DNA from: an uncultured Opitutaceae bacterium
Lineage (GTDB): Bacteria > Verrucomicrobiota > Verrucomicrobiia > Opitutales > Opitutaceae
Length of the DNA: 38,960 nucleotides
NCBI GenBank assembly: GCA_937942145.1
Contig: CALDFV010000032.1
Span: 1 to 38,960 of the forward strand
Direction: 5' to 3'
Of this stretch, positions 1 to 38,960 are shown in pieces. The notes below the pieces were generated by a model, which saw only the letters and a program-made list of their open reading frames with translations, was not told the DNA's origin and made no database searches. Position numbers and translations under genes: made by a program. Each line of letters starts with the position of its first letter. Within the stretch, counting starts at the first letter, position 1.

Positions 1-777
1 TGACGTCCCAGGGGCCATCAAATCCCAGTCGATTCCTGCCCTCTGCGGATCTTCTCCCCGGGGAATTTCCCCAAAGTACTGCTCCACGAGTTGCTTCGTT
101 TTAACCAAATCGATATCGCCCGCAATGGCCAGAATCGCATTATTAGGAACGTACCACTTCTTGTAGAAGTCCCGAAATTCGTCAATTGTCGCTTCGTCAA
201 TATATTGGGCGGAACCAATCGGTGTCCAAGCATAAGGAGTCCCTGCAAAAACCGCTCCCGCCATGTTCTCCATAAGGGACCCATAGGGCTGATTGTCATA
301 GCGGGAACGTCGCTCTTCTTTAACAACCTCTCGCTGCGTTTCCACACCAGTCTCGTCGACCACCGCATGCATCAAACGCTCCGACTCTATCCACAATGCT
401 AGCTCCAACTCATTCGAGGGAAGATTTATGTAGTAGTCGGTACGGTCAAATGAAGTGGAAGCGTTCAAATTGCCTCCCGCCCCGGAGATGAGCTTGTCGA
501 TCTGCCCGCGCTCAATATTCGCGCTACCTTCGAACATCAAATGTTCGAAAAAGTGGGCGAATCCGGTGCGGTCTGGTCGTTCATCTTTGCTACCCACATG
601 GTACAATACATAGGACGAAACCACGGGGGCGTCCGTATTGCGGTGGAGGATGACGTGCAATCCGTTGGGTAAGTCGAATTCCTCGAATTCAATATTCGGC
701 GATTTCGCAAGCACTCCGATTGAGAACGCGAGAAAACCGATGGGCGCTGCTAGGCACAGGAAAAAGTTTCGCTTCAT
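1..777 (-). CDS. M16 (insulinase/pitrilysin) family zinc peptidase, N-terminal part
   Basis: The gene starts at an ATG at 775-777 and runs off the window at base 1, so about 259 residues of the N-terminal domain are visible and the C-terminal part is missing. The inverted zinc motif HFFEH lies at residues 75-79, with the acidic stretch VVKEERR about 75 residues further on, where M16 peptidases carry their third zinc ligand. The segments KWYVPNNAILAIAGD and QYFGEIPRG are also typical of the family. A hydrophobic segment at residues 4-24 looks like a signal peptide, so the enzyme probably acts in the periplasm on peptides. M16 enzymes of this kind often come in pairs (active and inactive subunit); any partner would lie outside the window. 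The family is sure; the substrate cannot be told. Confidence 0.93.
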   Translation of the reverse strand, partial: MKRNFFLCLAAPIGFLAFSIGVLAKSPNIEFEEFDLPNGLHVILHRNTDAPVVSSYVLYHVGSKDERPDRTGFAHFFEHLMFEGSANIERGQIDKLISGAGGNLNASTSFDRTDYYINLPSNELELALWIESERLMHAVVDETGVETQREVVKEERRSRYDNQPYGSLMENMAGAVFAGTPYAWTPIGSAQYIDEATIDEFRDFYKKWYVPNNAILAIAGDIDLVKTKQLVEQYFGEIPRGEDPQRAGIDWDLMAPGTS

Positions 778-989
778 GATTCGTGTCGAAAAGATAAAAC
801 CGATTATGGGTCGTTGAGTCCTAAGTGAGCGAGAATGATCAATCCACCATCTAGGGCAAACGCAAAGAACCCCAGTTTTATTGATAGGAATCGAGAGTGC
901 GAAACAAAATTTATTGCCCCAGCACGAACACCTGTGTATCCGCGAGGCTAGCTTCCAAAGCCACCCCAAACCCCGAAATCACCCCTTTC

Positions 990-3371
990 ATGAAATTTTC
1001 GCCCATTGCCCTGATTCTCTACCTCAGTCTTCCACTCTATTCGCTCAAAGCAGAGTTTCTTCCCGTCTACGGGGTCGATCTCCAACCTTTCGCAGCCGCC
1101 TCCGATCGACTGATCGAGGCACTTCAATTCGCCGGTTCCCCCATTGATCCAGGCGATGCAACCGCGATCAATGAATGAGTCAAGGCAGGCGATGCGGATG
1201 AAGCCGTTTTGACAATCCAGGAAATTCTTGATCGCTATTGCGTCGCAGGAGTCCGGATCAATGCGGAGAGCCGTGTAACCGTGGAGTCTGGACCCGCAGA
1301 GAAACTTCTATTTGAACAAGGATGGAAGTCTTTCCTGGTGAAAGTACACAACGAAGCCGGCATTACAACCATTCTCGTTGCGGAGAGTCCCAATGCGGCT
1401 CCTCAGTTCCGCCGAAGTACGGCTGCTAAGTCTCCTTCTCATGACATCACGGCTTCTGATGTGGCTAATCGTTGGCTGGACATAGAGATGCTCGATCGAC
1501 GCCCCCTTAACCCTCGGCTTTCGGGACTTGCCGTAGAGTATCGCATCGTGCAACTCTGCAGCCGGGATGCGGGCAAGCGAGAGGCCAAGCTGGCATTCAA
1601 CGTGGGACAAGGGACTCAAGATATTGGATTCCGCAATGAGGTGGCAATCCTGTTTGATTGCTCTCCTGCGAGCGAAGTCAGAATCAAGATCCGTGATCTC
1701 GATGGCACTCCTATCAGTGCGGCCTTTGTCGTCAGGGACCAACGGGGTCGAGTCTACCCGAATCCAGCACGCCGCCTGGCGCCGGATTTCTATTTTCACG
1801 ACCAAGTCTACCGGGCAGATGGAGAGTTTCTATTGCTGCCCCCAGGGGATTACACAGTCACTGCTTCACGAGGACCCGAATATCATCCCCAAACCAAATC
1901 CTTTACTGTTCGAGCAAACGAAGTTCCACCAGAAATTGATTTCCAACTTGAGCGCTGGATCCACCCTGCGAATCGAAACTGGTATTCAGGAGACCATCAC
2001 GTACACGCTGCGGGCTGCGCACACTATGAAAATCCGACCAAAGGGGTTTCCCCTGCCGACATGATGCGGCACATACTCGGCGAGGACTTGAATGTGGGCT
2101 GCGTTCTCACATGGGGACCTTGCTGGTATTCTCAAAAACAATATTTCGAGGGGAAGGACTCCGTGCTCTCAACGCCAAACTACCTTATGCGCTACGACAT
2201 TGAAGTAAGCGGATTCCCTTCTTCCCATGCGGGTCACCTTTGCCTGCTCCGCTTGAAAGAGGATGATTATCCCGGAACCACTCTAGTCGAAGAATGGCCT
2301 AGCTGGACAATCCCTGTTCTCGACTGGGGCAAGAAACAAGGAGGGGTCGTAGGGTACAGTCATTCTGGATGGGGCCTCGGATTGCCGGATGTCGCTTCCA
2401 ACGGGCAGCGACTTACCACTATGCCCTACCGTAATCCGGGGCGAGGCCAAGCCAGAGTCGGGGAAGCAGTCGACACCTTGCCTGACTATGCCGTTCCCCC
2501 TTTCGACGGCATCGGCGCGAATGAGTTCATTGTCGCAGCGCCACTCGGAGTATGCGATTTCATTTCGGCAGTCGACACGCCTTCCATTTGGGAACTGAAC
2601 ATCTGGTATCACACACTCAATTGCGGCCTCCGCACTCGAATATCCGGCGAAACCGACTTCCCCTGAATATATGGAGACAAAGTGGGTTTGGGTCGCGTGT
2701 ATGTGAAACTCGATGACGGGCAGCCACTTGACTTCGACAGCTGGGTGCTAGGATTGAAAAACGGCAGAAGTTATTGTGGTGATGGAATGAGTCACCTAAT
2801 TGACTTTACAATAAACGAGGTCGCGGTCGGTGAGCCCGGCACACGTGGAGAGATCAGTCAACTAGACATCTCGAAGCCTGGATTGGTAACTGTTAACGTA
2901 GACGCGGCCGCTCTCCTAGCCCAAAATATTTCCGAGCAGACCGAGTCGATACGTAACAGCCGGCTCGATTCGAAGCCCTATTGGCACATCGAACGTTGCC
3001 GTATTGACGATACCCGCACTGTTCCAGTCGAAGTTATCGTAAACGGTGAACCCGTTGCTAGAGAAATTATCGTGGCAGATGGAGTCACACGTCCCTTGGA
3101 ATTTGAAATCAACATCAAGAGCTCTAGCTGGGTCGCTCTTAGGATTCTTCCTAGCGTCCATACCAATCCCGTCTTTGTTATCGTAGACGACCAGCCCATA
3201 AGAGCCAACAAGCGCAGTGCTGAGTGGTGTATCGAATCTGTGGAAACCTGCTGGGATTCCAAGAAAGGGCAAATTAACGAAAGCGAGCGCCCACAAGCCA
3301 GACAGGCTTACGACCAGGCTCGCGAATACTATCAAACAGTTCTAGCGGAAACCTCATCCTCTCAAAATTGA
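990..3371 (+). CDS. CehA/McbA-like secreted metallohydrolase, frame interrupted by two in-frame TGA codons
   Basis: One reading frame runs from ATG 990 to TGA 3369-3371 (793 codons) with only two breaks, TGA at 1176-1178 (codon 63) and at 2664-2666 (codon 559). There is no frame shift, and family-like sequence continues straight through both. Residues 1-22 form a signal peptide. QGWKSFLVKV (near residue 110) and GDHHVHAAG (HHVH at 336-339) followed by WGPCWYS, SHAGHL and YSHSGWGL are hallmarks of the CehA/McbA family, a PHP-like metal-dependent hydrolase fold. SGETDFP precedes the second TGA and VGLGRVYVKL follows it. Conventional gene calling would split this into pieces or call it a pseudogene. 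Selenocysteine insertion, suppression or an assembly error are the alternatives. An upstream in-frame start near 897 would bury the signal peptide, so 990 is preferred. The substrate is unknown. Confidence 0.75.
1176..1213 (+). other. In-frame TGA (codon 63) with a stem-loop directly behind it
   Basis: TGA 1176-1178 interrupts the metallohydrolase frame. Bases 1179-1183 (GTCAA) pair perfectly with 1209-1213 (TTGAC), and 1184-1186 (GGC) can pair with 1203-1205 (GCC), giving a hairpin of about 35 nt that starts right after the TGA. The position fits a bacterial SECIS element, but the residue here lies in a poorly conserved stretch where I would not expect cysteine. The pairing may be chance. 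Confidence 0.25.
2664..2702 (+). other. In-frame TGA (codon 559) with a candidate SECIS-like stem-loop
   Basis: TGA 2664-2666 directly follows SGETDFP in the metallohydrolase. Bases 2667-2673 (ATATATG) pair with 2696-2702 (CGTGTAT) over seven positions, two of them G-U. GAC 2676-2678 pairs with GTC 2692-2694, leaving a G-rich apical loop near 2683-2687, about 18 nt after the TGA. Bacterial SECIS elements sit immediately downstream of UGA and have a G in the apical loop, so the geometry is permissible. From memory, related proteins carry a cysteine at this point. No selenocysteine machinery is visible in the window. Confidence 0.3.
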
Positions 3372-3410
3372 ACTCGCCGCATACAAAGTAAGACCTAATG
3401 CGTAGGGTCC

Positions 3411-3905
3411 ATGCCTGACAAGATTTCAAAGCTCCATCGCTCTTGGGTGATGAGCCGAATACCCAACAAGCATACCAGGCCTGAATTGGTCACGCGGAGC
3501 CTGCTTCATCATCTCGGATTCAGATTCACGGTGAATGGTCCAAAAAACCGTCAGTTGCCCGGGAAACCCGATATCGTCCTACCAAAGCAAAAGACGGTCG
3601 TATTTGTCCACGGCTGCTTCTGGCATCGGCACCCAAACTGTAAGACCGCCACAACACCTAAGACCAATAAGGACTATTGGCTTAAGAAATTTGCCCGAAA
3701 CGTGGAGCGAGACAGACAGAACATACAAGCCCTCGAGGACCTCGGTTGGCAAGTTGTTGTCATTTGGGAATGCGAACTCAAGAATCTGGATACGGTTGCC
3801 TCCAATCTCATAAGCAGAATGCCTCGCAGCTCAAAATACGATCTCCCCGAAGAGCTTAACGACCTTGCGCTAGTTGCCGAACAGAGAAGTCAGTACGGCC
3901 ACTAA
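3411..3905 (+). CDS. vsr: Very short patch repair (Vsr) mismatch endonuclease
   Basis: A 164-residue protein that follows the whole Vsr pattern. It nicks DNA 5' of a T:G mismatch arising from deamination of 5-methylcytosine, usually at sites of a cytosine methyltransferase. LPGKPDIVL carries the catalytic Asp54 (Asp51 in the E. coli enzyme). HGCFWHRH with Cys69, His74, Cys77 and the later VIWEC Cys121 match the zinc site. KNVERDRQNIQALEDLGW is the typical C-terminal helix. Length agrees with the family (about 155). Vsr genes normally lie beside a dcm-type methyltransferase, but none is present within the window. The stop codon overlaps that of panD on the opposite strand (CTAA, 3902-3905). 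Confidence 0.93.
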   Translation: MPDKISKLHRSWVMSRIPNKHTRPELVTRSLLHHLGFRFTVNGPKNRQLPGKPDIVLPKQKTVVFVHGCFWHRHPNCKTATTPKTNKDYWLKKFARNVERDRQNIQALEDLGWQVVVIWECELKNLDTVASNLISRMPRSSKYDLPEELNDLALVAEQRSQYGH

Positions 3906-4291
3906 AGGGCCTCAACACCTCTAGCGCGACGAACGTTTGGCTCTTTGATCGTCTTAATCCCGTTGTTCCCATTCACAAGGACGAGTTTGGGTCTAAAGGC
4001 ATCGACTTTTGATTCCCTTACCTTGGTGTAGCTGGCGATGATGACAAGGTCACCTGGACTAGCCAAATGAGCGGCGGCCCCGTTAATGCAGATTTCGCCC
4101 GGCTTGCCCCAAATCACATAGGTGTGGAAACGATTCCCATTGTTGCAATTATAGACATCCACTTTTTCGAACTCCACCAGGTCCGCCGCCTCGCAAAGAG
4201 TCGGGTCTATACTGATAGAGCCTTCATAGTTCAGATCGGCATCGGTTACCACCGCGCGATGGATCTTTGATTTTAGCATGGAGCGTTTCAT
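3902..4291 (-). CDS. panD: Aspartate 1-decarboxylase
   Basis: Decarboxylates L-aspartate to beta-alanine, one of the two halves of pantothenate. The 129-residue zymogen has the self-processing site at YEGS with Gly24-Ser25, where cleavage turns Ser25 into the pyruvoyl cofactor. MLKSKIHRAVVTDADLNYEGS, NGNRFHTYVI (with the catalytic Tyr) and ICINGAAAHL are standard PanD blocks, although MKRSM adds a few residues in front. It lies 22 bp downstream of coaX in the same direction and closes the panB-panC-coaX-panD group. Its stop shares bases with the vsr stop on the other strand. Confidence 0.97.
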   Translation of the reverse strand: MKRSMLKSKIHRAVVTDADLNYEGSISIDPTLCEAADLVEFEKVDVYNCNNGNRFHTYVIWGKPGEICINGAAAHLASPGDLVIIASYTKVRESKVDAFRPKLVLVNGNNGIKTIKEPNVRRARGVEAL

Positions 4292-4313
4292 AGCGTTAAC
4301 TTTTCTCGTATAT

Positions 4314-5099
4314 CTAATTCTTATCGATCGGATTTAACTCCAGCATCTTGTTCACGCCTTGAAGCACCAAATCCGGGATGATGTCGTCAAACAATTTTTC
4401 GTCTCTATACAGCAGGGAGTAACCACCGGTAGCGACAATCCGGCATCTCTTTTTGCCAAAAGCTTCTTCACCGATCCGCCTCACCAATTCCTTCACTAAA
4501 CCCAAGTATCCAAAATACAGTCCTCCTTGGATACTCTCGATAGAGGACTTCCCGAGAGCCTTTTCCGCATTCACAATTTCCACATGCGGAAGCTTAGCAG
4601 TCTTCGTTCCCAGAGCTTCCATAGCCAAGCCTAATCCCGCGCAAATGGAACCACCGAGGTATTCCTTTTCTTCGCTAACAGCATCCAGCGTGATAGCGGT
4701 ACCAAAGTCGACCACAACGACATTTTGGTCAGGATACAGCTCCGTCACCGCGATTGCATTAGCAATTCGGTCAGCGCCCACTTCGAGCGGATTTCGAGTC
4801 TTGATCTTCAACCGCGTCTTAACTCCAGATTCCAGAAAGAGAGGCTCCGTATTGAAATATTCGCGACAAGCCATTTTGAGTGTAAACAGCTCCTCCGGAA
4901 CCACACAGCTCACTCCAATTCGTCGGATCTGCTTGGAGTCTATTCCCTTCTCTCTCAATGCCGACACGAGGAACAGCCCCATTTCGTCACTCGATACACG
5001 ATATGACGACTCTTTTCGGATCTGCATGACAAGGCGCTTGTCGTTCTCGTAAACCGCTCCGTGCAACTGAGAGTTTCCCACATCGATGCACAGATTCAT
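4314..5099 (-). CDS. coaX: Type III pantothenate kinase
   Basis: Phosphorylates pantothenate, the first committed step from pantothenate to CoA. The protein is 261 residues when started at ATG 5097-5099; a longer reading from 5141 would add 14 residues inside panC. IDVGNSQ near the N-terminus (Asp6) is the phosphate-binding motif, GADRIAN (Asp110) and VVVDFGTAITLDAV are type III PanK signatures, followed by GGSICAGL. The chosen ATG overlaps the panC stop as ATGA, which suggests translational coupling. Placing the kinase between panC and panD puts synthesis and activation of pantothenate under one transcript. Confidence 0.95.
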   Translation of the reverse strand: MNLCIDVGNSQLHGAVYENDKRLVMQIRKESSYRVSSDEMGLFLVSALREKGIDSKQIRRIGVSCVVPEELFTLKMACREYFNTEPLFLESGVKTRLKIKTRNPLEVGADRIANAIAVTELYPDQNVVVVDFGTAITLDAVSEEKEYLGGSICAGLGLAMEALGTKTAKLPHVEIVNAEKALGKSSIESIQGGLYFGYLGLVKELVRRIGEEAFGKKRCRIVATGGYSLLYRDEKLFDDIIPDLVLQGVNKMLELNPIDKN

Positions 5100-5890
5100 C
5101 GCAATGACCCTTTCAATTTCTCCAATACGCTCAGAGGCCAATTGTCGATCAACCGTACCCCCTCCAAATTAACCGCCCCAAAACGGCGACCTCCTTCATC
5201 CACTACATACTCTACTTCGAAACCCGCTTCCCTAAGCTCGCTAGTCGCTTCCTCAGGAGTCGAGGCAGTTGTGAGTATGCGGGGGAAAACTGCCGCCTTT
5301 TTTCGGCCTGCTTCTGAAAGGCGGCGGTTTCGCGAGCTCAAGGCCAATCCATCGTCCGCCCTTGCCGTTTCACAAGCGACAATCTCAATAGGTAGAAAAA
5401 ACGCTTCCACCATTCCTTTGACCAATCGTAATTGCTGGTAGTCTTTCTCGCCAAAGTAAGCACGCTGCGCTCCAGACAAATTCAGCAATTTCAGGACAAC
5501 GGTTAATACGCCATCGAAATGACCCGGCCGCTGCGATCCTTCCATAGAAAGCGAATCCTGGCTTTCCGATACCTTAAACCGATAAGTGTCTGGGTACATT
5601 GCTTCAAAGTCAGGAGCAAACACCACATCCACTCCAAGATCCTCCAGCAATGCGAGGTCCTGCTCAAAATTAGCGGGGTAGGTTTCGTAGTCGGACGCGT
5701 TGTTAAACTGAGTTCGATTCAGAAAGATGCTCACCGCAGTCAGTTCATTCTCAGCCAACGAACGACGCACAAGCGAGCTATGGCCTTCATGCAAGCCCCC
5801 CATTGTCGGGACAAATCCTAGTGAATGTCCAACCACCAGTTGTGAACGAAACACCATCCACTCGCTAAGACTGCGAAATATCGGAATCAT
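5096..5890 (-). CDS. panC: Pantothenate synthetase
   Basis: Joins pantoate to beta-alanine using ATP through a pantoyl-adenylate. The 264-residue protein has PTMGGLHEGH (HIGH-like nucleotide motif, residues 29-38), RPGHFDGVLTVV, GEKDYQQL and LALSSRNRRL, all canonical. It is slightly short for PanC (about 280). The conserved block usually read as FVNPxQF is here FLNRTQF, with Arg in place of Pro; Asn and Gln are kept. Start and stop both overlap neighbours as ATGA (with panB upstream and coaX downstream), which marks a tightly coupled operon. Function is very likely retained. Confidence 0.96.
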   Translation of the reverse strand: MIPIFRSLSEWMVFRSQLVVGHSLGFVPTMGGLHEGHSSLVRRSLAENELTAVSIFLNRTQFNNASDYETYPANFEQDLALLEDLGVDVVFAPDFEAMYPDTYRFKVSESQDSLSMEGSQRPGHFDGVLTVVLKLLNLSGAQRAYFGEKDYQQLRLVKGMVEAFFLPIEIVACETARADDGLALSSRNRRLSEAGRKKAAVFPRILTTASTPEEATSELREAGFEVEYVVDEGGRRFGAVNLEGVRLIDNWPLSVLEKLKGSLR

Positions 5891-6678
5891 GGCTTATACT
5901 CTCCATCGCCCGGGTAGGCACGATCCCGAACGTCTTCGCAGTATCCTTCCACTGCCCGATTAATCATCTGATCCGCGTCCATGTAGCGACGCGCAAACGG
6001 AGGCTGGAAGTCAGAGTCCAACCCCAGGAGATCGTTTAGAACCAAAACCTGTCCAGAAGTCTCCGGGCCACTACCGATTCCAATCGTAGGGATCCCCAGC
6101 GCATCGGTCACTCGTTCCGCCACTTCGCTAGGAATGCACTCGAGTACAATTGAGAAGCAGCCTGATTCTTCCAATTCGAGCGCCTCATCAAGAAGCGCTT
6201 GGGCCGCATCGCCGTTTCTAGCCTGAATTTTAAACCCCCCGAACTCGTTGACCGATTGGGGCGTCATGCCTAAGTGACCCATCACAGGAACGCCCCCATC
6301 CACCAGTCGAGTGATCAGTTCAATATTTCCACGGCATCGCTCGACTTTTACCGCATTCGCCCCGGCCCGCATTAGTTTGGCCACCGCGTTCGTAGACGCC
6401 TCAATCCCACCTCGGTAGGAAAGAAAGGGCATATCACCTATGATTACTTTATTTGGCGCCCCACGCCGAACTGCCGCCGTGTGCGCTTCCATCATTTCGA
6501 CAGTCGCGTGGATGGTGCTGTCAAACCCGTGCACCACCATCGCACAGGAGTCCCCCACTAAGATCGAGTCAACGCTCGTCTCGTTTAGGATTTTGGCCGT
6601 TGCTGCGTCGTAGCACGTCACCATGGTGATCGGCTCGCCAGCGGCTTTCCGCTTGTAAAAATCTGGAATCGTTTTCAT
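5887..6678 (-). CDS. panB: 3-methyl-2-oxobutanoate hydroxymethyltransferase (ketopantoate hydroxymethyltransferase)
   Basis: Transfers a one-carbon unit from methylene-tetrahydrofolate to 2-oxoisovalerate, giving ketopantoate. The 263-residue TIM-barrel protein shows MVTCYDAATAKILNE, VGDSCAMVVHGFDST (metal-binding Asp), IIGDMPFLSYRGG, GVPVMGHLGMTPQSVN and GIGSGPETSGQVLVLNDLLG, all PanB blocks in order. It is the first gene of the panB-panC-coaX-panD cluster, so its promoter should lie in the 238 bp between it and murA; I saw no clear promoter there. A ketopantoate reductase (panE) is not in the window. Confidence 0.97.
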   Translation of the reverse strand: MKTIPDFYKRKAAGEPITMVTCYDAATAKILNETSVDSILVGDSCAMVVHGFDSTIHATVEMMEAHTAAVRRGAPNKVIIGDMPFLSYRGGIEASTNAVAKLMRAGANAVKVERCRGNIELITRLVDGGVPVMGHLGMTPQSVNEFGGFKIQARNGDAAQALLDEALELEESGCFSIVLECIPSEVAERVTDALGIPTIGIGSGPETSGQVLVLNDLLGLDSDFQPPFARRYMDADQMINRAVEGYCEDVRDRAYPGDGEYKP

Positions 6679-6916
6679 TTCGGGTGCCTGTCGTAAAGAT
6701 CAGGATCCTAGTGAAGGGTTTTTATTAAAATGCTTTCAGTCAATATTCGGCGATCACTGGGAAGACTCCTCAATGTCGCTTACAGCGAACGTTCATGGGT
6801 ATAAACGGCCGAAAATCAACCTTTATTGAAGGCTTCATCTACAAACGAGACGTCAAACCGCTAATAATGAAGTTGAAAAGCGAACAAGAGGCTCCGAGGC
6901 TGTCCCCACTCAATCC

Positions 6917-8209
6917 ATGGCGGACCTAATAGTACACGGCGGTAAGCCGCTCAGCGGAAGCATCACTCCTTCAGGCAACAAGAACGCGGTATTGCCAATT
7001 CTCTGCGCGAGTCTGCTCTCCTCGGGGCCGGTTGAGCTATCGAATATCCCAGCCATTACCGATATCGAGAAACTCGTCGCTTTCTTTCGCCAAATCGGTT
7101 CGCAAATCGACTGGAATCGGGAGGCGAAGACGATGCGACTCGACCACTCGAATTTGGAAAGCTCCTTCAACGCGGGGGATCTGCCCCAAGGAATGCGGTC
7201 GTCCGTGCTTCTCTTCGCACCGCTTCTCTACCGGTTCAAAAAGATCTCACTGGACTCAAATCCAAAAGGCTGCGCCTTGGGCATACGCGAACTCGATCCG
7301 CACCTTGAAATTCTCTCACAACTCGGAGCGAAAATCTCTCACAACGGACGCCTGGAAATTTCCATAACGGATCGATTCAAAGGAGCAGAGCATTGGGCGG
7401 ACTACATGTCGGTTACAACGACGGAGACGTTCGTTATGGCGGCGGCTCTCGGAATGGGAAACTCTACGTTGACTAACGCAGCGAGTGAACCCCACGTACA
7501 GGACTTGTGCCGCTTTCTGGAAAGCATGGGCGCTAAAATAGAAGGCATAGGCACGAGCGTTCTGAGCGTAACGGGTGTCGATAGTTTATCCGAAACCAGT
7601 GCCCAGATCAGCTCAGATCATCACGAAGTTGCTACTTTCCTCGCTCTCGGCGCGATTACCGGCGGGGAAGTAATTGTCACGGACTCGAATTCGAAGCACT
7701 TCGCCCTGATCGGTCGCAGCTTTGCCAAGCTAGGAGTGGAAATCCACCACGAAGGAGATATTGCCATTTGCCCCGCAGATCAAACTTTTCGTATCCAGCA
7801 GCCATATACAACTAATTTGCTGCCCAAGATTGAGGCCGCACCTTGGCCCTACTTTCCCGTGGACTTGCTTCCGCTCATGATTGCCCTGGCTACAAAAGCC
7901 GACGGAGTCATGCACTTTTGGAACAAAGTATACGAGGGTGGCTTTTCATGGATTCCCGAACTCACCAAATTTGGGGCCCACGTCGTGTCGAGCGACCCAC
8001 ACCGCATCATCGTTTTTGGGAACCGGCCCATGCGGCCCGCTTCAGTCGAGCCCCCCTACATCATTCGTGCCGCTGTGGCTCTCTACATGATGGCAGCCAG
8101 CATCGAAGGTAACAGCGTTGTCCGCAAAGCGGACCCCATTCGCCGCGCCCATCCCTATTTCGCAGAAAACCTGCGTAAGCTCGGCGCGGATATCGAGTGG
8201 GACGAGTAA
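6917..8209 (+). CDS. murA: UDP-N-acetylglucosamine 1-carboxyvinyltransferase (MurA), divergent
   Basis: Transfers enolpyruvate from PEP to UDP-GlcNAc, the first committed step of peptidoglycan synthesis. The protein has 430 residues, normal for the family. Lys22-Asn23 (SGNKNAVLPIL) is the UDP-sugar/PEP motif, KGCALG holds the fosfomycin-target cysteine (Cys119), and FPVDLLP has the catalytic Asp316. The C-terminal Arg block, typically DLRAG...DRGYE, reads YIIRAAVA...IRRAHPY. The catalytic residues are kept but the surroundings diverge (usual PGGCxIGARPVD is PKGCALGIRELD). It may be a second, paralogous MurA or a lineage variant. It stands alone, convergent with the anti-sigma gene 27 bp away. 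Confidence 0.85.
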   Translation: MADLIVHGGKPLSGSITPSGNKNAVLPILCASLLSSGPVELSNIPAITDIEKLVAFFRQIGSQIDWNREAKTMRLDHSNLESSFNAGDLPQGMRSSVLLFAPLLYRFKKISLDSNPKGCALGIRELDPHLEILSQLGAKISHNGRLEISITDRFKGAEHWADYMSVTTTETFVMAAALGMGNSTLTNAASEPHVQDLCRFLESMGAKIEGIGTSVLSVTGVDSLSETSAQISSDHHEVATFLALGAITGGEVIVTDSNSKHFALIGRSFAKLGVEIHHEGDIAICPADQTFRIQQPYTTNLLPKIEAAPWPYFPVDLLPLMIALATKADGVMHFWNKVYEGGFSWIPELTKFGAHVVSSDPHRIIVFGNRPMRPASVEPPYIIRAAVALYMMAASIEGNSVVRKADPIRRAHPYFAENLRKLGADIEWDE

Positions 8210-8236
8210 ACGAATTATGCCCTGGAAGCAGCTGAC

Positions 8237-8821
8237 CTAGTCCACCAAGGCGAACAGTCGATCAGAGTCCTCCCAGATATCCACGTGATTTGCCTCGAGG
8301 TCAATTTCCCGGTCCACGGATTTCAATGACGTGAGCGAACCCTTGAGTGAAGCTATGTATAGAGTGCAAAGCGTTCCGGTCTTCCGGTTTTTCACTTGCA
8401 GGTGGGCAGCTTGTTGTCCCTGAAGCTGACAATAGCGGGCCCCAAGAACTTCGTAGGCGGAAAGCAGCTTTTGCTTTACCAATGGAGTTACGGAAAAGGC
8501 TAGATCCCTGAGTCCTTCCTGCGCCCCTTCAAGAGACGCCGCCTTCACATCGAAACTCTTGTATCCATTGTGCCGCATCGCAATCTCGCCAGCGACATCA
8601 AAATAAAAATCATCGTCGTCATAGCTACGACCCATTTGAAACGAGAATGCCATCACAATTGCAGCCGCAGCAGCAACAGGAACCCAGTAGTGCCACCAGA
8701 CGGTATTGTTTCGTCTCGGCTGGGATTCCCCCTGCTCCAAAATCGATTGAACCTTTTCAGCCGACAACTTCTGACTTAGAAAGAAGTCTCTTGCTGATTT
8801 ATCTATTTCTTGCTCATTCAT
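8237..8821 (-). CDS. Probable membrane anti-sigma factor
   Basis: A 194-residue protein with one membrane segment at about residues 45-62 (PVAAAAAIVMAF), a charged cytoplasmic N-terminus and a larger outer domain. I do not recognise the outer domain. It starts 19 bp after the stop of an ECF sigma factor gene on the same strand. That arrangement (sigma first, single-span protein second) is the usual ECF/anti-sigma layout, and this is the main reason for the call. No zinc-type HxxxCxxC anti-sigma motif is present. It could instead be an unrelated sigma-controlled membrane protein. Confidence 0.6.
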   Translation of the reverse strand: MNEQEIDKSARDFFLSQKLSAEKVQSILEQGESQPRRNNTVWWHYWVPVAAAAAIVMAFSFQMGRSYDDDDFYFDVAGEIAMRHNGYKSFDVKAASLEGAQEGLRDLAFSVTPLVKQKLLSAYEVLGARYCQLQGQQAAHLQVKNRKTGTLCTLYIASLKGSLTSLKSVDREIDLEANHVDIWEDSDRLFALVD

Positions 8822-8840
8822 GGCAGCTTAATTTCTTCGA

Positions 8841-9380
8841 CTACTTGCTTTCCCGGAATTCACTTCCCAACGCTTTGGCTAATTTCTGGCGAGCTCGGTG
8901 AATGTGGCTTAGTATCGTACCTCGAGGGGAACCCGTTCGTTCGGATATCTCACTCGCGGTGTACCCTTCGACTACATTGAGGAACAAGGCTTCGCTCTCT
9001 TCCGGCCTTAGTTTACTCATTAGAAGCTCCATATCCATAGAGACGCCCTTGGATTCCAACCTCCCACTCTCCGGATGCGATTCCAGAGGCTCAAACTGGA
9101 CAATTTTGCTCCGGCGCTTCTGATCGTAAAAGAGATTTCGAACGGCTCTGAAAAGAACTGGCGTTCCTTCTACTTTCCCGTACGCGCGGATCAACTTCAT
9201 CCAAGCCTGTTGAACCAAATCCTCCGCATCTTGATGGTGTCTTGCGATCGACAGCGCATAGCGATAGCCCGCCTGCACCAGCTCGGCATCGCTCATGTCT
9301 CGCTGAGTCTTGGGCTTTTCGGAAGTCATAGTCTGAGATTTCGAGTATTCGTCCGTAACGGAAACCGCTAATGCGCTCAT
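8841..9380 (-). CDS. ECF-type RNA polymerase sigma factor
   Basis: A 179-residue sigma-70 family protein with only regions 2 and 4. Region 2 is seen in DAEDLVQQAWMKLIRAY and FRAVRNLFYDQKRR, region 4 in ALFLNVVEGYTASEISERTG and GTILSHIHRARQKLAKAL, a helix-turn-helix of the sigma-4 type. It directs RNA polymerase to a small regulon, probably in response to an envelope or stress signal read by the downstream membrane protein. The start at ATG 9378-9380 is preferred because AAAGGA lies 8 bases upstream; a TTG 30 bases earlier would leave that site inside the gene. Confidence 0.9.
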   Translation of the reverse strand: MSALAVSVTDEYSKSQTMTSEKPKTQRDMSDAELVQAGYRYALSIARHHQDAEDLVQQAWMKLIRAYGKVEGTPVLFRAVRNLFYDQKRRSKIVQFEPLESHPESGRLESKGVSMDMELLMSKLRPEESEALFLNVVEGYTASEISERTGSPRGTILSHIHRARQKLAKALGSEFRESK

Positions 9381-9771
9381 GTTCAAATTCCTTTTCTGTT
9401 GATTATCCAAAGCGTGAGGGAAACTAGGGATTGTTAATTACAAATTATGCTGTCACATCCGCCCGCAATCGAGCCGCTGCTTTTGAAGAACGGTGGCTTT
9501 TACCCATTGATTGCTCGTCTTTTACGAATTCCCCCAAAGAGGAAACCCCTCCTTTCTTCAATATTCCCAACCCTACCCGCAACTTTGCCGACTCATTAAG
9601 AGTTTTTCAACGTTTCTCAAGACAAGGTAAACTCTCTAACCTTTAGATTTTAAATAAGTTACAGCTCACTATGAAATCGGCAAAAAGCATGGTTCGCTAA
9701 CCTTCCAGATTATTGGCGTTTTGTGGAAAAAAGCCTAGCAGGTAAGTGAAGGAATCGATTACCTTTCCGGC
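9381..9771. other. Divergent intergenic region between the sigma factor and lemA genes
   Basis: About 390 bp without a credible gene. It must hold the promoters of the sigma/anti-sigma pair (leftward) and of lemA-M48 (rightward). It is AT-rich near 9425-9445 and 9640-9670. An open frame at 9431-9646 has no coding features I recognise. I see no convincing terminator or operator. Confidence 0.5.
9389..9394 (-). promoter_or_regulatory. Ribosome binding site of the ECF sigma gene
   Basis: On the minus strand AAAGGA is followed by eight bases and then ATG 9378-9380. It decides the start in favour of the shorter sigma protein. Confidence 0.6.
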
Positions 9772-10374
9772 ATGACCGCTCTCATCGTAATCGCCTCCCT
9801 GTTCATCCTTTTAGTAGTTATCGTCATTCTGTGGGCCGTTGGAGCCTACAACAAACTCGTGAAACTACGGAATCGCTTCAAAAACGCATTCTCCCAAATC
9901 GACGTGCAGCTCAAACGGCGCTACGATCTGATTCCCAATCTCATAGAAACCGCAAAAGGCTACCTCTCCCATGAGAGGGAAACGCTTGAAGCGGTCATTT
10001 CAGCCCGAAACAGCGCCCAAAAGGCGACCTCACAGGCGGCCGCGAATCCCGATGACGCGGATGCGATCAAAGGCTTGATCGGGGCGGAGACCATTCTTTC
10101 CGGCGCCATGACCAAATTTATGGCCCTCGCGGAGGCATATCCCGATCTAAAGGCCAACCAGAATATGATGCAGCTCACCGAAGAGCTCACTTCAACAGAG
10201 AACAAGGTCTCTTTTGCCCGACAGGCCTACAACGACTCCGTCATGGAATACAACACCGCCCGGGAAACCTTTCCGACTGTTCTAATCGCCAACAACATGA
10301 ATTTCAAGGAGGCCGCGCTTTTCGAGATCGAGGACCAAGTGGAACGAGAAACCCCCAAAGTTTCTTTCGAATAA
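9772..10374 (+). CDS. lemA: LemA family membrane protein
   Basis: A 200-residue protein with an N-terminal membrane anchor (residues 3-25, LIVIASLFILLVVIVILWAV) followed by an alpha-helical domain. AYNKLVKLRNRFKNAFSQIDVQLKRRYDLIPNLIETAKGY is the LemA signature, and LTSTENKVSFARQAYNDSVMEYNT the second block. The domain is probably periplasmic. The biochemical role of LemA is not settled. The gene is 27 bp upstream of an M48 protease gene on the same strand, a pairing common in bacteria, which suggests a joint role in membrane protein quality control. Confidence 0.94.
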   Translation: MTALIVIASLFILLVVIVILWAVGAYNKLVKLRNRFKNAFSQIDVQLKRRYDLIPNLIETAKGYLSHERETLEAVISARNSAQKATSQAAANPDDADAIKGLIGAETILSGAMTKFMALAEAYPDLKANQNMMQLTEELTSTENKVSFARQAYNDSVMEYNTARETFPTVLIANNMNFKEAALFEIEDQVERETPKVSFE

Positions 10375-10401
10375 ATCTAGCCGGACCGATTCGCACTTGG
10401 C

Positions 10402-12192
10402 ATGGATTTTTTCGAGGCTCAGGACCAGGCCCGTCGAAAGACGAAATCGCTCATTTTCCTGTTCATATTAGCGGTCCTCACCATGGGCACGCTTATCTAC
10501 CTGGGAGTGTCCTTTGCTCTGGTGTCACAGGTCGACTCCAATTTGCCGCTTATCAGTATCGAACGATTCCTTACAGTAGTCGGACTCGTGGCACTATTTG
10601 TAGCAGTCTGCTCCCTATGGAAGGTAAGTGCTCTCAAGGCAGGCGGAAGTTCGATTGCACTCATGCTGGGCGGCACAAAAGTACCTGCTGAGCCAAATGA
10701 CCCCAAGCTCCAGCAGTATCGAAATATTGTCGAGGAAATGGCGATCGCATCCGGAATACGGATACCCGTAATCTTCGTACTGAAAGACGAAGCGGGCATA
10801 AACGCATTTGCCGCAGGTTACACACCTCAAAACGCTGCCATTGCGGTGAGTCAGGGCTGCCTTGACCAACTCGACCGCGACGAACTGCAGGGTGTCGTCG
10901 CCCACGAGTATAGCCATATTCTGAATGGCGACATGAGGATCAACTCTCGGATGATCGGTGTCCTGTTTGGCTTGCTTGCCTTAGCTGTCATTGGACAATT
11001 TGCTCTTCGTGGATTCGCCTTCAGTGGAAGACGGCGATCGAGACGGGATAGCAAAGGTGGAGGGGGTGTTGTCGTCATCATCGCCATAGTGGTGATGATC
11101 GTTGGATACATTGGCGTCTTTTTTGGTCGATTGATCCAGAGCGCTATCTCCCGCCAAAGGGAGTTTCTCGCTGACGCCGCTGCGGTCCAGTTTACACGAA
11201 ATCCAGGCGGTATCGCCAACGCTCTTCGAAAGATTCAACGCTATGCATCGGGGTCCCGTATCAAAAATCCCGATGCGATGGAAGCCAGTCATTTGTTTTT
11301 CTCCAACGCCCTCACCAGTTCCTTTGTAAACGTATTCTCCACCCATCCGCCTTTAGAAAAACGTATCGCAGCAATCGACCCTACCGGGACCACAAGGAAG
11401 GTCATAAAAGAGAAACCTTCAACAGCACCACCCCGCACTGCACGCCAGCCAGCTGGCCACCCCAATGAGTTCGTATCCCATTTTGGCGCCGTAAATGAAG
11501 CATCTATTACCCAGGCCCATTCTGCGATTGACAGCCTTCCGGCTGAATTGTCTCAAATCGCGCGGAATCCACTTACCGCATCCACCATACTTCTTGCCGC
11601 CATTGGACTCGATCCCAACCAGCGAGCTTACCAAAAACTTAGCCCCGTTCAGAAACATTCGCTGTTCGAAATATCCCTCGCTTCGATCAAGGACCTGCCA
11701 CTTCGAGAGCTAGAATCAAAATTCTCGGAAATCAAGCAGCTGGCTCGGAAAGATGGGGTCATCGATTTCGACGAGCAATGTCTCATGATCGCCATGGAAA
11801 AAAGCATTCGGTCTTTTCACACCAATTCAAAATTTGGGCATCGACCTTTTCCCAAGGTGCGTACGGCAATCGAAATCGTCTTGTCAGCAATCGCTCTATC
11901 CGGAAGCGACGATGAGACCCAGGCGAGAATCGCTTTCGACCATGGCTCAAATGCGTTCAACGCATTTGGAGCCCAACTCCGGGCTCGATTCGACCACGCG
12001 CGGGAACCTGATTCTCTCAACGAAGCGATCACTTCAACCAGCGAAAGTATCATGGTAGTTCGCAAAACCGTTCTCATTGCAGCTACCAATATTATCACGC
12101 ATGACCAGAAACTGGGCGACCGTGAACTCCAGCACATTCGATCTCTTTGCGCCGCTTTAGAATGCCCCGCTCCTAGTCTGACAGATTCCTAG
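10402..12192 (+). CDS. HtpX-like M48 membrane zinc metalloprotease with C-terminal extension
   Basis: A 596-residue protease. Two membrane segments (about 16-38 and 54-72) precede the catalytic domain with HEYSH (His168, Glu169, His172) and the third ligand Glu254 in RQREFLADAAA; two more hydrophobic stretches lie between these (GVLFGLLALAVIGQFAL and a valine/isoleucine-rich span). FSTHPPLEKRIAAI ends the M48 domain near residue 330. The remaining 250 residues are alpha-helical and partly resemble TerB-like domains (ARKDGVIDFDEQCLM); this is well beyond HtpX length (about 290). It follows lemA and shares its stop bases (CTAG, 12189-12192) with gmk on the other strand. Probable role: degradation of misfolded membrane proteins. 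Confidence 0.92.
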   Translation: MDFFEAQDQARRKTKSLIFLFILAVLTMGTLIYLGVSFALVSQVDSNLPLISIERFLTVVGLVALFVAVCSLWKVSALKAGGSSIALMLGGTKVPAEPNDPKLQQYRNIVEEMAIASGIRIPVIFVLKDEAGINAFAAGYTPQNAAIAVSQGCLDQLDRDELQGVVAHEYSHILNGDMRINSRMIGVLFGLLALAVIGQFALRGFAFSGRRRSRRDSKGGGGVVVIIAIVVMIVGYIGVFFGRLIQSAISRQREFLADAAAVQFTRNPGGIANALRKIQRYASGSRIKNPDAMEASHLFFSNALTSSFVNVFSTHPPLEKRIAAIDPTGTTRKVIKEKPSTAPPRTARQPAGHPNEFVSHFGAVNEASITQAHSAIDSLPAELSQIARNPLTASTILLAAIGLDPNQRAYQKLSPVQKHSLFEISLASIKDLPLRELESKFSEIKQLARKDGVIDFDEQCLMIAMEKSIRSFHTNSKFGHRPFPKVRTAIEIVLSAIALSGSDDETQARIAFDHGSNAFNAFGAQLRARFDHAREPDSLNEAITSTSESIMVVRKTVLIAATNIITHDQKLGDRELQHIRSLCAALECPAPSLTDS

Positions 12193-12806
12193 GCAATACG
12201 GGCAACCCGGCGTTTTTCAGCCTGCCAAATACTACGAATCGTGTCAAAATCCGCCTCTTTCGAATGAGACCGGAACGCATAGTCAAACGACTTCCATGCC
12301 CCAATCTCTTTCTCGGCCGAACGTATGCGACGATCGATTTCCGCTTCGTCATCCTTTCCCCGCTCACGTAGCCGACGGCGAAGCTCCTCAAAACTGTCAG
12401 GCATAATGAATACCGTAACCAGCCGTTGCCCTATGGCAGAATGATCCCTGGCTGCTTTCTGAACTGCAGCGACTCCCTGTACATCGATATTCATCACGAG
12501 GTCGATATACTCCGACAGCTTATTCTCGATAACCGACTTCAGCGTTCCATAACGGTTAGCGTGCACCTTTGCCCATTCCAGGAATTCGCCATTTTCTACA
12601 TTCGCATCAAATTGCTCGTCAGACAGAAAGTGGTAGTCGATTCCGTTTACCTCGCCTTCACGGGGTGGCCGCGTTGTGCAGGTTACCACTCGTTCAGTAT
12701 TCGCGTTTTCCGCCACAAGACGGTCACAAAGTGTCGTTTTTCCGCTGCCCGCGGGTCCCGCCAATATTAGAAGCAGTGCGATTTCTTTTTCGGGCAGCGT
12801 ATCCAT
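12189..12806 (-). CDS. gmk: Guanylate kinase
   Basis: Phosphorylates GMP to GDP with ATP. LAGPAGSGKTTLC is the P-loop, CTTRPPREGEVNGIDYHFLS the GMP-binding region, and FLEWAKVHANRYGT and VMNIDVQGVAAVQ follow in family order; RRLRERGKDDEAEIDRRI is the lid. ATG 12804-12806 is taken as start (205 residues), leaving 4 bp to the stop of the upstream membrane protein gene; a TTG at 12821 would overlap that gene. The P-loop reads GPAGSGKTT instead of the more usual GPSGxGKST, still consistent with activity. Confidence 0.95.
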   Translation of the reverse strand: MDTLPEKEIALLLILAGPAGSGKTTLCDRLVAENANTERVVTCTTRPPREGEVNGIDYHFLSDEQFDANVENGEFLEWAKVHANRYGTLKSVIENKLSEYIDLVMNIDVQGVAAVQKAARDHSAIGQRLVTVFIMPDSFEELRRRLRERGKDDEAEIDRRIRSAEKEIGAWKSFDYAFRSHSKEADFDTIRSIWQAEKRRVARIA

Positions 12807-12810
12807 CAAA

Positions 12811-13356
12811 CTAATAAGCAAAGGCTATCGCTCCCACAAGACCCCCATAGATCAGGAAAGCTAATCCAAACGTTTTCGGACGAGAGGCAGTTCCAAACAA
12901 CCAAGTGAAGAAATCACGCACGCGAAATGGCGAATAACCAAGATAAAGAGCTACGGCCGCTCCGATATAGACCGGGGCAACCATGAATAAACGCAGTGGT
13001 TCCTCATAGTGGCCAAACGCTCCATTCAGCAATGAGTTCGCTATTAGCAAGTACAGTATGCACGCCCCACGGACTGAGAGAAAATCGGGCGCGTACTTGA
13101 ACGAGAGCAATCCTATGATCGCAAATCCTATAAAGATGTACTGCTTGAAATCCCCGTAGTTCGCCTCGCCCAAATGAGCCACCTTGTACAAAGTCCAAAT
13201 CCCTCCCACCGTCATCGTAACGTAGGCGGCAGTGCGTGAACGAGGAAACCCTTTGACCATTGCAATGATCGGTTTGTTCGGCGTCGCAAATAAAGCTCCT
13301 ATCAGGACAAAGAGAATTCCCGCAAACAGCGTCGATTGAAAAAGGGTCAGTTCCAT
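12811..13356 (-). CDS. Integral membrane protein of unknown function
   Basis: A 181-residue, strongly hydrophobic protein with five or six predicted membrane segments (for example TLFAGILFVLIGALFA, YIFIGFAIIGLLSF, GAAVALYLGY and TFGLAFLIYGGLVGAIAFAY). I do not recognise the family. It sits 7 bp after miaB and 4 bp before gmk on the same strand, so it is probably co-transcribed with both. No catalytic motif stands out. Confidence 0.8.
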   Translation of the reverse strand: MELTLFQSTLFAGILFVLIGALFATPNKPIIAMVKGFPRSRTAAYVTMTVGGIWTLYKVAHLGEANYGDFKQYIFIGFAIIGLLSFKYAPDFLSVRGACILYLLIANSLLNGAFGHYEEPLRLFMVAPVYIGAAVALYLGYSPFRVRDFFTWLFGTASRPKTFGLAFLIYGGLVGAIAFAY

Positions 13357-13363
13357 ATTAATA

Positions 13364-14728
13364 TCAAATTGTATCCACTCCGGCTAAAACAAGATCACCA
13401 TAAATAGTGCTTGCGGTAGCCCGGTCCACTTTCATTTGCGCCAATTGGCCGATCAGACGCTCATCCCCATCGAAAATGGAATTACGATAGCCTCGAGTCT
13501 TCCCGACAAACTTGTCCCCCTTTTTGGCAGGGCCTTCCACAAGAACCTCTTGGACCGTGCCTACAAGCTGTTCGTTGCGCCACAGCGACCGCTTAGCCAG
13601 TATATCGAGAAGGACGTGATTCCGCCGCTCCTTCTCTTCAGTCGAAACCTGGTCCTCCATGGTTTCTGCAGGAGTGCCAGTTCGAATACTGTATTTGAAA
13701 ATATAGGACATATCGAATCCTATATCCTCGAAAAAAGCGGCCGATTCATCAAAATCTTCCTCCGTTTCGCCAGGGAAACCCACAATTATGTCCGTGGAAA
13801 AGTACATATCAGGAACCACCGCGCGTAATGAGTCCACAATTTCACGATAACGTTCCTTCGTGTAGGGCCGGTTCATCGCCCGAAGGGTCTTGTTGCAGCC
13901 AGCTTGCAGCGGTAAGTGGACGTATTCACACAACTTCGGCACATCCCGGTAGGCCTCGACCAAATCCTGCTTGAATCCACGCGGGTGAGGTGAGGTGAAA
14001 CGAATTCGCTCGATTCCGTCGATGTCGTTTATTCTCTCGATTAACTGAACAAACGGCGACTTCCCACCAACAACAGGAAAATCGCGCCGCCCATAACTAG
14101 TCACTATTTGCCCAAGCAGAGTGATTTCCTTGACCCCTTGCTCGGCCAGCTCATGCACCTCCTCTACAATCTGGTCCATCGGGCGAGCGCGCTCGCGGCC
14201 ACGGGTCTTTGGAACGATGCAGAACGCGCAGTTCATATTACAGCCCTGCATAATTGAAACAAACGCGCAGACCTGGTCCTTTTTGGGCAGATGGTCCTTG
14301 ATTGTGTTCTGGGAACCTTCCTCCTCCTCCAAATCCAAAATGGTGGCAGGCCTAGGTCCCTGAGCCGCATAGCTCTTAATCAGCTGGTCCAAATGATCGG
14401 GAACCGCATGAAACTTCTGCGTCCCCACGATCAAATCCAGATCAGGCAATCGGTCAACGAGCTCAGACCCACGGTTTTGAGCCATGCACCCCAAGACGCC
14501 AATCATGAAATTCGGGTCCGAACGCTTTCGCTTCGCCAGGTAACCGGCTTTCCCGATGGCTTTCTGCTCTGCCTGATCACGGACGCTACAGGTATTGAGC
14601 AAGACTACATCCGCATCAAACTCGTTATCTACCACCGAATAGCCACGATCTCGCAGGGACGAAGCGACTTGCTCGCTGTCCCGCTCATTCATCTGACATC
14701 CGTAAGTCTTGATATAAACGCGATTCAT
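13364..14728 (-). CDS. miaB: tRNA-2-methylthio-N6-dimethylallyladenosine synthase
   Basis: A radical SAM methylthiotransferase that adds a methylthio group to i6A37 of tRNAs reading UNN codons. With the start at ATG 14726-14728 the protein has 454 residues. The UPF0004 domain carries Cys11 (TYGCQMN), Cys47 (NTCSVR) and Cys81 (GCMAQ) for the second 4Fe-4S cluster. The radical SAM motif GCNMNCAFC gives Cys163, Cys167 and Cys170. A TRAM domain ends the protein. A longer in-frame start at 14776 would add 16 residues unlike the family. The miaA partner is not in the window. Confidence 0.97.
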   Translation of the reverse strand: MNRVYIKTYGCQMNERDSEQVASSLRDRGYSVVDNEFDADVVLLNTCSVRDQAEQKAIGKAGYLAKRKRSDPNFMIGVLGCMAQNRGSELVDRLPDLDLIVGTQKFHAVPDHLDQLIKSYAAQGPRPATILDLEEEEGSQNTIKDHLPKKDQVCAFVSIMQGCNMNCAFCIVPKTRGRERARPMDQIVEEVHELAEQGVKEITLLGQIVTSYGRRDFPVVGGKSPFVQLIERINDIDGIERIRFTSPHPRGFKQDLVEAYRDVPKLCEYVHLPLQAGCNKTLRAMNRPYTKERYREIVDSLRAVVPDMYFSTDIIVGFPGETEEDFDESAAFFEDIGFDMSYIFKYSIRTGTPAETMEDQVSTEEKERRNHVLLDILAKRSLWRNEQLVGTVQEVLVEGPAKKGDKFVGKTRGYRNSIFDGDERLIGQLAQMKVDRATASTIYGDLVLAGVDTI

Positions 14729-14809
14729 GGCGAAGTGGGAATCAAAACGGGATACGGGCCGCTGCTGATACGTCAAACAAGAACCAAACCGCCCACATCC
14801 GACCCATTA

Positions 14810-15016
14810 CTACTCAGACATCTCCTCTGCGGGCTTTTCGGCTTCGGATCGACGGTTGATATCCTTTTTCAGCTGCACTGAAAAGAACGCCAGTAACAGA
14901 ACCAGCCCAAAAATCGCTCCTACTACCCACTTTCCGTTCTTTTTAGCCATGGCCTCTTTAACCGCAGATTTCCTCGATTCCGACAAGCCGTAAATCCACT
15001 TGCCGAGACCCAACAT
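14810..15016 (-). CDS. Small single-span membrane protein, unknown
   Basis: A 68-residue protein with one membrane segment (VVGAIFGLVLLLAFFSV) and a charged C-terminal tail. I do not recognise it. Starting at 15014-15016 it leaves only six bases to the cmoA start on the other strand. An internal ATG at 14948-14950 gives a 46-residue version and a more ordinary divergent spacing; GAGG lies just before it. Its stop is 81 bp ahead of miaB on the same strand. Confidence 0.55.
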   Translation of the reverse strand: MLGLGKWIYGLSESRKSAVKEAMAKKNGKWVVGAIFGLVLLLAFFSVQLKKDINRRSEAEKPAEEMSE

Positions 15017-15022
15017 GGTAGC

Positions 15023-15781
15023 TTGGCTGATCCAGTGAAAGAAGAAGACGCCCGCAAAGACCGAATCTACGCTGATCCTTTGTCAAAAGTCAGAGGGTTT
15101 GTTTTTGACGAGTCTGTAGCCCACGTTTTTGACGACATGATCCGACGATCCGTCCCTGGCTATGCGATGACGCTATCATTGATGCCGCTCATCGCGCAAC
15201 GCTACGCGCAAAAGAACAGCGCCATCTACGACCTCGGTTGCTCTCTCGGAGCAGGACTGGCGGCGATTGCGGGAAGTCTTCCACAGGGAACATCTCTGAT
15301 CGGCGTAGACAATTCCCAGTCCATGCTGGATCGCTGCCAAATCAATCTGCAAGACGCTATTCCAGAAAAAAAATGGTCGCTTGTCTGTAGCGATATATTG
15401 GATATGGATATAGCAAACGCCAGCGTCGTAATCCTAAACTTCACTCTCCAATTCATCCCGCTCGAAAGCCGGTTACCCCTCTTGATTAGAGTCGCAAAGG
15501 GCCTGGAGCCGGGTGGCGTATTGCTCTTGTCAGAAAAAATTCGCTTCGAAGACGAGCATACGCAACAGGACCTAACCGACCTCCACCACGATTTCAAAAA
15601 AGCAAATGGCTACAGCGATCTAGAGGTTAGTCAAAAGCGGACCGCCATAGAAAATGTGCTTATTCCAGAATCGATCCAAGAGCACAGGGAACGCCTAAAC
15701 CAGGCAGGATTCGACCACAGTGAAGTCTGGCTTCAGTGCTTCAATTTTGCATCGCTCCTTGCGATCAAGGCTTCTGACTAA
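15023..15781 (+). CDS. cmoA: Carboxy-S-adenosyl-L-methionine synthase
   Basis: Converts SAM and prephenate to carboxy-SAM, the donor for tRNA wobble-uridine carboxymethylation. The 252-residue protein shows IYADPL, FDESVAHVFDDMIRRSVPGYAM, IYDLGCSLGAG (SAM loop), VVILNFTLQFI, LLLSEKIRFED and DLHHDFKKANGYSDLEVSQKR, all close to the E. coli protein. The start is either TTG 15023 or GTG 15035; no ATG fits. cmoB follows 33 bp downstream, so the pair forms the complete cmo5U module. CmoA and CmoB are best known from Gammaproteobacteria. Confidence 0.95.
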   Translation: MADPVKEEDARKDRIYADPLSKVRGFVFDESVAHVFDDMIRRSVPGYAMTLSLMPLIAQRYAQKNSAIYDLGCSLGAGLAAIAGSLPQGTSLIGVDNSQSMLDRCQINLQDAIPEKKWSLVCSDILDMDIANASVVILNFTLQFIPLESRLPLLIRVAKGLEPGGVLLLSEKIRFEDEHTQQDLTDLHHDFKKANGYSDLEVSQKRTAIENVLIPESIQEHRERLNQAGFDHSEVWLQCFNFASLLAIKASD

Positions 15782-15814
15782 AAGATACAGCCGAATACTC
15801 TATCGGACCCAACT

Positions 15815-16795
15815 ATGTTCGAATCGAACTACAATCCTCTCTACGAGGTCATCGCCGACACCGAGCTAGGAACCTGGCTGGATCGGTTACCTCAGCAAGT
15901 TAAGAACCGCTTTGATCATTCAGGCAATGGACACTTGCCTCTGTGGCGCGACGCCTTCCACTCAATGCCAGAGGCAAGCCCAAGCCGCTTAGACCTCGAG
16001 TCCAACGCTATCACGATTGGCAAGTCGAGCGATCTCTCTAACAGTCAAGCCAAGCGATTGCGACAGAGCCTTATGGCCTTCCATCCATGGCGAAAGGGCC
16101 CTTGGAACTACTTCGGGATGGATATTGATACCGAATGGCGCTCCGACTTGAAATGGAACCGGATCAAGCAATCGATCAGCCCTCTAAAAGATCGGCTCGT
16201 GTTGGATGTGGGTTGTGGAAACGGCTACTACAGTTACCGAATCGCGGGTGAGGAAGCAAAACTGGCTCTCGGAGCCGACCCGTTTCTGCTGTACGTCCTC
16301 CAGTCGCTATTGGCCCGACGCTACCTCCCCTCGAGCTGCCCAGCGTTTGTCGTTCCCCTGGGAGTCGAAATGCTACCCTCCAATCTGCCTTTCTTCGATA
16401 CGGTGCTGTCAATGGGAGTTCTCTATCACCGGAGATCTCCCCTCGACCATTTGCTCGAGTTAAGAGGCCTTCTGCGCGAAGGCGGGGAACTCGTCTTGGA
16501 AACACTCGTGATCGACGGCGATGAGGGACAAACTCTGCTTCCTAAAGGGCGCTATGCCAAAATGAGAAATACTTGGTTCATACCCTCCTGTCTCACGCTT
16601 GAGCATTGGCTGGAGCGATGCGGTTTCCAGAATATCCGACTGGCGAACCTATCGACAACGACCTCCGAGGAGCAGAGGAGCACGGATTGGATGACCTTTA
16701 ATTCCCTGGATACTTTTTTAAACCCCGAAGACTCTTCCCAGACGATCGAAGGGTATCCCGCACCTAAACGGGCGATCTTTGTCGCCACCCGCTAA
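15815..16795 (+). CDS. cmoB: tRNA U34 carboxymethyltransferase
   Basis: Uses carboxy-SAM made by CmoA to turn ho5U34 into cmo5U34 in tRNAs for split or full family codon boxes. The 326-residue protein matches CmoB in layout: MAFHPWRKGPWNYFGM before the Rossmann domain, LVLDVGCGNGYYSYRI (SAM loop), DTVLSMGVLYHRRSPLDHL and GGELVLETLVIDGD. WFIPS and LEHWLERCGFQNI follow. It sits directly behind cmoA. Its stop lies 10 bp from the stop of the convergent VPDSG-CTERM gene. Confidence 0.96.
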   Translation: MFESNYNPLYEVIADTELGTWLDRLPQQVKNRFDHSGNGHLPLWRDAFHSMPEASPSRLDLESNAITIGKSSDLSNSQAKRLRQSLMAFHPWRKGPWNYFGMDIDTEWRSDLKWNRIKQSISPLKDRLVLDVGCGNGYYSYRIAGEEAKLALGADPFLLYVLQSLLARRYLPSSCPAFVVPLGVEMLPSNLPFFDTVLSMGVLYHRRSPLDHLLELRGLLREGGELVLETLVIDGDEGQTLLPKGRYAKMRNTWFIPSCLTLEHWLERCGFQNIRLANLSTTTSEEQRSTDWMTFNSLDTFLNPEDSSQTIEGYPAPKRAIFVATR

Positions 16796-16805
16796 ACAAA
16801 AAATG

Positions 16806-17393
16806 TTATGACTGGATTGAAGCTCTTGCCGTTCGCTGCCTAAGCGGGAAGATGCTCAAAAGTCCGATTCCAAGCATTAAAACAGACGCTCCGCTATCTG
16901 GGACACCATGACTATCTGGATTCTCGTTTCCCCAAGCATTGAGCTTGGCCTCTTTGAACCAGACATCGTTGTACCTTCTGTCACTACGATTCTCGACCAT
17001 AACCGTGTAGCTAATGACTCCATCTTGGAGGTCCCTTAGCATTGTGCCGTTTAGCCCGCGCCAAATCCAGTCAAACCCGTGTCGATGCGTCCCATCCACT
17101 TCCCGGTGGTTCCAAACCTGGGAGGACTCGAGCCATACATCCACCCATTCCCTTCCGGAGTCCCCCGACCAATACCCGTCAGAAAACGAGAAACCAACAC
17201 GAGCACGGCTCAATTCGTGCAGATCCTGATCGTATCCATTGGCACCCGATGTGATGTTAAACTGACCGGTATGGGACTGCCCTTCTCAAAGGAAAAACTC
17301 CACGTAATCGTAATCCTGCCACATTAAGCCGAATGATGCTGACATCAGAAAAACGGCAGCTACCAATGTCCCAATTTTGAATTTTGCCCTCAC
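16806..17393 (-). CDS. VPDSG-CTERM exported protein, frame interrupted by one TGA
   Basis: The C-terminus reads VPDSGASVLMLGIGLLSIFPLRQR: the VPDSG motif, a membrane helix and a basic tail, which is the VPDSG-CTERM exosortase sorting signal known mainly from Verrucomicrobia. The same frame continues upstream to GTG 17391-17393, where a clear signal peptide begins (RAKFKIGTLVAAVFLMSASF), giving 195 codons with one TGA at 17286-17288 (codon 36). Sequence on both sides of the TGA (VEFFL and EGQSHTGQFNI) fits one beta-rich protein. Without the break it would be a small secreted, envelope-sorted protein of unknown role. Standard calling would start at an internal codon near 17213 and lose the signal peptide. 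Confidence 0.65.
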
Positions 17394-17905
17394 TATTTCT
17401 TAACGGTTCTTTAGTTAGGTTAATCAATCGCCCGGGAATATCACCGGCTGAATTGGCCAAAACTAAAGCGACCGCTGAGCGGAACTAACACGTATAAAGC
17501 ATGCTTTCTTCGAAAGTAATCATGATTTTCCCAAGATCGAATGACCCATCAGGGTCGGTATCAAAAAGCCCGTCCGAGGTCTCTCGGCAGGCTTCGAACC
17601 AGACCTGCTCGCTATCTCGCATCTCATTTACATTCAATCACTTAAATTGATCATAAATAGCGTGAATAAATCTTACTTCCAAATCCAATACGCATATCCA
17701 AAAGCGTACCCTGGGAAGGCTAACTCATCAGAAACACCTAAAACTGCGGATCAGCTCAGTCACTTCGAGTGGCTGCAAAACCTTCGGCGCAACCCAAACA
17801 AAGTCGTGGAAAAAGGAGTTGCGGTAACACCTCCGCAGAATAACGATGCGTCACAATTTTCTGAAACTCTTAGCGCTTCCCCAACATTAGTCCTATCCCA
17901 TCGCA
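17394..17905. other. 512-bp region with no clear gene before the TRAP operon
   Basis: It separates the leftward VPDSG-CTERM gene from the rightward TRAP genes and should contain both promoters. The minus strand holds a short EF-hand-like frame (17485-17622, described separately). The plus strand has an open frame from 17647 that runs 74 bp into dctP in a different frame; I recognise nothing in it and do not call it. No terminator was evident. Confidence 0.5.
17485..17622 (-). CDS. Possible gene remnant with an EF-hand-like loop
   Basis: A 45-residue frame from ATG 17620-17622 to TAG 17485-17487. It contains DTDPDGSFDLGK, which matches the first nine positions of an EF-hand calcium loop (Asp1, Asp3, Asp5, Gly6) but has Lys at position 12 where Glu is expected. 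Upstream the frame is blocked by a TGA at 17638-17640, preceded by another 20 open codons. It may be the tail of a decayed gene, or chance. Confidence 0.2.
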   Translation of the reverse strand: MRDSEQVWFEACRETSDGLFDTDPDGSFDLGKIMITFEESMLYTC

Positions 17906-18979
17906 ATGATTCGTTTCCTGCCAAGTCTATTAGCCGCGTTGATTTTACTTTCCGGGTGCTCAGGCCCGACATCGAGTGAGCCTGGTTCCAGCCAGCCGTC
18001 GGGACGCAAAACTCGCATTGAGGTCGCTTCTTTCATCCCCCTCTCGGTCAATGTCCTCGGTGAACAGCTCACCCATATCGCGGAGGAGCTGGAAGCCATC
18101 AGCGGTGGCAACGTCGAACTGGAAATCTTCGAGCCAGGCGCTCTTGTAGGAGCCTTGGAAATCCTGGACGCCGTATCGGACGGGAAAGTGGACGCTGGAT
18201 ACGGCGCTTCTGGCTTTTGGGCCGGAAAGCTCTCCGCCGCTCCTCTTTTTTGCTCGATACCATTTGGACCAGACACTTCGGAGTTTCTGTCCTGGCTCTA
18301 CCAGGGCAATGGCATGAAGCTGTATCAGGAGATGTACGACACATCTGGCTTCGACGTCAAAGTCCTTGTTTGCGCAATGCTTCCACCCGAAACCAGTGGG
18401 TGGTTCGCGAGCGAGATAAGATCTGCCGACGACTTGAAGGATTTAAAAATGCGATTCTTTGGCCTCGGCGGAATCGTCATGGGAAAGCTAGGCGTATCAG
18501 TTTCTGTACTACCTGGCGGCGAGATCTTTCCTGCACTTGAGAAGGGGGTGATCGACGCAACCGAGTACTCCCTCCCGTCCATCGACGAAAGCCAAGGGTT
18601 TCACAAGCTCGTCAATTTCAACTACTTTCCCGGTTGGCACCAACAGGCAACGACCCACGAACTCATCTTCAACAAGCAATTCTGGAATAGGCTGACGCCC
18701 ACTCAGCAAGCTCAAATTGAATCAGCTTGTAAATCGAGTATCGTCCATTCCATTGCATACAGTGAGGCCATACAGTCGGCAGCTCTAAAGAGAAATATAG
18801 AACGCGGCGTGAACGTGAAAACCTGGTCACCTGAAATGCTAGAACTCTACAAAGCCACTTGGAAAGAAGTGGCTGCAGAAGAGTCTGCAAAGAATCCGTT
18901 TTTCAAAAAGGTCTGGGAAGACTTGACGGATTTTCGAGAAGACTACGCAACTTGGGCGGATCGGGCCTTCTTGAAATAG
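17906..18979 (+). CDS. dctP: TRAP transporter substrate-binding lipoprotein (DctP)
   Basis: The periplasmic receptor of a TRAP uptake system. The signal peptide ends in LLSGC, so Cys18 is likely lipidated. The conserved ligand-binding arginine is seen in LKDLKMRF (Arg183), pointing to a carboxylate ligand. LPGGEIFPALEKGVIDATEY and YFPGWHQQATTHELIFN resemble, from memory, the TakP-like subgroup that binds 2-oxoacids; the exact ligand is inference. The protein has 357 residues. The two permease subunits follow at once. Confidence 0.92.
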   Translation: MIRFLPSLLAALILLSGCSGPTSSEPGSSQPSGRKTRIEVASFIPLSVNVLGEQLTHIAEELEAISGGNVELEIFEPGALVGALEILDAVSDGKVDAGYGASGFWAGKLSAAPLFCSIPFGPDTSEFLSWLYQGNGMKLYQEMYDTSGFDVKVLVCAMLPPETSGWFASEIRSADDLKDLKMRFFGLGGIVMGKLGVSVSVLPGGEIFPALEKGVIDATEYSLPSIDESQGFHKLVNFNYFPGWHQQATTHELIFNKQFWNRLTPTQQAQIESACKSSIVHSIAYSEAIQSAALKRNIERGVNVKTWSPEMLELYKATWKEVAAEESAKNPFFKKVWEDLTDFREDYATWADRAFLK

Positions 18980-19036
18980 ATCGCGAGAATCCATTCTCGC
19001 CTACTCTTATTCTCACTTTCGCAGCTCGAATTCCAG

Positions 19037-19555
19037 ATGAACTCCTTCGCAAGCCGTATTGAAAATATCGTAACAGCAATCGGAAAAGTAGTTTCATGGT
19101 CAATAGCGGTACTGTTGGTAGCTATCGTATTTCAAGTCTTGATGCGATATGCGCTTGGACTGACAAACACCATGCTGGAGGATTCTCTCTGGTACCTCTT
19201 TGCCATAACCCTGACCCTAGGGTTGTCCTATACAATGACACACGACGGCCACGTTCGAGTTGATTTTCTCTATCAGCACTATTCCCCCAAAACGAAGTCC
19301 ATTGTCGATGTCTTAGGGATCGCCCTTTTTGTAATTCCGTTGTACGCGTTTCTTTTGTGGCACGGATGGGACTACACCCAAAATTCGATGTCCATCAATG
19401 AAAGCTCCCCCAACCCGGGTGGAATGCCTTGGCTATGGATAGTAAAGGGACTCCTACCCTTGAGCAGCTTGCTCCTCTTAATCGAATCAGTAGCTCGAAT
19501 CGTTCTCATTTTAAACAACCGGCAAACCCTTTCAACCGAAGTACATGGATCCTAG
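19037..19555 (+). CDS. dctQ: TRAP transporter small permease subunit (DctQ)
   Basis: A 172-residue membrane protein with four predicted helices (about 14-34, 50-70, 88-108 and 132-154), as expected for DctQ. DSLWYLFAITLTLGLSYTMTHDGHVRVDFLY is the characteristic block. It lies 57 bp after dctP and overlaps dctM by 11 bp. It forms a complex with DctM in the inner membrane. Confidence 0.92.
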   Translation: MNSFASRIENIVTAIGKVVSWSIAVLLVAIVFQVLMRYALGLTNTMLEDSLWYLFAITLTLGLSYTMTHDGHVRVDFLYQHYSPKTKSIVDVLGIALFVIPLYAFLLWHGWDYTQNSMSINESSPNPGGMPWLWIVKGLLPLSSLLLLIESVARIVLILNNRQTLSTEVHGS

Positions 19556-20936
19556 CACAGTCCTCATCTTCGTATTGATGGGTCTATTTATCGGCCTACT
19601 TTTTCTCGGAGTCCCCGTAGGCTTTTCGCTCGGTGGTTCAGCGATCGCCACGACCGCAGTCGCTGTTTTGCTGGACCAAGTATTCGGGCTCTACACCGGC
19701 CTGAGCTTCCTCCGTTTCTCGATCGTAGTCGATCGTATCTTCGGTATCATGAAAAGCGAAGTCCTCGTAGCGTTGCCCATGTTTATTCTAATGGGCAATA
19801 TACTCGATCAATCGGGAGTCGCTGAGAAGATGATGCAAGCCCAGCAAAAGCTGCTTGGCCGCGTGCCTGGTGGCCTCGCTTTTGGCGTAACCCTCATGGG
19901 AATACTTCTCGCCGCTTCAACCGGTATCATTGGGGCTTCCGTAGTGCTCCTTGGAACGCTTGCGCTTCCCGCAATGATGCACGTCAAGTACTCTCCTTCG
20001 TTTGCGGCAGGAACCGTTTGCAGCGCGGGCACGCTCGGAATACTAATCCCTCCGAGTATCATGCTCATCCTCATGTCAACGCAGCTGGATGTATCCACAG
20101 GAGACTTATTCATGGGGGCCGTGATTCCGGGTCTACTCCTATCGGGTTTGTACCTTCTATACATTTTTGTCTACGCGCGAATCAATCCATCGGCCGCACC
20201 AAAACCAAAGGATACGAGTTCGTTGACCCTCGCCGACTGGATCGGCCTCGCCAAAGCGATCCTGCCGGCAGCATTCCTGATCATGCTAGTGCTAGGATCG
20301 ATTTTCTTCGGCATTGCAACCCCTACCGAATCGAGTGGCATGGGAGCGCTGGGAGCCCTGTTTTTGGCCCTTTTTAATAAGCGCCTGAATATTCGCGAAT
20401 TCCGAAAGTCGCTTCATGGAACCCTCAGCACAATGGGATTTCTTGCGGCCATATTCATTGGGGCAACTTGCTTTTCCCTCGTTCTGAGGAGGCTCGGAGG
20501 AGACGAGATGATAGCCAATGCTATACTTGGAGTTGGTTCTGGAGACTATGGCACAATTTTCGTTATTCTACTGATAATTTTTGCTCTTGGATTCTTTTTG
20601 GAGTGGATCGAAATTACCATGATCATGCTTCCTATTGTCGCGCCGATTATCGCAGGCATGGATTTGGCTTGGTTGGCCGACAGCGGTATGGACGCCACCT
20701 CTAAGCCTGCATTGATCTGGTTTGCCATCCTCTGCGCCGTGGCCTTGCAAACTTCCTTTCTCACGCCGCCGGTCGGATTTGCTCTATTCTACATTAAAGG
20801 CGTCTGCCCGGAAGGAATCACTCTGGGGCACATATACAAAGGGGTCGTACCCTTTATTGTCATACAACTGATAGCGCTGGGTCTTGTTGTGGCTTTCCCG
20901 AAACTCGTCACTTGGCTCCCTGGGATCAGTTACTAG
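19545..20936 (+). CDS. dctM: TRAP transporter large permease subunit (DctM)
   Basis: The transport-catalysing subunit, sodium-coupled in studied members. The 463-residue protein is hydrophobic throughout (11-12 helices). GVPVGFSLGGSA, LVALPMFILMGNIL, GIIGASVVLLGTLALPAMM and FLTPPVGFALFYIKG are conserved DctM blocks. The ATG lies inside the dctQ end, consistent with translational coupling. The gene closes the first TRAP operon and faces gpsA 94 bp away. Confidence 0.95.
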   Translation: MDPSTVLIFVLMGLFIGLLFLGVPVGFSLGGSAIATTAVAVLLDQVFGLYTGLSFLRFSIVVDRIFGIMKSEVLVALPMFILMGNILDQSGVAEKMMQAQQKLLGRVPGGLAFGVTLMGILLAASTGIIGASVVLLGTLALPAMMHVKYSPSFAAGTVCSAGTLGILIPPSIMLILMSTQLDVSTGDLFMGAVIPGLLLSGLYLLYIFVYARINPSAAPKPKDTSSLTLADWIGLAKAILPAAFLIMLVLGSIFFGIATPTESSGMGALGALFLALFNKRLNIREFRKSLHGTLSTMGFLAAIFIGATCFSLVLRRLGGDEMIANAILGVGSGDYGTIFVILLIIFALGFFLEWIEITMIMLPIVAPIIAGMDLAWLADSGMDATSKPALIWFAILCAVALQTSFLTPPVGFALFYIKGVCPEGITLGHIYKGVVPFIVIQLIALGLVVAFPKLVTWLPGISY

Positions 20937-21030
20937 AAAACTGACTCTTAAAAGCAGCCGCTCAGCTCGAAATACCTGCCTGGGGTTGCCGCGTAACTTT
21001 GATCGGCATCCACACATTCGAGGGACTTGC

Positions 21031-22044
21031 CTATTCGCTTTCTCGCTTAAGGTCTCGGTTCATCAAGTCGCTCAGCGCTTCCAGAGGCACCTTGTTTTCA
21101 TAAAGAATGCGATACACCTGCTCCAAAATTGGTGCCTCGATACCATTGCTTTGCAGAAGCTGATGAAATGATCGGGATGTATGGTACCCCTCCACTGCTG
21201 TTTTCTGATTTTCGAGAATCCTGCTAGCCGAGCCTCCCAGGCCAATCGATTCCCCAAACGTACGGTTTCGGCTCCAAGAACCATGGCATGTCGCCACCAA
21301 GTCGCCAAATCCACTCAGGCCGTAAAACGTATCCGCTCTGGCTCCGAAAGCGCTCCCGACTCGCACCATTTCCGCAAGGGTACGGGTAAGAAGAGCCGCA
21401 AGCGCATTGTCACCGAGATTCAAACCCTGACAGCAACCTGCCGCGATAGCGTAGACGTTCTTCATACAGCCCCCGAGTTCAACCCCTTTCAAGTCCTCAC
21501 TTAGATAAATCCGCATGCTCTTTCCGCTGAGAGCCTCTTGCGTCGACTGAACAATTGGCTCGAGCGATTCCGATGCAAGCGTCATTGCGGCAGGTTTCCC
21601 TTCCGCTACTTCTCCCGCAAAAGTAGGCCCCGAAAGACAACCAACAAGTTGATCGGGCAAGGCTTCCTTAATAATCTCACAGGGCGTCTTACCCGAATGC
21701 ATCTCCAGCCCCTTTGCCAAAGACACAAAAAAACGTCGCTCCCCTGGCGCTACCAAACCGCGAATTCGATCCATCCAGTCACGAACTCCATTTGAAGGCA
21801 CACCTAGAAATACCAATCGGGCCCCCCCAAACGCATCCTCATCGGAAGACGCCACGCTCACATTCTCCGGCAATTTAAAACCTGGCAGATAGTCGCGATT
21901 CTCTCTTGATTCCCGCATGAGATCCGCTTGCTCGCTCCGCCGCGGCAGCAGCGATACCGCGTGACCCTGCCGCGCTAAATGGAATGCCATGGCTGTCCCC
22001 CATGCGCCCGCACCGCAGATCGCGACTTTAGATTCTTCCGACAT
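21031..22044 (-). CDS. gpsA: Glycerol-3-phosphate dehydrogenase [NAD(P)+]
   Basis: Reduces dihydroxyacetone phosphate to sn-glycerol 3-phosphate for phospholipid synthesis. The 337-residue protein has the Rossmann motif GAGAWGTA at residues 11-18, VSLAKGLE, LSGPTFAGEVAEG and ELGGCMKNVYAIAAG with the catalytic lysine. GLSGFGDLVATCHGSWSRNRTFGE completes the pattern. It stands alone; about 245 bp separate it from the next gene on the right. Confidence 0.96.
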   Translation of the reverse strand: MSEESKVAICGAGAWGTAMAFHLARQGHAVSLLPRRSEQADLMRESRENRDYLPGFKLPENVSVASSDEDAFGGARLVFLGVPSNGVRDWMDRIRGLVAPGERRFFVSLAKGLEMHSGKTPCEIIKEALPDQLVGCLSGPTFAGEVAEGKPAAMTLASESLEPIVQSTQEALSGKSMRIYLSEDLKGVELGGCMKNVYAIAAGCCQGLNLGDNALAALLTRTLAEMVRVGSAFGARADTFYGLSGFGDLVATCHGSWSRNRTFGESIGLGGSASRILENQKTAVEGYHTSRSFHQLLQSNGIEAPILEQVYRILYENKVPLEALSDLMNRDLKRESE

Positions 22045-22289
22045 TGTTGAGTTTCTACCAATCGACTTGAGCCGATGGCAACCAGCGAAACACCCACATC
22101 ACATTTTCGAGCCATGGATATTTCGACTTAAAAAGCGCCCTTCAAAAGCGTGGACCCTCCATCTCTTCATAGAGAATCCAACTCAAAATGTGCCCTTTCT
22201 CCCCAAACAAGCCTAATTGACCTGAATTTTGAACGTAAACAACCGATTAACGTCTTGCTAGAAGAGCACTGAGGATCTACGGTAAACCT

Positions 22290-22553
22290 ATGTTCAAGTT
22301 CCTGTCTTATTTGCTTCGAAAGAAGCGCGTCAAAAACGACGTGCTGCTCGATCGCAATTCAGACGATTTTAGGATGCAAAACGCCCAGTTCGTGAGCTTC
22401 CTTCAAAAGAGTGGTTTCCGAAAACGGCAACTGGACCGGCACGAAAAAACTAAGCGTTTCAAGAAGTTTGTAGCCGTAGCGTTCGGCTGGATTATCTGCG
22501 GTGGCGTGCTGTGGGTCGTTGTTGAAAGCGCCCAAGCGCTTGAGATCTTCTGA
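22290..22553 (+). CDS. Small single-span membrane protein, unknown
   Basis: An 87-residue protein with a very basic N-terminal two thirds (for example RKKRVK, RHEKTKRFKK) and one membrane segment near the C-terminus (FGWIICGGVLWVVV). I do not recognise it. It stands alone between gpsA and sdhB, and about 245 bp upstream of it hold no gene. The 'positive-inside' charge bias suggests that the N-terminus stays in the cytoplasm. Confidence 0.55.
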   Translation: MFKFLSYLLRKKRVKNDVLLDRNSDDFRMQNAQFVSFLQKSGFRKRQLDRHEKTKRFKKFVAVAFGWIICGGVLWVVVESAQALEIF

Positions 22554-22597
22554 ACACGGCTCAACGGATTGCTTGATCGGGACGCACCGACACTATT

Positions 22598-23362
22598 CTA
22601 AAGCGATTTGGCTTTGAACAGCTTCTTAACGCTCGCGGACACATAGTCGCGATTCAGTTTAGAGATAAACTCTTCGCTGATCAGCTTAGGACAAGCTGCC
22701 GAACACTCGTACTGGTTGGTGCAATTGCCGAATCCCGCTTCGTCCATCGTCGCGACCATATTGAGCACCCGCTTGTCTTTCTCCGGCTGGCCTTGAGGGA
22801 GTAAATTGAGTTGGCCCGCTTTGGCTGACACAAACAGCATCGCTGAGGAGTTCTTGCAGGCTGCCACACACGCGCCGCAGCCAATGCATGCGGCCGCGTC
22901 CATCGCCAAATCAGCCACTTCCTTACCGATAGGCAACGCGTTGGCATCTTCACAACTACCCGCCCGAGCTGTGATGAAACCTCCCGATTGCATAATCGTA
23001 TCAAAGGCCGACCTGTCCGTGATCAAATCCTTCTGCACCGGAAAGCCACTAGCCCTAAAAGGCTCGACTGTAATCAAATCACCGTCCTTGAAACTGCGCA
23101 TGTAGGTTTGGCACGTAGTGATACCGTTTTCGGGACCATGTGGTTTACCATCAATCATGCAGGAACAAGTTCCACATATCCCTTCCCTACAGTCGTGAGC
23201 AAACGCGATCGGGTCCTCACCCTTTAGTGTCAAGTCCTCGTTGACCACATCTAGCATCTCCAGAAAGGACATGTTCGGATTCAGCCCTTCCGTTTGGTAT
23301 TCCTCGAAGTTTCCTTCAGAATTGCCGTCTTTTTGTCGCCAAACTCGTAGTGTTACTTTCAT
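22598..23362 (-). CDS. sdhB: Succinate dehydrogenase/fumarate reductase iron-sulfur subunit
   Basis: Carries electrons between the flavin of SdhA and the quinone site. [11 protein letters not shown] is the 2Fe-2S site, [11 protein letters not shown] the first ferredoxin-like cluster, and [16 protein letters not shown] the remaining cysteines. The 254 residues and the [17 protein letters not shown] segments suit the type linked to a single diheme cytochrome b (Bacteroidetes/Campylobacter style). It is the last gene of sdhC-sdhA-sdhB, 26 bp after sdhA. Confidence 0.95.
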
Positions 23363-23388
23363 TACAAAATGCGATTTCTGAATTGGTA

Positions 23389-25305
23389 TTACTTATAGCT
23401 GCGCGTCACCATCTTGACCGCCTCGTATTCTAGTTTTTCTTTGTGGAGCTCTGGTTCCTGATTCTTGCCCTTCCACTCCCAGGCGGAAACATGACCGTAG
23501 TCCTCGTCATTACGCATAGCCTCTCCATCCGGATACTGATGCTCCTCCCTGAAGTGACCGCCACATGATTCTTCTCTCGCGAGAGCGTCACGACACATCA
23601 GCTCCCCCAGCTCGAAGAAGTCGGCGACTCGGCCCGCTAACTCAAGCGATTGATTTAAAGTGTCTGCAGCACCCGGAACACGAACGTCTTCCTCAAACTC
23701 TTGCCGAAGCTCGGATATCAGTCGAATCCCTTCTTCCAGGCCGCTTTTGCTTCGCGACATGCCACACTTGTCCCAGATGATTTTCCCTAAGCGCTTATGA
23801 AAACTTCTTACAGTTTGCTTTCCGTTATTGTCTAAGAGAGCCTTGGTTCGATTAACCACTTCTTCCTCAGCCTTCGCAAATTCCGGATGATCCGTTGGTG
23901 GAGCAGGATCGCGCGGAATATCCGCTAAGTAGTGAGGAATGGTATACGGCAATACGAAATAGCCATCCGCCAGACCTTGCATCAAAGCAGAGGCTCCAAG
24001 CCGATTGGCTCCATGATCCGAAAAGTTAGCTTCGCCTATCACAAAACACCCAGGAATCGAACTCATCAAGTTGTAGTCTACCCATAACCCTCCCATAGTG
24101 TAGTGAACCGCCGGATAAATCCGCATAGGTTGCTTGTAAGCACTCTCGCCGGTTATCTCATGGTAAATGTCAAAAAGATTTCCATAGCGTTCCCGTATCG
24201 CGTTCTCTCCGAGGCGATCAATGGCGTCTTTGAAATCGAGGTAAACCCCCAGCCCGGTTTCGCCCACACCTCTGCCCTCATCGCACGCCTCTTTAGCGGC
24301 CCGAGAAGAGATATCGCGCGGCGCTAGGTTTCCAAAACTTGGATACTTACGTTCTAAATAATAGTCACGCTCATCCTCAGGAATCTGATCAGCGGGTCGC
24401 CTGTCACCTTTTTTCTTCGGTGCCCAAATACGCCCGTCGTTTCGGAGCGACTCAGACATGAGAGTCAACTTGGACTGGTAGTCCCCAGAGACCGGTATGC
24501 ACGTTGGATGAATCTGCGTATAGCAAGGGTTGGCAAACGCCGCTCCTTTTCGGTGAGCCCTCCATGCTGCGGTCACATTGCAGTTCATGGCATTCGTCGA
24601 AAGGTAGAACACGTTGCCATAGCCGCCCGTAGCGAGTACAACGGCATGGGCCGAATGACGTTCTATGGCCCCTGTAGTAACATTGCGAGTGATGATTCCT
24701 CTGGCGTGGCCATCAATTGTCACGAGCTCCAGCATCTCGTGATTCGCATTCATTCGCACCGTCCCCAAACCGATCTGACGACTCAAGCCCGAGTAGGCCC
24801 CCAGAAGAAGTTGCTGTCCAGTCTGACCTCGAGCGTAAAAGGTCCTCGATACCTGAGCTCCGCCAAAAGACCGGTTCGCAAGCAATCCTCCATACTCGCG
24901 AGCAAACGGCACCCCCAATGCAACGCATTGGTCGATGATGTTGGCACTCACTTCGGCCAGACGATAAACGTTCGATTCGCGAGACCGGAAGTCCCCACCT
25001 TTCACAGTGTCGTAAAACAGCCGATACACGCTGTCACCATCGTTCTGATAGTTCTTCGCAGCATTGATCCCTCCTTGTGCCGCGATTGAATGAGCACGAC
25101 GTGGGCTATCGTGAAACGTAAACGCGTTTACCGAGTAACCTAGCTCAGCCAAGGTTGCCGCTGCAGACGCGCCCGCCAGACCCGTTCCCACAACAATGAC
25201 CTCGTACTTGCGCTTGTTGGCGGGATTGACGAGCTTCCCATCCATTATGTGATTGTTCCACTTTTTCTCTAGCGGGCCAGAAGGTATTTTAGAATCCAGT
25301 ATCAT
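23389..25305 (-). CDS. sdhA: Succinate dehydrogenase/fumarate reductase flavoprotein subunit
   Basis: Oxidises succinate to fumarate (or the reverse) in the TCA cycle. The 638-residue protein has the FAD-binding [12 protein letters not shown], the covalent-flavin motif [15 protein letters not shown] with its His, and [11 protein letters not shown] at the active site. [11 protein letters not shown] and [17 protein letters not shown] follow in family order. The N-terminal and C-terminal extensions are those of the single-cytochrome type. It lies 16 bp behind sdhC. Confidence 0.97.
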
Positions 25306-25321
25306 CTGAGCAGAAAGGGGG

Positions 25322-26125
25322 TTAAGATTGGCTCTCCTTGGAGCCGTCTAAAGTTTCAGCGGTCGCATCAGCGGTCCGTGCTCCGCATACCTCGCAATCC
25401 GTTCGGCAAGCGAACCCAAGTACACTCGGATTCTGTATCCGAACTTTACCACTCATCGCTGCGACCACGATCAGGGCATTCCCAAGAAAATATAAAACGC
25501 ATACCACAATAGTAACTCTTTCCAGAAAGCGTGACCAAGTTCTCGTCCTCAATCCTAGCGATTGAAACATGCTTACGAGCCCATGGGCCAAGTGCCAGCT
25601 AAGAAGGCCCACCGACAGTAGGTAGAAGATCGCTATAACCGGATTTTGAAATCCTAGGACCATCATCGAGTGAACGTCTCGAACCGGAGTTCCATCCGCC
25701 AAAATAGTTGTAGGATACGCCTCCGCTCCGTGCGTGACTCGCACAGTGAAATGAAGTAAATGGTATATGATGAATACGAATACAATAACGCCAGACACCC
25801 GCATGTATCGTGAGGCCATCGTTGCCCGGAGCGTCACCTGCTTTTCGTAGTTCTTTTGACGGGCTCGCTTATTTTCAATTGTGAGCTGGGCGGCTAGCCA
25901 AACGTGCACCACCAGCGTTACGAGCAGGAATAGACGGATCACCCACAAGGCGGGCCCCAAAGACTCAAGAAAATGGGCGTAGGCATTAATCTTGTCCGGA
26001 TGAGCAAAGATCTGAAGATTGCCTGACAAATGGCCAACCACGAAGCCGAACAGTATAAAGCCCGAAACTGCCATTGTGACCTTTTTGCCAATGGACGAAC
26101 GGAAGAGTACGTGAATAATATTCAT
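25322..26125 (-). CDS. sdhC: Succinate dehydrogenase cytochrome b subunit, single-subunit diheme type
   Basis: The membrane anchor and quinone/haem subunit. The 267-residue protein has five membrane helices; His residues in [28 protein letters not shown] and [16 protein letters not shown] fit two haem b groups. This is the TIGR02046-like cytochrome b556 found with the SdhA/SdhB types seen here. Odd feature: the last 30 residues after the final helix carry CRTDCEVC (C-x3-C-x2-C), which I do not know from this family. The promoter should lie in the 214 bp upstream. Confidence 0.92.
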
Positions 26126-26339
26126 CGAATAGCCTTTTTAGGATATCGCATTCTCAAGCAAAGAATAGCCGTATCTGGCTCCCTGCAGAAGATAGTGACC
26201 CAGAAATTATCCTTACGCCCCTCAAGGTCAATGCGTTATGCACAGGTTATCCTCCGTGAATCAAAGAGATTAGCCCATTATATATCTAGTATTAGTCTAG
26301 GTATCGTAAAGTGGCGAGCTCCGAGCTAAGAATCGGCCG

Positions 26340-26942
26340 CTAGACAGATCGCTGCCGAGACTTAAGCTTCTCCCATTTCGGGTAAAACATGAGCAGCGCG
26401 TTTAGGGCAAGCGAATGGAAGATTTCTCCATTGGCCGCCATTTCGTAAACCTCTTGAACGGGAACGGCCCGAGTAACGATTTCCTCATGTTCATCCCATT
26501 CCAACGTATCGGTCAATCGAGCCTGTTCCGCTAGAACCATATGGCAGGTATTGTCTTGGATCGCCGGATTCGGCCGGACTGAACCGAGCAGACTCACTTT
26601 GCTCGAGGTATATCCGGTTTCTTCCCTCAATTCTCTCAAGCCTGCAGCAATCGGGTCCTCTCCCGCATCCATTACTCCACCGGGTATCTCCCATGATGTC
26701 CCTTTGACCCCAAATCGAAATTGGTTAACGAGAATCATCTCATAATTTGGAGTGATAGGGACAATGTTTACCCAATCACGCGTCTGAATGACGTAGAAAT
26801 TCCCCTCAGTCTTTCTTTCAGGGTGCCGGAACCGCTTAGTTACAATGTTGAAAATGCGGCAATCGGCCACTTTCTCAGCACCGAGCTCATCCCAATGGGA
26901 AACCCCACTCTCTGATTCACTTTGCATAGGGCTCGTCATCAA
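26340..26942 (-). CDS. Nudix hydrolase, ADP-ribose pyrophosphatase-like
   Basis: A 200-residue protein with a complete Nudix box at residues 89-111 (G-x5-E-x7-REL-x-EE-x-G-Y, with Arg103, Glu104, Glu107 and Glu108). VNQFRFGVKGTSWEIPGGVMD upstream is typical of ADP-ribose/NDP-sugar pyrophosphatases, which hydrolyse the diphosphate and depend on magnesium. The precise substrate cannot be read. The N-terminal 15 residues are variable and MTSP or MQSE are possible later starts. Confidence 0.88.
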   Translation of the reverse strand: MMTSPMQSESESGVSHWDELGAEKVADCRIFNIVTKRFRHPERKTEGNFYVIQTRDWVNIVPITPNYEMILVNQFRFGVKGTSWEIPGGVMDAGEDPIAAGLRELREETGYTSSKVSLLGSVRPNPAIQDNTCHMVLAEQARLTDTLEWDEHEEIVTRAVPVQEVYEMAANGEIFHSLALNALLMFYPKWEKLKSRQRSV

Positions 26943-27014
26943 AAATCTACCGGTCCGCTTCTAAATCAGCTAAGACCACAAAGGGAACGCAGGCCTGCAC
27001 GTTGAGATTGGAAC

Positions 27015-27617
27015 CTATTGGGCACTGGGAATTATTATTTTCTGCCCAATACGAAGCCTGCGCGGATCAACCCCAGGATTGGCATCGAGCAACGCATTCA
27101 CACTGACTTTGTACTTGGTGCTTAATTTTCCATAGGTGTCGCCTGCGGCAATCGTGTGCGAAATGGATGAAGAAGCGATCGATGGATCACCCTTGCTCGT
27201 CGGGGCCGAAGGAGAAGTCGCCGGTGGAGCGGCTACTTTAACCCCTTCCTTCTCGATTGCCTCGGCTTTCTTCAATGCAGTCCCCGCCTGCATCGCCACG
27301 GAACGCACGCTCCGTTTCACATCGGCGACGTCCTTTTCGATCGCGGTGGTCACAGTGCCCAAATTTGACTCTATTGAAGCGATCTTCCCAGCGGCTTTGC
27401 GTAACATCTCAGAGTTGTCATTTACGGTAGACTCCAGTTTGGAAAGGGATTCAGCAGCCCCGGATATTTCCGCAATGCGAGCCTCTAACTCATTCGCTTT
27501 CGAAAAGCCAAGCCAACCAAGCCAAACGCCGATCACTGCGATGATTACAGCCGCAATTCCGATAAACAATGGCGTTTTTGAGGAGGCATCCAAATCGGCA
27601 GATGATAGATTATCCAT
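27015..27617 (-). CDS. Membrane-anchored LysM protein with coiled coil
   Basis: A 200-residue protein: a membrane helix at about residues 17-36 (FIGIAAVIIAVIGVWLGWLG), a coiled-coil-like stretch at 40-125 rich in Glu, Lys, Ser and Ala, a Pro/Ala/Ser linker, and one LysM domain at 152-197 (HTIAAGDTYGKLSTKYKVSVNAL, then RLRIGQKIIIP). LysM binds N-acetylglucosamine in peptidoglycan, so the protein probably links the inner membrane to the wall. No enzymatic domain is present. Confidence 0.85.
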   Translation of the reverse strand: MDNLSSADLDASSKTPLFIGIAAVIIAVIGVWLGWLGFSKANELEARIAEISGAAESLSKLESTVNDNSEMLRKAAGKIASIESNLGTVTTAIEKDVADVKRSVRSVAMQAGTALKKAEAIEKEGVKVAAPPATSPSAPTSKGDPSIASSSISHTIAAGDTYGKLSTKYKVSVNALLDANPGVDPRRLRIGQKIIIPSAQ

Positions 27618-27733
27618 TTTATTTGAGCGTTAAATTTCATCACAAACGAGTCAGCCATTAGGCCATTCGATAGGCGTCTGCAGATGTTATTCCTATACTT
27701 GTTCTTTCAATAGCTATGGATTTCAAGATATTC

Positions 27734-27762
27734 TTGACAGCAATCCTAATTCGACGTCTTTT
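27734..27762 (+). promoter_or_regulatory. Possible promoter of tRNA-Pro
   Basis: A consensus -35 box TTGACA (27734-27739) is followed after 17 bp by TCTTTT (27757-27762), a poor -10. The predicted start would lie about 8 bp before the tRNA. The -35 is convincing, the -10 is not. Confidence 0.4.
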
Positions 27763-27776
27763 GACGCCTCTTTTTG

Positions 27777-27853
27777 CGGGGCGTAGCTTAGCCTGGTAGA
27801 GCGCCTGGTTTGGGACCAGGAGGTCGAAGGTTCGAATCCTTTCGCCCCGACCA
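27777..27853 (+). tRNA. tRNA-Pro (anticodon UGG)
   Basis: A complete 77-nt cloverleaf. The acceptor stem pairs CGGGGCG (27777-27783) with CGCCCCG (27843-27849), followed by discriminator A and an encoded CCA (27851-27853). The anticodon stem CCTGG/CCAGG encloses TTTGGGA with anticodon TGG at 27811-27813. The T arm has GGTTCGAATCC. UGG reads CCN proline codons, more efficiently when U34 is modified to cmo5U, the product of CmoA/CmoB encoded 11 kb upstream. Confidence 0.98.
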
Positions 27854-28035
27854 TTTTCACTACTGAGAATGGTCGCACCGCAAATCGGACACGCCTTCCC
27901 TGAAGGAGTCCCCGCCCGAAAGGCTGCGAACCGGGAAAGGTTCGACGAAGCGAGCCCGCGAGCGGAGAAGGGGCTTGCGAAGCAAGAGTCCGAAGGACCT
28001 CGACTGAAAGGAGAGCCAATCCTTTCGCCCCGACC
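27835..28035 (+). repeat. Hairpin train bracketed by 18-bp copies of the tRNA-Pro 3' end
   Basis: The bases 27835-27852 of the tRNA (AATCCTTTCGCCCCGACC) recur exactly at 28018-28035, 183 bp later. Between them lies a chain of small hairpins: CCTTC/GAAGG (27894-27906), GCC/GGC with loop CGAAA (27914-27924), CGAACC/GGTTCG with loop GGGAAA (27927-27944), CTTGC-GAA-GCAAG (27974-27986) and GTCC-GAA-GGAC (27988-27998). Such spacing and the tRNA-tail copy recall the E. coli tyrT repeats (about 178 bp, each starting with 19 bp of the tRNA 3' end) that produce rtT RNA. The alternative is a small element inserted at a tRNA attachment site; no integrase is present. Confidence 0.7.
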
Positions 28036-28281
28036 GCTTATTCAACAGAGAAATCTGGTCTTCTGCCACATAATTGAGCTTCGCGTCAGATGTTCACGAC
28101 TAAATCAGTAATCGGTACAACGAGCGTGCCTTAACACCCAGGTCCTATTTTCCCAGTCACCGACTGAATTGCCTTAAGTTCAAATGCATGAAAAGGATCC
28201 TCCAAAGCTTTCCGCACTAAAACCTGTCAAAGTCGCGGGTTGCAAAAGCGCGGCAATCCGTTGTTCTTCCTCCATACGAAA
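28036..28281. other. Intergenic region before the HDOD gene
   Basis: About 245 bp following the second tRNA-tail copy. I see no gene, terminator or clear promoter. A TTG at 28240 is in frame with the HDOD protein but gives an unusual N-terminal extension. Confidence 0.45.
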
Positions 28282-29145
28282 ATGTCTAGCGAAGAAATTC
28301 AGATCTCGGTCCCATTGCTGCTTGAGTTCTCGTCGAACCTACCTGCCTCTCCCCGAATATTTGCTCGACTATCGAAGCTCATCGAAAATGAAGACACCGG
28401 TCTTGATTACGTAGCTTCAATTGTAAAAATGGACCCCAGTCTCGCCGCGCATATTTTGCGGGTCACCAACAGCGCCTACTATGGGAGTGCCATTAAGCTC
28501 AACGACATAGAGTCCGCCATTGCAAGAATAGGGTTTAACGAAGTCCACAAGGTGCTGAGCGTCGTAATCGCTCACGATTCCTTTTATCAAGCCCTGCCTG
28601 TCTACGGGGTGACTGCGACAGAGTATGCAGATGACTGCATTGCCATTGCAGTCGCATCAGAGGTGATTTCAATGAAAGTCGGGATGGATATGAACGCCCC
28701 GTGTATCACGGGCCTTCTCCATGGAATTGGAAAACTCGCGATCAACCTCTACATCGAAAAACTCGGCAAATCATCTCGGTTGATCGAGACCCAGAGCCGA
28801 GAGATCATACATCGCGAGGAGAGGAACACGTTTGGAATTACAAGCTTAAAGGCCGGCTCGGAACTGCTGAAGCATTGGCAGTTTGAATCGGAAATCTGGC
28901 TGCCAATAAGACAGCAGAACGATCCTGTGCGAGCAACGAACTACATACTTCAGACCGCGATTCTCACCCTCGCCCTCTGGGGGACAGACAATTTCGGGGC
29001 GTACAACAGTGAAGCATCGCTCCCGAAAAACATCACTTGGGCCCTGAAAGAGCTCAACATCGATCGCAGCGACGTTCCTAGCCTCATGGACGAAATTCGA
29101 TTTGAATTCAATGATCGCCAAAACCTCTTCTCCATGTTGATTTAA
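28282..29145 (+). CDS. HDOD domain protein
   Basis: A 287-residue protein whose body is an HDOD domain: LPASPRIFARLSKLIEN, VKMDPSLAAHILRVTNSAYYGS, IESAIARIGFNEV and GLLHGIGKLAIN are typical. HDOD domains are HD-like but usually lack the metal-binding residues and act in signalling, often with cyclic-di-GMP or two-component systems. No output domain is attached. The ATG at 28282-28284 is preferred to an upstream TTG. It stands just before the TPR gene but not close enough to prove co-transcription. Confidence 0.88.
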   Translation: MSSEEIQISVPLLLEFSSNLPASPRIFARLSKLIENEDTGLDYVASIVKMDPSLAAHILRVTNSAYYGSAIKLNDIESAIARIGFNEVHKVLSVVIAHDSFYQALPVYGVTATEYADDCIAIAVASEVISMKVGMDMNAPCITGLLHGIGKLAINLYIEKLGKSSRLIETQSREIIHREERNTFGITSLKAGSELLKHWQFESEIWLPIRQQNDPVRATNYILQTAILTLALWGTDNFGAYNSEASLPKNITWALKELNIDRSDVPSLMDEIRFEFNDRQNLFSMLI

Positions 29146-29181
29146 AACAGACCATATTGGGAGACATAGCCCCCAACACCC

Positions 29182-32007
29182 GTGCGTTCTCAAGCATTCC
29201 AGGAAATTCCAACTCTTTCTCGATCGCTTAAAATACCTAAAGCGTTCTCCGCATTTTTATCCAAAATGCTGATCGGATTCATAGTCCTGAATCCCAATTG
29301 CATAAGGTCCCAAAACATCGTGTACGAGACGATGCCGGAATTGATTGAACGAGGGACGACCGCCTTCTCCCGAGGTGATTATTCGGAGGCCGCAACCGCT
29401 TTTCAGAAGCTTCAATCAATCTATTCAGAAGAACCTGAATGGCAGGAAACACGACTTAGCGAAAAGCTAATGCCAATCGCTGGATACGCCGCTCTGCGAG
29501 CGGGGCTCTACGACCAAGCCATTGAGTCTCTCGGCACCTTTTTGGATCAGGGAAGCCCCGCTTACAGTCAGGAAATTTTCGCTAAGTATACACTAGCCCT
29601 CACACTGAAAAAAAAAGGCGAGCATGAGAAGGCGCTAAAGGCCTTTCTAGAATTTCGGGAATCCACCTCTTCAGCATCGCAGCAGGGAATTGCCTTGATC
29701 CACGAAGCGGATATTCACCTTAAATCCGGCCAATCCTCGGTCGCGACCCGCTTGCTACATGGGGTAACCGAGAGTGAGGTGGCTATTCGAGTGCAAACGC
29801 AGGCCCGACTACGGCTACTTCAAGAACAGATTAAATTAGGAGAGCTTAACGAAGCCGCAAAAACGCTACTCAAGAGTCCTTGGCAATCGGATACGATGCC
29901 CGAACTGGCGCTTCTCGCATTCATAGCCATCGAATCGGGTGACGCTTTTATCAAAAACGAGTTGTATGATGAAGCTCTCCGAGCCTACCAGATCGTTCCT
30001 TCAAAAAGTGTCTTGCTTGAAAAGCAAGTTCAGAAACTAGCCGAACTGAAGAACGTATTTGAAAAACGTAGACATAATGTCGGCATGGGCGGATTCATGT
30101 GGACTAACTTTTATGAACAAGTGATTCAATCAGCCGCATCCCAGCTTGAAGCTCTAAAAGAGGCTCCTGACTATACCGACCAGCTATTGCTTCGTCGTGG
30201 TAGAGCATCGCTTCTGACGGGACGTCCATTCGAGTCTTGGCTCCTCTTCGAGCGCTTAGCCCATGATTCGTCTAGCAATTACATGGAGCAAGGCCATTTA
30301 AATTGGATACTCGCCGCCAAGGGACTCCATCGATTCACCGCCGCAATCTCAATCGCCAAAAACTATCTCCAACTGTATCCAGGATCTGATTCTGTGGACG
30401 ATGCGCTAATGTTGATCGCTAGCTCGCTAATAGATTCGCAACAATATGATGAAGCGATCAAAGCCCTTACCGAACTGTCCGAGAATGCCGCGAACCAAGA
30501 TTACAGAATCTCATCGCTCTATCAGCGTGGACAATGCCACATGCGGTTAGGCAATTACCCCGTGGCTAGAGCCGATTTCGACAATGTCGCCCTCAAAGCT
30601 TCTGAACCGATACTTGCGCAACGAGCAAAACTCTGGTCAGGAATAAGTCAGTTTCTTGAGAGCGACTTTGAAGAAGCCCTGTCAACTTTCAACGATCTTT
30701 ACGCCAAAACCGGAAGTAGAGAGTTAAAGGGAGAAGCCCTTTATCGGGCCGCATGCTGCCAGTATTCTCTTTATTCATACGAAGAAGCAATCAAGCTCCT
30801 CGTCGAGTATTCCAATCAGTTCGCAGGACATGCCAGAGAATTTGAGGCCCAACTGCTACTTGGAGACAGCTACTATGCCCTAAACAGAATAGAGGACGCC
30901 ATTTCCCGCTACCAGACCATCCCTTTGGATGTTCCCGATCTAGCCCATCTCGCTGCCGTTCAAACTGCGTTTGCCTACGAGCAAGCAAACCAATACGAAG
31001 ACGCCATTCGTACACTGGAAAGACGATCCAGACTGGAACACGATCCCTACAACTTTACAGAAGTCCAACTGGTCTATGCCGAAATGCAACTAAAGCAGGG
31101 TACCCAAAACGGTGCCCTCGACGCGTTGGACCTGGCGGTTGTCAAACACGGCAACAGCTTAAACACCGAGAATATGCTCGAGGCTATCAAGCAGCTCACT
31201 ACTCTAAGGAAAGGCAACTATACGGTGCTCTACAACCTTGCTTTGGATCAACGGAGGTACAGGCTGGCAGCGCGATTGGGATTGCTAAGAGCGCTCGATT
31301 TGCGAGACAAAGACCTTCTGTTTCAGAGTAACGAGGCGTTTTTGGAATTGGCCAACGAAATTCCGATTGAAGAGCTTCCTCCCGAATGCCTCGCCCATAT
31401 TGGTTTGGAACTCGTCAAACTGGAATTTGAAAATGGCCCTCGGCTCTTAGAGAGCCTTCTCGTTAAGTACCCGAATAGTAATTACGCAGCGTTCGCTTAC
31501 TACGGGTTCGCTATATCGGAAGAAGCAGCAGGCCAATTAGGGGCCGCCTTAGGGTGGCTCAATCGCATAGGAACTCGCGACATCAACTCTCCCATTTATG
31601 TTGATACGCTTCAACTAGAAGGCTCAGCAAGAATGCATCTCGGCGAATACGCTGCTGCGCAAGTCGCTTTCGAGACCATTCTCTCGTTTAGATGGGCGAG
31701 TAGCAAACAAAAGGCGACAAGCCTGCTTTCTCTCGCCAGGCTCAAGGATTTGCAGGGTCACCCCAAACAGGCCGTTGCCTACTGCCAGCGCGTTTTCACT
31801 CTTTACCCAGGAATTACGGATGCAGCCGCAAAGGGCTATCTGGCCAGCGCCGAATATTTGGTCCAGATCGAGGAAAATGCGAAAGCCATCGAGATCCTGG
31901 ACGAATTTCTAGGACGTCAGGAATACAGACAGACCGAGCAATTCAAGATAGCTAAAGGCCTTTACTCACGACTTAGTGAAGCTCAGGGAAAGGAACAAAA
32001 ATCATGA
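29182..32007 (+). CDS. Large exported TPR-repeat protein
   Basis: A 941-residue protein made almost wholly of tetratricopeptide-like helical pairs (for example AFSRGDYSEAATAFQKLQS, AGLYDQAIESLGTFL, SQQYDEAIKALTELSENAA, SLYSYEEAIKLLVEYSNQF, QANQYEDAIRTLERRS). A hydrophobic stretch ending near NCIRSQ at residues 29-45 looks like a signal peptide, so it is probably periplasmic. The GTG at 29182 is the earliest start; an internal ATG at 29266 would place the hydrophobic segment at the very N-terminus and may be the true one. Its TGA overlaps the ATG of the next gene. TPR proteins of this kind act as scaffolds; the partner is likely among the next two genes. Confidence 0.85.
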   Translation: MRSQAFQEIPTLSRSLKIPKAFSAFLSKMLIGFIVLNPNCIRSQNIVYETMPELIERGTTAFSRGDYSEAATAFQKLQSIYSEEPEWQETRLSEKLMPIAGYAALRAGLYDQAIESLGTFLDQGSPAYSQEIFAKYTLALTLKKKGEHEKALKAFLEFRESTSSASQQGIALIHEADIHLKSGQSSVATRLLHGVTESEVAIRVQTQARLRLLQEQIKLGELNEAAKTLLKSPWQSDTMPELALLAFIAIESGDAFIKNELYDEALRAYQIVPSKSVLLEKQVQKLAELKNVFEKRRHNVGMGGFMWTNFYEQVIQSAASQLEALKEAPDYTDQLLLRRGRASLLTGRPFESWLLFERLAHDSSSNYMEQGHLNWILAAKGLHRFTAAISIAKNYLQLYPGSDSVDDALMLIASSLIDSQQYDEAIKALTELSENAANQDYRISSLYQRGQCHMRLGNYPVARADFDNVALKASEPILAQRAKLWSGISQFLESDFEEALSTFNDLYAKTGSRELKGEALYRAACCQYSLYSYEEAIKLLVEYSNQFAGHAREFEAQLLLGDSYYALNRIEDAISRYQTIPLDVPDLAHLAAVQTAFAYEQANQYEDAIRTLERRSRLEHDPYNFTEVQLVYAEMQLKQGTQNGALDALDLAVVKHGNSLNTENMLEAIKQLTTLRKGNYTVLYNLALDQRRYRLAARLGLLRALDLRDKDLLFQSNEAFLELANEIPIEELPPECLAHIGLELVKLEFENGPRLLESLLVKYPNSNYAAFAYYGFAISEEAAGQLGAALGWLNRIGTRDINSPIYVDTLQLEGSARMHLGEYAAAQVAFETILSFRWASSKQKATSLLSLARLKDLQGHPKQAVAYCQRVFTLYPGITDAAAKGYLASAEYLVQIEENAKAIEILDEFLGRQEYRQTEQFKIAKGLYSRLSEAQGKEQKS

Positions 32008-32918
32008 AAACGTTCACTTGGGCCTTCATGCTGCTAACCTTTCTCTCCACGGCTTTTCCGGTAACCGACTCAATTGAACTAGCGAACGGGAAAACCGTCC
32101 ATGGTGTATTGTCTGGCCGACAGTCAATCTATGTGACTCTCACCATTTCTGAAGGCCAGAGCAAAGCTGAAATACGCCTTAATCCGGATGAAATAGTGGG
32201 TATCCATTTTTCGGATTCCGATCAGAAAGACGAAGCCATTAAGCAATACCCGGCCAGCGACCCCTATCAAACGACTATTCTCCTAGAAAGCCTAGTGAGA
32301 AAACGTCTACCCTACCTGGAACTTCTTTCACATTCCGACGAAACGCTTTTCGCTATGCTAATGGAGTCCTACATCCAGTCTGGAAGGGCTTCTGATGCTC
32401 TCGATCGGGCTAAACTATGGAGAACCAAACTCCGAGCGAACGAAGTTATAGACCAACTTGATGAACTTCAAATTGTGGCGGCTAAAAACGTTGGCGAATT
32501 GGATGAAGCAGTGTTTTACAGCAAGCGGTGGATCGACTCTGGAAAGTCTGCTAGTCAAACCGCATTGCCCTGGTGCGTTCTCGCGGAAAAATCCTTGAAT
32601 GAGGGTCAAATAGAGGATGCTCTTTGGCTTGCCCTAAATCCGATCGTCTTTACAAAACCCAACGCTCCTAGATTCATTGAAAGCGCCTACGAAATTGCGG
32701 TATTCTCGGCCTATCAACTCAATGACTACGAATACGCTCTCAAACTTTACACCGACATGAAATTTAGAAAACTGAATTGGCCCATTGATTCAGACAAAGC
32801 TGATATCCTAACCAAACTTGAAAACCACGAAACGATTCGATCTTCCAACCCTTCGTTGAAAGAGAGCTCGTCTTCCAACGCATCAAACGACCTACTCAAA
32901 GTAGTCGGCGCACCTTGA
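32004..32918 (+). CDS. Exported protein with helical repeats, unknown
   Basis: A 304-residue protein with a signal peptide (residues 1-20, ending near AFPVTDS), a short beta-rich segment (SIELANGKTVHGVLSG, LTISEGQSKAEIRLNPDEIVGIHF) and a TPR-like helical region after residue 85. I do not recognise it as a named family. It overlaps the preceding TPR gene by ATGA, so the two are translated together, and an ExbB/TolQ gene follows 16 bp later. The three probably form one envelope complex. Confidence 0.8.
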   Translation: MKTFTWAFMLLTFLSTAFPVTDSIELANGKTVHGVLSGRQSIYVTLTISEGQSKAEIRLNPDEIVGIHFSDSDQKDEAIKQYPASDPYQTTILLESLVRKRLPYLELLSHSDETLFAMLMESYIQSGRASDALDRAKLWRTKLRANEVIDQLDELQIVAAKNVGELDEAVFYSKRWIDSGKSASQTALPWCVLAEKSLNEGQIEDALWLALNPIVFTKPNAPRFIESAYEIAVFSAYQLNDYEYALKLYTDMKFRKLNWPIDSDKADILTKLENHETIRSSNPSLKESSSSNASNDLLKVVGAP

Positions 32919-32934
32919 ACTCGGAATCCAAACC

Positions 32935-33663
32935 ATGCGCACATCCATAACACACACACTGGTCCTTTCTGGCTCCCTGCTTCTTAGCTCAGAGCTATTG
33001 GGGCAAGATGACAATGCCACCAAGGTTAAGAGCTCGACTCTGTGGAATATGATAGAGCAAGGCGGCTGGGCGATGATTCCTCTTGGGATCTGTTCATTGG
33101 CTTTAACCTATCTTATAATCCACAGCCTACGAGAGACCAATCCCTCGCGTTTTGGCACAGAATTCTTCGGGACCCGAATGCAATCATTGTGCGGAAGCGG
33201 GAAGCTCGAAGAAGCGCTCGCTGCAGCCAAACAGGAACCTACTCTTCTAGGGAAAGCATTCACCGCGGCACTCCCAAAACTAAACGCGGAAAACCGGGAA
33301 ACGGATCGCGAGAAGGTAGAGGAGACTATTCAGGAACATTTTGAACTGGAGGAACACAGCATTGGACAATGGATACACTACATTAATGTGATTGCAACGG
33401 TTTCCCCCATGATAGGGCTGCTCGGAACGGTTAGCGGAATGATTGGGGCCTTTCAAACAATGTCCGCTGGCGGCATGGGTCGGCCGGAGCTACTAGCGGG
33501 TGACATTGGAGAGGCTCTGATTACAACCGCTACCGGTCTGTGTATTGGTATTCCCGCGATGATTGCTCACTCCTATTTCAACAATCGTCTAAATAACCAG
33601 CTCGTAGAAAACGCTCAACGGGCCAACGCCATTAGCGAAAGCTTGTTGAGCCCCCCTCGCTAG
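32935..33663 (+). CDS. MotA/TolQ/ExbB proton channel family protein
   Basis: A 242-residue protein with an N-terminal signal-like segment (about 1-23), a first membrane helix at 44-66 and the conserved helices INVIATVSPMIGLLGTVSGMIGAFQTM and ALITTATGLCIGIPAMIAHSYF. These mark the channel subunit that uses proton motive force to drive an outer-membrane or envelope process. An ExbD/TolR partner normally follows, but the next gene is rsmD. The linked upstream TPR protein suggests a dedicated envelope system. The signal sequence before the first helix is seen in longer ExbB versions. Confidence 0.92.
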   Translation: MRTSITHTLVLSGSLLLSSELLGQDDNATKVKSSTLWNMIEQGGWAMIPLGICSLALTYLIIHSLRETNPSRFGTEFFGTRMQSLCGSGKLEEALAAAKQEPTLLGKAFTAALPKLNAENRETDREKVEETIQEHFELEEHSIGQWIHYINVIATVSPMIGLLGTVSGMIGAFQTMSAGGMGRPELLAGDIGEALITTATGLCIGIPAMIAHSYFNNRLNNQLVENAQRANAISESLLSPPR

Positions 33664-33670
33664 CGTCTCA

Positions 33671-34228
33671 ATGCGTATTTCTGGCGGCAAAGCTCGAGGG
33701 GTTGAACTTCGTGTGTCCAAAAAATCGGTCCATCGTCCTGCTATGGATCGATTGCGACAGGGGATTTTTTCGAGCTTGGGACAAACCGTAGTCGATGCTC
33801 GCGTTTGCGATCTTTATGCCGGTACCGGTTCCTACGGTCTCGAAGCGCTAAGCCGCGGTAGCGGCTCCTGCTGCTTTATCGAGCTGAACCGAAACGCCTG
33901 CACTATGATCAAGAATAATTTGCGGATTGTCGCCAAGAGTATGGGGGAGCCTAATTTAATCGCAAAAGTGATTCAGGGCGACGCGGTGAAGACCGTTGGG
34001 CAGATAGACGAAAATTACGACATCATTTTCGTGGATCCTCCTTACGATGCAATTACCCATTCAGCCCCAAAACTCTTCGCCGCATTGGATCGTGCATTGA
34101 GTGATAATGGCCTCGTTGTATTTGAAATGCCAGGGAACCTAGAAATCATTCCCGAAGGCTGGATTTTGAAAAAGCGACTCGGGAAGGGAAACAACCAGCC
34201 AACTGCATGCCTTTACAAAAGGGCTTGA
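33671..34228 (+). CDS. rsmD: 16S rRNA (guanine(966)-N2)-methyltransferase
   Basis: Methylates G966 of 16S rRNA. The 185-residue protein has MRISGGKARG at the start, RPAMDRLRQGIFSSLG, the SAM loop CDLYAGTGSYGLEALSRG and the catalytic FVDPPYD (an N/DPPY motif), as in the RsmD family. It lies 7 bp behind the ExbB gene, in the same direction. Stop is TGA. Convergent with rsmE, 60 bp away; the two make a small rRNA-modification pair. Confidence 0.95.
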   Translation: MRISGGKARGVELRVSKKSVHRPAMDRLRQGIFSSLGQTVVDARVCDLYAGTGSYGLEALSRGSGSCCFIELNRNACTMIKNNLRIVAKSMGEPNLIAKVIQGDAVKTVGQIDENYDIIFVDPPYDAITHSAPKLFAALDRALSDNGLVVFEMPGNLEIIPEGWILKKRLGKGNNQPTACLYKRA

Positions 34229-34288
34229 TCAATATCATCGGAACAGCCGGCTCGTAATAGTGAATCACCGAAATCTCCAAATCGAACT

Positions 34289-35002
34289 CTAGCTTCGCAA
34301 TCGATGGTTCAAAAGTGAGAGACCTGCGACTACAGCGGTTTCGGTGCGAAGCGGCCGATCGCCAAGATGGGCCAATTCAAATTCCTCAGCTCTCAGCGCC
34401 TTTCTTTCCAAACTCGTCCAACCGCGCTCGGAACCTATGGCAATAACAATAGAGCTTTGAGAAAATGGAATGTCTGCCAAGTGGTGCTTCGCTTCATAGT
34501 TATCCAGGGCAATCCTTTCGCCACCGCAGTCCAATTGAGCGATTGCCTCTTCTAAGGAGATTCCGAATACAACGGATGGGATACGAGTGCTGAACGCCTG
34601 GGCCGCACCCGCGACAACATGCCGCCTCCATTCTCCTGTCCTCCACAACTTCGAGTTTGCATAGGAGGGTTCACCCCTTTCGGTCGAGACAAAGGTTAGG
34701 CTTCGCGCTCCAACCGTAGTGGCCTCTTGCAAGATCTTCCGATTGGTTTGGGGACGCGACAATCCAACGATGACGTCAATCGGTGGCAATGGCGGATCCT
34801 CTCGGTCCAGCTCAAATTGTAGCTCAACGGATTTCTCCCCTATTTGAGAGAGAATTGCCTTTCCGCTCTTTCCATTGACTATTCCGGCATCAAAGCTGTC
34901 TCCCACCTTTCGTTCCAGAATTTCGGTTACGTGATTGATTCGGATGTCGTTTCTTGCGAATCGAGTGCCGGTTTCGTTCTTCTCGAATAAAACGATATTC
35001 AT
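34289..35002 (-). CDS. rsmE: 16S rRNA (uracil(1498)-N3)-methyltransferase
   Basis: Methylates U1498 of 16S rRNA with a SPOUT trefoil-knot fold. The 237-residue protein shows an N-terminal PUA-like part (RNDIRINHVTEILERKVGDSF) and the C-terminal knot with HLGDRPLRTETAVVAGLSLLNH, typical of RsmE. The knot motif usually read as IGPEGG is IGSERGW here, changing Pro to Ser and Gly to Arg. The rest of the fold is kept, so activity is likely but not certain. Confidence 0.9.
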   Translation of the reverse strand: MNIVLFEKNETGTRFARNDIRINHVTEILERKVGDSFDAGIVNGKSGKAILSQIGEKSVELQFELDREDPPLPPIDVIVGLSRPQTNRKILQEATTVGARSLTFVSTERGEPSYANSKLWRTGEWRRHVVAGAAQAFSTRIPSVVFGISLEEAIAQLDCGGERIALDNYEAKHHLADIPFSQSSIVIAIGSERGWTSLERKALRAEEFELAHLGDRPLRTETAVVAGLSLLNHRLRS

Positions 35003-35009
35003 CGGTACA

Positions 35010-36929
35010 CTACTTGAACAAACCCGGCAGCCAAGTCGTCAAGAAAGGTACGTAAGTAATCAGCAACACTCCAATTACAAATACCGCCAATAACGGCAGA
35101 GACGCCTTGATCACCTCCGACATCGGTTTGCCAAAGCGGTAGGACGCCAAGAACAAGTTCATCCCGATGGGGGGCGTCAGGTAGCCCAATTGCAAGTTGG
35201 CGAGAAAGATGATTCCAAGGTGAATAGGATCGATACCGAAAACAACACCGAGCGGAACGATGAGCGGGACAATCACAATGATGGCCGAAAAGATATCCAT
35301 CAAACAGCCCACTAGTATGAGAGCTCCATTTAGCGCCAAAAGAAAAAGGAGCTTAGATTCAATCGTTGCCTGAGCCCAGTCGACCATTTGATCAGGAATC
35401 ATGGCGAAGATGAGATAGTCTGTCAGACCCATAGCCACTCCCAGAATCAGCAACACCCCTCCAACGAGGAGACCGCATTCTGACATCATCTGTGGCAATT
35501 CAGTCCGTATCCGCGCTTTACGGACCCATCTTGCATCCACCAAGTAAAGCAGGAACGCGTAGAAGGCTGATACCGATGCGGCCTCGATCGGAGTGGCAAA
35601 GCCGCTGAACAGGGCAAACAGAGCCACGATGGGTAAGAATAATTCTCCCAACGCGCCGATAAACGCCTTTCGAATTTCCACCCAATCAAGCGGAGCTCGA
35701 ACGATACTGGCTTGCGGCTGTTTCCATACACCCCAAGCGATCGTCATTAAGACCAACAGCGCTCCGGGTATCGCGCCCCCCATAAAGACATCGGTAAGCG
35801 AAAGGCTCACCAGCTTGGTGTTGGTGGCCACTACAGCGTACAGAATCAATGGCAGGCAGGGTGGGAAAAGAACCCCAAGCGACCCCGCGCCTGTAAGCAT
35901 GCCAATGCTAGAGCGTTCACTGTATCCAGCAGATTGCAGCACCGGCATCAAAAGTCCTCCGAGCGCCAGGATCGTCACTCCTGAGGCTCCGGTAAATGTA
36001 GTGAAAAACGCGCAGACCAGAACGGTCACGATTACCGCTCCTCCACGGACTCCACCGAATATGGAATGTATCAGCCTGATCAGGCGCTTCGATGAGTCCC
36101 CTTGAGCAAGAAAGTATCCCGCCAAAGTAAAAAGCGGAAGCGTCACCAGTAAAGGGTTACTAATAAATCCGTAAAGCGTTTGGGACTGGGTTTGGATCGT
36201 TATCTCAACTCGCTCTTCTGGGAAATACCCACTCCAGCCCCAGTTCATGATCAAGGCCATACCTCCTATCGCGACATAGAGTGGCGCGCCCGCGATCGTG
36301 GCCAGAATGAGCAGCGCAATCAACGGCCAAACAAATCCCTCAACGTCTTCAAAGGAATGGGTACAAAAAAAGTACAGAGCGACCCCAGCCATAACCGGGA
36401 TCAGGCGCAAATACCACGAGGAACCGCTAAACCAGATTATTCTCAATCCCAGTAGAGCAAACCCCACAGGCATAACAGCCATAAATACCCACACCGGAAC
36501 CCCAAAGAACAAGACTTCATCACCAATGCCACCTGTATTGATAAATTGGTAACACCCTATTCCTATGGCAAAGGTCACGAAAACGGAGACTGAGGCGCTA
36601 AGTGATCGAGCCGCAGTCGCCCAAGGCCCTTTCAGGAATGCGGTAAAAGTGGAGAGAGAAAGCAGCCGATTTTCTCTCGCCGCGATCGCCCCTCCTGCCA
36701 TCGCGACAAAAAGGACAAGATGCTGCAGCATTTCAGCTGATCCAGAAACTCCCGAATTGAAACGCCGCAAAGCAATTTCCAAAAGCGGGAGCGCCATCAT
36801 CAGTCCCAAGGCAGTTGAAATCAGCCAATTTTCCGTTGAGGCCCAGATCGCGTGGCTCTTCGTAGCCCATCCCAAATTTTCAGATTGGCTATTTTGATTC
36901 GGCGAAGGGGGGTCGTCCGCATTTTCCAC
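35010..36929 (-). CDS. TRAP transporter fused permease (DctQM)
   Basis: A 639-residue membrane protein. Residues 1-200 hold a DctQ-like small-subunit part with the block WLISTALGLMMALPLLEIALRR and an extra helical linker. Residues 215-639 are DctM-like, with GAPLYVAIGG, LLVTLPLFTLAGYFLAQ, FTGASGVTILALGGLLMPVL, GSLGVLFPPCLPLILY, LVGCLMDIFSAIIVIVP and LTPPIGMNLFLASYRFG. Fused QM permeases belong to a branch that includes the TatP/TatT systems. It is transcribed after the DctP gene, 122 bp away, with no obvious terminator between. Confidence 0.94.
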   Translation of the reverse strand: MENADDPPSPNQNSQSENLGWATKSHAIWASTENWLISTALGLMMALPLLEIALRRFNSGVSGSAEMLQHLVLFVAMAGGAIAARENRLLSLSTFTAFLKGPWATAARSLSASVSVFVTFAIGIGCYQFINTGGIGDEVLFFGVPVWVFMAVMPVGFALLGLRIIWFSGSSWYLRLIPVMAGVALYFFCTHSFEDVEGFVWPLIALLILATIAGAPLYVAIGGMALIMNWGWSGYFPEERVEITIQTQSQTLYGFISNPLLVTLPLFTLAGYFLAQGDSSKRLIRLIHSIFGGVRGGAVIVTVLVCAFFTTFTGASGVTILALGGLLMPVLQSAGYSERSSIGMLTGAGSLGVLFPPCLPLILYAVVATNTKLVSLSLTDVFMGGAIPGALLVLMTIAWGVWKQPQASIVRAPLDWVEIRKAFIGALGELFLPIVALFALFSGFATPIEAASVSAFYAFLLYLVDARWVRKARIRTELPQMMSECGLLVGGVLLILGVAMGLTDYLIFAMIPDQMVDWAQATIESKLLFLLALNGALILVGCLMDIFSAIIVIVPLIVPLGVVFGIDPIHLGIIFLANLQLGYLTPPIGMNLFLASYRFGKPMSEVIKASLPLLAVFVIGVLLITYVPFLTTWLPGLFK

Positions 36930-37051
36930 GAGAAATTGCTAGTGTTCGCTTATTGAAACGCAAGGGGAAAGCTAGCGTGCTAAAACGACCGAAGATTCAT
37001 CCGCGGTAGAAGAGAATGCTAAGACAAAAGCCTATTCTCAAGCAAGGTAGC

Positions 37052-38071
37052 TTAGTTAGCGCCGGCCCGGTAGGTCGTCAAAATCTGAGTCACTCGATCC
37101 CAGATCTCACCCGGTACCGTGTTGTCGCGAATATGACCATAGGCTTCTGTCGAGACGGCCTGCCACTTGCTTCTTAAGTCATCATTCATTTCCTGACTCT
37201 TTAAATTCCAACTATCAACCATGACCCTGATGGATTCTTCACTTTCGTTCCGGCCAGATGCAGTCATCTCCTTTCCCGCTTCAACCGCAGCGGCTTTCAT
37301 CGCATTCTGCTCCTCGGGAGAGAATCGATTCCACATGGCCTTCGTAATCACGATCGCCCCCGTTATCGGCGTATAGTTAAAATCCAGCATGTAGGGAGCT
37401 GTGCTATAAGTCTGGCTAGCGAGCGCGTAAAAAGGCGGCATAGGAACGGTGTCGATCAACCCGGTGGTCAAACTGGAAACGATCTCCGTGCTGTCTATAG
37501 CAATAGGCCGAAATCCCATTTTCTTTAGGAGATCCGTTTGCTTAGGGTCCCCTGCCCAGGTGAATAATTTCGACTCACGCATATCCTCGGGCGTCAGGAT
37601 GGGCTTCTTGCTGAATATATGCACCCAACCGCTGTCAATCCAGCAAAGTACCACAAACCCTTTACTCAAAATTCTCTCCTCAAGCGCCGGAGCCATTTTT
37701 TCCATTACATGCTCGAGCTCGCCAAAGTTTCGGTACAAGAGCGGAACCTTCTGGAATATTGCCACGCTTTCATCGATTTCAGAAAGACCGATTCCTGTGA
37801 GCAAGGCCGCGTGCAAACGATTGATCCGCATTTTTTTAATCAATTCGCTCTCACTTCCCTGGCTTCCACCCGCGTAAACGATCAAGCTTGCCTTGCCATT
37901 TGTACCCGCCTTCCACTCTTGCCCCATCTTCCGAAGGGTTTTGTCAAAGGACGTGTCTTTGGGGGCCAAGGTTGCCAGCCGCAAGGGAGCGCCCAATCCC
38001 GAGAAAGTCGAAAATATCGCCAGTAAAGAAGCGGCTAGGAGGCTACGTTTGAATGGAGTTGAAAAGGTCAT
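37052..38071 (-). CDS. TRAP transporter substrate-binding protein (DctP), TatT-linked
   Basis: A 339-residue receptor with a signal peptide ending near SGLGA (residues 1-27). LRLATLAPKDTSFDKTLRKMGQEWK, GSESELIKKMRINRLHAALL and PMPPFYALASQTYSTAPYMLD are typical DctP blocks. At the place of the usual ligand arginine (K-x-R in the family), the sequence has SKLFTW, with Phe170 (read SKLF). Loss of this salt bridge suggests a ligand that is not a simple carboxylate. The Treponema pallidum TatP(T) protein of this class was described as having a hydrophobic pocket; this comparison is from memory. Upstream lies tatT, downstream the fused permease. Confidence 0.93.
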   Translation of the reverse strand: MTFSTPFKRSLLAASLLAIFSTFSGLGAPLRLATLAPKDTSFDKTLRKMGQEWKAGTNGKASLIVYAGGSQGSESELIKKMRINRLHAALLTGIGLSEIDESVAIFQKVPLLYRNFGELEHVMEKMAPALEERILSKGFVVLCWIDSGWVHIFSKKPILTPEDMRESKLFTWAGDPKQTDLLKKMGFRPIAIDSTEIVSSLTTGLIDTVPMPPFYALASQTYSTAPYMLDFNYTPITGAIVITKAMWNRFSPEEQNAMKAAAVEAGKEMTASGRNESEESIRVMVDSWNLKSQEMNDDLRSKWQAVSTEAYGHIRDNTVPGEIWDRVTQILTTYRAGAN

Positions 38072-38260
38072 GATGCATGATGTCGTTCTATCGACTCAGA
38101 GAGAAGCTCAAGGTCAATGTATAATGAAACACCAGATTGCTAGAATCGTTTCATTATTTAAGTAATATCACAAACGAATAGGGCCTCCATCCTACCTACC
38201 GCGGTTGGAATCATGAATTTTGTAATCCCTTTTCAACAATTCACTTAAGGGCTCGAAACC

Positions 38261-38960
38261 TCAAAAAAACAACCAGTCCAGTCGGGTTAAGAGCCATTTT
38301 GCTCTTCTTTGATAAATCAAGTTGGAAAGCCGCCAATCGGGACGAGCATCCAAGTCAATTGACAGCGCCTGGTTCAGCAAAGCAACGAACAGTTCCTTGT
38401 CTTCTTTGGCAACTGCGACGGATTCCGCGTAGGCGACATAGATAGACGCCATATTGCCCCCTGACAATTGCTTTGCTTTTGTGAAGTGGCTCGTTGCGCT
38501 CTCAATCGGGTTTCCCTCACCTCCGATACGACTCATTTCATAGGTGATGAAAAACCCATGCAATGTCCCAAATTCCCAATCCGGATCCAATTCAAACGCG
38601 CGTTCCATTATGGCTTCCGCCAAAGCCAAATCACCTAGGGTCGCAGGGTCCTCAAGAGAAAGGGAAACCGCAGCAGCCCATGACAATCCCGTCCAGTAGA
38701 GGGTCTCAACGTCCTCTTTCGAGAGACGACTGAGCGCCGACTCCGAATCCGCTCTCAAGGCTTCCTCGAATTCCGGATACGAAACTTCCAGAGCCCGCAT
38801 TCCATATCGCTTCGCCCTAAAATAAAGCCCCTTTGCACGATCTCTCAGCTCGATCGACCGATCGTACTCCTCTTCTTCAACCTCATCCGCCTCAAGTTGC
38901 ACCCATCCATATCCGTATTGCGTGAAACCGCTTGATAGAGCAATCAGGAGACTTTCATGC
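38261..38960 (-). CDS. TRAP transporter TatT-type subunit, partial
   Basis: The gene runs in from the right window end; 233 residues are visible and the true start lies outside. HESLLIALSSGFTQYGYGWV followed by QLEADEVEEEEYDRS, then RAKGLYFRAKRYGMRALEVSYPEF, fits the TatT family (TPR-like helical partner of TatP). The C-terminal part (ASIYVAYAESVAVAKEDKELF, RPDWRLSNLIYQRRAKWLL) also fits. TatT is an accessory subunit proposed to trimerise and work with the substrate-binding protein. The stop TGA is at 38261-38263, 189 bp before the DctP start. Confidence 0.85.
   Translation of the reverse strand, partial: HESLLIALSSGFTQYGYGWVQLEADEVEEEEYDRSIELRDRAKGLYFRAKRYGMRALEVSYPEFEEALRADSESALSRLSKEDVETLYWTGLSWAAAVSLSLEDPATLGDLALAEAIMERAFELDPDWEFGTLHGFFITYEMSRIGGEGNPIESATSHFTKAKQLSGGNMASIYVAYAESVAVAKEDKELFVALLNQALSIDLDARPDWRLSNLIYQRRAKWLLTRLDWLFF

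Follow-up and report, generated by a model that had tools for sequence, protein, structure and literature searches.

The element directly behind the tRNA-Pro gene (anticodon TGG) of this Opitutaceae genome is a real, structured, tRNA-linked repeat and a distant member of the TLR class of E. coli, one that stays below the cut-off of the Rfam family RtT (RF00391). Its unit opens with the tRNA tail (A58 to CCA) and the trailer, goes on with the inverted T-arm, GGTTCGAC and a series of short hairpins that form the core, and closes with a second tail; tail and inverted T-arm each belong specifically to the tRNA that precedes them. The parts are listed below by position in the window, that is, the whole stretch of 38,960 nucleotides that was analysed; R1 is a covariance model built from 30 elements, the window's included, and A1 an alignment.

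27777-27853, plus strand: tRNA-Pro (anticodon TGG), the upstream stable RNA (ARAGORN; RF00005 at 69.5 bits, Rfam bounds 27777-27850)
27835-27853, plus strand: tail copy 1, A58 to CCA of tRNA-Pro itself (sequence and ARAGORN)
27848-27875, plus strand: trailer hairpin including the CCA end, without a T run behind it (read by eye)
27894-27906: perfect stem of at least 4 bp
27903-28036, plus strand: full-length sub-threshold match to RF00391 (RtT), 22.7 bits against a cut-off of 45, E 0.044
27917-27932, plus strand: rcT, inverted copy of the tRNA-Pro T-arm, CGAAAGGCTGCGAACC (R1 alignment, family rule)
27927-27944, plus strand: hairpin CGAACC(GGGAAA)GGTTCG, between rcT and the direct half T-arm (perfect-stem search)
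27939-27946, plus strand: GGTTCGAC, the direct 5' half of the T-arm, at which the conserved core begins (sequence, alignment A1)
27947-28017, plus strand: core, GAAGCGAGCCCGCGAGCGGAGAAGGGG and short hairpins (alignment A1, model R1)
27974-27986, plus strand: hairpin CTTGC(GAA)GCAAG (perfect stem, compensatory changes in the alignment)
27988-27998, plus strand: hairpin GTCC(GAA)GGAC (perfect stem, compensatory changes in the alignment)
28006-28026: perfect stem of at least 4 bp
28018-28035, plus strand: tail copy 2, with 18 of the tRNA tail's 19 bases (exact repeat)

The 18-mer AATCCTTTCGCCCCGACC, reported in the initial annotation as an exact copy of the tRNA 3' end, indeed occurs exactly at 27835-27852 and 28018-28035 with a spacing of 183, and spans A58 to the second C of CCA in tRNA-Pro. 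Even with up to three mismatches allowed, these are its only two sites in the window, and with 0.03 expected a chance origin is ruled out. Nor is it the sole repeat, since further ones exist, and the likeness continues into the trailer at 80% identity over 35 nt. Between or against the repeats lie five perfect stems of at least 4 bp, besides a GC-rich stretch and the trailer hairpin seen by eye, which bears out the earlier count of at least five short hairpins; of the four GAA- or GNAA-like loops assigned to them, a GAA loop was found on two of the five stems (27974-27986 and 27988-27998), the other GAA-like loops standing on 3-bp stems only. The rcT stem is able to pair with tail copy 2 and with GGTTCG. 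R1 matches 27916-28027 at 93.2 bits (E 7.8e-23), by construction, because the window copy (L001) is among its 30 sequences; at curated cut-offs, Rfam returned a single match in the whole window, the tRNA. An antisense open frame (27723-28019, minus strand, GAKGFEPSTSWSQTRRSTRLSYAP) crosses the tRNA and the element and is almost certainly no gene; antisense frames over such stretches are often annotated.

The insert is also present in related genomes, where the initial annotation had proposed to look for it. In the window's own genome the core GGTTCGACGNAGCGAGYYCGCGAGCG occurs four times, behind tRNA-Pro, tRNA-Ser and two tRNA-Glu genes; a looser core pattern occurs nine times, and R1 gives 14 matches (E 0.01) at several isotypes. 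At the same threshold 23 of 38 relatives were matched, and at E 1e-5 elements were found in 46 of 177 genomes of the order Opitutales. The Pro locus itself was searched in 11 genomes of the genus and carries an R1 match in seven (G000, G001, G002, G004, G005, G007 and G010), the copies in G005 and G007 being decayed. The same search found no element in G008 and G009, G003 ends in a contig end at this locus, and in G006 an IS110-family transposase gene (PF02371; L266:2388-3236, minus strand) lies directly behind tRNA-Pro and the inverted T-arm, at the place of the core.

Among 44 R1 matches in four genomes, the window's own excluded, 30 have an intact tRNA on the same strand within 700 nt upstream, and one further match lies 749 nt behind tRNA-Leu with two units nearer to it. 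Of the remaining 13, judged by eye, four follow remnants of tRNA 3' ends, three sit at the end of one contig, two lie within tRNA-Leu genes that are broken in the T-loop, one is the next unit of a tandem, and for three (G010:3837455, G007:4038729 and G007:3223211) no tRNA was visible. A tail copy with 0-2 mismatches is found in 15 of the 31 tRNA-linked matches of this unselected set, so about half of them have lost or changed it. In the first 203 loci, a tRNA or tmRNA lies no more than 450 nt upstream of 150 of the 193 unique core matches; among the other 43 are contig ends, remnants and about a dozen that resemble chance matches in coding DNA.

The tail copy behind the core follows the tRNA in front. 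Across 148 tRNA-linked elements, which stand behind tRNAs of twelve amino acids, the best tail copy has no mismatch in 65, one in 35, two in 5 and three or more in 43; the tail of the own tRNA is thus found at 0-2 mismatches in 105 of 148, and that of another isotype in none of 148 (best control four mismatches). Where a core is present, 112 of 145 tRNAs have an inverted T-arm that scores at least 12 of 15; among 125 control stretches, 5 do. Complementarity was counted in the 111 or 104 of the 148 elements that passed a filter of at most three tail mismatches and a recognised arm. At position 63 the inverted arm is complementary to its tRNA in 95 of 104 and at position 64 in 89 of 104, with a drop in the acceptor stem; at position 50 it is so in 84 of 111 (35 with another isotype) and at position 51 in 91 of 111 (37 with another isotype). 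Positions 57 and 58 are complementary in 2 and 5 of 111 only, which gives the loop ATGAGAA; opposite GGTTCGA, such a loop would allow a tandem G-A pair. The commonest arm, GGATGAGAACC, was seen in 5 of the 24 elements found by the core alone, most others being one to three bases off. In G001 (L028), whose tRNA-Pro T-stem is unlike that of its relatives, the inverted arm and the tail copy both follow. The trailer is often copied along with the tail: 39 of 91 pairs agree at 30 or more of 35 positions against 31 of 2000 random pairs, and 51 of 91 at 20 or more against 119 of 2000, the random control here mixing related species. All this fits the suggestion, made at the outset, of a tRNA-derived repeat, with copies behind many tRNAs that carry the tail and arm of their own tRNA.

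Loci L082-L201 (at least 120 stretches) were fetched by a pattern of the inverted-arm loop plus GGTTCGAC, so that selection accounts for how conserved their loops are and, in part, for their model scores; the 24 Opitutales elements found by the core alone and E. coli (L081, taken by accession) are free of it. We also considered whether an inverted T-arm is an ordinary feature of tRNA genes without a core, and rejected this: of 58 tRNAs in which no core was recognised, 12 score at least 12, as do 4 of 54 in the control, and to the eye most of these 12 have a diverged core, one having an IS110 insertion (L013) and another (L052) looking like a one-unit state.

The window's insert on its own is barely better folded than shuffled sequences (RNA z -1.60; element -1.38), and the case for structure therefore rests on its relatives. 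In a 30-element alignment with 18 pairs, 91.7% of the cells are paired, and 102 cells are changed on both sides against 35.1 in shuffled alignments, a count that none of 500 shuffles reached; covariation is 0.443 against 0.143 in the shuffles, and when the alignment is slid by 1-3 columns less than 50% is paired in all versions. The shuffle control keeps the relatedness among the sequences, and the 30 come from several genera and isotypes. The number of pairs with a change on both sides does not differ in these 30 elements (10 against 9.4 in shuffles). The compensatory changes that had been proposed as a check are thus present in the hairpins of relatives, in keeping with the structural part of the structured-RNA option. 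Single-sequence RNA folds of 12 elements gave z from 0.01 to -5.92 (mean -2.50), 2 of the 12 folding no better than shuffles; with DNA parameters the mean is -1.92, and RNA parameters are better in 9 of 12.

The loops carry a signature of their own. Of 315 core hairpins, taken from 107 unique elements, 150 are closed by GNA triloops, where 2.8 would be expected in shuffles; GNRA tetraloops account for 7 of the same 315, and between tRNA and core 13 of 187 hairpins are GNA. Such triloops are described as making very stable DNA hairpins (PMC4686876). The signature is strong and would suit hairpins of DNA, yet the folding energies do not favour DNA. G-U against A-C mismatches number 18 to 25 at positions 63-66 of the rcT:tail helix, 9 to 4 in the hairpins, 20 to 15 in the Opitutales alignment and 29 to 6 in the Enterobacterial alignment, two nearly fixed T-G columns being set aside in the last. 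Together with the folding energies, these counts give no clear verdict for RNA or DNA, the Enterobacteria leaning to RNA.

With permissive filters and 501 bases searched, RtT aligns to the window over its full length (model 1-130 of 130), including the closing helix, GGUUCGA and the tail; because its 22.7 bits miss the gathering cut-off of 45, we file the element only as related to RF00391. In the window's whole genome RtT has no match at E 0.01. Among ten loci tried, a relative's Pro element (L010) reached 41.4 bits (E 1.1e-4), L104 had E 6.4e-4 and L100 was above the cut-off, the other seven giving no match. In the genomes of ten relatives RtT picked up the Pro element in G002 (E 1.9e-6) and, in G001, two elements, which makes a match at E 0.01 in 2 of 10 and none at the cut-off; among 14 named control genomes, it matched in E. 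coli only. Conversely, R1 finds four units at E. coli tyrT (E 1.3e-7 to 2.1e-6). In MG1655 the tyrT-tyrV stretch has the 19-base tail six times, two of these being tRNA ends, and between the tails stand GGGGAAGGATGAGAAGCTTCG, an inverted T-arm, together with GGTTCGACTCGAGCG and hairpins whose loops are GCA and GAA; the annotated RttR ends there on the last base of a tail copy. The likeness to tyrT that had been proposed from the spacing therefore goes beyond it, with the parts in identical order and significant covariance-model matches both ways, on copies of the relatives and not on the window's. The sequence relation to the E. coli TLRs holds via relatives, the match of the window itself being full length but weak.

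The TLRs of E. coli, of which 22 are given in ten loci (Egan and Landy, 1978; Rudd, 1999; via PMC8144298), have tails of 18-19 bp and, in the same account, have been known since 1978 with no agreed function, an early claim on amino-acid starvation having been withdrawn (PMC8144298). They share with the window a 3' end of 18-19 bp identical to the 3' end of the upstream RNA gene (18 bp exact in the window), a same-strand position immediately after a stable RNA gene, GC-rich hairpins, and occurrence as one copy or as several in tandem. Unlike them, the present elements belong to Opitutales in the Verrucomicrobiota, with 14 model matches at several isotypes, have a core of the form GACGNAGCG..GCGNAGANGGG instead of GACTCGAGCG..GAGAG, and have relatives in Nitrosospira with tmRNA-linked copies. 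The 5S-linked TLRs RrA, RrB and RrF likewise have a hairpin core and a tail copy between two terminators, but take their tail from 5S, and RrB binds CsrA; an inverted copy of the 5S end was looked for in the TLR of E. coli rrnB and not found. RtT has further been reported in Actinobacillus (PMC4986893) and Thioalkalivibrio (PMC8092127), and rtT-like elements upstream of some enterobacterial genes have been assigned to BIMEs (PMC2965389); their position tells against a strict tie to stable RNAs.

The architecture is not confined to this order. The Opitutales-type core pattern occurs in 8 of 288 genomes of the phylum, all in the window's order, and the scan of species genomes for the inverted-arm loop plus GGTTCGAC returned at least 120 stretches. 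Of the first 80 loci among the matches listed, 66 have a same-strand tRNA upstream. In the other 14, L094 and L101 look like accidental matches to coding sequence, six appear by eye to be contig ends or remnants, and six come from Nitrosospira, Nitrosovibrio and a Burkholderiaceae MAG: L136 and L159 (Nitrosospira/Nitrosovibrio) have a tmRNA upstream, confirmed by Rfam for L159 (tmRNA 5466-5827, element 5867-6011), L082 and L127 show by eye a CCA end of similar kind and L092 and L108 none. L082, L092 and L127 are three copies on one Nitrosospira contig. Record titles among the matches listed include Enterobacteriaceae, Thioalkalivibrio, Salinisphaera, Opitutales, Akkermansiaceae, Flavobacteriales, Chitinophagales and others, as well as one Chlamydiae MAG and one Lentisphaeria MAG, for which contamination is possible; proteobacteria, Bacteroidota and, with the same caveat, a Chlamydiae MAG thus have similar units following a tRNA or tmRNA gene.

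R1 matched 13 of 15 loci at E 0.1 (all but L118 and L128), with E-values of 8.2e-9 in Chlamydiae, 1e-6 in Deltaproteobacteria, 1.6e-5 in Lentisphaeria and 4.7e-4 in Flavobacteriales, which are flattered because all loci except L081 were picked by pattern. In whole genomes it gave three matches in an E. coli strain, two in the Chlamydiae MAG and one in Nitrosospira (E 0.036), and it missed both units of a Lishizhenia MAG; R1 has little power to detect distant members. The papers that our literature search returned gave no description of TLRs outside Pseudomonadota, and in them we did not meet the wide range, the rule of the inverted T-arm, the tmRNA-linked copies or the GNA signature. The Rfam family sX4 (RF02223) gave sub-threshold matches over tRNA-Ser plus trailer (L062 1330-1486; L041 1540-1705), a hint that sX4 may itself include a tRNA-Ser gene.

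Tandem arrays are common, as in E. coli tyrT, in G093 and at the Met locus of G023, with five R1 matches in a row. Within one genome, core identity across isotypes has a median of 0.60 and a maximum of 0.82 (91 pairs, 80 elements), so no recent jumping and no recent copies at unrelated sites are seen, and active transposition was rejected. The earlier idea of a tiny mobile element therefore finds no support in its active form, the motif moreover occurring in only 2 stretches of a viral collection. No empty site with a clean join was noticed on visual inspection of two loci, the Pro locus and a single Glu locus. Clustering of cores by taxon is weak, with medians of 0.60 for the same genome and another isotype, 0.58 for another genome and isotype and 0.61 for another genome and the same isotype. 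Breaks fall in T-loops. The core lies directly in the T-loop of tRNA-Gln genes in Thioalkalivibrio and of a tRNA-Tyr gene in Trabulsiella, with intact copies adjoining; the interrupted loci are L100 (tRNA-Gln, complement 5265-5338), L120, L158, L193 and L197 (near 5435-5590), and ARAGORN still calls the tRNA in L100, L120 and L193. A deletion between GGTTCGA of the tRNA and GGTTCGAC of the element would explain these genes. In G007 (L258, L261) a second tRNA-Pro tail with its element and downstream DNA lies in opposite orientation, with no tRNA body and a join at the T-loop, and in G010 (L247) a tRNA-Ser tail and element are likewise joined at the T-loop without the tRNA body. Concerted change by unequal recombination is our preferred account of the matching tails.

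A script search found no terminator on the plus strand between tRNA-Pro and the element, and run-on transcription is therefore plausible here. Elsewhere, of 97 first units at least 47 are preceded by an intrinsic terminator, and in the proteobacterial-type set 40 of 59 are, by a script that misses long-loop terminators such as those of L003 and L041; transcription driven by the tRNA is therefore not general. Some E. coli members are transcribed (PMC8144298), and RttR is annotated; for the 5S-linked ones, transcription and a proposed processing at the repeat, with RNase E as the proposed enzyme, are described, and the end of the RrB transcript was mapped 3 nt behind the 5S-tail copy (PMC8144298). 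Hfq was found in 0 of 19 relatives, and an Hfq-bound RNA is unlikely in them.

We consider it about an even chance that tRNA-Pro(TGG) is followed by a TLR of the tyrT/rtT type known from E. coli, an old structured repeat that is probably co-transcribed with the tRNA and processed at the tail copy. Of this, the data show directly the parts and how they match the upstream tRNA, the conservation of the hairpins, the tandem copies elsewhere and the relation to RtT. The tRNA transcript would run on through the element, as the absent terminator suggests; the inverted T-arm would pair with GGTTCGAC and the second tail, closing a compact RNA with the short hairpins as its arms, and the tail copy, as a tRNA-like 3' end, may be used by the enzymes that process tRNA or 5S, releasing a small RNA. 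Recombination between tandem units by unequal crossing-over, rather than jumping, would keep the tail and trailer copies alike.

The leading competitor, which we rate clearly lower though as a real contender, is a repeat that works at the level of DNA without RNA function, its hairpins acting in single strands or as cruciforms, and that is maintained and multiplied beside tRNA genes through T-arm and tail recombination, selfishly or as a by-product. Hyperstable GNA triloops in nearly half of the core hairpins (150 of 315; PMC4686876), terminators ahead of at least 47 of 97 first units and T-loops as breakpoints, in the tRNA-Gln and tRNA-Tyr genes with the core inside and at the duplicate and truncated loci, are all consistent with it. 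It sits less well with the slightly better z under RNA parameters (9 of 12 elements), with the preference for G-U over A-C in the Enterobacterial alignment (29 against 6, apart from the two T-G columns), with cores that show no recent spread across isotypes, and with the 5S-linked E. coli members described as transcribed and processed (PMC8144298). Chance repetition next to unrelated GC-rich hairpins, to which the unremarkable fold of the window itself (z -1.60) would be no obstacle, is already refuted by the rarity of the 18-mer, by own-tail copies in 105 of 148 elements against none and by the 102 against 35.1 changed cells, and we give it practically no weight.

The stretch from the T-loop to the 3' end of tRNA genes is the site of action of many integrases, and the two tails, which span it, could be the attachment-site copies left as a scar when a phage or island integrated; breaks at the T-loop in G007 and G010 would agree with this. 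Such integrative elements share the direct repeat from T-loop to 3' end, but the present element of about 165 bp leaves no room for an integrase and has a conserved hairpin core, with compensatory changes and behind tRNAs of twelve amino acids. With its motif in 2 viral-collection stretches only, a phage attachment site was rejected, and a scar of this kind is quite improbable. A role as CsrA sponge merits even less credence. Part of the inverted T-arm, AGGGATGAG, resembles a CsrA site, and the window's own genome has CsrA. The 5S-linked RrB binds CsrA (PMC8144298), and in 19 relatives the pattern was suggestive: CsrA is present in 10, 9 of which have at least five R1 matches, and the nine without it have 14, 6, 3, 2, 1 and four times 0. 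Across the 177 Opitutales genomes, however, elements occur in 46, CsrA in 34 and both in 6 (Fisher p 0.28); 40 of 46 element-bearing genomes lack CsrA, which is therefore not the general partner in the order, and the sponge is refuted as a general role. In addition, the 19 tRNA-operon TLRs are given scores below 0.01 as CsrB-like (PMC8144298). CsrA itself is patchy in the order (34 of 177 genomes).

Beyond the tyrT/rtT-type reading that we prefer, a bolder view, which we hold improbable but well short of negligible, is that of one ancient class linked to stable RNAs in several phyla. Its inverted T-arm, altered at positions 57-58 for a tandem G-A pair with GGUUCGA, would bind the T-arm of its own precursor or the second tail and so act as a self-directed maturation switch for that tRNA, whose specificity would be maintained because the tail, the inverted arm and the tRNA evolve in concert.

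In summary, the same architecture stands behind tRNA and tmRNA in several phyla and comes with a rule and a covariance model, which turns a curiosity of a single genome into a comparative problem. CsrA binding is already excluded as a general role in the order, and lineages with many copies and lineages with decaying copies can now be compared.
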